Source of the DNA: Collimonas arenae | Lineage (GTDB): Bacteria > Pseudomonadota > Gammaproteobacteria > Burkholderiales > Burkholderiaceae_D | Reading direction: 5' to 3' | Assembly (NCBI RefSeq): GCF_000786695.1 | Contig: NZ_CP009962.1 | Coordinates: forward strand, 5,456,001-5,520,000 | Length of the DNA: 64,000 nt | Shown: one piece after another, positions 1 through 64,000 of the stretch | How the letters are laid out: every line of letters begins with the position of its first letter | Position numbering within the stretch: the stretch's first letter is position 1 | Position numbers and translations under genes: made by a program | The notes under the pieces: model-generated | The model's input: the letters and a program-made list of their open reading frames with translations, nothing else | Told to the model about the DNA's origin: nothing | Database searches by the model: none

Positions 1-618
1 GTGACCGGGATCCCGATCATGCCCGGCTTCGGCCGGACGCTGGCGCGCAAACAATGCGCAAGAGAATTCGGACTGGACCCGCAACGCAAGATCATCCTGA
101 TGATGTCCGGCGGCGCCGGCATCGGCGATCTCGACAAGACGGTACAGCGCTTGCTGTCGCTGCCGGACGATTTCCAGCTAGTGGCGCTGGCCGGCAAGAA
201 TGCCGCCATGCTGGCCGATTTGCAGCAACTGGCAAAGGCGCATCCGACGCGCCTGTTTCCGTTCGGCTTTACCAACCGGGTTGATGAACTGATGGCGTGC
301 GCCGACCTCGCGATTACCAAGCCGGGCGGCCTGACCACTTCCGAATGCCTGGCGATGGGCGTGCCGATGATCATTCATTCGCCCATCCCCGGACAGGAAG
401 AACGCAACGCCGACTATCTGCTGGAGCAAGGCGCTGCGCTCAAGGCGATCGACCTGACCGCCCTCGAATACCGCCTGCAGCAATTGCTGCATCAACCGGA
501 ATTGCTGCAGCACCTGCGCCAGCGCAGCCTGGCGCTAGGCCGGCCGCAAGCCGGCCGTGCTGTGCTGCAAACGGTCCTTAGCAAACTCGATTCTCAATTC
601 AAATACTCCTCGCCATGA
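1..618 (+). CDS. GT28-type glycosyltransferase (MGDG-synthase/MurG-like), 3' part
   Basis: The reading frame is open at the left edge, so this is the C-terminal part (about 205 residues) of a longer protein; the GTG at base 1 need not be the start. It contains the UDP-sugar-binding half of a GT-B fold: a glycine-rich MMSGGAGIG loop near residue 34, then TKPGGLTTSE and a GVPMIIHSPIPGQEERNA stretch, as in family 28 enzymes (MurG, processive diacylglycerol glucosyltransferases). Family knowledge suggests transfer of a sugar to a lipid at the inner membrane, but the acceptor cannot be read from this half. The stop overlaps the next gene by 4 bp, so the two are probably co-translated. Confidence 0.75.
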   Translation: MTGIPIMPGFGRTLARKQCAREFGLDPQRKIILMMSGGAGIGDLDKTVQRLLSLPDDFQLVALAGKNAAMLADLQQLAKAHPTRLFPFGFTNRVDELMACADLAITKPGGLTTSECLAMGVPMIIHSPIPGQEERNADYLLEQGAALKAIDLTALEYRLQQLLHQPELLQHLRQRSLALGRPQAGRAVLQTVLSKLDSQFKYSSP

Positions 619-1121
619 CTGCTTCCACACCTTATCGCCGCATCTTCGGCATGCTGTTCTGGGCGGTGCTGACCGCCTTCTTTTTCGCCAACGTCGAAAT
701 CCAGATCGAGGGCGCGGCGGGCTGGGCAGCCAATCTGCCGACCTGGCGCATCGAGCATCACTGGCTGCTCGACATCTTCTGGGGCGGCCGCGCCATGACC
801 GGCTATCACGCCTGGGTGTTCCCTTTCATCGCCTTGATGTTCCACTATCCGATCTGGTTCAACGGTAGCTGGGACTGGCGCGCCGAAAGCCGCATCATGG
901 CCTCCATCATGGTGTTCTGGATCAGCGAAGACTGGCTATGGTTCGTGCTCAATCCGGCCTACGGCCTGGCGCGCTTCAACCCGATCGACGTGCCGTGGCA
1001 CAAGCACTGGCTAGGCGGCGTGCCGGTCGATTACTGGATTTATTCGACAGTAGCAATCCTGCTTTTATGGCTGGCAGAGCGCAACGCCCGTCCGGGCCGG
1101 GTTGTACTTGGTCAAAACTGA
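615..1121 (+). CDS. Small integral membrane protein, function unknown
   Basis: 168 residues with about four hydrophobic segments (near 8-27, 64-80, 93-110 and 140-158) and many Trp/His residues between them (for example EHHWLLD and PWHKHWLGG). I do not recognise a family. The ATG overlaps the stop of the upstream glycosyltransferase (ATGA-type overlap), so the two are likely coupled and may act on the same lipid or envelope substrate; that link is inference from position only. Confidence 0.7.
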   Translation: MTASTPYRRIFGMLFWAVLTAFFFANVEIQIEGAAGWAANLPTWRIEHHWLLDIFWGGRAMTGYHAWVFPFIALMFHYPIWFNGSWDWRAESRIMASIMVFWISEDWLWFVLNPAYGLARFNPIDVPWHKHWLGGVPVDYWIYSTVAILLLWLAERNARPGRVVLGQN

Positions 1122-1137
1122 TTTAAAGCTAGAGCTC

Positions 1138-1312
1138 ATTTCATCAATATCCCTCCGCAAAAATTCTACCTGCCGTTGGTGTGACGTCATGAAAAGTGAC
1201 ATCACTCCAGCGGCACGGCCGGTCAGTAAAACATCTCTTCTTTCGTTCTAAATATTCCGCATTTCCACGCCTGGAAAAATGCACATTCCATCCCCTTATT
1301 TCATCAATATCC
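1138..1312. repeat. 15-bp direct repeat, two copies
   Basis: ATTTCATCAATATCC occurs exactly at 1138-1152 and 1298-1312, in the AT-rich gap between the membrane protein and the GntR regulator. It may be a duplicated regulatory site or a relic of a rearrangement. Apart from this and the inverted repeat at 1321-1370 I see no gene in 1122-1421. Confidence 0.45.
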
Positions 1313-1320
1313 TCAATCCC

Positions 1321-1370
1321 TACATATGTGAATCTCTACTTCTGTATAGAACTAGAGATGCACATATGTA
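1321..1370. promoter_or_regulatory. 17-bp imperfect inverted repeat upstream of gntR-type gene
   Basis: The arms are TACATATGTGAATCTCT (1321-1337) and AGAGATGCACATATGTA (1354-1370), 16 of 17 positions complementary, separated by 16 bp. It lies 50-100 bp before the GntR/UTRA gene, where an autoregulatory operator would be expected. The binding protein is inferred, not shown. There is no T-run after it, so it is not a typical terminator. Confidence 0.5.
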
Positions 1371-1421
1371 TTGTAAAAACAGTTGGAACTTGATACATTT
1401 CTGGCCCTTACCTGGTTTGAA

Positions 1422-2282
1422 ATGCTGTTAATGCTGAATAAAAAAAATCCGAAAAAAAACCCTCAAAAAGACGAAAAAAACACGTCTCTCTCGCAAAAAA
1501 ACGCGCCTCTCTTGAAAAAAAACACGTCTCTCTCTCAAAAAAACGCGTCTCTCTCGCCAAAAAATGCGTCTGATCCGCGTTTGCCTCGCTATTTGCAAGT
1601 CCGTGACGATCTCTTGAAAAGGATCGTTTTGCGTAGCTGGGCCGCTGATGAAGCGCTACCGTCTGAAGAAAAACTGGCCGCCGAATATGACATTGCGGTT
1701 GGTACGATGCGCAAGGTGCTCGACACGCTGGTCAATGACGGCATCGTCGATCGCGTGCGCGGACGCGGGACATTTGTCGCGTGCGCTGCAGAACGCTCTT
1801 CAATGCTGCGCTTTGTACGCGCTCAGGGAAAAACCAGGAATGAATTGCCGGTCACGCACATCCGGTCGATGACGACTGCCATACCTCCGGCTGCAGTAGC
1901 GGAAAAACTCAAACTCAAGCCGCGCGACAAAACCCTCTATCTGCATCGCACCCGGTCTTTGAATGATGAGATTGTTTTGTCAGAGCATATCTGGCTGCCG
2001 CTGGCGCGCTTCCGCAAGCTACAAAAATATCTTAAAAGCAACTCTCCGCCTTTTTTGTATCCTGTCTATGAGAGCGAATGCGACGTGCTGGTCTCGCGCG
2101 CCATTGATGACTTGACGGCAAAACCTTTGAACCGTGCCAACGCCGCCGTATTCAAGCTGAAAACCAAGACCGTGGCGATTTGTGTGGAACGATTGATGCT
2201 GGACCATGCCGGCGAACCGGTCGAATGGCGCAGCTCCTTCGTACCGGCCGAGCGCTTTCAATACTCTGCAGAAGTGCGTTAA
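1422..2282 (+). CDS. GntR-family regulator with UTRA domain
   Basis: A winged-helix DNA-binding domain starts near residue 52 (RYLQVRDDLLKRIVLRSW, then LPSEEKLAAEYDIAVGTMRK) and is followed by a UTRA effector domain of about 140 residues, as in the HutC subfamily. These are usually one-component repressors of catabolic operons; the ligand is unknown. Starts at 1383 (TTG), 1422 (ATG) or 1431 (ATG) are all possible and none has a good ribosome binding site; 1422 is a compromise. The first 50 or so residues are a Lys/Asn/Ser-rich low-complexity extension coded by repeated A-tracts, which is unusual for the family. The possible operator at 1321-1370 is just upstream. Confidence 0.85.
   Translation: MLLMLNKKNPKKNPQKDEKNTSLSQKNAPLLKKNTSLSQKNASLSPKNASDPRLPRYLQVRDDLLKRIVLRSWAADEALPSEEKLAAEYDIAVGTMRKVLDTLVNDGIVDRVRGRGTFVACAAERSSMLRFVRAQGKTRNELPVTHIRSMTTAIPPAAVAEKLKLKPRDKTLYLHRTRSLNDEIVLSEHIWLPLARFRKLQKYLKSNSPPFLYPVYESECDVLVSRAIDDLTAKPLNRANAAVFKLKTKTVAICVERLMLDHAGEPVEWRSSFVPAERFQYSAEVR
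1440..1571 (+). repeat. Degenerate 24-bp coding repeat with seven poly-A tracts
   Basis: Inside the 5' end of the GntR gene, blocks of about 24 bp (a run of A, then ACGTCTCTCTC) repeat about four times and encode an 8-residue motif of the KNTSLSQK type. A-runs of 5 to 8 bases occur near 1440, 1452, 1474, 1495, 1515, 1537 and 1559. Such tracts can slip during replication and would shift the frame of the regulator. Confidence 0.7.
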
Positions 2283-2287
2283 CAGAC

Positions 2288-2471
2288 TTAGAGGCTGTTG
2301 CGAACACAGATGGCTAGGCGCTCCGACGAAGACAGTACAAGTAGTACGGCAAGGAGGGTGTAGCGGGGGTTTCAGACGACATTGTCGTCTGCCTGCGGAA
2401 CGACCCGGGCTTGCAAGCGGGGGGGACCCTGCAAGGGCAACAACGCCAGGTGTGTTTGCAACAGCCTCTTA
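2288..2471. mobile_element. MITE-like element, 184 bp including TTA duplication
   Basis: Terminal inverted repeats GAGGCTGTTGCGAACACA (2291-2308) and TGTGTTTGCAACAGCCTC (2451-2468) match at 17 of 18 positions. They are flanked by TTA on both sides (2288-2290 and 2469-2471), consistent with a target-site duplication. The interior has no plausible gene but contains a palindrome, CAGACGAC-ATT-GTCGTCTG, around 2372-2390. The size, termini and lack of a transposase fit a miniature inverted-repeat element mobilised by an IS elsewhere in the genome. It sits just after the GntR stop codon. Confidence 0.7.
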
Positions 2472-2607
2472 GGCGGTCGGCAATCAGCCGCACGCCATCC
2501 TCCCGGACAGTCGATTCACGACGCATTTCTGCATTTCGTCGCTTTCCGCTTCTCCCAGTTGTGCCGCGACCAGATAATCGCCGCAGATCAATCAATGGGA
2601 GAACATC

Positions 2608-3138
2608 ATGTTTGCACAAATCATTTCGCACACGCCGCTTTGGGTCTGGGCCTTGCTGGCGTTTCTGGTCTATCGCGGCATCCTGGCCAGCGCCGACCGC
2701 GAAGTCACGCTGAAAAAGCTGTCCATCATTCCTCTGGTGATGCTGGCGCTTTCCTGGCAAGGCATAGCCAGCAGTTTCGGCATCACGCCGTTAACCACGG
2801 CCTGCTGGCTGCTGGCCGCAGGTGTCACAGCAGCACTCAGCTGGGTCCTTTTCAGGAAAAGCAGGGTAGTTGCCTATCCAGAGCGCGGTGTTGTGTTCCA
2901 GCGCGGCAGCTGGTTGCCATTGGTGCTGATGATGGGAATTTTCCTGACCAAATATATCGTTGGCGTATTGCTGGCAATACATCCATCGCTTGCCCAGGAC
3001 CCCGCATTCACGGCTGTGGTTTGCACGCTGTACGGCATTTTCAACGGCATGCTCATCGGGCGCCTGTCGCGCATCGCCAGCCTGTACCGCAGCGCACAGT
3101 CATCGGCGAATCTCTACGGCGGCCGGTTGAACGGTTGA
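2608..3138 (+). CDS. Integral membrane protein (DUF6622-like)
   Basis: 176 residues with about five hydrophobic helices (near 8-24, 36-52, 60-80, 104-122 and 132-150). The sequence resembles small inner-membrane proteins of unknown function common in Burkholderiales; the DUF6622 assignment is from memory of the family. It begins at an ATG after GGGAGAACATC, a usable ribosome binding site. It stands alone between the MITE and the convergent ybdD/cstA pair. Confidence 0.7.
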   Translation: MFAQIISHTPLWVWALLAFLVYRGILASADREVTLKKLSIIPLVMLALSWQGIASSFGITPLTTACWLLAAGVTAALSWVLFRKSRVVAYPERGVVFQRGSWLPLVLMMGIFLTKYIVGVLLAIHPSLAQDPAFTAVVCTLYGIFNGMLIGRLSRIASLYRSAQSSANLYGGRLNG

Positions 3139-3148
3139 TTGCAGCGTC

Positions 3149-3180
3149 AAAAAAAATGCCGACCGGAAAACCGGTCGGCA
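3149..3180 (-). terminator. Rho-independent terminator for cstA-ybdD
   Basis: A perfect 10-bp stem, TGCCGACCGG / CCGGTCGGCA, with a 4-nt loop is followed on the minus strand by eight T residues (3156-3149). It lies about 50 bp beyond the ybdD stop codon and also separates it from the convergent membrane-protein gene. Confidence 0.85.
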
Positions 3181-3228
3181 CAAACATCCCCCATAGGACG
3201 CTTAACTTTTAAAGGCGGTGCAGGCGGA

Positions 3229-3429
3229 TCAACAACAGCGCCCGACCCGGCCATTGCCGCCATAGCGTGCTTCCTGGCGCTCCTTGAAGAACTCTTCGTA
3301 GCTCATCATCGGCTCGCCCGGATGCGTGTTTTCCATGTGCGTCACGTAAGTGCCGTACTCAGGCAGGCCCACCATCAACCGCATGGATTGACCGAGGTAG
3401 CGTCCGGCTTTAACTATTTCATCCAACAT
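3229..3429 (-). CDS. YbdD/YjiX family small protein
   Basis: 66 residues starting MLDEIVKAGRYLGQ, with the YbdD/YjiX signature (VGLPEYGTYVTHM, then HPGEPMMSYEEFF). The ATG at 3429 is 10 bp after the cstA stop, the arrangement seen for E. coli CstA-YbdD and BtsT-YjiX, where the small cytosolic partner goes with the transporter. A longer open frame reaches 3540 but has no homology there, so I use the internal ATG. It ends RCC; the significance of the Cys pair is unknown. Confidence 0.9.
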   Translation of the reverse strand: MLDEIVKAGRYLGQSMRLMVGLPEYGTYVTHMENTHPGEPMMSYEEFFKERQEARYGGNGRVGRCC

Positions 3430-3439
3430 AGCCAGCCTT

Positions 3440-5512
3440 TCAGGTTGTGGGCAGGGCGCTCGCCGGTAGCGCTTCAAACGGCGTCTCGCTGGTGCTAGGC
3501 TTGCTGGTGGCGCGTGCCGCCAGCACTGTCTTGATGCCAAAACCGAGAACGCTCAGCAACACCAGGATGAAGAACGCCGCCAGTCCGGCATCCAGGTAAT
3601 CGTTGAAAATGATTTGCTGCATCTGCGCCACCGATTTGGCCGGCGCCAGCAGTTTTCCTTCGGCCAGGGCCGCCTGGTATTTGCTGGCGTGGGTCAGGAA
3701 GCCGACGCGCGGATTGGCGTCGAAGATCTTTTGCCAGCCGGCGGTCAGGGTGCAAATCAGAATCCAGACAGTCGGCACGATGGTGACCCAGGCGAAACGA
3801 TCGCGCTTCATCTTGAACAGCACGCATGTCGCCAGGATCAGCGCAATCCCCGCCAGCATCTGGTTGGAGATGCCGAACAGCGGCCACAAGGTATTGATGC
3901 CGCCCAGTGGATCGACCACGCCCTGGTACAGAAAGTAGCCCCAGCCTGCGACGCACAGGCCCGTCGCGATAAGACTGGCCGGTAGCGAATCGGTCTTGCG
4001 CATGGATGGCACAAAAGTGCCGAGCAGATCCTGCAGCATGAAGCGTCCGGCGCGGGTACCGGCATCCACTGCGGTGAGGATGAACAAGGCTTCGAACAAG
4101 ATCGCGAAGTGGTACCAGAACGCCATCATGACTTTGCCGCCGCCAACGCTGGAGAGAATGTGCGCCATGCCAACCGCCAGGGTCGGTGCGCCGCCTGCGC
4201 GCGAAATGATGCTGTGCTCGCCGACATCCTTGGCCACCTGCGCCAGCATTTCCGGCGTCACATAAAAGCCCCATTGCGATACCGCATGCGCTGCAGTTTC
4301 GACCGTGGTGCCGATCAACGCCGCTGGACTGTTCATCGCGAAATACACACCCGGCTCAATGCAGGACGCGGCGATGAGCGCCATGATGGCGACAAAGGAT
4401 TCCATCAGCATCGCGCCGTAGCCAATGAAACGCGCATGGCGTTCGTTTTCCAGCAATTTCGGCGTGGTGCCGGAAGCGATCAACGCATGGAAACCCGAGA
4501 CTGCGCCGCAGGCGATAGTAATGAACAAGAAGGGGAACAGGCTGCCCGACCAGACCGGACCCGAGCCATCCATGAACTGGGTGAAGGCTGGCATTTTCAG
4601 TTCCGGCGCGACAAATACAATGCCCAGCGCCAGGCCGACAATGGTACCGATCTTGAGAAAAGTCGAGAGGTAGTCGCGCGGCGCCAGCAGCAGCCAGACC
4701 GGCAACACTGATGCGATGAAACCGTAGCCGATCAACATCCAGGTCAGTTCTTTACCGGTAAAGGTAAACATGGCGCCCAGCACCGCATGTTCCTGCACAT
4801 ACTGGCCGCCGACGATCGCCAGCATCAGCAGCACAAAACCGATCAGCGAGATTTCGCCGATGCGTCCCGGCCGCAGATAACGGGTGTACACGCCCATGAA
4901 CAGCGCGATAGGAATCGTCGCCATCACGGTGAAGGTGCCCCAGGGAGATTCCGCCAGCGCCTTGACCACGATCAGCGCCAGCACCGCAAGGATGATCACC
5001 ATGATCATGAAGGTGCCGAACAATGCGATCACGCCAGGAATCGGACCCAGCTCGGATTTGATCAGATCACCCAGCGAACGGCCGTCGCGGCGGGTCGAGA
5101 TGAACAGCACCATCAGATCCTGCACCGCGCCGGCAAACACCACCCCGGCCAATATCCACAACATTCCCGGCAGGTAACCCATCTGCGCCGCCAGCACCGG
5201 GCCGACCAGCGGACCCGCGCCGGCAATCGCCGCAAAGTGATGGCCGAACAAGACGTTCTTGTTGGTCGGCACATAATCCAGGCCGTCGTTAAACTTGTAG
5301 GCCGGCGTCATGCGCTTGGCGTCCAGGCCGAGCACCTTGTCGGATATATAGAGGCTGTAGAAGCGGTAAGCGATCAGATAGACGCAGACGGCGGCGATCA
5401 CGATCCAGATGGCGCTGATGGATTCGCCGCGCTGCAGGCCGATGTAGCCAAACGCGAATGCACCGAGCAGGGCCAGCGCAAGCCAGCCCATTTTTGAATA
5501 TAGACGATTCAT
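3440..5512 (-). CDS. cstA: CstA/BtsT-family pyruvate or peptide transporter
   Basis: 690 residues with many transmembrane helices and clear CstA-family motifs (FGHHFAAIAGAGPLVGP near residue 90, GAVSGFHALIASGTT near 340). In E. coli CstA and BtsT import pyruvate under carbon limitation; here the substrate is inferred. The start has a strong ribosome site (GGGAGGAGACCA before ATG). It forms an operon with ybdD downstream and is divergent from a sensor kinase/response regulator pair; a perfect palindrome at 5656-5671 between them suggests direct control by that pair. Confidence 0.93.
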   Translation of the reverse strand: MNRLYSKMGWLALALLGAFAFGYIGLQRGESISAIWIVIAAVCVYLIAYRFYSLYISDKVLGLDAKRMTPAYKFNDGLDYVPTNKNVLFGHHFAAIAGAGPLVGPVLAAQMGYLPGMLWILAGVVFAGAVQDLMVLFISTRRDGRSLGDLIKSELGPIPGVIALFGTFMIMVIILAVLALIVVKALAESPWGTFTVMATIPIALFMGVYTRYLRPGRIGEISLIGFVLLMLAIVGGQYVQEHAVLGAMFTFTGKELTWMLIGYGFIASVLPVWLLLAPRDYLSTFLKIGTIVGLALGIVFVAPELKMPAFTQFMDGSGPVWSGSLFPFLFITIACGAVSGFHALIASGTTPKLLENERHARFIGYGAMLMESFVAIMALIAASCIEPGVYFAMNSPAALIGTTVETAAHAVSQWGFYVTPEMLAQVAKDVGEHSIISRAGGAPTLAVGMAHILSSVGGGKVMMAFWYHFAILFEALFILTAVDAGTRAGRFMLQDLLGTFVPSMRKTDSLPASLIATGLCVAGWGYFLYQGVVDPLGGINTLWPLFGISNQMLAGIALILATCVLFKMKRDRFAWVTIVPTVWILICTLTAGWQKIFDANPRVGFLTHASKYQAALAEGKLLAPAKSVAQMQQIIFNDYLDAGLAAFFILVLLSVLGFGIKTVLAARATSKPSTSETPFEALPASALPTT

Positions 5513-5655
5513 TGGTCTCCTCCCAGAGGGAAAGAATGTTGTTAGATATTGTTTTTATTAGGGTGTGCGGCTGACGCCGGCCAGGCAGCAGGAACCGCGG
5601 CCAAAGTATTTGGCATACGGAGCATGAGAACAAGCGAGGAACTACGCAAAACCTT

Positions 5656-5671
5656 TACGTAGTACTACGTA
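5656..5671. promoter_or_regulatory. Perfect 16-bp palindrome between cstA and sensor kinase
   Basis: TACGTAGTACTACGTA is exactly self-complementary and lies about 145 bp upstream of cstA and 75 bp upstream of the divergent kinase gene. LuxR/NarL-type regulators bind short palindromes of this kind, and one is encoded at 7103-7729. The assignment is inference from position and symmetry. Confidence 0.55.
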
Positions 5672-5745
5672 GTCTCTATGGGAAATTTCACTACGGCGCT
5701 GGGGATTTTTTCAGATCCGCCTGCGATTACGAGTAAAGTAGCGCC

Positions 5746-7110
5746 ATGAAATTAAGGCAAAAAATCATCTTCATGGCCATCGTCCCGCTGATCCTGGCGC
5801 TGTGCGCCATTGCGCTGGCGGTGCGCCATCAGGCCATTTCACTAGGGCAGCAGCAGCGCGCAACAATCCAGGCAGCGTATCTGGCCAGCAAGGAAGCCGA
5901 GCTCAAGCACTATGTAGCGCTGGCAACGCGTTCGATCGCCCATCTCTACGAATCCGGCCGCAGTGACCAGGCCACGCTGGACGAGGCCAAGGCAATCCTG
6001 GCCAAGCTGTCCTACGGCGACGACGGTTACTTCTTTATCTACGATATGCAAGGCAAGAGCCTGATGCATCCGCGCCAGCCGGAGCTGGTCGGACGCGATT
6101 TGTGGGACATGAAAGATGCGAATGGCAGCCTGACCATCCAGCACCTGATAGAACGCGCCAGGAGCGGTGGCGGCTTTGAACGCTATTTGTGGGGAAAGCC
6201 GTCCAGCCACCATGTGGCGCCCAAGCTCGGCTATGTGGTGGCGTTACCTAAATGGGGCTGGATGCTGGGTACCGGTATCTATCTGGACGACGTCGACGAT
6301 GCACTCAGCAAGATCGACGCCCAGGTTTCCGGCAATATCCGCAACACCATGTGGTGGATCGCCGGCATCGCCATCCTGAGCGCATTGGTGGTCGGGGCGT
6401 CGGGACTGGTGCTCAACATCAGCGAGCACCGGGTGGCAGACGCCAAGCTGAAAGTCCTGGCGCAACGCGTGGTGCGTTCGCAGGAAGAGGAACGCGCAAG
6501 GTTGTCACGCGATCTGCACGACGGCATCAGCCAGTGGCTGGTCTCGATCAAGCTGCAGATCGAAGCCGGCATCACCCGACTGGATAACGGCCCGCAACAT
6601 GCCACGGCGGCGCGCACGACCTTCGAACGCACTGCTGGCCAGCTCAATGACGTGTTGGGCGAAGTACGCCGTATTTCGCACGATCTGCGTCCGGCGATCC
6701 TGGATGATCTTGGTCTTGCGGCTGCGCTGGAACACCTGACTCAGGAATGGCTGGAACATGCCGGCATCCCGATCACATTCAAGCACGCAGGTCACACCGA
6801 CGGCTTGCCCGCGGTCGCCAATACCGTGCTGTTCCGCATCGCCCAGGAAGCCCTGACCAATATCGCCCGCCATTCACAGGCGACACAGATCGACATCATG
6901 TTGCAAGGCGATGCGCAAGCGATTACCTTGACCGTGCAAGACAACGGCGTCGGTTTCGACGTCGATAAAATCGACGGCAATCCGAAGCGCGGCATCGGCT
7001 TGCGTAATATGGTCGAGCGGCTGGAAGCAGTCGGCGGCAGTCTCGGCATCAGTTCATCAGCCGCAGGCACTCGCGTGCTGGCAACCATTCCCCACACATC
7101 TTATGCCTGA
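5746..7110 (+). CDS. Cache-domain sensor histidine kinase (NarX/DegS-type)
   Basis: 454 residues: a first membrane helix at 8-27, an extracytoplasmic single-Cache region (about 35-190, with YGDDGYFFIYD and GWMLGTGIYLDD), a second helix near 203-222, a HisKA_3 dimerisation domain with the phospho-accepting His at about 258 (LSRDLHDGISQWL), and a HATPase_c domain ending in GIGLRNMVERLEAVGG. It senses an external small molecule, possibly a carboxylic acid such as pyruvate given the adjacent cstA. It overlaps the response regulator by 8 bp, so the pair is coupled. Confidence 0.9.
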   Translation: MKLRQKIIFMAIVPLILALCAIALAVRHQAISLGQQQRATIQAAYLASKEAELKHYVALATRSIAHLYESGRSDQATLDEAKAILAKLSYGDDGYFFIYDMQGKSLMHPRQPELVGRDLWDMKDANGSLTIQHLIERARSGGGFERYLWGKPSSHHVAPKLGYVVALPKWGWMLGTGIYLDDVDDALSKIDAQVSGNIRNTMWWIAGIAILSALVVGASGLVLNISEHRVADAKLKVLAQRVVRSQEEERARLSRDLHDGISQWLVSIKLQIEAGITRLDNGPQHATAARTTFERTAGQLNDVLGEVRRISHDLRPAILDDLGLAAALEHLTQEWLEHAGIPITFKHAGHTDGLPAVANTVLFRIAQEALTNIARHSQATQIDIMLQGDAQAITLTVQDNGVGFDVDKIDGNPKRGIGLRNMVERLEAVGGSLGISSSAAGTRVLATIPHTSYA

Positions 7111-7729
7111 AACAATTACGAAGATCATGCTGGTCGATGACCATCCGCTGGTGCGCGACGGCTTGCGCGCACGGCTGGAAGCCGTGCCGAATTTCGCCAT
7201 CGTGGCCGAAGCCGGCAGCGCCGAGGAAGCCCTGCAGCGCGCCGAAGAGCAACCGATAGACCTGATTCTGATGGATATCAACCTGCGCGGCGGCAGCAAC
7301 GGCATCGACCTGACGGCGCGCTTCCATGCCAGCTTCCCGGAAATCGCCGTACTTATCCTGAGCATGCACGACAAGACCGAGTACCTGATGCAGTCGGTGC
7401 AGGCTGGCGCCCGCGGTTATGTGCTGAAAGACGCGCCCGGCAAGGACATCGTGCATGCGATAGAAACCGTGATTTCGGGCGGCATGTACTACAGCGCGGC
7501 GCTGGCGCAGAAGCTGGCGCGGCCGATGACGCCGGGACAATTGTTGACTGCCCGCGAGCGCCAAGTGCTGCAACACATCGCCAACGGCGAATCGAACAAG
7601 CAGATTGCGCGCGACCTCGATTTAAGCGTGCGCACCGTGGAAGCCCACCGGCTCAACATCAAGCGCAAGCTGGATATAGAGGGGCAGGCCGAGCTGATCA
7701 AGTTCGCGGTGGAAAATAATTTTCGCTAA
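7103..7729 (+). CDS. NarL/FixJ-type response regulator
   Basis: 208 residues: receiver domain with phospho-acceptor Asp58 (LILMDINLRG), acidic pair DD near residue 12, conserved Lys in YVLKDAP, and a C-terminal LuxR helix-turn-helix (LTARERQVLQHIANGESNKQIARDLDLS, read in parts). The ATG overlaps the upstream kinase stop, so it is the cognate partner. A likely target is the palindrome at 5656-5671 in front of cstA. Confidence 0.92.
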   Translation: MPETITKIMLVDDHPLVRDGLRARLEAVPNFAIVAEAGSAEEALQRAEEQPIDLILMDINLRGGSNGIDLTARFHASFPEIAVLILSMHDKTEYLMQSVQAGARGYVLKDAPGKDIVHAIETVISGGMYYSAALAQKLARPMTPGQLLTARERQVLQHIANGESNKQIARDLDLSVRTVEAHRLNIKRKLDIEGQAELIKFAVENNFR

Positions 7730-7762
7730 GAAGCTGATCAAGGCGATCAAGGCAATTGTTGC

Positions 7763-8242
7763 CTAGCCCAGTTTCCCTTCGGCCGCCAGTTCGCGAATCA
7801 TGCGGATGGTGTCGATGTCGGCCTCTTCATAAGCGGAACGGCGGAATTCATCGTAAAACTCTTGCTCGGCCTGCGCCGCCGGCTCTCGCTCAACCGCGTC
7901 GTCCTCATATTCAAAGCGCACGAACAGCATTTCCTGTTCCGGCTCCTCAATCGTCATGATCAGGCTGGAACCGCCGATATCTTGCTGTTTCGGCACCTGG
8001 TAGCGCACTTGCAGCAATGGCAGGTAACTGACCACATCCTTGACCGTTACTTTGCCATAACGCAATTCCCGCGCGACCGACTGCACCGATTTGTCCGACA
8101 AGCGGCAATCGTCCAGATGCTCAACGAACAACATCGGCTGTTCGGCGCGCATCACCAGTCCGCGCCACAGCTGCTCGCGGGTCAGGGAGTCGATCAGCGG
8201 GTTGAGGGGATCATTGATTTCGATCAAATGGCTGAATTTCAT
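7763..8242 (-). CDS. SRPBCC-like protein (DUF1857/AtaL-type)
   Basis: 159 residues from MKFSHLIEINDPLNPL, which matches the start of the AtaL/DUF1857 family of START-like small proteins; an upstream in-frame start (8290) adds residues without family support. The family is uncharacterised in bacteria; the fold usually binds a hydrophobic ligand. The C-terminus is rich in Glu/Asp. It is convergent with the response regulator (33 bp gap) and divergent from rep. Confidence 0.7.
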   Translation of the reverse strand: MKFSHLIEINDPLNPLIDSLTREQLWRGLVMRAEQPMLFVEHLDDCRLSDKSVQSVARELRYGKVTVKDVVSYLPLLQVRYQVPKQQDIGGSSLIMTIEEPEQEMLFVRFEYEDDAVEREPAAQAEQEFYDEFRRSAYEEADIDTIRMIRELAAEGKLG

Positions 8243-8387
8243 GGAATGTCCGGCGAAATAGTTGATGACGGATTGTCCCATATTCGGCACAGGAACTGGT
8301 GCCAGGCCGCAGGAAGCTTGCCCGTCCCCCGCGCACTGTTAAAATACAGCGCTTTGCTCCTTTCGGCCTGCCGCTGCGCTGTCATTT

Positions 8388-10451
8388 ATGTCGTCCACCC
8401 CCAATTTCGGTCTCAATGCTCCCCAACGGGAAGCCGTCAAGTACCTGGACGGCCCCTGCCTGGTGCTGGCCGGGGCGGGCTCCGGCAAGACGCGCGTCAT
8501 CACGCAGAAAATCCAGCATCTGATCGAGGATTGCGGCTACGACCCCAAACACATCGCGGCGCTGACCTTTACCAACAAGGCGGCGACAGAAATGCAGGAG
8601 CGTATCGCCAAGCTGTTGAAGGACCCGAAGCAGGCCAAGCACATCACCGTCAGCACCTTCCATTCGCTGGGGGTCAAGATCCTGCGCCAGGAAGCACGCT
8701 CGCTGGGCTTGAAGGACCGCTTTTCGATCATGGACAGCGACGATTGCTTTTCTATCGTGCAAGATCTGGCGATCACGACCGACAAGCAGCTGGTGCGCCG
8801 TATCCAGGGCGCCATGTCGCTCTGGAAGAACGGCCTGATCGATCCGGAGCAAGCCATCAAGGATGCCGTCACCGAAGACGAAGCCCAGTCTGCGCGTATC
8901 TATCGCAGCTATGTGGCGACTCTGGCGGCCTACCAGGCGGTTGATTTCGACGACCTGATCCGCCTGCCGGTGGAACTGTTCCGCGGCAACGAGGCGGTGC
9001 GCGACAAATGGCAGCGGCGCTTGCGCTATCTGCTGGTCGATGAATACCAGGATACCAACACCTGCCAGTACGAACTGGTCAAGCTGCTGGTGACCGGGCT
9101 CGGCAAGAAACCGATGTTCACCGCGGTGGGCGACGACGACCAGGCGATCTACGCCTGGCGCGGCGCCACCATAGAGAACCTGAAAACCCTGCAGGTCGAT
9201 TTCCCCGACCTGAAAGTGATCAAGCTGGAACAGAATTACCGTTCTTCCACCCGTATCCTGCAAGCCGCCAATGCGGTGATCGGCAACAATCCCAAGCTGT
9301 TCGACAAATCGTTGTGGTCGGAACACGGCTTGGGCGATCCGATCAAGGTGATGGGCATGGAAGACGACGAGAAAGAGGCGGAGCAGGTGGCGATCATGCT
9401 GTCTGCGCATCGCTTCGAGCGGCGCGCCAAGTTTTCCGACTACGCCATCCTGTACCGCGGCAATCACCAGGCGCGGATATTTGAAAAGGCTTTGCGGCGC
9501 GAACGCATTCCATATTCGATGTCGGGCGGCCAGAGCTTCTTCGACCGCGCAGAAATCAAGGACATCATCAGTTATTTGCGCCTGATCGCCAACGAGGACG
9601 ACGATCCGGCTTTCATCCGCGCCATTACCACGCCAAGGCGCGGCGTCGGCCAGGCCACGCTGGAAGTGCTGGGCACGGTGGCGGGGCAGTGGCAATGTTC
9701 GCTGTTTGAAGCGGTGTTCAAGGGTGGCATCGAAGCCAAGCTGACCGACCGCCAGCTATACCCGCTGCGAGAATTCTGCCATTTCATCAACCAGCTGGAA
9801 GCCCGCGCCAGCCGTGTCGGCCCCTCGGGCAGCGGCGAAAACGCCGCGGCGGTGCTGGACGACATGATGAAGGAAATCAATTACGAGCATTATCTGTATG
9901 ACAGCTTCGACGACCGCGCGGCCCAGGGCAAATGGCAGAACGTGCTGGATTTCACCAATTGGCTGAAGGAAAAGGGCACTGGCGGTAAGGATGGCGCCGG
10001 CGATGAGCGCAACTTGCTGGAGCTGACCCAGATGGTGGCGCTGATGTCGATGCTGGAAGGGCGCGACGAAGAACCGGATGCGGTGCGCATGTCGACTCTG
10101 CATGCTTCCAAAGGGCTGGAATATCCGCACGTGTTCCTGATTGGCGTCGAGGAGGGCATCCTGCCGCACAAGGGTGACCCCGATGCGCCGCCGGAAACCA
10201 TCGCCGCCCGCATCGAAGAGGAAAGGCGGTTGATGTACGTCGGCATCACGCGCGCCCAGCGCAGCCTGCACGTCAGCTGGTGCAAGAAACGCAAACGCGC
10301 CGGCGAATCCATCGTTTGCGAAATATCACGGTTCGTCAAGGAAATGAAGCTGGATGAAGGCGACGCCATGCCGACCGAAGCCGAACAGATCACGCCACAG
10401 AATCGCCTGGCCAATTTGAAGGCTTTGTTGCAGAAGCCGAGAGCGGCGTGA
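8388..10451 (+). CDS. rep: ATP-dependent DNA helicase Rep (UvrD/SF1A)
   Basis: 687 residues, close to E. coli Rep (673). Motif I AGAGSGKTR near residue 28, motif II VDEYQDTN near 222, motif III GDDDQAIYAWRGA near 248, motif IV QNYRSS, motif V TLHASKGLEYPHVF and motif VI YVGITRAQRS are all present. Rep unwinds DNA 3' to 5' and clears proteins ahead of the replication fork. The start matches the normal N-terminus (LNAPQREAVKYLDGP near residue 9). A long antisense reading frame inside it is a shadow. Confidence 0.95.
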   Translation: MSSTPNFGLNAPQREAVKYLDGPCLVLAGAGSGKTRVITQKIQHLIEDCGYDPKHIAALTFTNKAATEMQERIAKLLKDPKQAKHITVSTFHSLGVKILRQEARSLGLKDRFSIMDSDDCFSIVQDLAITTDKQLVRRIQGAMSLWKNGLIDPEQAIKDAVTEDEAQSARIYRSYVATLAAYQAVDFDDLIRLPVELFRGNEAVRDKWQRRLRYLLVDEYQDTNTCQYELVKLLVTGLGKKPMFTAVGDDDQAIYAWRGATIENLKTLQVDFPDLKVIKLEQNYRSSTRILQAANAVIGNNPKLFDKSLWSEHGLGDPIKVMGMEDDEKEAEQVAIMLSAHRFERRAKFSDYAILYRGNHQARIFEKALRRERIPYSMSGGQSFFDRAEIKDIISYLRLIANEDDDPAFIRAITTPRRGVGQATLEVLGTVAGQWQCSLFEAVFKGGIEAKLTDRQLYPLREFCHFINQLEARASRVGPSGSGENAAAVLDDMMKEINYEHYLYDSFDDRAAQGKWQNVLDFTNWLKEKGTGGKDGAGDERNLLELTQMVALMSMLEGRDEEPDAVRMSTLHASKGLEYPHVFLIGVEEGILPHKGDPDAPPETIAARIEEERRLMYVGITRAQRSLHVSWCKKRKRAGESIVCEISRFVKEMKLDEGDAMPTEAEQITPQNRLANLKALLQKPRAA

Positions 10452-10490
10452 GATGATAGGCCTTACAGCGTTTCCATTCAGGAGTAACAA

Positions 10491-10778
10491 ATGAGTATAG
10501 ACAACATCAAGACCTCGCTGGAAAAGCTCCGCGCAACGCTGGAGAACAACGGCGCGGTGGATGGCGAATTGAAGAACTTGCTGCAAACCCTGGATACCGA
10601 CATCCAGCAGTTGCTGAAATCCCCCGAAACCACCGCAACAGCAGCGCCGGCGACCGGTATCCGCTCCGAACTGGTGGAGCGCGCCCAGGGCATTTCGGCA
10701 CGCCTCGCGGTGAAGCATCCGCACCTGGAACCGGTATTGCGCGAAATCGCCGATACGCTGACCAATATGGGTATCTGA
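10491..10778 (+). CDS. DUF4404 family protein
   Basis: 95 residues, mostly helical, with the DUF4404 pattern: LEKLRATLE at the N-terminus and ARLAVKHPHLEPVLREIADTL at the C-terminus. Function unknown; soluble, no signal peptide. It starts 40 bp after rep behind an AGGAGTAACAA ribosome site and may be in the same transcript. Confidence 0.85.
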   Translation: MSIDNIKTSLEKLRATLENNGAVDGELKNLLQTLDTDIQQLLKSPETTATAAPATGIRSELVERAQGISARLAVKHPHLEPVLREIADTLTNMGI

Positions 10779-10937
10779 TTCCCCAGCCAATATGACTTTG
10801 CGGGCAGGGACGACCCTGCCTGTAACTGCCAAGAACGCCTCAAACTTCCCGTTTAACCCGCCGTACACAGCATAAATCGCCACATAGCGTGTGGCCATGA
10901 AGCTGTGTGCCGCGATTGTTTATTTTATTGGAACATT

Positions 10938-11837
10938 ATGTGGTTTAAAAATCTCCAGATCTATCGTATCCCCGCACCTTGGGCCATTTCGGCCGAACAG
11001 CTGGAAGCATTCCTGGCGCCCCAGGCATTTGCCAAATGCAGCAGCCTGGAACTGCAAAGCCAGGGCTGGCTGTCGCCCCGCGACAACGGCATGCTGGTGC
11101 ATACCGTGAATCGCCAGATGATGATCCTGCTGGGCACGGAGAAGAAATTGCTGCCAGCTACCGTTGTCAACCAGGTCACCAAGGCGCGCGCCGCCGAGAT
11201 TGAAGAGCAGCAAGGCTATGCGCCCGGTCGCAAGCAGCTGAAAGATCTCAAGGAACAAGTCACCGATGAGCTGTTGCCGCGCGCATTCAGCATCCAGCGC
11301 AATACCTGGGTCTGGATCGATCCGGTCAACGGCTGGCTGGTCATCGATGCGTCGAGCCCGGCCAAGGCCGAAGAAATCCTCAAGCTGCTGCTGGGATCGG
11401 TCGACAAACTGCAGATTTCCGGCTTGCGCACGGCGCATTCGCCGTTGACTTCGATGACCAACTGGCTGGCGTCGGATGAAGCGCCGCATGGCTTTACCGT
11501 CGACCAGGACACCGAACTGCGCGCCGCCGGCGAGAGCAAAGCCACCGTACGCTACGTGCGCCATACCATCGAAGCCGACGACGTCCGCCGTCATATCGCC
11601 TCCGGCAAGCAATGCACGCGGCTGGCGATGACCTGGGCTGATCACATTTCTTTCGTTCTGACTGAATCGCTGGCGATCAAGCGCATCGCGCCGCTGGATG
11701 TGCTGAAGGAAAGCAATGACGTCAGCAGCAAGAACGACGACGAACGTTTCGATTCCGACATGATGCTGATGACCGGCGAACTGAGCAAGATGCTCAACGA
11801 TATCGTATTTGCGTTGGGTGGCGAACCGGCGGTCTGA
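10938..11837 (+). CDS. rdgC: Recombination-associated protein RdgC
   Basis: 299 residues starting [12 protein letters not shown], the typical RdgC N-terminus, and ending in the conserved [13 protein letters not shown]. RdgC forms a ring dimer on double-stranded DNA and limits RecA activity. An upstream in-frame start at 10905 gives an N-terminus unlike the family, so I use the ATG at 10938. A hairpin follows at 11849. Confidence 0.95.
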
Positions 11838-11848
11838 TCCAGTTGATG

Positions 11849-11875
11849 CGGGGTTTCGGCAATAGCGAAACCCCG
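11849..11875. terminator. Hairpin between convergent rdgC and diguanylate cyclase genes
   Basis: CGGGGTTTCG / CGAAACCCCG, a perfect 10-bp stem with a 7-nt loop, lies 12 bp after rdgC and just before the end of the convergent gene. There is no good T-run on either side, so efficiency is uncertain, but the position fits a shared terminator. Confidence 0.6.
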
Positions 11876-11884
11876 TGCTGATTC

Positions 11885-13015
11885 TTAAAAAGCCCGGATG
11901 GTGGTGCCGCCGTCGGAAGACTCGAAGCTGTCCGGGCTGATCATGACGCGGTTGCGGCCTGCCGCCTTGGCGCCGTACAGGGCCATGTCGGCGCGCTGAA
12001 ACGCTTCGTCGATGCTTTCGCCAGGGCGGAAATCGGTAATGCCGATCGACGCCGTCAAGATAATATCCTTGCCGAACTTGCTCCAGTCGTACATTTCAGT
12101 CTCGGCGCAGATGCGGTCAAGCGCGGTCACGCCTTCTTGCACCGTGGTGCCGGTCAGCACCAGCACGAACTCGTCGCCGCCGTAGCGGGCAAAATGGTCG
12201 CTCAGGCGCATTTCGTTGCGGACAATCTCAACGAAAGTCTTAAGCACCATGTCGCCGGCCGCGTGGCCGAAATTATCATTAACCGACTTGAAGCCGTCCA
12301 GATCGAGAATGGCGATGCAGAACGGCGTACCGCCGCGCTGAAATCGCTTTTGCTCGACAGCCAGGATTTCCATCAGCGAACGACGGTTCTCGATATTGGT
12401 CAGTTCGTCGCGGGTCGCCAGCTCTTGCACCCGTTTCATGGCCTTCACCAGTTGCTGGTTCTGTTCGGTGATCTTGCGCTGCATACGGCTCATCATGTTG
12501 GCCAGGTAGATGCAGCGGCCCAGGGTCAGGATGAATGAGAGGCAGACCAGCAGCTGGCCAAGATTGCTGCCTACCGGGAATTGCAGGTGCCAGCCGATAA
12601 GGCTGAACGCCAGCACCAGCCCGAGCGAGCCGATCAGCCAGCTCACCACATTCCAGAAAGTGCTGAGACCCAAAGCCCCGAAGGCGTAGATAACGAAGAA
12701 ATTGATCAGGAACAGGTAGCCCACCTGCGGCGCCAGTATCAGGAATCCGGTCTGCACCAGCAAAGCCGTCACTACTTGCGGGAAAGTCAGGCCGGGATCT
12801 TTGGAGCGGCGTTTGTAGCCGCTTCTGAGCAACAGATAGAAAATCCCGCTCACCACGATCACGGCCATGCCGTAGAGCAGCGCGATATCGGGCTGTATCA
12901 CCCCGGCATAGGCAAAACCGCATAGCAGCAAGACATCCAGTACCCCGCTCAGCGCGACGCGCCCCAGCATGCCGAATGCCATCGCATTCATTTCTTTTCG
13001 TCGTTGCTCTTTCAT
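11885..13015 (-). CDS. Membrane-bound diguanylate cyclase (GGDEF)
   Basis: 376 residues: about six transmembrane helices in the first 190 residues, a short coiled-coil linker (ITEQNQQLVKAMKRVQELATRD, in part) and a GGDEF domain. The active-site motif is intact (RYGGDEF), and the inhibitory I-site RLSD lies five residues before it, so c-di-GMP synthesis with product inhibition is expected. Start chosen at the ATG 13015; a GTG at 13036 and an ATG at 12991 are alternatives. The following gap (13016-13345) holds only upstream regions of this and the next gene. Confidence 0.9.
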   Translation of the reverse strand: MKEQRRKEMNAMAFGMLGRVALSGVLDVLLLCGFAYAGVIQPDIALLYGMAVIVVSGIFYLLLRSGYKRRSKDPGLTFPQVVTALLVQTGFLILAPQVGYLFLINFFVIYAFGALGLSTFWNVVSWLIGSLGLVLAFSLIGWHLQFPVGSNLGQLLVCLSFILTLGRCIYLANMMSRMQRKITEQNQQLVKAMKRVQELATRDELTNIENRRSLMEILAVEQKRFQRGGTPFCIAILDLDGFKSVNDNFGHAAGDMVLKTFVEIVRNEMRLSDHFARYGGDEFVLVLTGTTVQEGVTALDRICAETEMYDWSKFGKDIILTASIGITDFRPGESIDEAFQRADMALYGAKAAGRNRVMISPDSFESSDGGTTIRAF

Positions 13016-13345
13016 TTCCCCGAATTCCCTTTGCACGCCATTGTTGCCATTGGTTTCTTCAGCTCTATTGGCAACAAGCCGCCACGCATGACAGACAGCA
13101 ATTCATTTTTTTGGGAGAAATGGATGCAGGACATGGTACTAAAGGGGAACAATAATGCCATGTTTTGGCTATCACACGGATGTGGGAATGAGTAATGTAT
13201 CAAAATTGTTACACAACAGATATGCTATAGCTTATCGGAAATTTAAACCGCATCTGCCAATCCTTAACCAGGTGTAGAAGCAGGCCGGTGCAAATGGGAC
13301 CGTAAAAATAGAACGTCTTTCGTGTTTTAAGGGGATCAGGGGAGT

Positions 13346-13858
13346 ATGAGAGTCATTATTTTGTTATTAGTTGCTGTCGGGATAGGCGGTTGGTACTGGA
13401 ATCGTCAAAATACCCTTGATGAGGCAGCCGTCACACGCTTCTACGACATAGCCACCGAACATGTGCTGAATGGCCAAGGCAAAGAACTGTGCGCCATGCT
13501 GACCAAGGATTTTACGCGCACCGGCATCAATTCGACCAGCCAGGGACGCATTCAGGAAAATGCCGACAAGCAGGAAACCTGCGACAAATACGACAAGATG
13601 TTCGACGGCATGGCCCATACCGGCGGCATGATGTCGGCCAATTACCAGATAAACATCGAGCATATCGAGATTGGCAAGGACAAGCGTAGCGCCGAAGTAA
13701 AGCTGGCGACCAATGTCAGCATGGCAATCGGACCAATAGGCAAGGTTGCCGAGACCAGGGACAAAAGCGTTGAGACGCTGGTGATACGCAATGGCAAGGT
13801 AATGCTGCAAAAATCGGAAGGCACCGCTATCACACGGACTATTGGCGATCGCTTTTAA
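13346..13858 (+). CDS. Membrane-anchored hypothetical protein
   Basis: 170 residues beginning with a hydrophobic stretch (VIILLLVAVGIGGWYW) that is probably an uncleaved anchor, followed by an exported domain of mixed helix and strand. I do not recognise the family; the layout (short helices, then strands from about residue 95) resembles NTF2-like exported proteins, which is only a guess. It starts at an ATG behind GGGGAG. A strong terminator follows, so it is a single-gene unit. Confidence 0.65.
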   Translation: MRVIILLLVAVGIGGWYWNRQNTLDEAAVTRFYDIATEHVLNGQGKELCAMLTKDFTRTGINSTSQGRIQENADKQETCDKYDKMFDGMAHTGGMMSANYQINIEHIEIGKDKRSAEVKLATNVSMAIGPIGKVAETRDKSVETLVIRNGKVMLQKSEGTAITRTIGDRF

Positions 13859-13887
13859 GATATAGGGATAGTGGATACGGCCTGACG

Positions 13888-13917
13888 AAAAAAGACGACT
13901 TCGAAGTCGTCTTTTTT
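13888..13917. terminator. Bidirectional rho-independent terminator
   Basis: AAAAAAGACGACTT-CG-AAGTCGTCTTTTTT is a perfect inverted repeat with A/T runs on both sides. It terminates the upstream hypothetical gene and could also stop minus-strand tRNA transcripts. Confidence 0.9.
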
Positions 13918-13984
13918 ATTTTCAAGTCATCCCATAAACGATCCCTGAAATACAAATGCCCGCTTGCGCGGGCACTTGTATTCT

Positions 13985-14090
13985 TGGCGGAGTGGACGGG
14001 ACTCGCCTACATGCTGCAGGCCGCTGCTGCGCTTGCAAGCGCAGCCCTTCGACTCCCGCCGAAAGCCGCACAGGCGGCTTTCTCCACTCC
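13985..14090 (-). other. tRNA-Asp-derived structured element (pseudo-tRNA?)
   Basis: Read on the minus strand, this 106-nt segment starts with GGAGTGG, the 5' acceptor strand of tRNA-Asp, and ends CCACTCC-G-CCA, the matching 3' strand with CCA. The interior is not a normal tRNA body: it has a 9-bp hairpin (GAAAGCCGC-CTGT-GCGGCTTTC), a 20-bp perfect palindrome (GCTGCGCTTGCAAGCGCAGC) and no recognisable anticodon or T arm. It may be a decayed tRNA with insertions, an attachment-site relic, or a structured RNA that keeps a tRNA-like end. Confidence 0.55.
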
Positions 14091-14132
14091 ACAGAGTGAT
14101 ATCCCCTAACGGGAATATGAAATTGGGACTTG

Positions 14133-14158
14133 AAATAAAAATGCCCGCTTGCGCGGGC
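14133..14158 (-). terminator. Terminator after tRNA-Asp
   Basis: On the minus strand GCCCGC-GCAA-GCGGGC is followed by ATTTTTATTT. It sits 12 bp beyond the CCA of tRNA-Asp and would end the tRNA-Val/tRNA-Asp transcript. Confidence 0.75.
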
Positions 14159-14169
14159 ACTTGTATTCT

Positions 14170-14246
14170 TGGCGGAGTGGACGGGACTCGAACCCGCGAC
14201 CCCCGGCGTGACAGGCCGGTATTCTAACCAACTGAACTACCACTCC
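14170..14246 (-). tRNA. tRNA-Asp (GTC)
   Basis: 77 nt with encoded CCA. Acceptor stem GGAGTGG/CCACTCC, D-arm AGTTCAGTTGGTTAGAAT, anticodon loop CTGTCAC with anticodon GTC, and T-arm loop TTCGAGT. It follows tRNA-Val by 33 bp on the same strand, probably in one transcript. Confidence 0.97.
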
Positions 14247-14279
14247 TAAACTACTCTTCATTAAGATCATTTGGCTACT

Positions 14280-14355
14280 TGGTGGGTGCTGAGAGGCTCG
14301 AACTCCCGACCTACGCCTTGTAAGGGCGCCGCTCTACCAACTGAGCTAAGCACCC
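14280..14355 (-). tRNA. tRNA-Val (TAC)
   Basis: 76 nt with encoded CCA. Acceptor GGGTGCT/AGCACCC, D-arm TAGCTCAGTTGGTAGAGC, anticodon loop CTTACAA with anticodon TAC, T-loop TTCGAGC. First gene of the minus-strand tRNA pair. Confidence 0.97.
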
Positions 14356-14707
14356 AAAATGCACACTTAGTCAGCCAAATTTTCTTGCGTATGTCACTAC
14401 GCCTGAAGGGGGCAGATTGTACAACGGTTTTTTTAAAAAAACTAGCGCTTCATTAAAAATTGTTTAAAAAGTTTTCCGTAGCCCCGCATTTCCCTCTGTA
14501 GCTCTGTCGATCCCGACCACAAAATCGCCACGTGACGAACGCGTACTCCGACGCACTCTGCTATTCTTTCGGCTGAATTGGTTTTCCAGAAAAAGGAATG
14601 CCGGGTTCATGTCGACTGTCGTCACCAGTCGCAGCTTCGTATCCTGACACAGATCGTTGTACGTCGTGTGGATTCATGCGGCGCCGCAGCAACGACCTAT
14701 CGTCCTC

Positions 14708-14749
14708 ATAGAAATATACAATTAATGCTATCAACGAATTGTATATAAT
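14708..14749 (+). promoter_or_regulatory. OxyR-like site and promoter of ahpC
   Basis: ATAG-N7-CAAT-N7-ATCA-N7-GTAT (14708-14744) matches the OxyR pattern ATAG-N7-CTAT-N7-ATAG-N7-CTAT at 12 of 16 positions with exact spacing. A TATAAT -10 box (14744-14749) follows directly, so the site would overlap the -35 region as in OxyR-activated genes. Control by peroxide stress is inferred and fits the downstream peroxiredoxin. The rest of 14356-14776 shows no gene. Confidence 0.6.
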
Positions 14750-14776
14750 TAACTTTTACTATCGAAAGGCATCACG

Positions 14777-15322
14777 ATGAAAACAATCGGTCAATCTCTC
14801 GCACCATTCAAAGTCGAAGGCGTAAAACCTGGCTTCAACCTGCCTGAAGAGAACGGCGTATCGGCATTTGAAACCATCACCGAAACCTCGTTTCCTGGCA
14901 AATGGAAGATCCTGTACTTCTACCCAAAAGATTTCACATTCGTTTGCCCAACTGAAATCGTTGCCTATAACAAACTGACGCGTGACTTCGATGACCGCGA
15001 TGCAGTCTTGCTGGGTGGTTCTTCCGACAATGAATTCGTCAAGCTGGCATGGCGCCGCGAGCACGCTGACCTGAACAAGCTGAGCAACTGGCAGTTCGCC
15101 GACACAACCGGCAGCCTGATCGACCAACTGGGCATTCGCCACGAAGCCGGCGTAGCACTGCGCGCGACTTTCATCATCGATCCAAACAACGTCATCCAGC
15201 ACGTTTCCGTCAACAACCTGAATGTCGGCCGTAACCCTGAAGAAACACTGCGCATCCTGGATGCTCTGCAAACCGACGAACTGTGCGCCTGCAACCGCGC
15301 CCCTGGCGGCGAAACTCTGTAA
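14777..15322 (+). CDS. ahpC: AhpC/Prx-type peroxiredoxin
   Basis: 181 residues, 2-Cys peroxiredoxin. The peroxidatic Cys57 lies in FTFVCPTEI and the C-terminal CAC (170 and 172) supplies a resolving Cys. It reduces hydrogen peroxide and organic peroxides in the cytosol. It pairs with an AhpD-type protein 149 bp downstream, which can serve as the reductant in place of AhpF. An OxyR-like site lies in the promoter. The ORF starts at an ATG after AAAGGCATCACG. Confidence 0.93.
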   Translation: MKTIGQSLAPFKVEGVKPGFNLPEENGVSAFETITETSFPGKWKILYFYPKDFTFVCPTEIVAYNKLTRDFDDRDAVLLGGSSDNEFVKLAWRREHADLNKLSNWQFADTTGSLIDQLGIRHEAGVALRATFIIDPNNVIQHVSVNNLNVGRNPEETLRILDALQTDELCACNRAPGGETL

Positions 15323-15471
15323 TCCATCCGGATTCGATCAAGCCCCCTGCGCTTGATCCGGTGTGATACCGAGAGCAATCCAGCAATGATGTAACCGTCC
15401 GCAACGAGGCCTGGCTAATGCCGGCGCCTCGCGAGCCGACACGATTTGAATTCAGTACTTAAGGAGAAACC

Positions 15472-15981
15472 ATGGATATGCTTCAATTACGCGATGCCAT
15501 CCCGTCGTATGCCAAAGACGTCTGGATCACCCTTGATGGCGCTTTGAACAGGTCTGGCCTAGCGCCGGAAGTTGCGGCGGCCGCAGGCATTGCAGCAGCG
15601 ATCTCGGCCGGCAGTCCCCAGCTGGTTGAAGCGTTCCAGGGTTTGACTACCGAAGCCGAAGCCACCGCCGCCAAGACTGCGGCGGCAATCATGGGCATGA
15701 CCAATATCTGGTACAGCTATCTGGAGCTGGCCGATGACGCCGAGCTGAAAACCCAGCCGCCGCAAATCCGCATGCAAGCCTACGCCACCCACGGCGGCGT
15801 TGAAAAGAAGCACTTCGAAATCTACACTTTGGCGGCATCGATCGTCGGCAAATGCCGCGGCTGCGTCACCGGCCATATTGCCGAGTTAAAGAAACTGGGC
15901 ATTACGGCAGCGGAACTGCGCGATATCGGCAAACTGGCAGCGGCAGTCAACGCTACCAGCAAATTGATCAAGCTTAGCTGA
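15472..15981 (+). CDS. ahpD: AhpD-family alkylhydroperoxidase (carboxymuconolactone decarboxylase fold)
   Basis: 169 residues with the AhpD CxxC active site in KCRGCVTGHIAEL (near residues 125-135), including the downstream His. AhpD shuttles electrons to AhpC and has weak peroxidase activity itself. It follows ahpC and has its own strong ribosome site (AAGGAGAAACC). A terminator at 16028 closes the unit. Confidence 0.92.
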   Translation: MDMLQLRDAIPSYAKDVWITLDGALNRSGLAPEVAAAAGIAAAISAGSPQLVEAFQGLTTEAEATAAKTAAAIMGMTNIWYSYLELADDAELKTQPPQIRMQAYATHGGVEKKHFEIYTLAASIVGKCRGCVTGHIAELKKLGITAAELRDIGKLAAAVNATSKLIKLS

Positions 15982-16027
15982 ATTGAGATAGAGCGAAGCC
16001 AATGCGCCCGATCAAAAGCCATCTGCG

Positions 16028-16049
16028 AAAGCCGACGGCTTTTTATTTT
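16028..16049 (+). terminator. Terminator after ahpC-ahpD
   Basis: AAAGCC-GAC-GGCTTT is followed by TTATTTT. It lies 47 bp downstream of ahpD. Confidence 0.75.
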
Positions 16050-16116
16050 GGCGATAGCCCGCTCTCAGCCTAGAATGATAAAAAGGCGACCTGCCCGATA
16101 ATTCCAGGAGACCGCG

Positions 16117-16584
16117 ATGAACGCCAGGATCAATCTAGGCTTGTACTGCGCCACCGCGCTTCTACTAGGCTCTTGCACCAGCACGCCGACGGCGCCGCCA
16201 CCGATACCGGCCACAACGCCCAACGCCACCTCAACCGCCACCACGCTGGATGACTACAAGCGCGGCTTGGCGCAAAGAATCGTCGCCGTCAATTCGACCG
16301 AGGTGTACATCGGCCGGCCGCAGGCGCTGCTGCGCGCTGTGATCGTAGTGAAATACTATATCAATGCCGATGGCCAGCTGCTGCGCGCGGAAATCTTACG
16401 CACCAATCGGGATCGCAAGGCGGAAACCAGCGCCTTGACCTCGGTACGCAAAGCCGCGCCCTTCCCCAAACCCGACGGCAAATTCCTGCGGCGCGGCGAA
16501 GTCGAGATCGCAGAAAGCTGGCTGTTCAATGACGATGGTCGTTTCCAGCTGCGCTCGATCGCGGAACAGCAAATGGATCAATAA
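16117..16584 (+). CDS. Lipoprotein with TonB-like C-terminal domain
   Basis: 155 residues. A type II signal peptide ends in the lipobox LLGSC (Cys20), followed by a Pro/Thr/Ala-rich linker and a domain of about 95 residues resembling the TonB C-terminal fold (VVKYYINADGQLLRAEILRTN, in part; then KAAPFPKP). Such orphan lipoproteins have no known partner; an outer-membrane location is likely. Ribosome site CCAGGAGACC. No operon partner. Confidence 0.8.
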   Translation: MNARINLGLYCATALLLGSCTSTPTAPPPIPATTPNATSTATTLDDYKRGLAQRIVAVNSTEVYIGRPQALLRAVIVVKYYINADGQLLRAEILRTNRDRKAETSALTSVRKAAPFPKPDGKFLRRGEVEIAESWLFNDDGRFQLRSIAEQQMDQ

Positions 16585-16752
16585 CGCGCTTGGCAAGGTG
16601 CATCCTGACAGGCGCTGCCGGGGAGGCTTGCTTCCCGCGCGCATCTCGCCTACCATCGAGCTACCAGCCAGAACGCCAGGTAGCACTCCGTGTGATTCTT
16701 CGTCACGCCGCGTTCGCACCTACATCCCCTTTTTCTACGAGATAGCACAGTC

Positions 16753-17163
16753 ATGGATATCAAGCCGCCAATCACCATTTCCAGCTTCGACCTGGAACGT
16801 ATTGAACAATTGCTGGCGTCGGCCGCCTACCGCAACCTGCCGGGCATCGACGCCCTGGAGCATGAATTGGGCCGCGCTACCGTGGTTGATCCGGAACAGA
16901 TTCCGCCAGGCCTGATCACCATGAACTCCTCAGTCCGTTTTATTGACGATGTCAGCAAAGTCGAATACGACATGACCCTGGCCTACCCTGGCCCGTCCAA
17001 TCCGCCGGATGCGGTATCGATCCTGGCCCCGGTCGGCAGTGCTTTGCTGGGTCTGTCGGTAGGACAATCGATTTCCTGGCAAGGCCCGGGCGGCCGTCCT
17101 CTGCAGCTGCGGATCCTGGACGTGACTTACCAGCCCGAAGCCAACGGCGAATTTCACCTTTAA
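16753..17163 (+). CDS. rnk: Rnk-type nucleoside diphosphate kinase regulator (GreA/GreB C-terminal family)
   Basis: 136 residues: a short N-terminal coiled-coil region (SSFDLERIEQLL) and a GreA/GreB-like C-terminal FKBP fold (LAPVGSALLGLSVGQSISW). This is the Rnk arrangement; it binds RNA polymerase and affects nucleoside diphosphate kinase levels in enterobacteria. The N-terminal coiled coil is too short to act as a GreA transcript-cleavage factor. Confidence 0.9.
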   Translation: MDIKPPITISSFDLERIEQLLASAAYRNLPGIDALEHELGRATVVDPEQIPPGLITMNSSVRFIDDVSKVEYDMTLAYPGPSNPPDAVSILAPVGSALLGLSVGQSISWQGPGGRPLQLRILDVTYQPEANGEFHL

Positions 17164-17287
17164 TCACATCCGCAATCGCGTGCAGCAGCCGACAACGTTA
17201 TATCCAATAAAACGCCATCTACTGCCGCAAGTTTTCAAGACGTCGAGCTATCGCGTCTGTTACGTAAAAAAGTAAAGACAGGTCATC

Positions 17288-17797
17288 ATGTTAAGCGCAG
17301 ATTATCAACGCCCTCCCAAGCTCTACCGCTATTCGGAGCGGCAGTGGCTGGAACGCTCTTTGACGCTCGGAGAATTCCGCTTGCGTCCGCCGGCAGAAAG
17401 CCTGCAGATCAGCAACCTGCATCATCCACGCAATTCGGGCGCCAAAGCCATGCCGCAGTTATTGACGCTAAGCATGAGCAGCAGCGACGACGCCAGCCTG
17501 TTCAACGCCTTTGCACCGTCCGACTGCTGCCTGGTGATTCACAATACAGAAGAATTCGGTGAACTGATCCATCGCGCCGCCCAGCGTGTGCTGCCCAACT
17601 GGGCCGGGATCGACGCCGCCATCTGCTACGGTCAGCCGAGTCCGCTGGGCGCGACATTTACCAAACCCAAGCGCGACGCCTCCCAGCATGAATGGCTGTT
17701 TGCCTGGCGCCCCGCGCAAGCGACGATTGCGCTGCGTCCCATCGTTATCCAGATCGGCAATATTGAAAAAATTGCGGAATTGCGCGACAAGAAATAG
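17288..17797 (+). CDS. Hypothetical protein
   Basis: 169 residues, soluble, no signal peptide or membrane segment. It begins MLSADYQRPPKLYRYSERQWLE and includes a CCLVIHNTEEFGELI stretch. I do not recognise the family; the wording resembles uncharacterised proteins that sit near toxin-like or stress genes, but nothing here shows a function. It stands alone between rnk and a DUF883 operon. Confidence 0.65.
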   Translation: MLSADYQRPPKLYRYSERQWLERSLTLGEFRLRPPAESLQISNLHHPRNSGAKAMPQLLTLSMSSSDDASLFNAFAPSDCCLVIHNTEEFGELIHRAAQRVLPNWAGIDAAICYGQPSPLGATFTKPKRDASQHEWLFAWRPAQATIALRPIVIQIGNIEKIAELRDKK

Positions 17798-17971
17798 TCG
17801 CAGATCGTCTGTTACCTTCGCCAATCGGTGCACATCTGCCGGTAAAACACCTTGTTGGCAGATTGGCACAGTAGCCTGTATCATCGTCGATACTGCCTAA
17901 GCTAGCTCGGCGACAGCCGTCATAGCACGTATTCGCTATACTTAAAAATCCACGAATCAAGGAGCTACACC

Positions 17972-18274
17972 ATGCACAGATCCACCCTGAAAACCACTCG
18001 CAGCGATATCCGTAGCCTGGTCAAAGACGCACAAGAGCTGTTCCGCGAAGCGGCAGCGACCACCGGCGAGAAAGCTGAAGATTTGCGTCAAAAAGGTTTG
18101 GAACTACTTGACGCGGCTGTATCTAAAGCACAAGACGTGCAAGCAGCAGCGATCGAAGCCGGCAAGGATATCGCCGCCACTACTGATGATTATGTTCAGG
18201 AAAACCCATGGAGCGCCATCGCGATTGCCGGCGGTATCGGTTTGCTGCTCGGCTTGGCCATTTCCCGTAAATAA
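17972..18274 (+). CDS. ElaB/YqjD/DUF883-family membrane-anchored protein
   Basis: 100 residues: an amphipathic helical region (about 10-75) and a C-terminal glycine-rich transmembrane tail (AIAIAGGIGLLLGLAISRK), the YqjD hallmark. In E. coli YqjD/ElaB are inner-membrane proteins that bind ribosomes through the N-terminus in stationary phase. It leads a three-gene unit with a YqjE-like protein 24 bp downstream. Ribosome site AAGGAGCTAC. Confidence 0.9.
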   Translation: MHRSTLKTTRSDIRSLVKDAQELFREAAATTGEKAEDLRQKGLELLDAAVSKAQDVQAAAIEAGKDIAATTDDYVQENPWSAIAIAGGIGLLLGLAISRK

Positions 18275-18298
18275 ACGCAGCATAACCGTCAGGCACGC

Positions 18299-18685
18299 AT
18301 GAACCCACAACAACCCAAGCACAGTAGCCCGGGTCTGGTGTCCGGGCTGGTCAGCACCGCGAAAAACATGTTTGCGCTGGTGATCAGCCGCATTGAACTG
18401 GCCGCCCTGGAGTTTTCCGAGATCGGCTCCCACCTGCTGAAGCTGTTCCTGATCTGCGCGCTCAGCATTGTCGCGCTGTGGTTTGCGCTGGCCTTCTGGA
18501 GCGCCTTGGTAGTGGTGCTGGCGTGGGAAGCCATGGGCTGGAAAATACTGGTGATTCTGGGCGCGTTCTTCACCCTGGTGGCGATAGGCTCGGCCTTGTA
18601 TGTACGCAGCGTCTTGCGCCAGGGCCGGCTCGGTTTGCCGGTCACCATGGCGGAACTGCGCAAAGATCGCGACGCACTACTTTAA
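18299..18685 (+). CDS. YqjE-type phage-holin-superfamily membrane protein
   Basis: 128 residues with two adjacent transmembrane helices (about 43-65 and 72-95) and the conserved SRIELAALEFSE segment before them, as in YqjE. Despite the holin-fold name there is no phage context; the yqjD-yqjE pairing is typical of proteobacterial stress operons. Its stop is 15 bp from the next gene. Confidence 0.87.
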   Translation: MNPQQPKHSSPGLVSGLVSTAKNMFALVISRIELAALEFSEIGSHLLKLFLICALSIVALWFALAFWSALVVVLAWEAMGWKILVILGAFFTLVAIGSALYVRSVLRQGRLGLPVTMAELRKDRDALL

Positions 18686-18699
18686 GCACGGAACCGCAC

Positions 18700-19077
18700 A
18701 TGAGCAGACACGCAGGACTGGACAGCCACCTCTCAACCGCCGAACGCAAACAGAAACTGCTTGCGGAAGGTGCGGTGTTTCGCGCTGAGATGCTCCATTC
18801 ACGCGATATCGTACGCGCCAATTTGAACAGCAAATCGCTGGCGACGATTGTATTGGGCCGCGTCAGCGGCATCGCCTCCTCCTTGCTCGGCACCTCAAGC
18901 GCGCTCAAGGCGAGCAATCTGCCGGCGATGCTGCCGCTGGTGGTGACCGGCGTGTCATGGCTGTCCAAGCGCTGCACGCGCAAACCTTTTCTAATCGGCG
19001 CTGCTGTAATTGCAGCAATCGGCGGCGCCGTTTTTGTCAGCAGTAGAAATAGCAAGGAAACAACGGATGACGAATGA
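18700..19077 (+). CDS. Third protein of the yqjD-yqjE unit (YqjK-position)
   Basis: 125 residues, with two hydrophobic segments (about 64-85 and 94-112) and a basic spacer between them. It takes the position of yqjK but I see no clear sequence match. The open frame reaches upstream to 18478 but that part overlaps yqjE; the ATG at 18700, 15 bp after the yqjE stop, is the sensible start. Confidence 0.75.
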   Translation: MSRHAGLDSHLSTAERKQKLLAEGAVFRAEMLHSRDIVRANLNSKSLATIVLGRVSGIASSLLGTSSALKASNLPAMLPLVVTGVSWLSKRCTRKPFLIGAAVIAAIGGAVFVSSRNSKETTDDE

Positions 19078-19142
19078 CCGTAATCTCCGCCCGGAGATCC
19101 GGTTTTTTGCTGATGCTGTCTCAATCTTCGAGAGGAAAGACC

Positions 19143-19838
19143 ATGAATAAATTTAAATTAGGCGCTCTGGTTGTGGCAGTTGCCATGGCAACCGCCGGTT
19201 GTGCCGATATGTCGCAAACGCAGCAAAGCACCGCAATGGGTGCGGGCGCAGGCGCTGTACTCGGCGGCTTGGTGGGCGGTATCGCAGGCCCGGGCGGCGC
19301 TGGCCGGACGGCTGCCGGTGCAGCAATTGGCGCCGCGATTGGCGCGGTCGGCGGCAATATCTGGGGTAAGCACCAGCAAGACCAGAAACTGGCGATGGAA
19401 AGAGCTACTGCCGGTACTAACGTACAAGTTACCCAGACCGCCGATAACCGTCTGAAGGTCAATGTTCCGGCCGATACCGGCTTTGCCACCGGACGCGCCG
19501 ACCTCAATCCGGCCCTGCGCCCGATCCTGGACCAACTGGCGACAACGCTGGTGCAGAACCCGGCATCCCTGGTGGAAGTCTACGGCCACACGGATAGCAC
19601 CGGTACCGACGCCATCAACGGTCCCCTGTCACGCCAGCGTGCGCAGAATGTCGCCAGCTACCTGAGCAGCCGCGGCGTCGCCCCGAACCGCATCACCTCG
19701 GACGGCCTCGGCTCAACTCAGCCTCTGGTCGCCAACGATACGGCAGCCAATCGCGCGGTCAATCGCCGTGCTGAAATCTTTGTCCGCGAACCGGCTCCCC
19801 AGCAAGGGCAACCGCAGCCACAAGCACGGGCTTATTGA
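19143..19838 (+). CDS. OmpA-family lipoprotein (YiaD-like)
   Basis: 231 residues. Lipobox TAGC (Cys20), then a glycine-zipper region (AGAGAVLGGLVGGIAGPGG, in part), a linker, and an OmpA C-terminal peptidoglycan-binding domain with EVYGHTDSTGT, SRQRAQNVASYLSSRGV and NRRAEIFV. It anchors the outer membrane to peptidoglycan. The frame extends upstream to 19074, but the signal peptide begins at the ATG 19143 after GAGAGGAAAGACC. A strong terminator follows. Confidence 0.92.
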   Translation: MNKFKLGALVVAVAMATAGCADMSQTQQSTAMGAGAGAVLGGLVGGIAGPGGAGRTAAGAAIGAAIGAVGGNIWGKHQQDQKLAMERATAGTNVQVTQTADNRLKVNVPADTGFATGRADLNPALRPILDQLATTLVQNPASLVEVYGHTDSTGTDAINGPLSRQRAQNVASYLSSRGVAPNRITSDGLGSTQPLVANDTAANRAVNRRAEIFVREPAPQQGQPQPQARAY

Positions 19839-19861
19839 TCTCTCATCCGAGATCTTGAGCA

Positions 19862-19899
19862 AAAAAAAAGCCAGTCAACGTATTGACTGGCTTTTTTTT
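19862..19899 (+). terminator. Terminator after OmpA-family gene
   Basis: AAAGCCAGTCAA-CGTA-TTGACTGGCTTT with flanking A and T runs of eight or more. The IS element begins 8 bp beyond it. Confidence 0.92.
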
Positions 19900-19959
19900 A
19901 CGACTGTGACTCGTCCTGAAATAGGTTGACACTTTTTCGTCGCAACGAAGGAGAAGTCA

Positions 19960-20361
19960 ATGGAATCAATGGTTAAGCGGACGCAGCGCGATTATGGATT
20001 GGCCTTTAAATTGGCAGTGGTAGAACAGGTAGAAAAAGGCGAACTGAGCTATATAGAGGCGCAGCGCCGATATGGCATACAAGGTAGATCGACGGTACTG
20101 GTATGGTTGCGGAAATACGGTCATCAGGATTGGAGTGGCCAATCGAGCCGTAAGACTGTGGAGTTCGCAATGGGAAACGAGGTAAAGAAAGTGCTCACGC
20201 CGGAACAGCGCATCAAGGAATTGGAGGCACAACTCAAGGCTGCCAATGAGAAAGCGCAGCTGTTTGAGGCCATGATCGATGTTCTGAAGAAGGATTACGG
20301 AGTACGCATCGTAAAAAAGCCTTTGGGCAGGTCCTCTCACAAAGGCTCGTCGAAGGATTGA
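19960..20361 (+). CDS. IS3-family OrfA
   Basis: 133 residues: N-terminal helix-turn-helix (LAFKLAVVEQVEKGELSYIE, then RYGIQGRSTVLVWLRKYG) and a C-terminal coiled coil (IKELEAQLKAANEKAQLFEAM, in part). It binds the inverted repeats and negatively regulates transposition. A canonical slippery heptamer A AAA AAG at 20313-20319 is in phase for -1 frameshifting into orfB, giving the OrfAB transposase. Ribosome site AAGGAGAAGTCA. Confidence 0.93.
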   Translation: MESMVKRTQRDYGLAFKLAVVEQVEKGELSYIEAQRRYGIQGRSTVLVWLRKYGHQDWSGQSSRKTVEFAMGNEVKKVLTPEQRIKELEAQLKAANEKAQLFEAMIDVLKKDYGVRIVKKPLGRSSHKGSSKD

Positions 20362-21197
20362 GCGTGAGCAAGGCCTGCGAATATGTTGGCATCAGTCGCC
20401 AAGCATATTACAAACGCCATCAAAGCCAGCAACAAAAAGATGAGCGAGAAGGCAAGATCATTACGTTGGTGAAGCAGGTTCGCTTACGTCAGCCTCGCCT
20501 TGGCACCCGCAAACTTCAACACATCTTGAGTCCGCCGCTGGGCGAGATTGGCGTCAAGCTAGGGCGAGACGGCTTGTTCAATGTGCTACGTAGAGCACGC
20601 CTGCTGGTCGTCCCCCGCCGGGCATATCACAAGACAACCAATAGCCACCATCGTTTCCGCAGGCATCCGAATTTGCTCAAGGATGGACCGTCGAAAATCG
20701 TACCGACTCAGGCTGAGCAGGTCTGGGTGGCCGATATTACCTATCTGCCGACGGCCCAGCGGTTTGCTTATTTGAGTTTGATCACCGACGCCTACTCTAG
20801 AAAGATTGTCGGCTACCATGTCCATGATAGCTTGCAGACCGAGCAAGTAAGCCAAGCACTGAAGATGGCACTAAGAGAACGTCAATCTCGGCAGCAATTG
20901 GTCCATCATTCCGATCGGGGAATGCAATACTGTTCGACCTATTATCAAAAAATTCATGCACGTCACGGTATCACCTGCTCCATGACCGATGGTTATGATT
21001 GTTATCAGAACGCTTTGGCAGAACGCGTTAATGGCATCTTGAAGGGAGAGTTTCTCTTGCAACGACCTGCCAATCTTCAACAGGCAGCCTTAATGGTAAA
21101 ACAATCCGTGCGCATTTATAACGCTGAAAGGCCGCATCTGTCTTTACAATACAAAACGCCCGATGAAATTCATCGGGCGTCTCTGGCTACTATCTGA
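20358..21197 (+). CDS. IS3-family OrfB (DDE transposase)
   Basis: 279 residues from a TTG overlapping the orfA stop; in practice it is expressed as the OrfAB fusion, since the -1 frame is open from 20319 into orfB. The integrase core is intact: first Asp in VWVADITYLPT, second in SLITDAYSRK/HHSDRGMQY region, and Glu in NALAERVNGILKGE. Function: cut and copy transposition of the element. Confidence 0.92.
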   Translation: MSVSKACEYVGISRQAYYKRHQSQQQKDEREGKIITLVKQVRLRQPRLGTRKLQHILSPPLGEIGVKLGRDGLFNVLRRARLLVVPRRAYHKTTNSHHRFRRHPNLLKDGPSKIVPTQAEQVWVADITYLPTAQRFAYLSLITDAYSRKIVGYHVHDSLQTEQVSQALKMALRERQSRQQLVHHSDRGMQYCSTYYQKIHARHGITCSMTDGYDCYQNALAERVNGILKGEFLLQRPANLQQAALMVKQSVRIYNAERPHLSLQYKTPDEIHRASLATI

Positions 21198-21260
21198 TCA
21201 GTGAATCGACGCACTGACAGGTGTCAACCTATTTCAGGACGGGTCACTGTCTAAGCTAAA

Positions 21261-21836
21261 TTATTTTGCTGCCGGCTCCGAAGCGGCGCTAGCCGCGGCA
21301 GAAGCAGCCGCTGGTGCAGCTGGTGCCGGAACTTCAGGTTCCTTGAACTTGCCGCCGGACTGGTTGGCCATGTAGACCACTGCGCGCGCCACTTCGATAT
21401 CGTCGAGATCAGGATTGCCGCCCTTGGCCGGCATCGCCCGCAGACCGTGCAATGCATAACCAACCACCTTGTCATAGCCATCAGCCAGACGCGGTCCCCA
21501 GGCGCCGGCATCGCCGACCTTTGGCGCACCCGCTGCGCCGGTCGCATGGCAAGCGGAACAAGTAGACTTGAAGACTTCTTCACCGGACAGCAACTGCTTG
21601 GGAGCATTGGCATCCTTGAAGGTAAAACCGGCGTCGGCGACCGGCTGGATACGGGCAGCGATCGCTTCGGGCGTCTGCCCTTCGGAACCTGCACCGACTT
21701 TTTTGCCGGCGGTGACGTATTGCACCAGCAATACAATACAGATGATAGGGACTAAAAAACCGGCTGCAACAGCAATGATCAGTTGCTTAGGCGTCTTGAT
21801 CGCGGATTGATGCTCTTCGTTTTGTGCGTCGCTCAT
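21261..21836 (-). CDS. Membrane-anchored cytochrome c5-type protein
   Basis: 191 residues: N-terminal anchor helix (about 19-41), then a single class I c-type haem domain with the haem site CSACH near residue 92 and an axial Met in LRAMPAKGG. The tail is rich in Ala/Pro/Ser. It likely carries electrons in the periplasm to a terminal oxidase. The IS3 element ends 14 bp beyond its stop, so its native terminator may have been displaced. Confidence 0.9.
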   Translation of the reverse strand: MSDAQNEEHQSAIKTPKQLIIAVAAGFLVPIICIVLLVQYVTAGKKVGAGSEGQTPEAIAARIQPVADAGFTFKDANAPKQLLSGEEVFKSTCSACHATGAAGAPKVGDAGAWGPRLADGYDKVVGYALHGLRAMPAKGGNPDLDDIEVARAVVYMANQSGGKFKEPEVPAPAAPAAASAAASAASEPAAK

Positions 21837-22036
21837 AATTCCCTCAGTGCAATTTTCAAAGCCATAGCCGGATACGCGCCAAAAAACCGTTCAAACTGCC
21901 AGAACAGTCCACGATCCCTCGCCAAACCCTTGATTATAGTCGCAATAAATACTATTTGGAACGAACAACAGTTGCTTTACATGGACGCGCGCGCAGAAAA
22001 ACGGTATCCTTCATGCCTCTTCACCGTTCCTCTTAT

Positions 22037-22112
22037 GCGGCTGTAGCTCAGTGGATAGAGTATTGGCCTCCGAAGCCAAGGGTCGCTGGTTCGATTCCAG
22101 CCAGCCGCACCA
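22037..22112 (+). tRNA. tRNA-Arg (CCG)
   Basis: 76 nt with encoded CCA. Acceptor GCGGCTG/CAGCCGC, D-arm TAGCTCAGTGGATAGAGT, anticodon loop CTCCGAA with anticodon CCG, T-loop TTCGATT. Confidence 0.97.
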
Positions 22113-22719
22113 GTTTTCCCCATACAAATCAAATACTTAAAAATCGCTTGCAAACCATGCTAGTGCGAACGACCGGCAATTATAGCGGTTCACTGCCCTC
22201 AGATTCCCATCCTATTTGATCGTCCGGGCGACTCCCGTTGCAATTAGCCTCCTTTGGTGCTGACGCAGGAACAGCCGCAGCGTCACTATAAATAGCAAAA
22301 CCTTGCACTAGTTTTACGACCGGCCTACTCCAGAGATACATACACCTTCAATCGTTGAGATTTGCGGAACAGTCTTACAACATCTTTGCGACTCAACAGA
22401 TTTCCAGCAATCCAGATCCTATCAATTTTGACAGTTGTTCAAATCAAGATTGACGAGCAATCTTGCCAAGCACCAAATGCCTTGAGGCAACTAGCTGCAC
22501 ATGCCGATGGCTAAAAAATACAAATGCTGCTCCTGCTTCCCATCTGAATCCCGTTTCATCTTGCTCGATCCTTATCAGCTTGCAAGTCGCACAGCGCGCG
22601 GCTGCTAGCCATGCGCTTTATTGCAGCTGGTAAAAGGCGATAGGTGCCCCAGGCAAGCGTCTTTCCTTGTTTTCGCAAACCGTACTCATTTTCAATGAAG
22701 TTGATACGAAGGAGAAACA
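22113..22719. other. 607-bp gap before the CTQ-like cluster
   Basis: It has lower GC than the flanks. It holds the leader and promoter region of the five-gene cluster, ending in the ribosome site GAAGGAGAAACA before 22720, but I find no clear operator or sigma-54 site. A 35-codon open frame at 22501-22608 (ATG to TAG) encodes a peptide with a CCSC cluster and a C-terminal Cys; it lacks a good ribosome site, so I do not call it a gene. Confidence 0.5.
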
Positions 22720-24279
22720 ATGCAAGCTTCACAAATAAGGCGTCATCTGGGTGGGGCGGCGAAATTGCTGCCGGCCACTACGCCAACCATGCTGGCCGCG
22801 CAAAAACTGACTACGCAAGACGCCGCCAGCGAACAACTGCTTAATCTTGAATTTTCCCCGCGCGATTATGTTGCTTATCTGCTATCCATCGATGCCGAGA
22901 TTGAGCACTGCCTGATGGTGCAGTATCTGTACGCTGCCTATTCGCTGGGCGGACCGCAGGTGCCGTCGCAGTTTCGCGACGCCGTGCGCAGCTGGCAGGA
23001 AGTGATCCTGGGCATTGCCAAAGAGGAAATGGGGCACTTGATTTCGGTGCAAAACGTGCTGCGCCTGATCGGCGCGCCGCTGCACTTCGAGCGCGAAGAC
23101 TATCCCTGGGATGTGCCGTTTTACCCCTTCCCGTTCATGCTGCAGCCGCTGACCCTGGATTCGCTGGCCAAGTATGTCTACACGGAAGCCGCCGTGGACT
23201 GGAAAGGCGGCGCGCTGGGCGACGAAATCCGGGCGCGGGTGGCGACCCAGACGTCGAATCCGCATCAGGTGGCGGAATTGTTCAATACCTTGATTCCGCT
23301 GGTGGAAGATCCGCTGTATTTGCACGATTACGTATTCCAGGCCGACACCTTCTCTTGCCAGGCCAACTTCGCCGAGTGGGGCCGCGGCTACCAGGGCGGC
23401 AATCGCGGCAACAGCACCGACACCGCCACGGAAAAGACCGTGACCAGGACGCCAGATGTGCTGGTGGTGCCGGTGACTTGCCGCGACGATGCTGTCAACG
23501 CCTTGAAGGCCATCGCCAAGCAGGGTGAAGCGCCGCATGGCTCGACGCCGTCGCATTTCGTGCGTTTTTTGCGGGTGTACGTCGAAATGCGCGCGGCGCA
23601 GACCCATCAGGCCTGCAGCCTGGAACTGTGGAACAACGCCCGTCCTGCCGATTTTCTGGAGGATGCCTGGACGCGCTCCTACCCGGACATGGCTTCTGCG
23701 CCGCAGGCCAACGCCGCACCGTGGAGCGCTTCGCGCCCGGTGGCGGTCAATCCGTATGTGTCGCTGGATAGCGACGAGGAACCCGAGCAAGACGGCACGC
23801 CTACCACGCCGATTACCCATCCGGAATCAGCACTGTGGGCCTCTTTGCACAACGTACGTTATCGCATGTTGCTGACCTACTTGATCCACAGCTTCACGCT
23901 GTACGGTGGGTTGAATGCGGCGGGTTTGATCACACCGCGCGGCACCATCGTGAATGCGACGTTTGGCGAAATGTACAACCTGCGCGCCATTTCGGAAATC
24001 CTGATGCAGTCACCGGTCTCCGCCACCGATCCGGAAGCCGGATTCGCGGGGCCACCATTTCAGATGCCCTACACCCTGAACAGTGCATTTAGTGAAGCGG
24101 ATCGCTGGATCGGACATCTCGACCTGCTTAACGCATCCGAGGGGTTGATCGCCGCACTGCTGCTCACCAGCAGCCCGGCGCGCCACGCCTATTTGCACAG
24201 TTTGCGCGAAGCGGATAAAAACATGATCGCGATTGCGACGCGTATTTTGTCCGGCAGCATTGATCCAGCCTTGCTCTAG
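22720..24279 (+). CDS. Ferritin-like protein (VioB-type domain)
   Basis: 519 residues. An N-terminal ferritin-like domain (about 45-290) has di-iron-type helices: AEIEHCLMVQYLYAAYSL near residue 60 and ILGIAKEEMGHLISVQN near 95, an ExxH pair typical of the family that includes the ferritin-like domain of VioB/RebD (iminophenylpyruvate dimer synthases). The C-terminal part (from about 365) is helical and unassigned. It is the first gene of a five-gene unit, 9 bp from the next. Its role there may be oxidative chemistry on the neighbouring CTQ-type protein or on the product; this is inference. Confidence 0.75.
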   Translation: MQASQIRRHLGGAAKLLPATTPTMLAAQKLTTQDAASEQLLNLEFSPRDYVAYLLSIDAEIEHCLMVQYLYAAYSLGGPQVPSQFRDAVRSWQEVILGIAKEEMGHLISVQNVLRLIGAPLHFEREDYPWDVPFYPFPFMLQPLTLDSLAKYVYTEAAVDWKGGALGDEIRARVATQTSNPHQVAELFNTLIPLVEDPLYLHDYVFQADTFSCQANFAEWGRGYQGGNRGNSTDTATEKTVTRTPDVLVVPVTCRDDAVNALKAIAKQGEAPHGSTPSHFVRFLRVYVEMRAAQTHQACSLELWNNARPADFLEDAWTRSYPDMASAPQANAAPWSASRPVAVNPYVSLDSDEEPEQDGTPTTPITHPESALWASLHNVRYRMLLTYLIHSFTLYGGLNAAGLITPRGTIVNATFGEMYNLRAISEILMQSPVSATDPEAGFAGPPFQMPYTLNSAFSEADRWIGHLDLLNASEGLIAALLLTSSPARHAYLHSLREADKNMIAIATRILSGSIDPALL

Positions 24280-24288
24280 GAGCCGATT

Positions 24289-25704
24289 ATGCCGATATTA
24301 GAACTCCGTATCCTGCCGCCGATCGCCATCGGACGGCTAGGCGCTGCAACCACGCCGCTGGAAGCATTCGATCTGGAAATCAACCCCGACCAGCCCTTTG
24401 ATTATCGCCGCATCGTGCCACGGCCAAGTTTTGAAATCGATCCGCAAAGCGGAGAGATTGTGCGCTGCTATGTGCCGGAAACCATACGCTTCAAGGACGA
24501 CAACAAAAAGATCCGGCCCGTGGCGCCCTTCCTGGAAGTCTACGCCCGCACCAGCGAAGCGCCGTTGGAACTGCAGCCATTGACGCTGGCCTTGCTGGCG
24601 GCGGAAGGCCTGGATCTGACGGCGCTGCATTGGGATATCGACCTGGGCAATATCAAGATCTATCGTCGCACCAACAACGAAAACGACAAAATCGAGGCCA
24701 GCCTGCACACCCTGAAAGATCACCGGCGACATGCAATCGTCGGCAGCTGCCCGAACTTTCACCATGATAAACGGCTGCCGCTGGGCTTTATCCAGTTTAT
24801 CAAGCCAAGCGACGAATTTCCGGAAATCCGCCTGCGCTACACGCCGGCCGCAGGCATCGTCTACGGCACCCGCATGAAACGGCGCGAATCGTACCAGGAC
24901 CTGGAGCTGCACGACGACCCTGTAATCGATCACCACGACTTGGTGCTGTACGACGAAACAAGGGGCGACTGGCTGAACTACAGCGAAAGCACCGGCCCTA
25001 CCCTGACCAACCCGGCCGGAATCTACGCCGGCTATGCGGACAAGGATGGCAACCAGGTCAGCTGGGGCTACCTGGACGACGAATGCGACGGCGTGGCGCG
25101 CATCGGCCTGACCCGCAAGGACGGTAGCCAGCTTTGGGCGCATGGCTATATCGGCGCCGGTCCGCCGGCCTTTGCCCCCGATACGCTGCCTATCCGGGTC
25201 GTGTCGGATGAAATGGAGCAGATCCTGTACGGTCCCGAAGTCGCCGAGGAAAGCGTCTCGCTGGATGCCGCCACGGAAATCGTCTTGCGCGCCTTGGAAA
25301 CCGTGCGCCTGATGAATACCGCCGTGATGAACGGCAATCCGGTCAACGGCCAGCTAAACGTGGCAAGCACCATGGTGCGCCAGAACAGCGCCGACTTTGA
25401 ACGCTATTACGAACCGATTGCAGCGCCGTCGATCGTCGACAACCTGGCTTTGCGCGCCCTGCACGAACGCGTCTTCAGCACCCTGACCGCCGGCGGCGCG
25501 CCATGGTTCGCCAAGGTATTGCGCCAGCCTGAAGAAATCGGCGACCTGTCGTCGGAAGGATTGCGCAAGATGCCGGCCCTGATGCGCGGCGCCGATGGCC
25601 GCAGCCTGACGCTGACCCGGCGTCACATCAACATGGTGATCAAGGCGGCCCGCAACGCGATGTTTGGCCAAACCCATCCAGACGGAGACCACAATGTCCG
25701 CTAA
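24289..25704 (+). CDS. LodA-like N-terminal subunit (split CTQ oxidase, inferred)
   Basis: 471 residues. The start ILPPIAIGRLGAATTPLEAF and the later RFKDDNKKIRPVAPFLEVY match the N-terminal features of LodA/GoxA oxidases (HPSIGVARLG-type start, then FKDEAG..RRQ). Its length equals the part of LodA that precedes the CTQ-forming Cys. It contains no CTQ-region motifs of its own. Its 3' end overlaps the next gene by 11 bp, in a different frame, and that gene supplies the missing C-terminal part. I infer a two-subunit LodA-type enzyme; an alternative is an accessory scaffold. No signal peptide. Confidence 0.65.
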   Translation: MPILELRILPPIAIGRLGAATTPLEAFDLEINPDQPFDYRRIVPRPSFEIDPQSGEIVRCYVPETIRFKDDNKKIRPVAPFLEVYARTSEAPLELQPLTLALLAAEGLDLTALHWDIDLGNIKIYRRTNNENDKIEASLHTLKDHRRHAIVGSCPNFHHDKRLPLGFIQFIKPSDEFPEIRLRYTPAAGIVYGTRMKRRESYQDLELHDDPVIDHHDLVLYDETRGDWLNYSESTGPTLTNPAGIYAGYADKDGNQVSWGYLDDECDGVARIGLTRKDGSQLWAHGYIGAGPPAFAPDTLPIRVVSDEMEQILYGPEVAEESVSLDAATEIVLRALETVRLMNTAVMNGNPVNGQLNVASTMVRQNSADFERYYEPIAAPSIVDNLALRALHERVFSTLTAGGAPWFAKVLRQPEEIGDLSSEGLRKMPALMRGADGRSLTLTRRHINMVIKAARNAMFGQTHPDGDHNVR

Positions 25705-26518
25705 AAACATGACGATCCGCGCCAATAACCTGACGGCGCAAATCCACCATCGCGGCGCGGGAAACCCTGCTTCGGTGCTGCCTCGCAGCGCCATCTCCAA
25801 TTGCTTTCCGGGCCTGGAATTCGATTTCCGGAACCTGTGGCGACGCGCCTTTGAAGGCATTGTCCTGGTCGAGAACAACAACTACGTGGTGCATGCCGAA
25901 CCGCCGTTCCAACACCTGGCGACGCGTCGCCTGCTACGCTTTGCCGGCCTGGATGTCGGCACCATGGTGGCGACCAGCGGACCGGTATACCCTAACGGCT
26001 CCTCCGGCACGCTGGCCAGCGCCGCCAATCCGAATGCCGTGTCGTTCATGGAATGGTCGAATTCATTTGCCCGCATCATCCATCTGCAAGGGCAGCAGGT
26101 CGAATGCGAATTCACCACCTACGCCAACGCCACCGACGAAGTGCTGGTGACGAAGGACACCGAAACGCTCAAGGTCAACCTGACCATGCGCCGTTTCTTC
26201 GAAGCGGAAAGCGCCACCATCAACACCGACATGCTGCAACCGGGCGAACTGACGCAAGGCTTGTGCGCACCCTGGCAAAACGATTATCGCGAATGCGCCT
26301 GTTATTACTGGGCGGCGTCACGCCCCGATTATGTCAATGTGGAGCCGGGCCAGGATGGTCTGTCCAAAGGTGACATGTGGTTCGCCAAGAAACGCACCGG
26401 CACCTACATCCCCGACAACCGGGTAGATACACGCTTGTGGTCTTACGATGACTTGTTCAAATCCTGGCAAGAAGACCTGCAATTCGTGATTCGCGGGAAA
26501 GATGCCGATGAAGCATGA
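25694..26518 (+). CDS. LodA-like C-terminal subunit carrying candidate CTQ residues
   Basis: 274 residues. Cys37 lies in SAISNCFPGLEFDF, which aligns with the MCPGIEM segment that holds the CTQ cysteine of LodA. Trp194 lies in PGELTQGLCAPWQNDYREC, which aligns with the LodA PGDLTKRMACPWQADF segment that holds the CTQ tryptophan; YYWAASRPD follows as in LodA. So both cofactor-forming residues are present although the large N-terminal part is in a separate gene. Expected role: catalytic subunit of an amine or amino-acid oxidase. Start ATG 25694 behind GACGGAGACC; overlaps the next gene. Confidence 0.7.
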   Translation: MSAKNMTIRANNLTAQIHHRGAGNPASVLPRSAISNCFPGLEFDFRNLWRRAFEGIVLVENNNYVVHAEPPFQHLATRRLLRFAGLDVGTMVATSGPVYPNGSSGTLASAANPNAVSFMEWSNSFARIIHLQGQQVECEFTTYANATDEVLVTKDTETLKVNLTMRRFFEAESATINTDMLQPGELTQGLCAPWQNDYRECACYYWAASRPDYVNVEPGQDGLSKGDMWFAKKRTGTYIPDNRVDTRLWSYDDLFKSWQEDLQFVIRGKDADEA

Positions 26519-27947
26519 CCAGCTGGCGCTGCACGCTGCCGAACCGATTCCGGCGCCTTTGGTCGATGCCGCGCTGGCGGCCGGCATGGCGCCTGCGCTG
26601 GCGGCGCGCATCGTCGAAGCATCGCGGCCACGCCAGCGCGACGCCCACCTGATCGACGATGCGCAAGGCGCGCAGCTACTGATGGTGAACGGTAGTCGCC
26701 TGTTTCATTTGCCGCCAGAGCTGGTGGCGGAATTCCGGATGGCGCTGGATGCGCAGGACGATAGCCTGGTGCAAGGCCTGATCGCCAGCAGCGGCCTGCA
26801 AATGGCGCCGCTGATCGATGACGTGCCACTGGCCGCGCCGCCAGTGCACGCGCTGTCGCTGGCGATTGCGCAAAAATGCAATCTGGGTTGCACCTATTGC
26901 TATGCGCAACAAGGCGAATTTGGCGGCAAAGCCAAGAACATGGAGCTGGAAACGGCGCAGCAGGCAGTCGATCTGCTGCTGCGCAAAGCTGCGCCCGGGG
27001 CCAAGGTCAACCTGGCTTTCATGGGCGGCGAACCGCTGGCGAATCGCCCTGCTTTGCGCGCTGTCACCTCCTATGCGCAAGAACAGGCCCGGCAGCGAGG
27101 CGTCAATTGCCATTTTTCGATCACGACCAATGGCACGTTATTGCAAGCGGACGACGCTGACTTTTTCGAAGAACACGGTTTCGCTGTGACGGTCAGCCTG
27201 GATGGCCCCTCAGAGCAGCACAATCGCCTGCGTCCGTTCAAGGGCGGCAAAGGTTCGTTCGATAAAATTATCGAACGACTCGCGCCGCTGCTGGAACGCC
27301 AGCGCCAGATGCAGGTATCGGCGCGGGTCACGGTGACGCCGTTTAATCTGAACTTGCCGCAAACGCTGGACCTGTTTATCGGCATGGGCTTCCATAGCGT
27401 CGGCTTTTCGCCATTGCTGCGCGCCTCGAACGGCCAGGCGGAAATGGGGCCGGAGGATATGGAAGAGATGCTACAGGGTATGATCGCCTGCGGCCTGGCG
27501 TTTGAGCAAAATGTCATGCTGGGGCGACGCTATCCCTTCATGAACATGCAAAACGCCCTGCGCGAAATTCAGCGCGGCACCCATCGCCCCTACCCTTGCG
27601 GTGCCGGCGCCGGCTATTTCGGCGTATCTGCAGAAGGTGAATTATCGGCTTGCCATCGCTTCGTTGGCGACGAAGCCGGCAAGATGGGAAATCTGGCCGA
27701 GGGCGTCGATCAGGCGCGCCAGACCGTGTGGCTGGAACAGCGCCACGTACATCAGCAACAGCCTTGCAATGCCTGCTGGGCACGCTATCTGTGCGGCGGC
27801 GGCTGCCATCACGAGGTGCTGGCGCGGGGCCGCAGCGCCTGCGACTATATCCGCGGCTGGCTGCATTACACCATCGGCGCCCACGGCCGTCTCGGCCAGC
27901 TGGCGCCCGCCTGGTTTGCCGATCCGGGCAACGCCGACGGCGATTAG
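26502..27947 (+). CDS. Radical SAM/SPASM maturase (QhpD/PeaB-like)
   Basis: 481 residues. The radical SAM cluster motif CNLGCTYCY has Cys126, Cys130 and Cys133; a GGEP motif follows (FMGGEPLANRP). The C-terminal SPASM region has PCGAG, SACHRFVGDEAGKMG and CNACWARYLCGGGCHHEV, then a late CDY. This layout fits QhpD/PeaB, which forms thioether cross-links in the small subunit of quinohemoprotein amine dehydrogenase. Known LodA systems do not use such an enzyme. The ATG overlaps the upstream gene by 17 bp; 26508 is an alternative start. Confidence 0.85.
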   Translation: MPMKHDQLALHAAEPIPAPLVDAALAAGMAPALAARIVEASRPRQRDAHLIDDAQGAQLLMVNGSRLFHLPPELVAEFRMALDAQDDSLVQGLIASSGLQMAPLIDDVPLAAPPVHALSLAIAQKCNLGCTYCYAQQGEFGGKAKNMELETAQQAVDLLLRKAAPGAKVNLAFMGGEPLANRPALRAVTSYAQEQARQRGVNCHFSITTNGTLLQADDADFFEEHGFAVTVSLDGPSEQHNRLRPFKGGKGSFDKIIERLAPLLERQRQMQVSARVTVTPFNLNLPQTLDLFIGMGFHSVGFSPLLRASNGQAEMGPEDMEEMLQGMIACGLAFEQNVMLGRRYPFMNMQNALREIQRGTHRPYPCGAGAGYFGVSAEGELSACHRFVGDEAGKMGNLAEGVDQARQTVWLEQRHVHQQQPCNACWARYLCGGGCHHEVLARGRSACDYIRGWLHYTIGAHGRLGQLAPAWFADPGNADGD

Positions 27948-27949
27948 CG

Positions 27950-29449
27950 GTGAGCCGTCAGGTCGACATGTTCGTGATCGGCGCCGGCCCTGCCGGGCTG
28001 TGCGCAGCGCTGCGTCTGCAGCAGCTCGGCTATCGCGTGATGTTGATCGAGCGCAGCGCCGTCTGGCCGCGCGCCCAGATCGGCGAAGCCCTGACGCCGG
28101 GAGTAAAAAACATCATCGCATTCCTGGACGCCAACGACGCCATGGAACATGTCCCGCATCTGACCCGCTTGCCGACGCGCTTGAGCTGGCGCAGCAAGAC
28201 AGTGGAAACGGTGGCGCATGCCGATGCCGCCGTGGTCGACCGCGCGGCTTTCGATGCGGCCTTGCTGCAACTGGCCAAGGCGCGCGGGATCGAGGTGCAT
28301 CAGCCGGCCGCCCTGGACAGCATCACCGGCGGCGCGGGTGCCTGGCAACTGGCCTTTTCAACGCCCGGTGCCACGCATCTGGTCAAGGCACGGATGATTC
28401 TTGACGCTCAGGGACGCCAGGGCAAACCGGCCCAACAGTTGCTCAGCGCGCCACGTTTATCCGCCATGTGGGTGGAAATTGCGGAAAATCACATTCCCGC
28501 CGATATGGCGCATGTCACCCAGGTTGAAGCGCTTGCGCATGGCTGGTTATGGGGCACGCGCTTGCCGGACCGGCGTTATCGCGTCATGTTGTTATCCGAT
28601 CCGGCTACCTCGCGCCAGCTGCATGCGGGCGAACCGGAATCGTGGCTACGCAGTCAATGCGCCGCCAGTACTTTGTTCGCGGATGTGGCCCAACAGCAAT
28701 TTTCCAGCTCGCTACAGATGTGCTCCGCGACCCCCTATGTGGCACTGAACAGCTGGCAGGATGGCCGTATCAAACTTGGCGATGCGGCATTTGCGCTGGA
28801 TCCGATATCCTCCTCCGGCGTGGAAAAGGCCATGCGCTTTTCCTTGCAGGCAGCGCTTGCGGTGCATACCTTTTGCCAGGCGGACAATCCGGCGCAGCAA
28901 ACCCTGGCGCATGAGTTCTATCAGCAACGCCTGCTTGAAACCTGCGCCCGCCATCATTTCTGGACCACAGCATATTATCGGCAAGCCTGGTGTAGCGAAC
29001 AGCCATTTTGGCGTAGCCGCTCGATATCGTCGCTTGCTTCATCATCGCTCGCATCGGCAGCCAGCAATCCAGAATCTCGTCTCATGACGGACGCACTGCA
29101 ACTGGAAATGGATCGCTTGGAAAACTATCGTGAGCCAGTGTTGCAGGCAGGTCCCGGAATACAAGGTGACCAGATGATCCGCTTTCATCCTGCGGTAGAA
29201 ATAGTGCCTTTGCCCTGCGCGATGGCCGATAAGGTCAAATTATTGCCGGCCATGCGGCATCCGCATCTGGAGCGTCCCCTGGCCTTTTGGGAAAACGAAG
29301 CCGTGCTGCCACGCCTGGAGATATTGTCACAACAAACCCGCTTGGCTTCGGCGCGCGATCTGCTGGGTCAAACCATGGGTTTGCAAAAAGCCCAGCGCCT
29401 GCTGACCTGGTTGTGGCAGCGCGGCTTGCTTGAAGTTGTCAGCCATTGA
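27950..29449 (+). CDS. FAD-dependent monooxygenase (LodB/QhpG-like)
   Basis: 499 residues from a GTG 2 bp after the radical SAM stop; ATG 27968 is possible but too close to the FAD loop. FAD-binding GAGPAG at residues 11-16, and a GDAAFALDPISSSGVEKAM motif near 277, as in LodB, QhpG and tryptophan-halogenase-like flavoproteins. LodB and QhpG hydroxylate the protein tryptophan that becomes CTQ, so here it probably modifies Trp194 of the C-terminal subunit. A C-terminal extension of about 110 residues has no assignment. Its end overlaps the convergent repair gene by 11 bp. Confidence 0.82.
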   Translation: MSRQVDMFVIGAGPAGLCAALRLQQLGYRVMLIERSAVWPRAQIGEALTPGVKNIIAFLDANDAMEHVPHLTRLPTRLSWRSKTVETVAHADAAVVDRAAFDAALLQLAKARGIEVHQPAALDSITGGAGAWQLAFSTPGATHLVKARMILDAQGRQGKPAQQLLSAPRLSAMWVEIAENHIPADMAHVTQVEALAHGWLWGTRLPDRRYRVMLLSDPATSRQLHAGEPESWLRSQCAASTLFADVAQQQFSSSLQMCSATPYVALNSWQDGRIKLGDAAFALDPISSSGVEKAMRFSLQAALAVHTFCQADNPAQQTLAHEFYQQRLLETCARHHFWTTAYYRQAWCSEQPFWRSRSISSLASSSLASAASNPESRLMTDALQLEMDRLENYREPVLQAGPGIQGDQMIRFHPAVEIVPLPCAMADKVKLLPAMRHPHLERPLAFWENEAVLPRLEILSQQTRLASARDLLGQTMGLQKAQRLLTWLWQRGLLEVVSH

Positions 29450-30926
29450 CAGCCAGCGAAGCCCAAAGATGCTGCGCCGCATAGGCGCGCCAGGGCCGCC
29501 AGGCTTCTGCACGTATGGCTAGCTCTTTGGCATTTGGCCGAGTCCCGCCTTCATGCAGCGCAATCGCATTCATCAACGCCACATCCGCGGCTGGAAACGC
29601 ATCCGGTTCGCGCAAATGCCGCAATGCGATGTAGTGCGCAGTCCAGTCGCCGATGCCGGGCAGCTCGCACATCTTTTGCACCGCTTCGCCCAGGCTGGCG
29701 CGGCCATCCAGCAATTGCGGATCGGCTACCAACGCAGCCGCTATCGCCGACAAGGTTGCCGCGCGCGATTTCGGCATGCCTAGCAGCGCCAGATCCGCCA
29801 ATGCGACGTGCGCAGGTTGCGGAAATACATGGCTGAGGCCGGGACGATCCGCGCATTGTTCCCGCAGCGCTTCGCCATGTTGCGCCACCAGTTTGGCGGC
29901 CAGCCGGATCGCACCGGCTACGGTAATCTGCTGCCCCAGCACGGCGCGCATCGCCAGTTCAAAACCATCCCAGGCACCTGGCAGGCGCAAGCCGGAGCGC
30001 GCTGCGGTCAGTGCCGCCATCAAAGGATCAGCGCTCAATTGCTGGTTGATGGCTTGCGGATCGGCGGCCAAGTCGAACATTCTTCTGAGGCGGGCGATGA
30101 TGGCCGGCAGCGACGCCAGCCGCGGAAAACGAATGGTGGCTTGCAGCGCATGGCCGGCGCCCTGTTGCACCAGCACCGTGCCTTGCACGCCGTCGAGACA
30201 GATGCTGCGGGAATAACTGCTGTCGGACACCAGTTCCAGGCCGTTGATGGCACGCGCCTTGAAAAAGGCCAGCATGGCCGGCCAGTCGTAAGGTGGACGG
30301 TAACGTAGCAGGAGCGTCACCTCGCCTTGAGCGCCGGCCGATTGTTCGGGCTGGGCGCTACGCCGCAAGGCGCTGGGCGGACGTTGATACAGGCCATGGA
30401 ACACTTCGTTAAAACGACGCACGCTGCCGAAGCCGGCAGCGAAGGCGATTTCAGTGAAGGGCATGCGGGTTTCGTGGATCAGCTGCTTGGCCAGCAATAC
30501 GCGGCGGGTCTGCGCCACGGTGACCGGCGATGCGCCTACATGCTGCACAAACAGACGGCGCAGCTGCCGCTCGCCCAGACCGAGACGATCTGCCAGCGCA
30601 TCCATGCCGGCCTCATCCAATGCCCCCATTTCGATCAGCGCCAACGCCCGCGCCACAGCATGCGAGACGCCTGTATTCGAGACACCGCGCCAGGCGCCGG
30701 AGTCGGGCGCGGCTTCGGGTCGGCAGCGCAAACAAGGACGGAAACCGGCTTCCTGGGCTGCGGCGGCGCTGGCAAAAAACAAGACGTTTTCCGATTTGGC
30801 GGTGCGTGCCGGGCAAATCGGCCGGCAATAGATACCCGTAGTTTTGACAGCGATAAAGAACCTGCCGTCAAAGCGCACATCGCGGCTGGCCAGCGCCCGG
30901 TAGCAGGTGTCGTGATCGAGTTCCAT
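29439..30926 (-). CDS. Bifunctional AlkA/Ada-type DNA repair protein and regulator
   Basis: 495 residues. N-terminal Ada-like zinc domain (TGIYCRPICPART and FRPCLRCRPE), an AraC helix-turn-helix region (ADRLGLGERQLRRLFVQHVG and EIAFAAGFGSVRRFN), then an AlkA 3-methyladenine glycosylase with the HhH-GPD motif (MCELPGIGDWTAHYIALR) and a catalytic Asp in PAADVALM. It removes alkylated bases and may act as an alkylation-responsive activator. The start at 30926 (MELDHDTCYRALASRD) is the family start; a longer frame extends upstream. Confidence 0.93.
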   Translation of the reverse strand: MELDHDTCYRALASRDVRFDGRFFIAVKTTGIYCRPICPARTAKSENVLFFASAAAAQEAGFRPCLRCRPEAAPDSGAWRGVSNTGVSHAVARALALIEMGALDEAGMDALADRLGLGERQLRRLFVQHVGASPVTVAQTRRVLLAKQLIHETRMPFTEIAFAAGFGSVRRFNEVFHGLYQRPPSALRRSAQPEQSAGAQGEVTLLLRYRPPYDWPAMLAFFKARAINGLELVSDSSYSRSICLDGVQGTVLVQQGAGHALQATIRFPRLASLPAIIARLRRMFDLAADPQAINQQLSADPLMAALTAARSGLRLPGAWDGFELAMRAVLGQQITVAGAIRLAAKLVAQHGEALREQCADRPGLSHVFPQPAHVALADLALLGMPKSRAATLSAIAAALVADPQLLDGRASLGEAVQKMCELPGIGDWTAHYIALRHLREPDAFPAADVALMNAIALHEGGTRPNAKELAIRAEAWRPWRAYAAQHLWASLAVNG

Positions 30927-31011
30927 GGCGGCATGATCGCGCCATCGGCTGGCAGTGTCTAGCGGTTTTCGGACATGAGCATTGCGACAATAAATACGGC
31001 AGCGACGGTGA

Positions 31012-31262
31012 AAATCAATCAGGCGCATCAGCACCGCGCTGCATGGTCAGCTCAGCCTGACGGCGTTGTCTGGCGCACCCTCGGCTTCAATCATGGTCGA
31101 GGCTGGTGCGCATCGCGTCAGCCTCGGCGTCTGTCCGATGCTGGCGGCGATGGGCACGATCCGGGATATTACGTTGGAAGTAAGGAAAACAGCAGCTGGG
31201 AAGCCATGCGGCGCAGTTTCTATGGTTTCGACCAGGCTGAGGCGCTATTTTCCATTGAGGCC
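31012..31262 (+). pseudogene. Remnant of PEP mutase/isocitrate lyase family gene
   Basis: In one frame 31024-31200 reads RRISTALHGQLSLTALSGAP then SIMVEAGAHRVSLGVCPMLA and MGTIRDITLEVRKTAAG, typical of the C-terminus of isocitrate lyase/phosphoenolpyruvate mutase-family proteins. The last stretch (SSWEAMRRSFYGFDQAEALF, about 31190-31256) continues in another frame, so there is a frameshift near 31195. The main body of the gene is absent; the repair gene now abuts it. It overlaps the 3' end of the minus-strand gene at 31245. Confidence 0.7.
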
Positions 31263-31604
31263 GGCCCACAGGCGCGGACCGCCGTCGCCGTAACGGTCAT
31301 CGAAGCGCTTTAGCACGGCTTCGCGGGCGGAATCGGTCAAGCTCGGGTATTTGTCGCCTTGCTCGATGGCGGCGTAGGCTTCGCCTGCCTTGGCAAGGTC
31401 GTCGGGAATATGGAAATTACTGACAAAATCCTGTTGCCATTGCTCTGTCACTTTGGCGACCAGCACGGCGCGCGCAGGGTGGTTAAGAACACTGAACTCA
31501 TCGGCGCCCGCGGTTATGCGCTGCACCGTTTCAGTCAATCCTTCCTCGGTTAGCGGCGCCTTGGTGAATTCTTTAACGGCATGTGAGCCACTCGTCTTAC
31601 TCAT
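31245..31604 (-). CDS. Hypothetical protein
   Basis: 119 residues, soluble, with an excellent ribosome site (AAGGAGAGTGAC before ATG). Sequence MSKTSGSHAVKEFTKAPLTEE at the start and a helical middle part. I do not recognise the family. Single gene; its 3' end overlaps the remnant of the PEP mutase-like gene. Confidence 0.7.
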   Translation of the reverse strand: MSKTSGSHAVKEFTKAPLTEEGLTETVQRITAGADEFSVLNHPARAVLVAKVTEQWQQDFVSNFHIPDDLAKAGEAYAAIEQGDKYPSLTDSAREAVLKRFDDRYGDGGPRLWAGLNGK

Positions 31605-31748
31605 GTCACTCTCCTTTGGTTAAGTGGTGTGATGATGGACGGCCCGCTACTGCGGGCTGATGCTGCAGACTCGATATTGTTCAGATTTTTGTTTAGGTTC
31701 GCTTGTGCTTTTGCGCCGGGGAAATGTGCGGCAAATGCGCGAAATAAA

Positions 31749-32618
31749 TTATTGCGTAGTGAAGAAGCGTTCTTCCATTTCTTCCAGCCCGAGCGTGTGC
31801 AGCACCTCTTGCAGACGCTCGGTCGGTCTCTTGCGCGGTAGATTTTTGTAGCTGGCGATAATCAGTTCATTCTTCATGGAATGCTCCCAGCCGACCAGTT
31901 CGGTCACGCTGACTTGATAACCGTGTGCTTCCAATTGCAAGCAACGCAGCACATTGGTCACTTGGCTGCCGAATTCACGCGTATGCAACGGATGACGCCA
32001 AATCTCGGTCAAAGCTTCTTTTCCGAGCGATTTCCCTTTATTCTTCTTCAGCACCGAAGCCACTTCAGCTTGGCAGCAAGGCACCAGCACCATGAAGCGT
32101 GCCTGTTTCTTCAAGCCGAACTCAATCGCATCGTCAGTCGCAGTGTTGCACGCGTGCAATGCTGTAACGACATCGATCCGGCTGGGCAGCAATGTCGATT
32201 CGATCGACTCCGCCACTGATAAATTGAGAAACGACATGCCCGGAAACTCTAGACGCTGCGCCAGTTCTTGCGATTTTTTCACCAGTTCTTCGCGCGTCTC
32301 GATGCCGAAGATATGCGAATTGTCGCTGAGCGTCTTGAAGAACAAATCGTAGAGAATAAATCCCAGATACGATTTGCCCGCCCCATGATCGACCAGCTGT
32401 ACGCCGCTTTGTTCCTGTTGGATTTCCTGCAGCAAAGGTTCAATGAATTGATATAGATGATATACCTGCTTGAGCTTGCGGCGGCTATCCTGATTCAATT
32501 TGCCGTCGCGCGTCAGGATATGCAGCTCTTTGAGCAGTTCTATCGATTGACCTGGACGAATTTCGTGCTTGGACGGCTGCTGGCCGGAGGACTTGGATTC
32601 TTGTTTGATACCGTTCAT
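31749..32618 (-). CDS. Class I SAM-dependent methyltransferase (Methyltransf_32-type)
   Basis: 289 residues. The SAM-binding motif I is DHGAGKSYLGFIL, followed by IFGIETREELVKKS and the TALHACNTATDDAI and VPCCQAEV motifs of the Methyltransf_32 family. Substrate unknown; relatives are often annotated as rRNA or small-molecule methylases. The start at 32618 (MNGIKQESKSS) is an ATG; the upstream open frame to 32786 has no homology. Not in an operon. Confidence 0.8.
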   Translation of the reverse strand: MNGIKQESKSSGQQPSKHEIRPGQSIELLKELHILTRDGKLNQDSRRKLKQVYHLYQFIEPLLQEIQQEQSGVQLVDHGAGKSYLGFILYDLFFKTLSDNSHIFGIETREELVKKSQELAQRLEFPGMSFLNLSVAESIESTLLPSRIDVVTALHACNTATDDAIEFGLKKQARFMVLVPCCQAEVASVLKKNKGKSLGKEALTEIWRHPLHTREFGSQVTNVLRCLQLEAHGYQVSVTELVGWEHSMKNELIIASYKNLPRKRPTERLQEVLHTLGLEEMEERFFTTQ

Positions 32619-32730
32619 GGAGCTTGCTTTCTGTCGGCCAGTCTGGCCCGCTATTCCTCCAAGTATAACGGCTTCAGCCTCAAGTGGTCTTGTAATCGCC
32701 CCCGGTAATCCAAAAATACAGTCCGCCAGA

Positions 32731-33363
32731 TTAACTCGGCGGCGTGTTGATCCGCCCCATCGTGCAAGAATATCTGCCCAGCTCAATATCGTTGCGCAAG
32801 CCCATTTTCTTCATCGCGGAAGCCTTTTGTAAGCCCACGGTCTTGACACTTTTTTGAAGACGGTCGGCAATTTCGCGCAGGCTGTTGCCCACTACATACA
32901 TCTTGAGCACTTCGATTTCCCGCCTGGTCGGTAACTTGCCGCTCGGACCGTTACTCAGCAGCGTCAGCGCTGATTTTCCGATGTATGGTGCACTATGCGA
33001 CCCCTCCAGGAGCGCGCGGCCGAGTTCAACCATCTCGTCACTCTTGTGTACTAATCCTTTTACCCCGCTTTGCATGATCTGGTGCAGCACCACAGGCAGG
33101 CCAATCATCGTCAGCACAATCAGCGAAACGCCCGGATGGTCACGCTTGATCTGGTTGAGCAAGGTGCAGCCGCCGCCGATACGATTGATCGGCAGCGAGA
33201 ATTCGGTGATCACCAGGTCACAGGGCGTATCTTGCAACCGCTCTGCGAGCTCTTTGATCGACGCCGCCGTCGCTACCACCGTAAAGCCGGGCATTTGCCG
33301 GATGAATTTGCGTACGCCCGAAATAACGGCTGGCTGATCGTCGGCCAGAATGATCTTGATCAT
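32731..33363 (-). CDS. RcsB-like regulator with Glu at the phospho-acceptor site
   Basis: 210 residues: receiver-like domain (ILADDQPAV, LVITEFSLP, LVHKSDE) and a C-terminal LuxR helix-turn-helix (LPTRREIEVLKMYVVGNSLREIA in part, KSVKTVGLQKASAMKKMG). The position usually held by the phosphorylated Asp is Glu54. Asp-to-Glu can mimic the phosphorylated state, so it may act without a kinase. The close homologue encoded divergently (33641-34339) has the same change. No histidine kinase is nearby. Confidence 0.88.
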   Translation of the reverse strand: MIKIILADDQPAVISGVRKFIRQMPGFTVVATAASIKELAERLQDTPCDLVITEFSLPINRIGGGCTLLNQIKRDHPGVSLIVLTMIGLPVVLHQIMQSGVKGLVHKSDEMVELGRALLEGSHSAPYIGKSALTLLSNGPSGKLPTRREIEVLKMYVVGNSLREIADRLQKSVKTVGLQKASAMKKMGLRNDIELGRYSCTMGRINTPPS

Positions 33364-33640
33364 GGAACTCCCTCCTTCGGATAAATGGTTGATGTATCGC
33401 TCCAGGGGCCGACTCAGGATGACCGGTTCCTAGGGTTTTACTTATCGTTATCGATTAGGAAGTATCCGATTTGCTTGTTATTAAATATATAAGTAATCTT
33501 CGTAAATATGTAGATCAATTGATAACTTAGATGCAAAATGGATAATATTGAGCCCGCTACTACACGACGCTGAGATTCCTGGACAAACGATTGTCCCGGA
33601 CCGGCCTTACCTGGTTGTGTTTTTCCATGGAGCAATTACT
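33364..33640. other. AT-rich divergent promoter region of two RcsB-like regulators
   Basis: 277 bp, clearly more AT-rich than neighbours (33430-33540). It must hold the promoters of both divergent paralogues and is a likely site of mutual regulation; I cannot point to a specific operator. Confidence 0.4.
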
Positions 33641-34339
33641 GTGAAAATCGTTCTAGCAGACGACCATCCCGTATTTACCGCAGGGGTACGCGACTATCTC
33701 GATCGCGTACCCGATTGTCGCGTGATCGCCTGCGTTACCAGCGCCGATGACCTGGTCCGCTGCTTGGAATCGACGCCATGCGATCTCATCATCACCGAGT
33801 TTTCGATGCCGACGACGCGCGTCAGCGATGGTTTGCACCTGCTTTCCTACATCCGGCGTCACCATCCGCAAACCTGGCAGATCGTATTGAGCATGAATGC
33901 CTTTCCGGTCGTGCTGCAACAGATCATCAATAGCGGCGTGAACGGCCTGCTGCACAAAAGCGATGCGATTCCTGAACTTGGCAAAAACATCCGCCAACTC
34001 GGTAGCGACACGCCATATGTGAGCCCCTCGTTTCAGGCGATGTTGCAGGTCGAGGTTGAGGAACAAGGCAAATATCGCGTCCCCAGTCCGCGCGAGACCG
34101 AAGTGCTGCGCTTGTATGCAGCCGGTAACACTTTGCACGATATCGCCAGGCGTCTTAGCAAGAGCGTGAAGACAGTGAGTCTGCAAAAAGCGGCGGCGAT
34201 GAAAAAAATGGGCTTGCGCAACGACATCGAACTAGGCAGGTACTGCGCAACCTTCACCGGCGATGTCATCCAGCCGCACGGGCACGGAGACTGGTTTCTG
34301 CCGGAATTGGCGTGTGGTAAGCAAGCGGCAGGACATTGA
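33641..34339 (+). CDS. RcsB-like regulator, divergent paralogue, Glu at the phospho-acceptor site
   Basis: 232 residues from GTG 33641 (VKIVLADDHPVF), after an ATGGAGCAATTACT ribosome region; the open frame upstream to 33548 is not family-like. Receiver-like domain with Glu53 in IITEFSMPT where Asp is expected, Lys kept in LLHKSD, and a LuxR helix-turn-helix (SPRETEVLRLYAAGNTLHDIA in part). It has about 30 more C-terminal residues than its paralogue. The two share the motif KSVKTVSLQKAAAMKKMGLR with small changes, so they are duplicates. Confidence 0.88.
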   Translation: MKIVLADDHPVFTAGVRDYLDRVPDCRVIACVTSADDLVRCLESTPCDLIITEFSMPTTRVSDGLHLLSYIRRHHPQTWQIVLSMNAFPVVLQQIINSGVNGLLHKSDAIPELGKNIRQLGSDTPYVSPSFQAMLQVEVEEQGKYRVPSPRETEVLRLYAAGNTLHDIARRLSKSVKTVSLQKAAAMKKMGLRNDIELGRYCATFTGDVIQPHGHGDWFLPELACGKQAAGH

Positions 34340-34351
34340 CTCCTGGCCAGC

Positions 34352-34693
34352 TCAATCCTGCTGGCTGAGATTGAATATCTGCGTCATCGGCACCCATTTC
34401 TCGCCGGCGGCAGTCCATGGCGTAGCGGCCTGGAATTGCCACATCAAAGCTTCCCATTCTTGCACCTTGGGGTTTACCTTGGCCGCGTGCGCCATGCGTT
34501 CCGGGCGATAAACGGCGTCATCGGTTTCCATCAGCATGACCAGCCGGGTGCCGAGACGATAGATTTCCATGCCGGTCACGCCATGCTGGCGCAGATGCGC
34601 CGCGATCTCGGGCCAGATCCGGCGGTGATATTGCTCATACTCTTGAATCAGGACTGGATCTTCTTTCAGGTCCAGCGCCAGGCAATAACGCAT
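34352..34693 (-). CDS. L-rhamnose/L-fucose mutarotase family protein (RhaM-like)
   Basis: 113 residues from MRYCLALDLKED, with the mutarotase fold markers EYEQYHRRIWPEI, YRLGTRLVMLMET and PWTAAGEKWVPM. RhaM interconverts anomers of L-rhamnose (related enzymes act on L-fucose). It is convergent with the RcsB-like gene (12 bp gap) and divergent from a GntR/FCD regulator. No sugar kinase or aldolase is in view, so its pathway is unknown. Family start at 34693 preferred to 34711. Confidence 0.85.
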   Translation of the reverse strand: MRYCLALDLKEDPVLIQEYEQYHRRIWPEIAAHLRQHGVTGMEIYRLGTRLVMLMETDDAVYRPERMAHAAKVNPKVQEWEALMWQFQAATPWTAAGEKWVPMTQIFNLSQQD

Positions 34694-35062
34694 ATCAGTT
34701 ACCTCAATCAACTAAGCGCACCGCTCACGTGCTTGCCACCCACATGGGTCTGGATGACAAGCGTCCGGTATAGAGGAAAAGCAAAGATTGCCCCCCGGTA
34801 TTCAATAAAGCCATTGCTCAGAGTGATACTGGTTGAATTTTTCTCTTGAAAAGGTTCATTGGCTGGACCAATATTACCATATGAAAAAACCCGCCAATCC
34901 TCGGCAATTCTGATTTATGTGCACTGACGAAACTTTTTAGCGATCCCGAGCAAGTGAAAGGTCCTTGTCTTTATCTAAAACAAGATAGGTCTCTGCCACT
35001 TCCGAATCGGCTTCCAGAGGTCTCGGCATGGCACAATATGAAAAATATCTTACCTTGCTGCC
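34694..35062. other. 369-bp divergent intergenic region
   Basis: Upstream region of the mutarotase (minus) and GntR/FCD regulator (plus). It is AT-rich and contains a CTTGT...ACAAG inverted repeat (about 34964-34984) that might be an operator for the GntR protein. Nothing else is evident. Confidence 0.35.
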
Positions 35063-35899
35063 ATGCCCATACAAGTTATCCACAACCGCCGCCTGTATCA
35101 ACAAATCGCCGATCAGTTGCGTGACATGATCGACCGCGGCGAATACGGTCCTGGCGGCAACCTGCCGCCCGAGCGGGAGCTAGCCAAGCAATTTGGCGTC
35201 AGCCGTACTTCGGTGCGGGAGGCGCTGATTGCCTTGGAAGTGATCGGAATTGTCAGCGTGCGGGTGGGTAACGGCGTGGTGGTGTTGCCGCGTGAAGAGC
35301 AGCCTTTAGCCGGAAATGAGCCAGAACCATCCACTCTTCAGCAAGCTGCGCGTCGCAGCGGCTGGGAAATCGACCCTGAACTCGACCTGGAAATCAGTCA
35401 TGAGGTAGATGACGAAATTCCGCCGTTCAAACTGCTACAGGCAAGGCGCCTGGTAGAGCCGGAAACCGCCGCCCTCGCCGCAATTAACGCCAGCGATGAA
35501 CAGCTGCACAGCATCGCCGAAGCCTATGCCCGCAATGTGGAAGATAACCGCAACGGTTCGCGCACCCATCCGGGCGACCGCCTGTTTCACATCCGTATCG
35601 CCGAGGCCAGCGGCAACCCCGCTTATCTGCTGCTGGTGAGCCATCTGCTGGGACGTAAGTACGGCATGATGTTCCAGCGCCTGCAAACGTTGTACACGTC
35701 GAAAGACATGCCGAACCGCTCAGAGCACGAACATCTGGTGATCCTGGAAGCGCTGCAGGCGCGCGACGCCGTCGCCGCCCGCAAGGCGATGCGGGCGCAC
35801 ATGGACTCGGTGGTGAAGATTTTCTCGCGGTCGGTGCCCGAGCAAAGTATTAAATATCAACCGGATCCACCTCCAGAGACCACTTCGCGCGCGTCTTGA
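35063..35899 (+). CDS. GntR-family regulator, FCD (FadR) subfamily
   Basis: 278 residues: N-terminal winged helix ([21 protein letters not shown], in part; [22 protein letters not shown]) and a C-terminal all-helical FCD domain with metal-binding residues in the [10 protein letters not shown] and [12 protein letters not shown] motifs. FCD proteins sense sugar acids or other carboxylates. The mutarotase is divergent from it and may be a target. Its 3' end overlaps the convergent priA by 50 bp; both ends look genuine. Confidence 0.9.
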
Positions 35900-37892
35900 T
35901 CTGGCGCAGTTGAGCCATCCAGTCAGTCAGAAAAGCTTGCAAACCCGGACGCGACGGACACTCGATCAGCAATTGCGCGCGGTCGACGTTGGCTACCCGC
36001 GTCATGGTCATCGGAATCGGATCATGTATCGTGATGCCGGCGTGCTCGATACAGTGCGCTGCCTGTTGCAGAAACTCAATTGCCGTTTCCAGCTCTTTGG
36101 CTTCCGCCCGTAACAAGGCCTGGTAGATATATGGCGGCAAGCAGGCTTGCTCGCGTTCTTCCAGCAGCGAACTGGCAAAGTGGTCGTAATCGTGGGCGAT
36201 CACGGCTGCATACAACGGATGCTGCGGATAGCGAGTCTGGATCAGCACTTCACTGGGGCTACCGCCCTCCTTCTGTGCAGCACGGCCGGCGCGCCCCGCT
36301 ACCTGCATCAATTGCGCAAACAACCTCTCGCTGGCGCGATAGTCGTGCGAAAACAGCGCAGTATCCGGATTCAGGATGCCCACCAGCGTCAAATTCTTGA
36401 AATCATGTCCTTTGGCGACCATCTGGGTACCGATCAGGATATCGACTTCGCCGTTGTGGACGCTGTCGAAAGCAATCTGCGCACTCCCTTTGCGCCGAGT
36501 TGAATCGGCGTCGATGCGCAGCACTCGCGCTTCCGGAAACATGACTTTCAAGCCCTCTTCCAGTCTTTGCGTGCCGCGTCCCAGCGGTTGCAAATCAACG
36601 TTGCCGCACGTCGGACAGGATTTCGGGATGCGCAACTCCAGGCTGCAATGATGGCAACGCAGCCGATGCTCGGGTTTGTGCAACACCATGAAAGAAGTGC
36701 AGCGGGTGCAATTGCTGACCCAACCACAGGCATCGCAGGCAATAACCGGCGCATAACCGCGGCGGTTCAGGAACAGCAAGGATTGTTCGCCGTGCTCCAG
36801 CCTTTGCTTGAGTGCGCTGACCAGCATTGAAGTCAGGCCTTCGCTTGGTTTGTCGCGCTCCATGTCGATCCGGCGCACCTTCGGCAAAACAGCGTCTTTG
36901 ACCGCGCGCTCACGTAGTTCCAGTTTTTTATAGCGGCCGGATTGCGCGTGATGCCAAGTCTCCAGCGACGGCGTAGCCGAACCCAGCACGATCGGAATGC
37001 TTAATTGATGGGCACGCCATACCGCCAGGTCGCGCGCCGAATAGCGCAGGCCTTCCTGCTGCTTGTAAGAAGGGTCGTGCTCCTCGTCGATAACAATCAG
37101 CTTCAGGTGCGGCAAGGATGCCAGGACTGCCAGCCGGGTACCCAGGATAATCCGCGCCTGCCCCAGATGTGCCGCCAGCCAGTGGCGCATGCGTTCACCT
37201 TCGGCCAGGCCGCTATGCAAAGTCGCCACCATGACGCCGGGAAACCGGGCCCGGATATTCCCTTCCAGTTGCGGCGTCAGGTTGATTTCCGGCACCAGGA
37301 TCAGGATTTGCGACTGGTTCTCAGCGCCACCTTCGTCATGCGCCAGGATCTGCGCAGCCGCCTGCAAATAGACTTCGGTCTTGCCGCTGCCTGTAACGCC
37401 GTACAGCAAAGTTGGCGCAAAACCGCGAGCGCCGGCAATTGCATCGGCCGCCTGTTGCTGGGCCGGATTAAGCCGCGCCACGTCGATCGGCGTGGCGTCG
37501 TGCACAGCTTCGGTTTGCTGCAGCTTTTTCAAACCGCGATCCAGGGCCACCGGTTTCAGCGCACGCAGGTTTTTCGGCAAACCCGGCAACGCCACTTCGC
37601 CCAGTGGCCGTTGGTAATAATCGGCGGCAAAACGACACAGCGCCAGCCATTGCACCGATAAAGGCGGCAGTTGATGACGCACGGCTTGTACGTTTTTCAA
37701 TTTATCGGCAGGAACGTCGCTTTCATCGCTCAAGCCCACGATCATGCCGACCACTTCACGCCGGGCGAACGATAGCTGCACCAACTGGCCAACGCGCGGC
37801 AGAGGCTCGCTGTCGTCACTGGCTTGCCAGCGATAATCGAAGCTGCTATCGAGGGGGGTATCGAGGACGATTTGGAGAATGCTTTGTTTCAC
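35850..37892 (-). CDS. priA: Primosomal helicase PriA
   Basis: 680 residues (E. coli 732). N-terminal DNA-binding wing ([19 protein letters not shown], in part), Walker [16 protein letters not shown] box [11 protein letters not shown], a zinc-binding set (CDACGW...CTRC...CHHC...CPTCG, here shown as separate motifs) and C-terminal helicase motifs ([19 protein letters not shown]). PriA restarts stalled replication forks. The gene is followed upstream by an AT-rich gap containing DnaA boxes. Confidence 0.96.
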
Positions 37893-38723
37893 GAACTTAA
37901 TGTGATTCCCGAGGAAATTGGCTAACTATCGGTTTCATAAGTGCTTTTAAAACTAACTGAATTTTCTGTGGATAACTTTGTGGACAACGTCAGCTAAACA
38001 AGGGGAAAGCGCCTGTTTACGGGGCATTCAGGCCGATGGTCAAATAAAATTAAAAATAAAAGTCCTTTTAAATCAAAGGCTTAATTTATGCGCAGTGAAC
38101 AGCAAAAATTTTCTCTGCAATTTAAAAATAGCCTTGCAGAAACAAAAATATGTGCATAACTAAATTCAAAATGTGCCAAAACGGAGCACCAACAGGTAAC
38201 AATCAGATCGATATTCGAAACCGGCTCAGTGCACCATCATGTCGCTTTTTCTGTGAAATTTATCCAGCTACGTATCGGCAAAATTGGTGCCGTGTCAACT
38301 CTAGCCAAATCGCTATTACTACAATTTCCCAAGATTCTACTTAATGTAAAACATTAGGAAGTGCCCTAAGCGTCGGTTTCATAAGCGCTTTTCAAATTAT
38401 CCACAATGTCTGTGGATAACTTTGTGGGTAACCCACTCTTGACAGGCTGCAGACTCATATTTGACGCGGGTTTCATTAAATTGCCTAAACTAAAAGCAGA
38501 AAATAAACCGTTAAAAATCAAATACTTACAAAACACAATCAAGTCGTAAAATAAAAATATCTATATAAATAATTACCGTGGTGCAGCAGATTTATTTTGT
38601 GCATAACTAGTCGCTATTGATATCCGTGGCAGCATCGAATGTGTTATGTGTTTCACTTTGTAACAGTCGATTTTTCCACACGAAAATCAAAATCCCGCGG
38701 TGCCGGTCCTATGCGCGTAGGCC
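37893..38723. other. AT-rich DnaA-box cluster between priA and hemE (candidate origin-like locus)
   Basis: 831 bp without a gene. Five sites match TTATNCACA: 37967-37975, 38151-38159, 38397-38405, 38411-38419 and 38598-38606. A TTTTCCACA site lies at 38672-38680, and two near-matches at 37979 and 38423. Two 59-bp copies (37930-37988 and 38374-38432), offset 444 bp, each hold a box. AT-rich stretches occur at 38041-38070 and 38500-38590. The pattern fits a replication origin, a DnaA titration site or a DnaA-controlled promoter. Confidence 0.7.
37930..38432. repeat. 59-bp direct repeat with DnaA boxes, two copies
   Basis: Copies at 37930-37988 and 38374-38432 share CGGTTTCATAAG, a TTTT tract and TCTGTGGATAACTTTGTGG, with scattered differences in between. 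Copy 2 has an extra TTATCCACA at 38397-38405. Confidence 0.8.
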
Positions 38724-39803
38724 CTACGTGCGTATCTTGCGGCTGACTTCATGGACCGCATCGACCATCACGGCCACCGATTCTGGCGGCGTAAATTGCG
38801 AAATCCCGTGGCCCAGGTTGAAGACGTGGCCATTGCCAGCTTGCGGCGCACCGTATGCATTGAGCAAACGGCTGACTTCGCCACGGATTTGTTCAGGATT
38901 GGCAAACAGCACCGCAGGATCGAGGTTGCCTTGCAAGGCAACGCGCTGGCCGATGCGATCGCGTGCTTCAGCCAGATTGACCGTCCAGTCGAGACCGACG
39001 GCATCGGCGCCGATGTCGGCAATTTGTTCCAGCCACAGGCCGCCACCCTTGGTAAACACAATCGCCGGAATCGGCACACCATCTTTCTCTCGCTTCAGCT
39101 GCGACACCACCTGGCGCATGTAATTCAGCGAAAACTCTTGATAAGCGCCATCCGCCAGCGCTCCGCCCCACGAATCGAAAATCATGACGGCCTGTGCGCC
39201 AGCGTCGATTTGCGCATTTAGATAAGCCGCCACGGCCGCGGCGTTGGTGCTGAGCACGTGATGCATCAGGTCCGGGCGGTTGTACAGCATGGTCTTCACC
39301 GTATGGAATTCGCGCGAGCCCTGGCCTTCCACCATGTAGCAAGCCAGCGTCCACGGGCTGCCGGCAAAGCCGATCAGCGGCACCCGGCCATTCAGCTCTG
39401 TGCGGATTTGCGTTACGGCCTTGAATACGTAATCGAGCTTTTCCAGATCCGGAGATTGCAGGGCCATCACGTCTTTTTCATCGCGCAACGGCCGTTCGAA
39501 CTTGGGACCTTCGCCATCGGCAAAATACAATCCCAGCCCCATCGCGTCCGGCACCGTCAGAATGTCGGAAAACAAGATAGCGGCATCCAGCGGGAAACGG
39601 TCTAGCGGTTGCAGCGTCACTTCGGTGGCGTAATCCGGATTGGTCGCCAAGCCCATGAAAGACCCCGCACGGCTGCGGGTTTTACGGTATTCCGGCAGAT
39701 AACGACCGGCCTGACGCATCAGCCACAGTGGCGTGTATTCAGTCGGCTGGCGCAACAGCGCACGCAGGAAGGTATCGTTTTTCAGAGGGGCGAATTGCGA
39801 CAT
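38724..39803 (-). CDS. hemE: Uroporphyrinogen decarboxylase
   Basis: 359 residues with the HemE signatures [16 protein letters not shown] near residue 24 and [16 protein letters not shown] near 140. It decarboxylates the four acetate side chains of uroporphyrinogen III in haem synthesis. The start at the ATG 39803 ([17 protein letters not shown]) fits the family; the upstream frame to 39848 does not. It sits just after the DnaA-box gap, and priA is next on the same strand. Confidence 0.96.
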
Positions 39804-40572
39804 GAGAGAGGACCAATGCTTGTGATAACACCTTATTATCTCATCCAAAGCTTAGGCTACGGTGATGCTTTGAATACACCCAGTATTTATTCCCGACCAA
39901 CTTTTCCCAACTACTCTTTCGTACGTCGCTTGAAACTCCCGAATTCCTAGGTATTTTTGAAGCCTTAGCACCCTAAATACTGAACATGCGGGTACCAATA
40001 TCAAGCCCATATTTGGGCAACCTGCGGTAGACGAACTCAAGCGATCATATCGGTTCTTGGCCGCAAAGTAGCGGCCATCCAAGCAAGCGCTGAGCTAAGC
40101 ATTCCTTATACAAAATTCTGGATGACATATAGCGTTTTTGCGGGTTCACGCCAACGCAGCGCAAAACGACAAATTAAAGATCTGGCAAAGGTAGAGAGCA
40201 GCATGTTTCTTCGGCATTCTTCAACGTGCCCAAACTCGTTATCGATTTCGTTGTACTCGCTCGAATAGCATTCATCGATGCGCACCACGCGCATTTCTTC
40301 AACGATCACACCGTTCATTTAAGTTGGCAGCCTCTCTGCAATTAGGCGTATCTCGGTTCGAGAAACATAGATCAGTCATGCCTTATAGACATAAATAATC
40401 CTCTCCGCATATATTAATAAAAAAATAACACTATTCGCTAACCCAATCATTCAAACGAGCCACTATAGCGAAACCAGTAAAAAAACATGTTGAACCTAAA
40501 ACCAAGTGCGCTGAGTTCAACAGCCGACATTTGGCACTAACGCATGAAATTGATAACCTTGAAGGCGCCCAC
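39804..40572. other. 769-bp low-GC gap between hemE and the arginine-type module
   Basis: It is AT-rich and has no recognisable gene. A 70-codon minus-strand frame at 40106-40318 (start MNGVIVEEMRVVRIDECYSS) has no family match and no clear context; it may be a remnant or chance. The right end contains the promoter region of the following operon. The base composition differs from flanking housekeeping genes. Confidence 0.45.
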
Positions 40573-41166
40573 ATGAAACAAAAAGAGACATTTTTTGAAA
40601 ATCGGGTCTTAAACCAACTCGCGCTCGACCAAGTCGAAGTACAACGGCGTCCCTTAACTCGCGAGGAGGCGATCAAAATTGCGCAACAAATAAATGACTC
40701 TCCAACAATTACCGGCTACAGCTTGAGTGAATGGGCCGGTCGGCGCGATACGTTCGTATTGTTGCGCCGATCCACCAACAAATTATGCGGTGCGCTACTG
40801 GCCCATCACATGCTCGGGAATTGGTGCGAAATTGCGGTCGTGTTTATCGAACGTGAATATCGCCGCAATGGCTATGGAAAGTATCTATTCGAAACCAGTT
40901 TGCGAACCTTAAGCTACTCCCACAAAAAGCATTTGCTATTTTTCTCCCGTCCGGCGATGGAAAAAATGGCACGCGATGCTGGCTTCCAGGTCTATGAATC
41001 CGAACATGATTTTGTTCAAAAACAACCATTGCGTTGGTTATTCATAAAATTCTTCTACAAAGTCCAATGGCTGTCGAATTTCTATCGGATCAGAGAATTA
41101 CTGAGAAAAAAACGTGAATTCGGAAGCAAGTTCCACTTCAAAATCGCAGTTCTACACCCAGAGTAA
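40573..41166 (+). CDS. GNAT-family N-acetyltransferase
   Basis: 197 residues from the ATG 40573 (MKQKETFFENRV); a TTG at 40531 is possible. GNAT core is visible: LLRRSTNKLCGALLAHHML, then VVFIEREYRRNGYGKYLFETSL with the acetyl-CoA pyrophosphate loop R-x-x-G-x-G/A. The C-terminal 50 residues are basic. First gene of a low-GC unit with argH, an EamA exporter and argG, so the acceptor may be the guanidino or amino group of an arginine-like product. That is inference. Confidence 0.78.
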   Translation: MKQKETFFENRVLNQLALDQVEVQRRPLTREEAIKIAQQINDSPTITGYSLSEWAGRRDTFVLLRRSTNKLCGALLAHHMLGNWCEIAVVFIEREYRRNGYGKYLFETSLRTLSYSHKKHLLFFSRPAMEKMARDAGFQVYESEHDFVQKQPLRWLFIKFFYKVQWLSNFYRIRELLRKKREFGSKFHFKIAVLHPE

Positions 41167-41241
41167 ACGTCGCTCTGTGCACGTTCTCTTTTCCACACAA
41201 CACTTTTTTAATTCTAAGAGATTCTTCAGGAGCATCTAATC

Positions 41242-42693
41242 ATGAACGATATCCAACTAGTACCAAGCGAAGTACCCAGCAAGGCCAATCCGCTCTGGGG
41301 TGGTCGCTTCAATGAAGGCGCTAGCGAACTACTTAAGGAAATCAATTCCTCCGTTCATTTCGACAAACGTTTGGCTTTGCAAGATATCGCTGGATCAATC
41401 GCCCACGCTGAAATGCTCGCCTTTTGCGGAGTGCTGGGGGTACATGAGGTAAAAATCATCATTTCCGGATTGCACAAAATAAAACTAGAAATCGAAACCG
41501 GCATATTCGTGTTCGACTCGGCTCTTGAGGATGTACATATGAATGTTGAGTCACGGTTACATGTAATTGTCGGGCCAGTAGCAGGACGCTTGCATACCGG
41601 CCGTTCACGCAACGATCAGGTCGCTGTAGACACAAAGATGTGGGTACGTGACGCAACTGATCGACTGGATGCATTGTTGTACCAGCTGATAGAAATCATC
41701 GTCGAGCAAGCCAACAATCACTATGCACATGCTATGCCAGGTTTCACTCATATGCAGTGCGCGCAGCCGGTAACGTTGGGACATCACCTGCTCGCATACG
41801 GTGAAATGTTTTTCCGAGATCGTGATCGTCTGCTGGATGCTCGCAGGCGCTTGAACGAGTCCCCATTAGGTGCCGCGGCTTTAGCTGGTACCAGTTATCC
41901 AATCAATCCAGTGCAAACGGCACATACATTAGGCTTTGATCGACCAACACGCAATTCGTTAGATGCCGTTTCTGATCGTGACTTCGTACTTGACTACATG
42001 ATGACTGCCGCCACAATGGCAATGCATATGTCTCGCCTGGCGGAAGAACTCGTTATCTGGAGTAGCCCCCAATTTGATTTCGCTCACTTACCAGAAAATC
42101 TAACTGCGGGTTCATCAATCATGCCTCAAAAACGCAATCCGGATACGGCTGAATTGGTGCGCGCTAAATCTGGCCGGGTGTTCGGCAACTTGATGGCATT
42201 GCTAGCGGTACTGAAGGGTCTCCCACTTGCCTACAGCCGCGATATGCAAGAGGACAAAGAAGCCTTATTTGATAGCGCGGACACAGTGGAGCTATGCGTT
42301 CGCGCAACCACTGCAATGTTGGCCGGAATTACTATCAACCTCCCTAAGATGAAGAACGATGCCACTTTAGGAAATAGTAGCGCCACTGATCTCGCAGATT
42401 GGCTAGTTCGAGAACAGAAGATCTCGTTTCGAGAAAGTCACGGCATAGTTGGCAATCTGGTCAAGTGGCTCGAAGAACGGGGTAAAGAATTGCAAGGCGT
42501 CACCCAAATAGAACTAGCCAGCTTCGATCCTCGCTTCGATCAACGTGCGGCTGATGTGCTAAATGTAAATCATGCGATTGCTAGCCGCAATTCCTTTGGA
42601 GGAACAGCACCAGAACGTGTGAAAACAGCCGCAGCCACGTTACATCAGCTTAACGCCAGTCTTGCCACCAACAAATTGAAGAGTGCATGCTAA
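41242..42693 (+). CDS. argH: Argininosuccinate lyase family
   Basis: 483 residues. Family signature TAGSSIMPQKRNPDTAE near residue 290, DVHMNVES near 95, GRLHTGRSRNDQVAVD near 115 and GFTHMQCAQPV near 170 are all intact, so it should cleave argininosuccinate or a related adduct to fumarate and a guanidine. An additional N-terminal 15 residues precede KANPLWGGRF. It is low in GC and placed with a GNAT, an exporter and argG, unlike a dispersed housekeeping argH. Confidence 0.9.
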   Translation: MNDIQLVPSEVPSKANPLWGGRFNEGASELLKEINSSVHFDKRLALQDIAGSIAHAEMLAFCGVLGVHEVKIIISGLHKIKLEIETGIFVFDSALEDVHMNVESRLHVIVGPVAGRLHTGRSRNDQVAVDTKMWVRDATDRLDALLYQLIEIIVEQANNHYAHAMPGFTHMQCAQPVTLGHHLLAYGEMFFRDRDRLLDARRRLNESPLGAAALAGTSYPINPVQTAHTLGFDRPTRNSLDAVSDRDFVLDYMMTAATMAMHMSRLAEELVIWSSPQFDFAHLPENLTAGSSIMPQKRNPDTAELVRAKSGRVFGNLMALLAVLKGLPLAYSRDMQEDKEALFDSADTVELCVRATTAMLAGITINLPKMKNDATLGNSSATDLADWLVREQKISFRESHGIVGNLVKWLEERGKELQGVTQIELASFDPRFDQRAADVLNVNHAIASRNSFGGTAPERVKTAAATLHQLNASLATNKLKSAC

Positions 42694-43640
42694 AGCCCCG
42701 CGTAATGGGCATTGCTTGGCGGCGCAACGTAGCCGTATTTGTCCTGATCTGGATTGCGGCGACCTGGGGCCTGATGTTTGCACCGATCAAAATTGCTGTC
42801 GGCGAGATACCCGTCGCTGGCTTCCTTCTGCTACGTTTGGCGTATGCATTATGTTTTTTGATCCCATTAGTGCTGTGGCAACGCTGCAAACGTCCGTCGT
42901 CCCCCATCTCGTCAAACAATGATTTGACTAAGTGGCTATATGGCATCGGCGCAGGCGTAGTATTGTTTCTAATCTACTATCTGCAAACTGCCGGTCTCGT
43001 TGAAACGACTTCCGGTACCGCCGGGTTCATCACTGGCCTAACTGTTGTGTTTATCCCGCTAATAACGTCTGTGTTGGAGCGAAAATGGCCCAGCCCGATC
43101 CTATGTGCAATTGCGCTGCTGGCGACAATCGGACTAGTCATCGCCTCGGTGGATTCACAAAAAGACACAGAATTGTTCCGCATTGGAAAAGGTGAGGTCT
43201 TGCTTTTCGTCGGAGCATTCTTTAATGCCTTACATATTGTAATCATGGCAGAAGGCGTGCGTCGTATCAAAGGACCATCCTTCATTACGATACAAGTTTT
43301 CATTTGCGCGATGCTGGCTTACTTCATTTTGCCGACAGACCTAACTTCAATACTGCTTTATTCACCTACGATCCATGCAATTGCATTCTTCTGCGGTTTT
43401 TATGTAATCGGCTTATTGCTGGTCATTCAAACATGGGCTCAACGACAAGTAACTCCTTTCGTTGTCGGAATGCTCTTCAATCTCGAACCACTGTTTGCCG
43501 TTGCGGGTGGAGCACTAATATTGGGTGAGGTGACTTCACGACATCAAGTATTGGGTTTCTCTATCATGCTCGCAGCGATTATGTGGGCCCATTTTCTCGG
43601 TTCTGAGCATCCGGTGTCAGAGAAAAAAATTCCGGCCTGA
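42687..43640 (+). CDS. EamA/DMT-family transporter
   Basis: 317 residues with ten predicted helices in two EamA repeats (for example TWGLMFAPIKIAVGE near residue 25, SGTAGFITGLTVVF near 110 and RQVTPFVVGMLFNLEPLFAV near 255). Drug/metabolite transporters of this type usually export amino acids or small metabolites. The ATG overlaps the argH stop by 7 bp, so the two are coupled; export of the module's product is the natural guess. Confidence 0.9.
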   Translation: MLKPRVMGIAWRRNVAVFVLIWIAATWGLMFAPIKIAVGEIPVAGFLLLRLAYALCFLIPLVLWQRCKRPSSPISSNNDLTKWLYGIGAGVVLFLIYYLQTAGLVETTSGTAGFITGLTVVFIPLITSVLERKWPSPILCAIALLATIGLVIASVDSQKDTELFRIGKGEVLLFVGAFFNALHIVIMAEGVRRIKGPSFITIQVFICAMLAYFILPTDLTSILLYSPTIHAIAFFCGFYVIGLLLVIQTWAQRQVTPFVVGMLFNLEPLFAVAGGALILGEVTSRHQVLGFSIMLAAIMWAHFLGSEHPVSEKKIPA

Positions 43641-43685
43641 GTCACTCAGTCTTCACTTTTTCTGTTTTATAAAAAAGGAATTTTA

Positions 43686-44885
43686 ATGAAGCCAAATGAT
43701 CATGTTGTCCTCGCCTATTCCGGCGGTGTCGATACTACTGCCTGCATTCCATATCTGCGGCAAGAAATGAATTGTCAGTTCATTGTTGCAATGACCGCTG
43801 ACCTCGGCCAAGGCGACGAACTCGAACCAATTCGTCAGAAAGCGTTACAGGCTGGGGCAGATATTGCGGTGGTCGTCGACGCAAAAGATCGTTTCGTAAG
43901 AGAATACGGCTTCCCGGCTGTCATGGCCAATGCAATGTATGACTTACAGTATCCTCTATCTTCCGCTCTGGGCCGACCCTTGATAGGCGACTTGCTTGTG
44001 CAGACTGCGAACGAGTTTGGTTGTGGTGCGGTGGCACATGGTTGCACGGGAAAGGGCAATGACCAGATTCGAATGGATCTGACCGTGGCGCTACTAGCCC
44101 CTGAATTAAAAATTCTCGCTCCGGCACGAGAATGGGGATTCAGCCGGTCCGAAACCATCGCATATTCTGAGCGCTTTGGCATTTCTTCGCATGTAACAAA
44201 AGAAAAGCCATGGGCGATCGATCTGAATATTTTAGGTCGGAATATTGAAGCAGGCTTGATCGAAGATCTCCAATGGGAGCCAACTGAAGAAGTCTGGAAT
44301 CTGACGAGCGCAATAGAAAATACCCCCTCTCAACCAGAGTACATAACTATTCACTTTGAGCGAGGAATTCCTGTTGCGCTTGATGGTAAGAAAATGTCGC
44401 CATTGAATTTGATGGAACAACTCAATACGGTGGGTGGTCGTCATGGAATAGGAAGAGTTGACATGATAGAAAACCGCGTCGTCGGCATCAAATCCAGAGA
44501 GCTATATGAGGTTCCTGGCCAACAGATTCTCATACAAGCCCATCGCGATTTGGAGAATCTGGTACTACCTCCGGACCTACTGACCCAAAAGAGCGCTTTA
44601 GAAATTACCTATAGCCGAATGATCTACGAAGGCCTTTGGTATAGCCCATTGAAACTTGCAATTGACGCATTCATTCTGTTCACTCAACAAAACGTCACGG
44701 GCGAGATTCGGTTAAAGCTGTACAAAGGCAATTCAAAAGTTGTCACCCGCAAAGCACCAAAGTCAATGTACCGTCATGAGCTTGTTACTTACGATAGCAA
44801 TTGCACTTTCAATCAAAGCAGCGCGGAGGGCTTCATCGACATCTTCAGCTTGCCAAGCCGTATTTGGAGCCGTGTAAATGCTTGA
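43686..44885 (+). CDS. argG: Argininosuccinate synthase, cyanobacterial-type
   Basis: 399 residues. The PP-loop reads AYSGGVDTTACIPYL (residues 10-24), with TADLGQGDELEPIRQKAL, VAHGCTGKGNDQ, LAPAREWGFSRSETIAY and RHGIGRVDMIENRVVGIKSRE following. The SGGV...CIPYL form and GDELEPIR match cyanobacterial/plant-type enzymes rather than the SGGLDTSV form I expect in Burkholderiales. It joins citrulline-like and Asp-like substrates with ATP. Low GC, ribosome site AAAAAAGGAATTTTA, last gene of the unit. Confidence 0.88.
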   Translation: MKPNDHVVLAYSGGVDTTACIPYLRQEMNCQFIVAMTADLGQGDELEPIRQKALQAGADIAVVVDAKDRFVREYGFPAVMANAMYDLQYPLSSALGRPLIGDLLVQTANEFGCGAVAHGCTGKGNDQIRMDLTVALLAPELKILAPAREWGFSRSETIAYSERFGISSHVTKEKPWAIDLNILGRNIEAGLIEDLQWEPTEEVWNLTSAIENTPSQPEYITIHFERGIPVALDGKKMSPLNLMEQLNTVGGRHGIGRVDMIENRVVGIKSRELYEVPGQQILIQAHRDLENLVLPPDLLTQKSALEITYSRMIYEGLWYSPLKLAIDAFILFTQQNVTGEIRLKLYKGNSKVVTRKAPKSMYRHELVTYDSNCTFNQSSAEGFIDIFSLPSRIWSRVNA

Positions 44886-44891
44886 GTTGGC

Positions 44892-44913
44892 GCGAGCTTG
44901 AAATCAAGCTCGC
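44892..44913. terminator. Hairpin after argG
   Basis: GCGAGCTTGA-AA-TCAAGCTCGC is a perfect inverted repeat 6 bp after the argG stop and 23 bp from the convergent LysR gene. No strong T-run follows, so it may be a weak shared terminator. Confidence 0.55.
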
Positions 44914-44936
44914 TGTTAAACCAGACAGAGTATCTA

Positions 44937-45857
44937 TTATTTGCCGGAAATATCCTGATGTGCCGCAATCAGGTCATCAAGGAAGGCTTGCAACACCTCG
45001 CCGCGGCTGGACTGGCGGCGCGTCACCATGTGCAATGTCACGTCATAGGAAAGTAATTGGGGATTCAGCGCCGTCAGCAATCCCTGTTGCACCAAGGGTG
45101 CGGCAAAGTGTTCCGGCAGGAAGCCAAGGTGCCGTCCCGACAGTATCAGGACCGCGACCGCTTCCATATTGTCGGCCAGTGCCGTCACCCGCGCCGGCAA
45201 GAACGCGCCATCCGTCCCGTCGGCTTCCGGCAAGGGATAGCTGCGCCAGACCCAGTCGTGGTCGGCTACCGCCTCTCGGCTTACATTACCAGCCCGTGTA
45301 AACAGGGGATGCTCAGCCGCGCAATAGGCCACCTGACGTTCCGAGTACAGAGGTATATATTCCAGATTCGGCAAGCGGTGCCAGAAATAGCCAATGCCGA
45401 GATCCAATCGGCCATTGATCACTTCTTCCTCCAACTGGCCTGGCGACAGCACTGCGAGCGACAGCATAACCGCCTCGTCCCTGGCGCGAAACCGTGCGAT
45501 CGCCTGACTCAGGCGCGCATTTGTGCTCATTGCGGCGTGGCCTATCAGTCCCAACTGTAATTTGCCTACCAGTTTGCGGCCGATTTGCCGCGCATCCAGG
45601 CAAAAGTGGTCGATGTTCTCGATCAGCCGGCGGCTGCCCAAGGAAAACTGCTCGCCGCGCGACGTCAGGCGGAAGCCGGCGCGGCCGCGTTCGCACAAAC
45701 GGTAACCTAGCCGCGTTTCCAGCGTCGCTATCTGGCTGCTGATGGTGGACTGACTCACATTCAATGTGGTCTGTGCCGCGGAAATACCGCCAGCGTCCAA
45801 TACCGACAGGAAGACGCGGATCAGGCGCAGGTCAAGATCGGATAGCTGATTGAGCAT
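44937..45857 (-). CDS. LysR-family regulator
   Basis: 306 residues from MLNQLSDLDLRLIRVFLSV: winged-helix domain (GGISAAQTTLNVSQSTISSQI, in part) and periplasmic-binding-like effector domain. It is divergent from the agmatinase-family gene at 46012, 154 bp away, which is the likely target; it may sense an arginine-derived compound. An ATG at 45899 adds 14 residues without family support. Confidence 0.9.
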   Translation of the reverse strand: MLNQLSDLDLRLIRVFLSVLDAGGISAAQTTLNVSQSTISSQIATLETRLGYRLCERGRAGFRLTSRGEQFSLGSRRLIENIDHFCLDARQIGRKLVGKLQLGLIGHAAMSTNARLSQAIARFRARDEAVMLSLAVLSPGQLEEEVINGRLDLGIGYFWHRLPNLEYIPLYSERQVAYCAAEHPLFTRAGNVSREAVADHDWVWRSYPLPEADGTDGAFLPARVTALADNMEAVAVLILSGRHLGFLPEHFAAPLVQQGLLTALNPQLLSYDVTLHMVTRRQSSRGEVLQAFLDDLIAAHQDISGK

Positions 45858-46011
45858 ATTGTTGTGCTGGTCGTAGACAAGATCAAATCGATCATACATC
45901 TATATTTATCAATGTAAACATGGCATTACAAAGATTTTTCATCATGTTATTTATCGCTAGAGTCGCTACGGCACAGAATCCAAAACAACCTTCCCTTTGC
46001 TGGAGATGACC

Positions 46012-46965
46012 ATGTCGGAAACCCCACTTTATCAACCGCTAGGCGGCAACGACATGCCGCGTTTCGGCGGCATCGCCACCATGATGCGCTTGCCGCATGT
46101 TGCCGGCAGCGCCGGGCTGGATGCCTGTTTCGTCGGCGTACCCTTCGACCTCGGCACCTCGAACCGTTCCGGTGCCCGCTTCGGACCGCGCCAGATTCGC
46201 ACCGAATCGGTATTGCTACGTCCCTACAACATGGCCACCCGCGCCGCGCCTTTCGATGCCTTGCGCGTGGCTGACCTGGGCGATGTCGCTATCAATCCCT
46301 ATAACCTGCTGGATTCGGTCAGGCTGATCGAAAACGCCTATGACAGTATCGTCGCTTCCGGCTGCCGGCCGATTTCGCTCGGCGGCGATCACACCATCGC
46401 GCTGCCGATCCTGCGCGCGCTGCATCGCAAATACGGCAAGATCGGCCTGATCCACGTCGATGCCCATGCCGATGTCAACGACACCATGTTCGGCGAAAAG
46501 ATCGCCCACGGCACGCCGTTCCGCCGCGCGGTGGAAGAGGGCTTGCTGGACTGCCGGCGCGTGGTGCAGATCGGTCTGCGCGGCACTGGCTATACCGCGG
46601 AAGATTTCGACTGGTGCCGCGATCAGGGCTTTAAGGTTGTGCAAGTGGAAGAGTGCTGGAACAAGTCGCTGACGCCACTGATGGAAGAAGTGCGAGCGCG
46701 CGTAGGCGGCGGTCCGGTCTACCTGAGCTTCGATATCGATGGCATCGATCCGGCCTACGCACCCGGCACCGGCACCCCAGAAATTGCCGGTTTGACCGTA
46801 CCGCAGGCCTTGGAAATCATCCGCGGCGCCTGGGGCCTGGATATTATCGGCGCGGATCTGGTGGAGGTATCGCCTCCCTATGATCCGCTAGGCACTACTG
46901 CGTTGCTGGGCGCGAACCTCGCCTATGAAATGCTGTGCGTGCTGCCGGGCGTGCCGCGCCGATAA
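46012..46965 (+). CDS. speB: Agmatinase/guanidinobutyrase (ureohydrolase)
   Basis: 317 residues. Manganese-binding motifs are intact: LGGDHTIALP, HVDAHADVN (with the two Asp and His) and LSFDIDGIDPAYAPGTGTPE. The enzyme releases urea from a guanidino compound; agmatine, 4-guanidinobutyrate or guanidinopropionate are the usual substrates. The GAVY-type GABA module at 55.8-63 kb could use guanidinobutyrate products, but the substrate is not proved. Start ATG 46012 after TGGAGATGACC. Confidence 0.88.
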   Translation: MSETPLYQPLGGNDMPRFGGIATMMRLPHVAGSAGLDACFVGVPFDLGTSNRSGARFGPRQIRTESVLLRPYNMATRAAPFDALRVADLGDVAINPYNLLDSVRLIENAYDSIVASGCRPISLGGDHTIALPILRALHRKYGKIGLIHVDAHADVNDTMFGEKIAHGTPFRRAVEEGLLDCRRVVQIGLRGTGYTAEDFDWCRDQGFKVVQVEECWNKSLTPLMEEVRARVGGGPVYLSFDIDGIDPAYAPGTGTPEIAGLTVPQALEIIRGAWGLDIIGADLVEVSPPYDPLGTTALLGANLAYEMLCVLPGVPRR

Positions 46966-47014
46966 CCATTGTATTTGCGAACAGTAAGCGCTGACACTCG
47001 GCTTTAGATAACCT

Positions 47015-47869
47015 TTATCGATATATCTTCTTGAAATCGCGTGGACTAACGCCTTTGGCCTCGCGGAACTGGCGGTTGAAATGCGCAAGGTTGCGGTAGC
47101 CCGCTTCCTGCGCGATCACGCCGATTGCCTTGTCGGTCTGGATCAGTTGCTGGCAGGCGCTGCCGATCCTGAGCTGAGCTAGATAGGCGGTGACGGTCAA
47201 TTGGGTGTGGCGTTTGAAGAAGCGGTGAAACGCGCCTACCGACAGCGCCGCACGTTCGGCCAGCAGCTCGACCGGGATCGCCGCCTGAAAATTTTCATGC
47301 AGATAATCCAGTACCTTGCCCATTCGCTGGCGCTGGGTATCCACAGCGATCGATGCCGATGCCACCGACGCCAGCGGCCGCGCCTGCTCGTCCTGTGCAA
47401 GCAGCAGCAACAATTCCAGCAGTATCGGCAAACGCTGTGCCGGAGGTAATTTCTCCATGCGCAACATCAATGGCCTGACCTTGATTGCCGTCCCGGCAGA
47501 AAATTGCAATCCCCTGTCGGCGCGCTTGCCCAATTGCAGCAGCCCGGCCAGTTCCGGCAGGCTGGTTTGCAGCTGGACCAGCCAGTCGCGCGAAAACCAG
47601 ACCACCACCGCCAGCATTTGCTGTGCGGGAGCGATACGTTCGCTGGCCGACCAGGTGTGGGGCAAATTCGGGCCGAGCAATATCAGGTCGCCGTCGGAGA
47701 AGTCCGCCAGATGGTCGCCCACATAACGCTGCCCGCGCGCGTTCAAGGTCAGGGTCAGCTCGAATTCCGGATGGTAGTGCCAAAGGAAAGGCAGCTCCGG
47801 CAGCTCGCGCCACAGCAGACGCCAAGATTGACCAGGGGATGCGCTGAGGTGTTCGTATTGCGGTCGCAT
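47015..47869 (-). CDS. AraC-family regulator
   Basis: 284 residues: N-terminal cupin-like sensor domain (LPFLWHYHPEFELTLTL) and C-terminal double helix-turn-helix (LAERAALSVGAFHRFFKRHT and IGVIAQEAGYRNLAHFNRQF). Divergent from the phytanoyl-CoA dioxygenase-like gene (128 bp gap), its probable target. The signal it senses is unknown. Confidence 0.92.
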   Translation of the reverse strand: MRPQYEHLSASPGQSWRLLWRELPELPFLWHYHPEFELTLTLNARGQRYVGDHLADFSDGDLILLGPNLPHTWSASERIAPAQQMLAVVVWFSRDWLVQLQTSLPELAGLLQLGKRADRGLQFSAGTAIKVRPLMLRMEKLPPAQRLPILLELLLLLAQDEQARPLASVASASIAVDTQRQRMGKVLDYLHENFQAAIPVELLAERAALSVGAFHRFFKRHTQLTVTAYLAQLRIGSACQQLIQTDKAIGVIAQEAGYRNLAHFNRQFREAKGVSPRDFKKIYR

Positions 47870-47997
47870 TATGACCTTCGGTTGAACAATAACATCAGAA
47901 TAGTATCAATAAGGGACAGTTGCAGCGAAATCTGCGGAGGATAGCGGGTACAGAATCTAGTTGCCCGACCTCATAAAACCAACGCGGAGATTCCTTC

Positions 47998-48954
47998 ATG
48001 AACCAGCCTTACGCGAGCGACAAGCAAGCCCCCAGCAATCCATCCGTGCTCTATCCGGACCAGGCGCAATTACGCGAGATACGAAAAACCCTGCCGCTAC
48101 GCGTGCTGACGGCAGCGGATTTCTATCACTGGCAAACCTACGGCTATGTCATCGTCAGGACTGCCGTAAGCGCCGAACAGGTACAGCGTACCGCCGATTT
48201 CCTGTGGGAGTTCCAGGAGCTCGATCAGCACGCGCCGGAAACCTGGAACCGGGCGCAGTTGCGCGACCATGAAATGACCGAGCTGAACGGCTCCGGCATG
48301 GTCGAGGCCTATCATCATCAAACTTTTTGGGACAATCGCCAGACCCCACGCATCGTCAATGCCTTCGTCGACATCTGGGATCGCGAAGACCTGTGGGTGA
48401 CCATCGACCGCGCCAACCTGAATACGCCGAACCAGGGCGCACGGCGTTTCGGCGGCTTCATCCACTGGGATGCCGACACTTCGCTCGATCCGCTGCCGGT
48501 CAACGTCCAGGGCGTGCTGGCGCTATCCGATACGACGCCGGAAAGCGGCGGCTTCCAATGCATTCCGGAGCTGTTCCAGAATTTCACCAGATGGCGCAAG
48601 GACGCTCCCAAGGATCGCAATCCGTGGCGTCCGGATGTTACGTCGCTACCGTGGGAAGTCAAATTCATTCCGATGAAGGCTGGCGATCTGCTGATCTTCA
48701 ACAGCTTGCTGGCGCACGGCATCAGGCCCAATACCTCAGCCGATAAAGTCCGGCTCGCACAGTACATCGCATTCACGCCGGCGCGCGAAGAGCAGGCCGA
48801 ATTGCGGCAATGGCGGGTGGAGAGCTGGCGTCAGCGCATGCGTCCGGACAGCTATGCCTTCCCCGGCGATCCACGTGAATGGGAGAAGACGCGCTATCCC
48901 CTGGCCAGGTTGAATGAACTGGGTGAAAAAATCCTGGGACTGCGCAACTGGTAA
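47998..48954 (+). CDS. Phytanoyl-CoA dioxygenase (PhyH) family protein
   Basis: 318 residues. Fe(II)/2-oxoglutarate facial triad is apparent: HWDADTS near residue 158 (His, Asp) and a distal His in LLAHGIRPN near 242, with a 2-oxoglutarate Arg nearby. Substrate unknown; family members hydroxylate lipids, amino acids and phosphonates. Ribosome site GCGGAGATTCCTTC. Divergent AraC regulator suggests induction by its substrate. Confidence 0.88.
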   Translation: MNQPYASDKQAPSNPSVLYPDQAQLREIRKTLPLRVLTAADFYHWQTYGYVIVRTAVSAEQVQRTADFLWEFQELDQHAPETWNRAQLRDHEMTELNGSGMVEAYHHQTFWDNRQTPRIVNAFVDIWDREDLWVTIDRANLNTPNQGARRFGGFIHWDADTSLDPLPVNVQGVLALSDTTPESGGFQCIPELFQNFTRWRKDAPKDRNPWRPDVTSLPWEVKFIPMKAGDLLIFNSLLAHGIRPNTSADKVRLAQYIAFTPAREEQAELRQWRVESWRQRMRPDSYAFPGDPREWEKTRYPLARLNELGEKILGLRNW

Positions 48955-49016
48955 GGCTCCGCGGATGGTAGCGATACCTGTCGTTGCGGCTCTCATAAAA
49001 AAATACTAACAATGAA

Positions 49017-49049
49017 ATGACCGTCTTCCGAATCGTCGGAGACGGTCAT
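49017..49049 (+). promoter_or_regulatory. Long hairpin before the hotdog thioesterase gene
   Basis: ATGACCGTCTTCCGA (49017-49031) pairs with TCGGAGACGGTCAT (49036-49049) except for one bulged base. It lies between the PhyH stop and the next start. There is no T-run, so it may be a weak terminator of the upstream gene or a leader structure. Confidence 0.45.
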
Positions 49050-49086
49050 GTTCACTTGTGAACGTTTTTATACTTATGGAGCTTCT

Positions 49087-49608
49087 ATGACTACCACGCT
49101 ACAAAAAACATCGCTGTTTCAAGAAGCCGGGATGACATCGACCATGTTTTCCCACGGTTCCTCATTGCCCATCACGCCTATCTCACGCAAGATCTTTCGG
49201 CATTCGATCGATATCTACCTGAAGGATTCCAACGCCACCGGCAACATCTACTTTGCCCGCTATTTTGAATGGCAAGGTATCTGCCGCGAGCGCTGGTTCT
49301 TTGAATGTATTTCAGCCGACATGCTGGCGCCGCTGGGCGTGTTCATTACCAAGGACGCGCAGCAGACATACATCCACGAGACCTTTGCGTTTCAAAAAGT
49401 GGAGTGCGAAGTCAGCACTGCGGCCGTCAAGCAATGCTCGTTTTCCTTGTTGTTCCAATTTTTTGTAGACGGCAAACTGGTCTCCACCGGACACCAGCAA
49501 ATCGTCTTTGCCAACAAGGACAAAAAAATCAGCCGCTTGCCTGAGCACATTCTTGAAAAAATCCGGCAGTATGAAAATCCAAGAAAAGTAGAAATGCTCT
49601 CTAACTAG
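49087..49608 (+). CDS. Hotdog-fold acyl-CoA/acyl-ACP thioesterase-like protein
   Basis: 173 residues from the ATG 49087 (TATGGAGCTTCT before it); an ATG at 49048 lies inside a hairpin. The hotdog core is visible: DSNATGNIYFARYFEWQGICRERWFFE near residue 45-70 in parts, and VSTGHQQIVFANKDKK near the end. This resembles the 4-hydroxybenzoyl-CoA/enediyne thioesterase-type subfamily. Substrate unknown. Convergent with a histidine kinase (28 bp gap). Confidence 0.75.
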   Translation: MTTTLQKTSLFQEAGMTSTMFSHGSSLPITPISRKIFRHSIDIYLKDSNATGNIYFARYFEWQGICRERWFFECISADMLAPLGVFITKDAQQTYIHETFAFQKVECEVSTAAVKQCSFSLLFQFFVDGKLVSTGHQQIVFANKDKKISRLPEHILEKIRQYENPRKVEMLSN

Positions 49609-49636
49609 ATAGATCAGAGAGTGCGCGCCGCCTGGT

Positions 49637-51061
49637 TCATCCGGGCGGCGTGCTGTGATGCAGCTGCGGATTCGAAGCAGCCTGCGTCCCCGCAACGACG
49701 GGGAATTCCAAGGTGAAGCGGGTATATTCTCCAACCGCTGATTCGCAGCGGATGCTGCCGCCGAACACCGCCATCACTTGATGGCAGAACGCCAGGCCGA
49801 TACCGGAACCAGCGCCCTTCTTGGTCGTATAGTGCGCGTCGAAAATATGCGGCAAGACATTGGTGGCGATACCAGCACCGGTATCCGTAAAACACAGGTA
49901 GTTGAATTTCGCGGAGCGCGTGGTGGAAATACTGATCTCGCCCTTGGATGCAGCCTTTAAAGCGTACAGGGAATTTTTCAGCAAATTAAACAGGACAAAC
50001 ACGAACAACCGGTCCGAGCCGAAGAAGGCGTAATCCTCCATGGCGGCCAGGTAAATCTTGGCGCGTTCGCCCTGTTCGAACGGATAGCGTTCCAACGCTT
50101 CATCGATCAGCTGGACCACCGAGTAGTTGGCAAATGCGTCGGTATCGATACGATCAAGCTTGGCCGAAGCCAGCATCATGTCGATCACCACCGTTGTGCG
50201 ATCGACTTCTTGCGTGATCGAGTTGGTGGCCTTCGATAACTGCTTGACCGTGTCCGGACGAATAGACGGCGCCAGCAAGCCGTGTTCCACCGCCAGCCGG
50301 TACCCCTCCAGCAAGGTCGGCAAAAACTGCTCCATCCCTTTCGCCAGCATGCGGATCGACGTCAACGGCGTGCGCATTTCGTGGCCGACCGTACTGGCGA
50401 CAGTCATCGGATCCAGCAGGTGATGGCGAACGATGGCGACCGACATGACGCCAAGGCTGACCGCGATGAACAGGACGCCGGGTGGATAAAACTCGATGCC
50501 GTAGTTGCACAGATAATCGACCGCGGCGAAAAAGTAAATCAATATGGCGCCAATACACAGGCGCAGCTTGATGCGTTTGCCAAGTTCCGCCACCTGCTGC
50601 TCGCGATAGGTGATGTACAGGCCGCGGCATACCACGATGACGGTCTGCAGCACATGCAACGGATGCAGCAGGCCGGCCTTCGGATAATAGCCCCAGAAAT
50701 ACTGGTAGTAGCCCGACACCAGAAGATCCGATCCCAGCAGGAGAACCGCCAGGATGCCGGCGAAAGCGTAGGAAGCGTAGACGAATCTCCGCTCCTCGGT
50801 GCGTTCGCAGATCTCGGTCAGGAAATGGTAAAGACTGGTCGGTAGAAACAGGATCAGCAGGTAGCCGAACTTCACCACAAACATCGCCATATGCGGATCG
50901 CGCAAGGTGAACAGGAATGCCCATGCGCCCTGCCAGAACGCAGAGGTAATGCACAGCACCAGGAAACTGATGCCGATGCGCGTGAAGCCCTTGGTGCATA
51001 CCACGTACAGACCGTAGGCCAGGAAGATCGAAGCAACGACTGCAGGCAGTATCGAATACAT
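49637..51061 (-). CDS. Orphan multi-TM sensor histidine kinase
   Basis: 474 residues: six or seven transmembrane helices in the first 225 residues, then a HisKA-like domain with the phospho-accepting His in STVGHEMRTPLTSIRML near residue 230, and a HATPase_c with LFNLLKNSLYALKAA, DTGAGI and GSGIGLAFCHQVM. No response regulator is adjacent. The layout (many helices, GHEMRTPL box) recalls CqsS/LqsS/JqsS quorum-sensing kinases, but no cognate synthase is present in the window, so this is only a comparison. Confidence 0.85.
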   Translation of the reverse strand: MYSILPAVVASIFLAYGLYVVCTKGFTRIGISFLVLCITSAFWQGAWAFLFTLRDPHMAMFVVKFGYLLILFLPTSLYHFLTEICERTEERRFVYASYAFAGILAVLLLGSDLLVSGYYQYFWGYYPKAGLLHPLHVLQTVIVVCRGLYITYREQQVAELGKRIKLRLCIGAILIYFFAAVDYLCNYGIEFYPPGVLFIAVSLGVMSVAIVRHHLLDPMTVASTVGHEMRTPLTSIRMLAKGMEQFLPTLLEGYRLAVEHGLLAPSIRPDTVKQLSKATNSITQEVDRTTVVIDMMLASAKLDRIDTDAFANYSVVQLIDEALERYPFEQGERAKIYLAAMEDYAFFGSDRLFVFVLFNLLKNSLYALKAASKGEISISTTRSAKFNYLCFTDTGAGIATNVLPHIFDAHYTTKKGAGSGIGLAFCHQVMAVFGGSIRCESAVGEYTRFTLEFPVVAGTQAASNPQLHHSTPPG

Positions 51062-51433
51062 GAACGACGATCAGGATGAATGCTTGGCTATAAGATATAC
51101 CGATGCCATGGCGGTAGCCTGGCGAGTCTCGGCACAAACGCTGCGAGAACCGGGTTCTACTTTGCTCAAATCAGTGAATCTACAACCGATCTTGCCTTAA
51201 AGCAAGATTTTGCCGCACAACGTCATCCAGGATTGCCTTGCCACGACCGCTGGATGGAGACAGGACATATAGTAGCAATGGTTAAAAGATAATAATAATG
51301 CAAAATTGGTATAACGGCGATCTGATCAATTGCGCCCCGGGATTGGGGCGCGGCGGGAGTTGACGCCGGCAACTTAAGCGTCCGGGTCATTGCTGGAGAG
51401 TTCACCATTCATGGCGGCAGCGAGGCTGCCGCT
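51062..51433. other. 372-bp gap between kinase and MFS gene
   Basis: Promoter region of the kinase and downstream region of the MFS exporter, both on the minus strand. Two short hairpins occur: ATCTTGC-CTTAAA-GCAAGAT (51189-51208, followed by TTTT) and GCGCCCC-GGGATT-GGGGCGC (51332-51351), which may end the MFS transcript. No gene seen. Confidence 0.45.
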
Positions 51434-52615
51434 TTATTCGCTCGGCGTCATCGCCAGGCCGTTATTGCGTTCGATCGACGCCGACCATAAAGTCAATCCC
51501 AACGCCAGTGCCACCAGCACCACGCCGACGTAAGGCAAGGTGGTCAGCTCAAAACCGGCGCCGATCGCCATGCCGCCAAACCAGGCGCCGCTGGCGTTGC
51601 CGAGATTGAAGGCGCCCTGGTTCAGGGTGGAAGCCAGATTCGGCGCGGCGCTGGCGCGTTCCACAACAAGTACCTGCAGCGGCGGCACAATCGCGAAGGC
51701 GAGTACGCCCCAGATGAAAATCGTGATCACAGCCGGCAACGGCGTACGCATGGTCAAGGTAAATACCGTCAGGACTATCGCCAGCGCCACCAGGAAACCG
51801 ATCAGCGACGGCAGCAAGCGCCAGTCGGCCAGTTTGCCGCCGAGCGCGCTGCCGACTGTGAGGCCAAGGCCGAATACCAGTAACACCAGGGTCACTGCAT
51901 GCGGCGTCAGACCGGTGACGTCTTCCAGGATCGGCGTGATGTAGGTGAACACCGAGAACAGGCTGGCCGAGGCCAGCGCGCTAATCGCCAGCACCATCAC
52001 GACCTGTTTGTCCTTGAGTACGGAAAATTCTTGCAGCAGGCTGGTCTTTTGCATCTCGATTTTCTTTGGCAGCCACAACGCCAGGGCAATTGCCGCCAGC
52101 ACGCCAATCACTGTCACCGCCCAGAACGTCGAGCGCCAGCCCAGCTGTTGTCCGAGGGCAGTACCGAATGGCACGCCCAGTACATTGGCCAGGGTAAGCC
52201 CGGCAAACATCAGGGCAATCGCCTGCGCACGCCGGTTGGATGGCACCAGGCCGGCAGCCACTACCGAACCGATACCGAAAAACGCGCCATGGCAAAACGC
52301 GGTCACGATCCGCGCCAGCATCAGCACCGCATAATTCGGTGATAAGGCGCACAGCACGTTACCGATAATAAACAGACCGATCAGGCTGAGCAATGCGGTC
52401 CGTCGCGGCATGTTGGCGGTGGCGATAGCGACGATCGGCGCACCGATGGTGACGCCCAGCGCATAGCCAGTCACCAGCATGCCGGCTGCCGGAATGGTCA
52501 CCCCCAGATCACGCGCCACATCGGGCAACAGGCCCATGATGACGAACTCCGTCGTACCGATGCCGAAAGCGGCAACAGCAAGGGCAAGCAGGGGCAGAGA
52601 CAGCATGATGATCAT
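51434..52615 (-). CDS. MFS transporter, AraJ/sugar-efflux type
   Basis: 393 residues, twelve helices. N-terminal AFGIGTTEFVIMGLLPDVARDLGV (in part) and RIVTAFCHGAFFGIG match the AraJ/Ydhp/PbuE-like drug:H+ antiporter-1 subfamily. Likely exports a small molecule; substrate not predictable. The start is one of two in-frame ATGs at 52615 or 52606; the frame upstream lacks homology. Confidence 0.9.
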   Translation of the reverse strand: MIIMLSLPLLALAVAAFGIGTTEFVIMGLLPDVARDLGVTIPAAGMLVTGYALGVTIGAPIVAIATANMPRRTALLSLIGLFIIGNVLCALSPNYAVLMLARIVTAFCHGAFFGIGSVVAAGLVPSNRRAQAIALMFAGLTLANVLGVPFGTALGQQLGWRSTFWAVTVIGVLAAIALALWLPKKIEMQKTSLLQEFSVLKDKQVVMVLAISALASASLFSVFTYITPILEDVTGLTPHAVTLVLLVFGLGLTVGSALGGKLADWRLLPSLIGFLVALAIVLTVFTLTMRTPLPAVITIFIWGVLAFAIVPPLQVLVVERASAAPNLASTLNQGAFNLGNASGAWFGGMAIGAGFELTTLPYVGVVLVALALGLTLWSASIERNNGLAMTPSE

Positions 52616-52908
52616 CCGGAAATGGAACCGCCGAACGGCAGGAAAACCGCGGCAGTCAATGGCGCGCACCCGGAACCGTGGTGCGAAGCAACATTATAGC
52701 AATCGCGGTTTATTTGTGTTAGCGCTACCAGATTTCATCGCCGAAATTTGGCGGCCGGCGTGAAAAGTGTTGGATTTTTGCGAAATGACGGTTCAGGGGC
52801 AAGCTGCCTAAGCGCTACCCCTGCCCGCCTGCAATATCAATTCGCTGCCGTGAAAGACCGGTAATCTACTGTAATGGTCTACGCTGCTCGATATCAGAGC
52901 CGGTGACA

Positions 52909-52952
52909 TAAAAAAATGCCTCTCCGGCTATTGCAAACCGGCGAGGCATTTA
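52909..52952 (-). terminator. Terminator of the S53 peptidase gene
   Basis: AAATGCCTCGCCGG / CCGGAGAGGCATTT, nearly perfect, is followed on the minus strand by a T7 run. It lies about 110 bp beyond the peptidase stop codon. Confidence 0.75.
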
Positions 52953-52967
52953 CCCATGTGAAACAAC

Positions 52968-52994
52968 CATTGCGCTATACGCTGTAGCGCAATG
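52968..52994. other. Perfect 10-bp hairpin downstream of the peptidase gene
   Basis: CATTGCGCTA-TACGCTG-TAGCGCAATG lies between the S53 stop codon and its terminator. It may protect the mRNA 3' end or be a repeat-type palindrome. The rest of 52616-53059 shows no gene. Confidence 0.55.
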
Positions 52995-53059
52995 TACTGC
53001 CAGATCAAACCGGCCTCATTCTCCCTGCAAGATGCCAGCGAGGCCGATATTTGTTTTCC

Positions 53060-54946
53060 TTATTTAGCAGGGAAAACAGTTGGGTTGGCCGTGATGTAGG
53101 CGTTCAATTTGTCGACATTCAAGCTGCCGAAACCAGTCGCTGCACTCCATCCCGATGCATTGGCTTTCATGCCTGGATAAGTCGTGCTCCAGCCGTTGTA
53201 GTCGATTGCATCGCCATCTACTGCGGCGCTGGTCACAGGGAAGACCAGGCTGGCGTTCGATGGAATCGCTGCATACAGGGCCGAATTAGGGAAGCCCAGA
53301 TTATTGCCGTGCGCGGATTCCAGACGCGACCAGAAGCCGGCGAACATCGGCGCCGCCATGCTGGTACCGCCTACTACGCCTGCTGCGGTGCCGCCGTTAT
53401 TCGACGCAGTGATGTAGATATAGGTGCCGCTGGCCGAAGCCGCATCGAATACCAGATCAGGCAAACCGCGCGTGGTGTGGCCGGTGCCGACGATGCTGGA
53501 AGTCTGCCAGCTTGGTGCGGTCTCATATTTACTGAAACCGCCGCCGGTGGACCAGATACGCACAGCGCTGCCGTCGCCGGTCTGGGCGGTACCTTCGTTC
53601 CACACCGCCTGGCCGTTATAGGCGCCGGCGGAAGTAGTGAACAAGGCCGTGCCGCCAACCGTAGTCACATACGGCGAACTGGCTGGCTCGCTCACGTCAT
53701 AGGTCTTTTTCTTGGTGGTCGTGTTGGCCACGCCAGGATTTCCCTGGGAGTCCGTGTCGCAGTTATAAGGACCGGCATCGCCGGAGGCCACCGAGAAAGT
53801 GATACCTTGCGCCACGGCTTGTTCAAACACCGCGTCATCTGCCGCTTGCGAGCCCGAAGACTTGGCTGAAGCTTCGCACTCGCCCAGCGACACGTTGACC
53901 ACGCTGGCGACGTTGGCAGTCACGGCGGCGTTATAGGCAGCAGTCAGCGGCGCATCTTCCATCGAGCTTGCGGTGTAGAAAATCAGTTGCTTGACGCCGC
54001 CGGAAGCGCCGTAGATCACCTGGCTGTCCAGGGCCCATTCCACTTCGCCCGATTCATCCGAGCTCTGGCTACCGACATACACTACGGTAGGCGTCAGTTT
54101 TGGCAAGCTTGGATTATTGCTGAGGAAAGTCTGGAAATCGTTCAGGGTGTATGTCATGTCGCCTTCGGAAATCGTGCCCACCACGGCATTCGATGCAGCC
54201 GGTGTCGAGACCGCGCCGTAGATGCCTGGATATTGCACCGGCGTGTGCGATGTTTCCGTCCCGGCCGCTGCCTGGACTATCGATTTTTGCGTGCTGTGCA
54301 AACCGCTGTGTGTAACGTGGTGGATCGCCGCATTTTGCAGGCCTAGCACCGAACCGACGATGGTCGCCAGTTCCGGCGGCACTTGTGCTGCGGTTTCATT
54401 GGCGTAAACGTTGCGGCCTTCATGCGTGAAGCGCTTCAGGGAAGTGTTGAACGCTTGCTTGACAGTCGCTGCGGTACCGTCGGCGCTGACCAGCAGACGG
54501 TTCGAGCTGACGTTGATATTCTTGAAGCCGGCTTTGCTCAAGTGCGCGGTGACGGCGTCGACCTGTGCTTGCGTAGGCGAGTATTGCGCAGCGAATTGCG
54601 CTGGCGTCAGAAATTTGTGATACACCGAACTGCCGGGTGTATAGAGTTCTTTGACGAAGCTGTCCAGTTGCGCCTTGTTACGCAGTTGCAGCGCAACGGT
54701 CACGCTTTTTTCTTCGCCCTGCGCCATGTCCACAGCAACCTTGTCTGCTGTCACGGCAACGCCAGTGCTGTCGTGCGTTTGTACGCGCGGCAGGAAAGCG
54801 TCTGTCTTGGTCGATACCCAGTTCGAGGTATCTGTGCCCGCGTGCGCCGCCATGCCGATGCAGGCCAGGGACAACGCTAAGGCCAATGTGCTGATACGCG
54901 GTACTGCGAATTCCCCTGCTTTTGCTGCTGATGCTTTCGATTTCAT
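53060..54946 (-). CDS. Secreted S53 (sedolisin/pseudomonalisin) peptidase
   Basis: 628 residues. Signal peptide ends in AAHA near residue 38; an N-terminal pro-domain (about 60-230: VTVALQLRNKAQLDSFVKELY, in part; TPGSSVYHKFLTPAQFAAQYSP) precedes the S53 catalytic domain. The catalytic Glu and Asp are in SGEVEWALDSQ, and the serine is in GGTSMAAPMFAGF. It is an acid-active secreted peptidase. Start at ATG 54946 after AAAGGAATAAAAA; the upstream frame to 55111 has no support. Followed by a terminator at 52909. Confidence 0.93.
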   Translation of the reverse strand: MKSKASAAKAGEFAVPRISTLALALSLACIGMAAHAGTDTSNWVSTKTDAFLPRVQTHDSTGVAVTADKVAVDMAQGEEKSVTVALQLRNKAQLDSFVKELYTPGSSVYHKFLTPAQFAAQYSPTQAQVDAVTAHLSKAGFKNINVSSNRLLVSADGTAATVKQAFNTSLKRFTHEGRNVYANETAAQVPPELATIVGSVLGLQNAAIHHVTHSGLHSTQKSIVQAAAGTETSHTPVQYPGIYGAVSTPAASNAVVGTISEGDMTYTLNDFQTFLSNNPSLPKLTPTVVYVGSQSSDESGEVEWALDSQVIYGASGGVKQLIFYTASSMEDAPLTAAYNAAVTANVASVVNVSLGECEASAKSSGSQAADDAVFEQAVAQGITFSVASGDAGPYNCDTDSQGNPGVANTTTKKKTYDVSEPASSPYVTTVGGTALFTTSAGAYNGQAVWNEGTAQTGDGSAVRIWSTGGGFSKYETAPSWQTSSIVGTGHTTRGLPDLVFDAASASGTYIYITASNNGGTAAGVVGGTSMAAPMFAGFWSRLESAHGNNLGFPNSALYAAIPSNASLVFPVTSAAVDGDAIDYNGWSTTYPGMKANASGWSAATGFGSLNVDKLNAYITANPTVFPAK

Positions 54947-55861
54947 TTTTTTATTCCTTTTAAAATATGCAACACCGAAACAACGTGGAAACAGCTTGCG
55001 ACAACGCTTGAGCGCACCTTTCCATACACCCGGAATGCAATGCATGCGTGATGAGTCCTCCCTGCACCTTAGAACCGCGGGCACACACAAACGACAAATG
55101 TGCGAAACCACAAGGTTGCAAAAAGCAGCCTTACATGAACACGCTAAGCGTCAGATATGCATCGCCTGTAGCGATGCGGGATTAACGAACCTCTAGCTCG
55201 TTACTGGGATGGCCGGTGCGCGACCCTTGGTGATCGCGCAACCTGTGCCGGGATACGGGAGAAAATACGGGAGAAAATAGGATGAAGGAAATCCAAAACC
55301 TGTTCGGATTGCGACTGCAGAAACGCTGCTGGTTCTAAAGACTTAACGCCGGTCATCACTATTCCCTTTTAAGGACCATCGATACGACAGCATTACGCTT
55401 GTGGGGTAAGTGTCGCTACAAAAAATCTGTATTTCCACATGCCTGATGTTGCAAATTACAGCCTCAGCATAAGTCTTAAATTTCCACACTGCAATATTTA
55501 CTCATCCGTTCTTACAATTTGTTTCATCTTAAAAAGGATAGAAAATTCCGTACCTGCGGGAGATACAAAAAGACATATTTAAATACAAGAATGAACATGG
55601 AAATATTGGCCGAAACACCGCATAAACATTAGTTCTCGGTATTTTCTTATTGCTGCACCTTGGTGCATTTTTATTTTAAAAAAGGGCTGTATTGAGCTAA
55701 AAGCGAAGAGCGGAATTTATGTCTTCTTAGGCGTCGGAAATGAGCTATTTCGTTTGTATAAAACTGCTTGCCAAAGACGGCTGATTCGCCGGTGCACAAT
55801 TGATCTGCGGACGTCAGGAGGATCAGAATTTCCGCAGATGAATGTGCACCGTTGTCATTGA
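54947..55861. other. 915-bp gap upstream of the S53 peptidase
   Basis: Mostly AT-rich, with no convincing gene. It should contain the peptidase promoter. A 12-bp tandem repeat ATACGGGAGAAA occurs twice at about 55253-55276. A 69-codon minus frame at 55671-55880 has no homology and overlaps gabD. Confidence 0.45.
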
Positions 55862-57316
55862 TCAGATACCGCCCATGCACAAATATTTGATCACCTGGTA
55901 ATCCTCGATCCCGTACTTCGATCCCTCGCGCCCCAGGCCGGATTGCTTGACGCCCCCGAATGGTGCGACTTCATTGGAAATCAAACCGGTGTTGATGCCT
56001 ACCATGCCGCTTTCCAGCCCTTCGGCGACGCGCCAGATGCGGCCGATATCGCGCGAGTAAAAATAACTGGCGAGTCCGAACTCGGTATCGTTGGCCAGCG
56101 CCACCGCTTCTTCATCGGTTTTGAAACGGAACAGCGGCGCCATCGGACCGAAGGTCTCTTCGCGCGCCACCATCATGTCGGCGGTAACGTCAGCCAGCAC
56201 GGTCGGCTCGAAAAAACTCTGTCCCAGCGCATGCCGTTTCCCGCCGGCCAGCACGCGTGCGCCCTTTGCCACTGCGTCCGCAATATGCTGCTCGACCTTG
56301 AGCACCGCCTTCTGGTCGATCAGCGGGCCTTGCGTGACGCCCTCTTGCAAACCATTGCCAACCTTCAGCCTGGCCACTGCCGCGACCAGTTTCTCCGCGA
56401 AGGCATCGTAGACGCCGTCTTGCACATACAGGCGATTGGCGCATACGCAGGTTTGTCCGGCGTTGCGATATTTGGACGCCATCGCGCCTTCTACGGCGGC
56501 ATCCAGGTCGGCGTCGTCAAACACGATGAATGGCGCATTGCCGCCCAGTTCCAGCGACAGTTTCTTGATAGTGGCGGCGCATTGTTCCATCAGCAAACGG
56601 CCGACGCCGGTAGAGCCGGTAAACGTGAGCTTGCGCACGATAGGATTGCTGGTCATTTCCGCGCCGATTTCGCGCGCCGAACCGGTCACCACGCTAAACA
56701 CGCCGGCCGGGATGCCGGCGCGCTCAGCCAGCACCGCCAGCGCCAGCGCCGAGAACGGCGTCGACTCCGCCGGTTTGAGCACCATGGTGCAGCCTGCAGC
56801 CAGCGCCGGACCTGCTTTGCGGGTAATCATCGCCGCTGGAAAATTCCATGGCGTGATCGCTGCGCAAACCCCGATCGGCTCCTTCACCACCACGATGCGC
56901 GTACCCGGCGTCGGCGATGGAATCGTGTCGCCGCCAGCACGCTTGCCCTCCTCCGCAAACCATTCGATGAACGAGGCGGCATAGGCGATTTCGCCTTTGG
57001 ATTCGGCCAAAGGCTTGCCCTGTTCCACGGTCATGATCAGGGCCAGGTCGTCGAGGTTGGCCAGCATCAGGTCATTCCATTTGCGCAGGATGATGCTGCG
57101 TTCCTTGGCGGTCTTGCGCCGCCATTGACGCCAGGCGTCGTTGGCGGCGGAAATCGCGCGGCGCGTTTCAGCAGCGCCCATCAGCGGCACGCTACCGATG
57201 GTTTCTCCGGTGGCGGGATTGGTCACCGCATGCGTTCCACCGCCGTCGGCGTTGCACCACTCGCCATTCAGATAAGCTTGCTGACGGAACAATGAGGGAT
57301 CTTTCAATTGCATCAT
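55862..57316 (-). CDS. gabD: NADP-dependent succinate-semialdehyde dehydrogenase
   Basis: 484 residues. Aldehyde dehydrogenase family with ITPWNFPAAMITRK, catalytic Glu in LELGGNAPFIVFDDAD, and catalytic Cys in NAGQTCVCANRLYV. It oxidises succinate semialdehyde to succinate, the second step of GABA breakdown. Start at ATG 57316 after TTAGGAGTTACCTC. It is the last gene of the gabT-ABC-gabD set on the minus strand. Confidence 0.94.
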   Translation of the reverse strand: MMQLKDPSLFRQQAYLNGEWCNADGGGTHAVTNPATGETIGSVPLMGAAETRRAISAANDAWRQWRRKTAKERSIILRKWNDLMLANLDDLALIMTVEQGKPLAESKGEIAYAASFIEWFAEEGKRAGGDTIPSPTPGTRIVVVKEPIGVCAAITPWNFPAAMITRKAGPALAAGCTMVLKPAESTPFSALALAVLAERAGIPAGVFSVVTGSAREIGAEMTSNPIVRKLTFTGSTGVGRLLMEQCAATIKKLSLELGGNAPFIVFDDADLDAAVEGAMASKYRNAGQTCVCANRLYVQDGVYDAFAEKLVAAVARLKVGNGLQEGVTQGPLIDQKAVLKVEQHIADAVAKGARVLAGGKRHALGQSFFEPTVLADVTADMMVAREETFGPMAPLFRFKTDEEAVALANDTEFGLASYFYSRDIGRIWRVAEGLESGMVGINTGLISNEVAPFGGVKQSGLGREGSKYGIEDYQVIKYLCMGGI

Positions 57317-57406
57317 GAGGTAACTCCTAAGAACAGGGAAGACCGGTATGGTTGACTGCACCATACAGGTTGAAAAGCGGTAACTTGCCGGCAAGCGATG
57401 ACAGAG

Positions 57407-58240
57407 CTATATCTTGGCGAGCGCCTTGTTGCGACCGCGTATCCATTCCAGCGCCAGCAACAGGCAGGTGGAAAACACGATCAGGATAGTGGCCAACGCA
57501 GCGATGGTCGGGCTGATGTTTTCCTTAATGCCGGTAAACATCTGGCGCGGCAAGGTTGCTTGTCCTGGGCCGGCGACAAACAAGGTTACCACCACATCGT
57601 CGAACGATGTCGCGAAGGCGAATAATGCGCCGGAAATCAAACCCGGGGCGATAACCGGTAATGTGATGCGGAAGAAAGTCGAGAGCGGACTGGCGCCGAG
57701 ACTGAGGCTGGCGCGCACGAGGTTCTGGTTGAATCCCTGTAAGGTCGCCAGCACCGTTGTCACTACAAACGGCGCGCCCAGCGCCGCATGCGCGAGTATC
57801 AATCCTGTATAGCTGTCGGACAAACCGATCTGCGCGAAGAACAGATAGACGCCGACGCCGACCACCACCACCGGCACCACCATCGGCGAAATCAGCACCG
57901 CCATCAGCAAACCCTTGCCACGGAAATCAGCCTTGTTCAAACCGACAGCTGCCAGTGTGCCAAGTAGGGTCGCCAGCATGGTCGCCAACGGCGCCACGAT
58001 AAAACTATTCTTGGCGGCGCTGACCCACTCCTCCGACTGCACCAGGTTTTGATACCAGCGCATGGAAAAACCGTGGATCGGATAGACCAGGAAAGTACTG
58101 TCGCTGAACGATAGCGGAATAATCACCAGGATCGGCAACAACAGGAACAGCAGCACCAGCAGATTGAAGCTGCGCGAAAAATAAAACCATACGCGTTCGG
58201 TGAGCGATACATAAGGTGGAAATTGTGGAAATAGTTTCAT
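57407..58240 (-). CDS. ABC transporter permease (PotC-like)
   Basis: 277 residues with six helices and the permease EAA-type loop (RASLSLGASPLSTFFRITLP). It starts 3 bp after the stop of the PotB-like gene, so they form a heteromeric inner-membrane channel. With the upstream binding protein it imports a polyamine or GABA-like solute. Confidence 0.9.
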   Translation of the reverse strand: MKLFPQFPPYVSLTERVWFYFSRSFNLLVLLFLLLPILVIIPLSFSDSTFLVYPIHGFSMRWYQNLVQSEEWVSAAKNSFIVAPLATMLATLLGTLAAVGLNKADFRGKGLLMAVLISPMVVPVVVVGVGVYLFFAQIGLSDSYTGLILAHAALGAPFVVTTVLATLQGFNQNLVRASLSLGASPLSTFFRITLPVIAPGLISGALFAFATSFDDVVVTLFVAGPGQATLPRQMFTGIKENISPTIAALATILIVFSTCLLLALEWIRGRNKALAKI

Positions 58241-58243
58241 GAT

Positions 58244-59539
58244 TTAAGCCATGCTCACGTCGGTTTTTGTAAAGCGGCGATACACGCCGTACAGCACCAG
58301 CGTCGCAGCAAACAGCAAAGCGCCGAGCGCACAAGCCATGCCCCAGTTGATGGTGACATTGGTAAAGTAAGCGATGTAATAGCTGACCATCTGTTCGTTG
58401 GGCCCGCCTAGCAAGGCTGGCGTAATGTAATAACCGACCGAAAGGATAAACACCAGCAAGGCGCCGGCGCCGATACCCGGATAGGTCTGTGGCACATACA
58501 CGCGCCAGAAGGCTGCAAACGGATGACTGCCGAGCGACACCGCCGCACGCATATAGGTTGGCGGAATCGCCTTCATCACGCTATACAGCGGCAAGATCAT
58601 GAATGGCAGCAGGATATGCGTCATCGCGATGTAGACGCCGATGCGGTTGAACAGCAGCTCCAAGGGCGCCTGCGTCAGGCCGGTCGCCATCAAGGCTTTA
58701 TTGACCAGCCCTTCCGATTGCAGCAGCACGATCCAGGCCGCGACCCGCACCAGGATCGAGGTCCAGAATGGAATCAGCACCAGGATCATGAACAGGTTGG
58801 CGCGCCGCTCAGACATGGTCGACAGCCAATAGGCCAGCGGATAGCCGAGCACCAGGCAAGCCAGCGTGGCGACCAGCCCCATCCAGAAGGTGCGGCCGAA
58901 AATCTTTTGATACACCGAGGCATCCGGATCGGCTTTTTCAATATGGCCGAAAGCGTCTTGCTTCAGGTCCAGCGCTGCCAGCAGGTAATAGGGAGAGTAC
59001 GGCGCGCCATTCTTGGCGATCACCTGCCAGTACGGCAATTGATTCCACTGCTCATCGATATCGATCAGTGCCTGCTTGATCTGCGCAGGCGGCAACGGCT
59101 TGCCGTCCGCATCCAGCAAGGGCAAGGCGCGCGCGGTTTTCATGATGATGGAACGGGCGCCGGAAATTTCCGAATTCAAGCGGCGTGCCAGTGATCCGGC
59201 AGAACTGTCTTCGCGCGCCTGCAGCAGATCCGTCGCCAGTCCGGCATAGGCGGCGTCCGGAGGACTGCTCTTGCGATCCCAGCCGGCCAGGGCGGCCACG
59301 GTATGCGGCAGCGTCGTCGCGATTTCCGGGTTCTCCACGGCGCGCTTAAGCAGCATGGCGATCGGCACCAGGAAAGTCAGCAGCAGGAAAATCGCCAGCG
59401 GTGCGATCAGTGCCAGCGCCGCGGCACGCTTGCGGAATTGCGCTTGCCGCAATTCACGCTTGAGCTGCGAGTTGGGCGGCGCTGCCGGCGGCGCCATCGG
59501 CATCGGGTTGACGCCGACGGAGGATGCAATAGAAGTCAT
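58244..59539 (-). CDS. ABC transporter permease (PotB-like) with long periplasmic insertion
   Basis: 431 residues, against about 275 in E. coli PotB. Helices at about 40-62 and 221-430; the extra region (about 65-215: ARRLNSEISGARSIIMKT, LLDADGKPLPPAQIKQALIDI in part) is predicted soluble and periplasmic. The EAA-type loop is in the last third (AAVSLGSHPFAAFWRVYVPQ). The insertion is common in Burkholderiales PotB-like proteins as I recall, and may contact the binding protein. Confidence 0.88.
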   Translation of the reverse strand: MTSIASSVGVNPMPMAPPAAPPNSQLKRELRQAQFRKRAAALALIAPLAIFLLLTFLVPIAMLLKRAVENPEIATTLPHTVAALAGWDRKSSPPDAAYAGLATDLLQAREDSSAGSLARRLNSEISGARSIIMKTARALPLLDADGKPLPPAQIKQALIDIDEQWNQLPYWQVIAKNGAPYSPYYLLAALDLKQDAFGHIEKADPDASVYQKIFGRTFWMGLVATLACLVLGYPLAYWLSTMSERRANLFMILVLIPFWTSILVRVAAWIVLLQSEGLVNKALMATGLTQAPLELLFNRIGVYIAMTHILLPFMILPLYSVMKAIPPTYMRAAVSLGSHPFAAFWRVYVPQTYPGIGAGALLVFILSVGYYITPALLGGPNEQMVSYYIAYFTNVTINWGMACALGALLFAATLVLYGVYRRFTKTDVSMA

Positions 59540-59624
59540 GATGATCCGGCTTTAGCAAAAAGAGGAATGCAAAGAACTGTCGCTGGCCACGAAGAACTCT
59601 CCATGGCCAGCGGCGGCAGCCTGC

Positions 59625-60668
59625 TTACTTGGCGGCCCAGGCAGTGAAGCGCTGTTCCAGTTCTTCCCCATGATCTGTCCAGAACGACTGGCTCAGCGCC
59701 AAGGCATCCTTGGCGTTGGTCGGCGAAGTCGGCAGGTTGGCCAGCACTTTCGGATCCAGCAGCTTGAGCGCCTGGTTGTTCACCGGACCATAGGAAATAT
59801 TGCTGGCATAGGCTTTTTGCGATTCTGGCTTGCTGGCGAAGGCGACGAATTTCTCGGCGTCGGCCTTGTTCGGCGTGCCCTTCGGAATCACCCAGAAATC
59901 GAGCGTGTAGATGCTGCCTGTCCAGCTGACCTTGAGGTTCTTGCCTTCGCGCTGGGCAGCATCGATGCGGCCGTTAAAAGCACTCGACATCACGACGTCG
60001 CCCGCTACCAGGAATTGGGGCGGCTGGGCGCCGGCTTCCCACCACTGGATATTCGGTTTCAGCTCATCCAGTTTCTTGAAAGCGCGATCGACGCCGGCCT
60101 TGGTGCCGAGCAGCTTGTAGACATCTTTCGGCGCCACGCCATCCGCCATCAGTGCGAACTCCAGGTTATTCTCCGCGCCCTTCTTCAGAGCACGCTTGCC
60201 GGGAAATTTCTTGGTATCCCAGAAATCGGCCCAGCTCTTTGGCGCGCTCTTGAGCTTGTCGGCATCGTAGGCCAGCACGGTCGACCAGACGAAGGCGCCA
60301 ACACCGCACTCATGAATGGCGGCGGGATTGAAATCGGCCTTGTTGCCGATCTTGCTGAAATCGATCTTTTCCAGCAAGCCTTCTTCGCAGGCACGGCCGA
60401 TATCGCCTGCATCCACTTCGACCGCATCCCAGCTGACCTTCTTGGCCTCGACCATGGCCTTGACCTTGGCCAGTTCACCGTTGAATTCCACTACGGTGAT
60501 CTTGTCGCCGCTAGCCTTGGCGTAGGGATCGATGTAGGCGACCTTCTGCGCTGCGCCGTTGGCGCCGCCGAAATTGACCACCGTCAGCGCAGCTGCTTGC
60601 GCCATGCCGATGACGGCCAGCGACAGTACGATGCTGCTAAATACAGGTTTGAATACAGACTTCATCAC
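59625..60668 (-). CDS. Periplasmic polyamine/GABA-type binding protein (PotD-like)
   Basis: 347 residues. Signal peptide ends AQAA near 26, followed by LTVVNFGGANGAAQKVAYIDPYAK and other extracellular solute-binding protein features (YGPVNNQALKLLDP, SWTGSIYTLDFWVIPKGT). It delivers the solute to the PotB/PotC pair. Which of putrescine, spermidine or GABA it binds is not evident; the neighbours suggest GABA or an upstream precursor. Confidence 0.88.
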   Translation of the reverse strand: MMKSVFKPVFSSIVLSLAVIGMAQAAALTVVNFGGANGAAQKVAYIDPYAKASGDKITVVEFNGELAKVKAMVEAKKVSWDAVEVDAGDIGRACEEGLLEKIDFSKIGNKADFNPAAIHECGVGAFVWSTVLAYDADKLKSAPKSWADFWDTKKFPGKRALKKGAENNLEFALMADGVAPKDVYKLLGTKAGVDRAFKKLDELKPNIQWWEAGAQPPQFLVAGDVVMSSAFNGRIDAAQREGKNLKVSWTGSIYTLDFWVIPKGTPNKADAEKFVAFASKPESQKAYASNISYGPVNNQALKLLDPKVLANLPTSPTNAKDALALSQSFWTDHGEELEQRFTAWAAK

Positions 60669-60717
60669 GTCTCCTCGTGGTTTGAAAAAAGCAGGTCAGA
60701 ATTTTTTAATGTTGTTG

Positions 60718-61866
60718 TTAAATGAAAATGCGCAGGTGCTTGGGATCTATGTCCAATGCAACCACTGTGCCTTCGTTAAGCCCCATCAGAGCCGGGTCGT
60801 TCAGCGACAGTTTGACGAAGCAGTCCTCCTGCTGCGGAATCGCGCAGCGTACCCGCACGTGATCGCCGAAATAAATCAGGCTGCTGACATTGACCGGGAA
60901 AGCATTAGCGGTAGCGCTGGCCAGCGGCAACAGATGAATCCGCTCGGGGCGGATGCAGGCCACGACTTGCTGATTGACGCTGGCCTGGTTTGCGTTGACG
61001 CCGCTCAGCAAGCCGCCATGCGGAAGACGTACGGTGCCGTTAGCGCCGTCGGTTGCGCTAAGCACGCCATGGAAGCGGTTGTTATCGCCGATGAAACCGG
61101 CAACGAACAGGTTTTCCGGGTACTCGTAGAGACGATCGACCACGGCCAGCTGCTGGATGATCCCCTGGTCGAAAACGGCGACCCGGTCCGACATGGTCAG
61201 CGCTTCGCTTTGATCGTGCGTCACATACACAAAGGTGACGCCGAGACGTTTATGCAGGGCTTTCAGTTCAAGCTGCATGTGTTCGCGCAATTGCTTATCC
61301 AGCGCGCCCAGCGGCTCGTCCATCAACACCAGCTTGGGATCGAACACCAGCGCCCGCGCCAGCGCGATACGCTGTTGCTGGCCACCCGATAACTGCGCAG
61401 GATAACGATCGCCGAACTTGCCCATCTGGACCATGTCCAGCGCCCTTTTTACCTTGTCGACGCGCTCGCTGCCGTTGATATTGCGCACCCTTAGCGGGTA
61501 GGCAACGTTTTGCGCCACAGTCATGTGCGGGAACAGGGCGTAGTTCTGGAACACCATGCCGATATTGCGCTTGTGCGGCGGTACTTTATTGAGCAACTGG
61601 CCATCCAGGCGGATTTCGCCGCCTGTGGGAAACTCGAATCCTGCCAGCATCATCAGACATGTGGTCTTGCCGGAACCAGATGGCCCCAGCAAGGTCAGGA
61701 ATTCGCCGCGCTGGATATCCAGGTTGAGATTCTTGACGACCAGATTCTCGCCGTCATAGGTTTTCTTGACGCCGGAAAACTGCACCAGCGTATCCTGCGC
61801 GGCGGTATGGCTAGCGATATCCTCGGCAGACGACGCCAGGTGGGGAGCGATATTTTCTTGCTTCAA
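60718..61866 (-). CDS. ABC transporter ATP-binding protein (PotA-like)
   Basis: 382 residues from a TTG at 61866 (preceded by CAGGAGAACAAG). Walker A GPSGSGKTT, Q-loop, signature LSGGQQQRIALARAL, Walker B LVLMDEPLGALD and a C-terminal TOBE domain (CIRPERIHLLPLAS, YFGDHVRVRC). It drives the PotB/PotC/PotD-like importer. It lies 19 bp after gabT, so the transporter is co-transcribed with it. A longer frame to 61938 lacks homology. Confidence 0.92.
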   Translation of the reverse strand: MKQENIAPHLASSAEDIASHTAAQDTLVQFSGVKKTYDGENLVVKNLNLDIQRGEFLTLLGPSGSGKTTCLMMLAGFEFPTGGEIRLDGQLLNKVPPHKRNIGMVFQNYALFPHMTVAQNVAYPLRVRNINGSERVDKVKRALDMVQMGKFGDRYPAQLSGGQQQRIALARALVFDPKLVLMDEPLGALDKQLREHMQLELKALHKRLGVTFVYVTHDQSEALTMSDRVAVFDQGIIQQLAVVDRLYEYPENLFVAGFIGDNNRFHGVLSATDGANGTVRLPHGGLLSGVNANQASVNQQVVACIRPERIHLLPLASATANAFPVNVSSLIYFGDHVRVRCAIPQQEDCFVKLSLNDPALMGLNEGTVVALDIDPKHLRIFI

Positions 61867-61885
61867 CTTGTTCTCCTGCCAGGTT

Positions 61886-63208
61886 TCAAGCGGCCGCAAC
61901 GGTGCGCATTGCTGCGCACAGGATGGCCAGCGCTTCATCCATCAAGTTATCCTCTATGGTCAGCGGAAACAAGAAACGGATCGCATTACTGTAGACCCCG
62001 CAGCTCAGCAACAGCAAGCCGTTTTTGAGCGCTTCGGCCTGTACCTTCTTCGTGAACTCGGCATCGGGCTGGCGTGTGCCTGGCTGCATGAATTCCACCG
62101 CCACCATGGCTCCCAGGCCGCGAATATCGGCGATCTGCGGAATCTCCGCACGCAGGCTTTCCAATACTTGCTTGAGCTTGGCGCCCAGCAGATTGGCGCG
62201 CTCGACCAGTTTTTCTTCCTCGATCACTTCCAGCACAGCCAGTGCCGACGCCACCGCCAGCGGATTGCCGGCGTAAGTGCCGCCAAGACCGCCGGGCGCG
62301 GCCGCGTCCATAATTTCCGTCCTGCCGCAGACTGCCGACAAAGGCATGCCGCCGGCCAGGCTCTTGGCCATCGTCATCAGGTCAGGAATCACGCCGGAAT
62401 GTTCTACTGCGAACAACTTGCCGGTACGGGCGAAGCCGGTTTGCACTTCGTCAACGATCAGCAAGATGCCGTGTTCATCGCACAATGTGCGCAGCGCCTG
62501 CATGAAGGCCGGCGGCGCGGCGTAGAAACCACCCTCGCCTTGCACCGGCTCCAGGATGATCGCTGCGACACGCTTGGGATCGACGTCAGCCTTGAACAGG
62601 GATTGCAAGGCTGCCAATGACTGCTCCGGGCTGACGCCATGTAGCTCGACTGGAAACGGCACGTGGTAGACCTCGGCCGGGAACGGGCCGAAACCGACCT
62701 TGTATGGCACCACTTTGCCAGTCAGCGCCATGCCCATCATGGTGCGGCCGTGGAAAGCGCCTGAGAAAGCGATGACGGCGCTGCGGCCGGTGGCGGCACG
62801 GGCGATCTTGACGGCGTTTTCCACTGCTTCGGCGCCGGTCGAAAAGAAGGTGGTTTTCTTGGCATGATCGCCCGGCGTAATCGCATTGATGCGCTCGGCC
62901 AGTTCGACATAGCTGGCGTAGGGAACAATTTGATAAGCGGTGTGGGTGAATTTGCCGAGTTGTTCTTGCATTGCCGAAATCAATTTCGGATGGCGGTGGC
63001 CGGTGTTCAACACGGCGATGCCGGCGGCAAAATCGATAAAGCGGCGATTCTCGACATCCCAGATTTCGGCATTGAGGGCGTGCGAAGCATAGAAATCGCA
63101 CATGACGCCGACGCCGCGCGGGGTGGCTGCATTTTTCCGCTTGTGCAGTTCAGCGTTGCTATTTGAATTGGCGATGGCCGCCGCCGCGTGATATCCGTCG
63201 TTCTTCAT
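61886..63208 (-). CDS. gabT: 4-aminobutyrate aminotransferase
   Basis: 440 residues, class III aminotransferase. Pyridoxal-phosphate Lys in LMTMAKSLAGGMPLSAV, GAEAVENAVKIAR near residue 120 and IVDEVQTGFARTGKL near 240 match GabT. It converts GABA and 2-oxoglutarate to succinate semialdehyde and glutamate. Start ATG 63208 after CCAGGAGCCAGT. First gene of the minus-strand unit; a MocR-type regulator is divergent 113 bp away. Confidence 0.94.
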   Translation of the reverse strand: MKNDGYHAAAAIANSNSNAELHKRKNAATPRGVGVMCDFYASHALNAEIWDVENRRFIDFAAGIAVLNTGHRHPKLISAMQEQLGKFTHTAYQIVPYASYVELAERINAITPGDHAKKTTFFSTGAEAVENAVKIARAATGRSAVIAFSGAFHGRTMMGMALTGKVVPYKVGFGPFPAEVYHVPFPVELHGVSPEQSLAALQSLFKADVDPKRVAAIILEPVQGEGGFYAAPPAFMQALRTLCDEHGILLIVDEVQTGFARTGKLFAVEHSGVIPDLMTMAKSLAGGMPLSAVCGRTEIMDAAAPGGLGGTYAGNPLAVASALAVLEVIEEEKLVERANLLGAKLKQVLESLRAEIPQIADIRGLGAMVAVEFMQPGTRQPDAEFTKKVQAEALKNGLLLLSCGVYSNAIRFLFPLTIEDNLMDEALAILCAAMRTVAAA

Positions 63209-63321
63209 ACTGGCTCCTGGTTTAGATATGCGTTTTTTGTATGTGCAACTGCTTTGATGCATACTAAGGCCGGGCTGGCTCTATAATATAGTGCCACTTT
63301 CAGTTTTCTCATGGAGCCACT

Positions 63322-64000
63322 TTGCGCATCGCCTCGCTCACCGATTTCCTGTTGATGCGCATTGAGCGTGGGGCAGACGGCACGATCGCCAAAGCCGCGG
63401 CCGCCGGCACGCCGCTGAACCGGCAGATTTACCAGGCCATCCGCGAAGCAATCCTGTCCCAGTTGCTGCCATCCGCCCTGCAACTGCCATCCTCGCGCGA
63501 CCTGGCCCGTGAACTGGGGATATCACGCAATACGGTGACTTATGCCTACGAACAGCTGATCGCCGAAGGCTATCTGGAAACCCGGGCCGGCTCAGGCACC
63601 TACATCGCCGATACCACGCCCGACCAGATTCCCGAAACCCGCCTGAACACGCCGCCACTGACCGATCCCAGCGGCGAATCGGAACTGTCCGCGCATGGCG
63701 CACAACTGATCCAGCAAGCTGGCGTCAGCGATTTGCAATGGGGTGCCTTCATGCCGGGTGTCCCGGATGTGACGCTGTTTCCGAACAAGATCTGGAGCCG
63801 CCTGCAAAACAAGCACTGGCGACGTTCGCGCGCCGATCTGCTGACCTACGGCGATGCCGGCGGCTACCTGCCGCTGCGGGAAGCGATCGCCGAATACCTG
63901 CGCATGGCGCGCTCGGTCAATTGCAACGCCAGCCAGGTGATCATCACCACCGGCATTCACCAGTCGCTGGATATCGTAGTCAAACTACTGGGCGAACACG
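63322..64000 (+). CDS. MocR/GabR-type PLP-dependent GntR regulator, 5' part
   Basis: The frame is open to the right edge; at least 226 residues are visible. N-terminal GntR winged helix (NRQIYQAIREAILSQLL in part; LPSSRDLARELGISRNTVTYAYEQL), then the start of an aminotransferase-like domain (FMPGVPDVTLFPNKIWSRL). This is the MocR layout (GabR, PdxR). It is divergent from gabT, so it is probably the activator of the gab operon in response to GABA. Start: TTG 63322 with GGAG 6 bp before; an ATG at 63355 is the alternative. Confidence 0.88.
   Translation, partial: MRIASLTDFLLMRIERGADGTIAKAAAAGTPLNRQIYQAIREAILSQLLPSALQLPSSRDLARELGISRNTVTYAYEQLIAEGYLETRAGSGTYIADTTPDQIPETRLNTPPLTDPSGESELSAHGAQLIQQAGVSDLQWGAFMPGVPDVTLFPNKIWSRLQNKHWRRSRADLLTYGDAGGYLPLREAIAEYLRMARSVNCNASQVIITTGIHQSLDIVVKLLGEH

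Follow-up and report, generated by a model that had tools for sequence, protein, structure and literature searches.

A five-gene locus in the window (the whole 64,000-nucleotide stretch of Collimonas arenae DNA that was analysed) encodes, as judged by sequence, the two halves of one LodA-type protein together with a QhpD-like radical SAM (rSAM) enzyme and a QhpG-like monooxygenase. We consider it probable that the rSAM builds a thioether cage on the LodA-fold protein and that the monooxygenase makes its cysteine tryptophylquinone (CTQ). The preliminary description of this DNA had proposed a hybrid LodA-type protein with both kinds of maturase, representing either an undescribed class or a cross-linked product; a two-part LodA-type protein with a QhpD-like rSAM and a flavoprotein is indeed what we find, but a cross-linked peptide (RiPP) is not needed to account for it.

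The gene set and its distribution

The five overlapping or nearly abutting genes originally described are all present as open reading frames on the + strand between 22720 and 29449, each overlapping or abutting the next:

22720..24279, + strand: FER, ferritin-like protein of 519 aa with a PF12902 domain, proposed as a diiron partner
24289..25704, + strand: LN, 471 aa, forming the N-terminal half of the LodA-type protein
25694..26518, + strand: LC, 274 aa, C-terminal half of the LodA-type protein, predicted to bear the CTQ, with a QhpC-like crosslink core
26502..27947, + strand: SAM (rSAM), radical SAM/SPASM enzyme of 481 aa in a clade sister to QhpD
27950..29449, + strand: FMO, 499 aa FAD monooxygenase, QhpG-type (GTG start; ATG at 27968)
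22416..22466, + strand: 51-base upstream stretch that recurs with the operon elsewhere on the chromosome in two congeners (88% identity, E 1.5e-12)

The upstream stretch holds TTGACAGTTGTTCAA and is a possible candidate for a promoter or operator.

The cassette of FER, LN, LC, rSAM and FMO was found in 8 phyla, and the survey of other genomes suggested at the outset revealed that its order recurs widely. Because 40 of the 94 loci read have the order FER, fused LN/LC, SAM, FMO and 34/94 have FER, LN, LC, SAM, FMO with the two halves split, the five-gene order is far beyond chance. The rSAM lies within the cluster in 92/94 loci; in L117, where no FMO was found, it lies upstream of FER and is cut by the locus end, which removes an apparent exception with no rSAM beside LC, and in L135 its presence could not be judged because the contig stops just past LC. 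FER is in the cluster in 83/94, and among the loci read none was found near L036 or L083. No relative was found in viral contigs. Plasmid records numbered 19, with 5 near-duplicates left out; those annotated records in which the LC gene stands alone label LC a hypothetical protein.

Could two unrelated gene sets have become neighbors by chance, the rSAM serving another substrate? Our search of the own genome for a precursor covered QhpC only and not every possible small precursor, which leaves some room for such a reading. However, it is already contradicted by co-conservation, namely by the phyletic spread of the set, by the near-constant presence of the rSAM and by joint decay (in L190 and L191, LN and LC are deleted and rSAM and FMO are broken too), as well as by the lack of QhpC in the own genome, and we regard it as extremely improbable. 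Among 392 genomes of the family, this type of rSAM (E<=1e-50) occurs in 22; LC is present in 17 of these, a true QhpC lies beside the rSAM in 4, and 1 holds a decayed remnant. Two weak matches, G415 and G564, were left out. The preliminary description would have given way to a distinct rSAM precursor elsewhere without co-conservation with the LodA-like genes; this is not what we see, as no other precursor turned up in the 392 genomes or in the own genome, which was searched for QhpC.

LN and LC as one LodA-type protein

In 45 of the 94 loci LN and LC are encoded by a single gene, in the other 49 by two genes. A fused-form profile matches LodA (E 3.3e-6) and GoxA (E 4.1e-5) colinearly in the PDB; on this evidence they are halves of one LodA-type protein. 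Taken singly, LN matches the GoxA model weakly (E 9e-4) in the family scan and LC passes LodA_C narrowly (26.5 bits vs a cut-off of 25), and hhalign places LC with LodA-like proteins at E 1e-7. Single-sequence PDB searches led nowhere. Counting matches at E up to 0.1, the 18 members of the fused form match the LodA model in 18/18 cases, GoxA in 17 and LodA_C in 18, LodA_N in only 3. Similarity thus spans the N- and C-terminal LodA domains, although the scores shown (12 to 17 bits) lie far below the LodA and GoxA equivalog cut-offs of 600 and 750. The early recognition of two LodA-like parts, which was to fall if neither resembled LodA, consequently holds for both LN and LC. In a column-shuffle control for hhalign, one score exceeded the observed one in each of three sets (60, 60 and 40 shuffles); the outlier was inspected in the LC vs QhpC set only, where a repeat with 200 shuffles showed it to be a numerical artefact of 8 columns; the runner-up, at 31.2, fell just below the observed 33.6.

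That LC might be the precursor of a secreted, cross-linked RiPP-like peptide or protein instead of an enzyme could be argued from the rSAM and flavoprotein beside a Cys-bearing substrate, from a motif resembling a leader that 77/95 sequences carry close to the N-terminus of LC, and from peptidases (C25 and serine) in the neighborhood of two loci. We consider this very unlikely, since LC forms one chain with LN in nearly half of the loci and this chain resembles LodA over its entire length, since neither a protease nor an exporter is among the five genes, and since LC is a large conserved domain with many invariant residues, not the short precursor with a variable core that accompanies the rSAM of RiPP and ranthipeptide systems. 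A RiPP product was rejected on the LN/LC fusion.

The predicted CTQ site and the QhpC-like core of LC

Four residue pairs of LC are of interest:

26294..26311, + strand: Cys201 and Trp206, predicted CTQ pair, equivalent in the alignments to LodA Cys516/Trp581 and QhpC Cys37/Trp43
26264..26284, + strand: Cys191 to Asp197, predicted thioether, counterpart of QhpC Cys27/Asp33; Asp197 = LodA Asp512
26300..26329, + strand: Cys203 to Asp212, predicted thioether, counterpart of QhpC Cys41/Asp49
25802..25819, + strand: Cys37...Glu42 (NCFPGLE), predicted optional thioether, counterpart of QhpC Cys7/Glu16

The CTQ is predicted at Cys201/Trp206, with Asp197. In the alignment with LodA (3weu), Asp512 and Cys516 pair with LC Asp197 and Cys201, and the predicted CTQ Cys and Trp occupy the C516/W581 positions of the LodA/GoxA family. 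Both residues are present in 95/95 aligned sequences, 80 of which were found with patterns that include them. Cys37 and Trp194, initially put forward as the CTQ pair, are ruled out by the LodA and QhpC alignment, in which Trp194 falls on LodA Trp509, and by substitutions at Cys37 (replaced in 4/95).

By alignment, LC has counterparts of all four QhpC pairs, that is of three thioethers and the CTQ, the bonds themselves being predicted. The pairs C191-D197 and C203-D212 are conserved in 95/95 sequences, as is E42, and C37 is kept in 91/95; PGWE occurs in 9/9 QhpC sequences and PG[ICA]E in LodA-like proteins. The Cys conservation is partly built in for 80 loci from genome contigs, because these were found by Cys/Trp patterns. 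C191 and C203 are, however, also present in 32/32 rSAM-linked LCs from loci that were not selected by motif. These 32 are 42 loci minus L018-L024 (weak, LodA-like or off-core) and L026-L028, which represent further pieces of genes already counted as L016, L017 and L025; in one of the 32, L012, the rSAM is spread over two frames. Conversely, the C191 position is Ala or Gly in 21/21 LodA-like proteins measured, the stretch from the CTQ Cys to the Trp motif lacks a further Cys in the 20 of these 21 in which it was readable, and 0/22 LodA-like loci without C191/C203 have a QhpD-like rSAM in the operon. The extra cysteine pair and the rSAM therefore co-occur.

The overall similarity to QhpC is modest on its own (hhalign E 1.5e-4, probability 52%); in the PDB, the profile search reaches the gamma chain of QHNDH, 1jmx_G, at E 5.6 only, and LC meets the QhpC model NF037958 at E 0.047 only. 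The claim that the locus lacks a QhpC-like small peptide is correct for a gene, as NF037958 finds no gene for this small gamma subunit in the own genome, but it misses the main point because the QhpC-like crosslink core sits inside LC.

The radical SAM enzyme

As first proposed, the rSAM is a QhpD/PeaB-like radical SAM/SPASM protein. Its best model is QhpD/PeaB TIGR03906 (E 1e-97; 327.8 bits, below the equivalog cut-off of 453), followed by PapB, among 77 NCBIfam models matched. In a tree of 38 system loci of the 94, in which a congener represents the rSAM from the window, the system forms a separate clade (95/98) sister to QhpD (100/98). An involvement in anti-phage defence was rejected, the only support being viperin-like rSAM matches of 56 and 43.5 bits.

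The rSAM could conceivably introduce some other modification into LC, for instance by joining Cys201 to Trp206 or by making a crosslink of the Cys-Cys or C-C kind, with C191 and C203 serving only as a disulfide or metal site. Its SPASM relatives form many kinds of crosslinks, its score stays under the QhpD cut-off, and the spacings in LC differ from those in QhpC (C37-E42, 5 vs 9; C201-W206, 5 vs 6; C203-D212, 9 vs 8). Yet both of its best models, QhpD and PapB, form Cys-to-Asp/Glu thioethers according to PMC8172795, and the cysteines come with acidic partners (E42, D197 and D212) that are themselves invariant, which makes this alternative unlikely in our view.

The flavin monooxygenase

Of the two affinities first assigned to the flavoprotein, the one to QhpG stands and the one to LodB does not: FMO scores 298.8 bits against the QhpG model NF049967, above its equivalog cut-off of 240, and 123.6 bits against LodB (cut-off 400). 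In the tree (36 system loci of the 94, again with a congener in place of the FMO from the window) the system clade lies nearest the flavoproteins of qhp loci, apart from LodB; the sister relation to QhpG has a support of 96/77, less than the tree program itself sets as its threshold. Of seven more FMOs of the system, 7/7 have QhpG as their best-scoring model. The flavoprotein of the distal branch, L037-L042, shows weak similarity or is uncertain.

The ferritin-like protein

The ferritin-like nature of FER was recognized correctly (Pfam PF12902, E 1.2e-24). Its assignment as VioB, which likewise has this domain, was rejected, because FER is about half as long and reaches 15.4 bits vs a cut-off of 1250. 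In an alignment of FER from the window and 80 relatives scoring >200 bits, E62, E102, E103, H106, E156, E270 and H279 are identical in 81/81 sequences. A FER-like gene also stands beside a LodA-like gene without rSAM in L171 and in fungal loci (PMC4417212).

FER, which we propose to be a diiron partner, might act as a third maturase that adds the first oxygen to Trp206, with FMO taking the second step in a LodB-like manner. Such a role would fit its frequent presence in the cluster, its invariant E/ExxH residues and the separate first hydroxylation of LodA/GoxA, which is thought to be autocatalytic (PMC7876137). It is nonetheless improbable given the FER-like genes at loci without rSAM, the two system loci near which FER was not found, and the statement in the same text that QhpG alone dihydroxylates its Trp.

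Proposed mechanism and its meaning

From these comparisons we infer the following chemistry, substrate and role of FER. LN and LC would assemble into one LodA-fold quinoprotein and, before or during assembly, the rSAM would form the C191-D197 and C203-D212 thioethers in LC, as well as C37-E42 where the Cys is present, enclosing the cofactor site in a cage like that of the gamma subunit of QHNDH. FMO would then dihydroxylate Trp206, which would join Cys201 to give CTQ. The mature enzyme would most likely, as LodA and GoxA do, use O2 to oxidise an amine or an amino acid, yielding an imine or ketoacid and H2O2, and FER would probably act on the enzyme product or on the peroxide.

We judge the chances to be evenly balanced that this is a third class of CTQ enzymes, a whole LodA-fold oxidase with a QhpC-type thioether cage made by an rSAM; it would then be a living intermediate indicating a single ancestral CTQ protein for LodA and the gamma subunit of QHNDH, gain and loss of the cage would track gain and loss of the rSAM, and LC would retain at its N-terminus an uncleaved rSAM docking motif resembling the QhpC leader. 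PMC7876137 describes different routes to the same cofactor in LodA/GoxA and QHNDH: the Trp on which LodB and GoxB act has been hydroxylated once beforehand, whereas QhpG dihydroxylates the Trp of an rSAM-crosslinked protein. The present system would join these two families, so far treated as separate. If our model is correct, a widespread LodA-type body with QHNDH-type residues and maturases points to a common origin of CTQ enzymes, an rSAM modifies a protein much larger than QhpC, and the purpose of the thioether cage becomes testable by comparing caged with uncaged LodA-type enzymes.

Comparison with known systems

With LodA/GoxA and LodB/GoxB the system shares the signature (ILPPIAIGRLG, DDxCDG, PGxE, PG[DE]LT...PWQxD...C...W), the CTQ residues and a flavoprotein partner. 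It differs in being split at about half of the loci, in two extra Cys with acidic partners, in scores far below the LodA/GoxA equivalog cut-offs, and in having a QhpD-like rSAM and a flavoprotein of the QhpG clade where LodA/GoxA have a LodB/GoxB-kind flavoprotein and no rSAM. The ranthipeptide maturases (PapB, SCIFF) are alike in Cys-Asp/Glu thioether chemistry and in PapB being the second-best rSAM model, but here a large conserved protein takes the place of the short peptide as substrate. With QHNDH (QhpA-G) the system has in common the QhpD-like rSAM, the QhpG-like monooxygenase and the counterparts of the four QhpC core pairs. In contrast to QHNDH, the five genes include no haem subunit, as originally remarked (neither the dihaem alpha nor the beta), no small gamma subunit, no QhpE protease and no QhpF exporter, and the crosslink core sits instead inside a large LodA-type protein.

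Operon, surroundings and distribution

The five genes encode a ferritin-like protein (FER), the N- and C-terminal halves of a LodA-type protein (LN, LC), a radical SAM/SPASM enzyme (SAM) and an FAD monooxygenase (FMO), and they overlap or are separated by short gaps. Window features are:

20358-21197, ORF resembling an IS3-type transposase (by eye), upstream of the operon
21261-21836, minus strand, small c-type cytochrome-like ORF (CxxCH; by eye)
22037-22112, tRNA-Arg(CCG), on one side of the operon
22416-22466, 51-base upstream stretch holding a TTGA-N7-TCAA inverted repeat
22720-29449, plus strand, operon FER-LN-LC-SAM-FMO
25694-25740, [PA]xNxxA region at the LC N-terminus
29439-31034, genus-conserved gene on the other side, by eye similar to Ada/AlkA-type DNA repair genes

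The family scan assigned FER to PF12902, gave LN a weak GoxA match and LC a LodA_C match just above cut-off, returned QhpD as the top model for SAM at a score below the QhpD cut-off, and placed FMO above the QhpG cut-off. The operon is carried by 3 of 15 genus members; its DNA is 82% identical in two congeners, where it occupies different sites and where only the 51-base stretch is common outside it. In one of these congeners (L202), the tRNA-Arg and the gene next to it are present with no operon in between. Part of the cytochrome-like ORF persists at a congener's operon-free site, so this ORF seemingly lies outside the system.

Relatives were compared at 94 loci, namely 14 on plasmids (tblastn with LC gave 19 records, 14 of them analysed) and 80 on genome contigs (the best 80 of 200 relatives from a scan with the LC alignment), which, going by record title, taxonomy line or tree label, span Pseudomonadota, Bacteroidota, Planctomycetota, Verrucomicrobiota, Myxococcota, Acidobacteriota, Actinomycetota and Cyanobacteriota. 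The exact five-gene order, for which the preliminary description had proposed a survey of other genomes, recurs in 34 of the 94, and 40 have FER, fused LN/LC, SAM and FMO. FER lies within the cluster in 83 loci and the radical SAM gene in 92; in L117 the latter is upstream of FER, and the L135 contig stops after LC. A distal group (L037-L042) has the order LN, SAM, LC; where tested in this group and its kin, LC bears a C-terminal ferritin-like domain (L037, L041, L042, L168), and in L039 such a domain is also found on the first gene.

Several neighbours were noted in passing. A DyP-type peroxidase and a hypothetical partner lie near the cassette on Rhizobium plasmid L041, with a similar pair, judged by eye, in an Acidobacteriaceae bin (L117), and two rhizobia (L031, L041) have a C25-family cysteine peptidase and a serine protease nearby. 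On an Azospirillum argentinense plasmid (L187, 4457-7963), what looks like a distal-type system in decay consists of an LN-sized hypothetical gene and then a short radical SAM gene with an IS3 transposase immediately behind it.

A LodA-type protein and its proposed ferritin-like partner

LN and LC are predicted to constitute one LodA-type protein. They form a single gene in 45 of 94 loci, and the fused profile matched LodA (3.3e-6) and GoxA (4.1e-5) structures in the PDB in colinear pieces. Among 18 fused members, at E up to 0.1, LodA_C matched all and LodA_N 3, while the LodA, GoxA and QH_gamma models matched 18, 17 and 5, respectively.

FER has invariant Glu and His residues (81 sequences aligned). 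VioB and RebD couple imines produced by an amino-acid oxidase, which by analogy suggests that FER may work in tandem with the oxidase. The association of FER appears to be with the LodA-type enzyme rather than with the radical SAM enzyme, because a locus in the window genome's own family (L171) combines a FER-like gene, a LodA-like gene and a flavoprotein without a radical SAM gene, and because PF12902 genes are noted beside fungal lodA-like genes in the available text of the 2015 LodA survey (PMC4417212).

Proposed maturases and their substrate

The window SAM and FMO are represented in both trees by Collimonas humicola (L060), whose LC is 96% identical. Among radical SAM proteins, with outgroups on long branches, 38 from cassettes form one clade (95/98) beside 6 QhpD (100/98). 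Among flavoproteins, 31 cassette FMOs form one clade (100/97) whose nearest relatives are 5 flavoproteins of qhp loci (96/77; the QhpG model was checked for L183 only, at 528.7 bits). A different clade holds 21 LodB-like proteins (99/96). Another qhp-locus flavoprotein (L186) and five from the distal group belong to none of these clades, and most of them sit on long branches. QhpG was the best NCBIfam model for 7 of 7 further FMOs, 3 of them over its cut-off, 1 at 239.5 vs 240 and 3 distal ones far below.

Since the genome-contig scan relied on Cys/Trp patterns, a clean test of co-variation uses the remaining loci, window included. C191, C201 and C203 (LC numbering) are present in 32 of 32 of these LCs and a radical SAM gene adjoins LC in all 32 (in two frames in L012). 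In the LodA-like comparison set (19 from PF18417 matches, 3 from weak LC matches), a flavoprotein is present in 22 of 22 loci and a QhpD-like radical SAM protein above 25 bits within the operon in none; in L159 such a protein, scoring 67 bits, is encoded on the opposite strand, away from the operon. Of the 21 LodA-like proteins measured, 18 carry Ala and 3 carry Gly at the C191 position, and the 22nd (L156) also has Ala; no Cys occupies the C203 position in the 20 of 21 in which it was readable. The loci of both sets share descent, so these counts do not represent independent events.

Among 392 genomes of the window genome's family, 22 have the radical SAM enzyme at E<=1e-50: 17 with LC, 4 with an adjoining QhpC over cut-off and one (G781) with only a remnant. 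No other precursor was found in these 22, and the window's own genome has no QhpC. The G781 deletion remnant (L190) has lost LN and LC, joins fragments of FER and the radical SAM gene in a single frame and shows FMO spread over two frames; G726 has a second such remnant (L191) and a full system elsewhere. The maturases decay together with their substrate in both. A QhpC/QhpD locus (L186) and a cassette (L033) coexist on one Novosphingobium plasmid.

Comparison with known quinone-cofactor enzymes

Among the matches listed, no paper joined a LodA-like protein to a radical SAM maturase. The QhpG paper (PMC7876137) was the only one with both 'LodB' and 'radical SAM', which its available text treats as separate systems; the word 'radical' is absent from the main text of the 2015 survey, and the available parts of PMC8351635, PMC12605379 and PMC9850906 have no bearing on the link. 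Most subscription papers lie outside the literature searched, so this absence is weak evidence that the combination is new.

The LC profile alone aligns with LodA 496-518 (E 0.022), which equates LodA Asp512 and Cys516 with LC Asp197 and Cys201, and the Trp206 stretch is the counterpart of the LodA-like W(W)PAxxP motif; the LodA CTQ is Cys516-Trp581 (PMC4417212, available text). The predicted CTQ of LC is accordingly placed at Cys201/Trp206. The Cys37/Trp194 pair proposed previously does not hold, as Trp194 aligns with LodA Trp509 and Cys37 is Ser in L032, Phe in L036 and Ala in L133 and L135. Two LodA-like proteins (L167, L172; 1256-residue frames) have a short C-to-W spacing resembling LC, without the extra Cys or a radical SAM gene; L167 is fused to PF14518.

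In QhpC, the bonds are Cys7-Glu16, Cys27-Asp33 and Cys41-Asp49 and the CTQ is Cys37-Trp43 (PMC8172795, in the text available; Cys41-Asp49 and Trp43 also in that of PMC7876137). The pattern C..PGWE..C-x5-D-x3-C-x3-C-x-W-x5-D occurs in 9 of 9 QhpC sequences, taken from annotated or model-found qhpC loci in a reading frame chosen using part of the same motif. A loose [PA]xNxxA motif ahead of PGxE (77 of 95 LCs, 8 of 9 QhpC leaders, 1 of 21 LodA-like proteins) is a possible shared docking motif for the radical SAM enzyme. Profile comparison at the core gave E 1e-7 (probability 94%) for LC vs LodA-like, 4e-5 (70%) for LodA-like vs QhpC and 1.5e-4 (52%) for LC vs QhpC, with one column-shuffled score above the observed one in each of the three sets of 60, 60 and 40 shuffles; when LC vs QhpC was repeated with 200 shuffles, the outlier was an 8-column numerical artefact and the next best reached 31.2 vs 33.6 observed. 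Subject to these shuffle results, LC, LodA-like proteins and QhpC are linked by profile similarity at this core, where the LC counterpart reads C-x-PGLE..C-x5-D-x3-C-x-C-x2-W-x5-D, and E42, C191, D197, C201, C203, W206 and D212 are present in 95 of 95 aligned LCs (80 from the Cys/Trp-pattern scan), with predicted thioether pairs C37-E42, C191-D197 and C203-D212.
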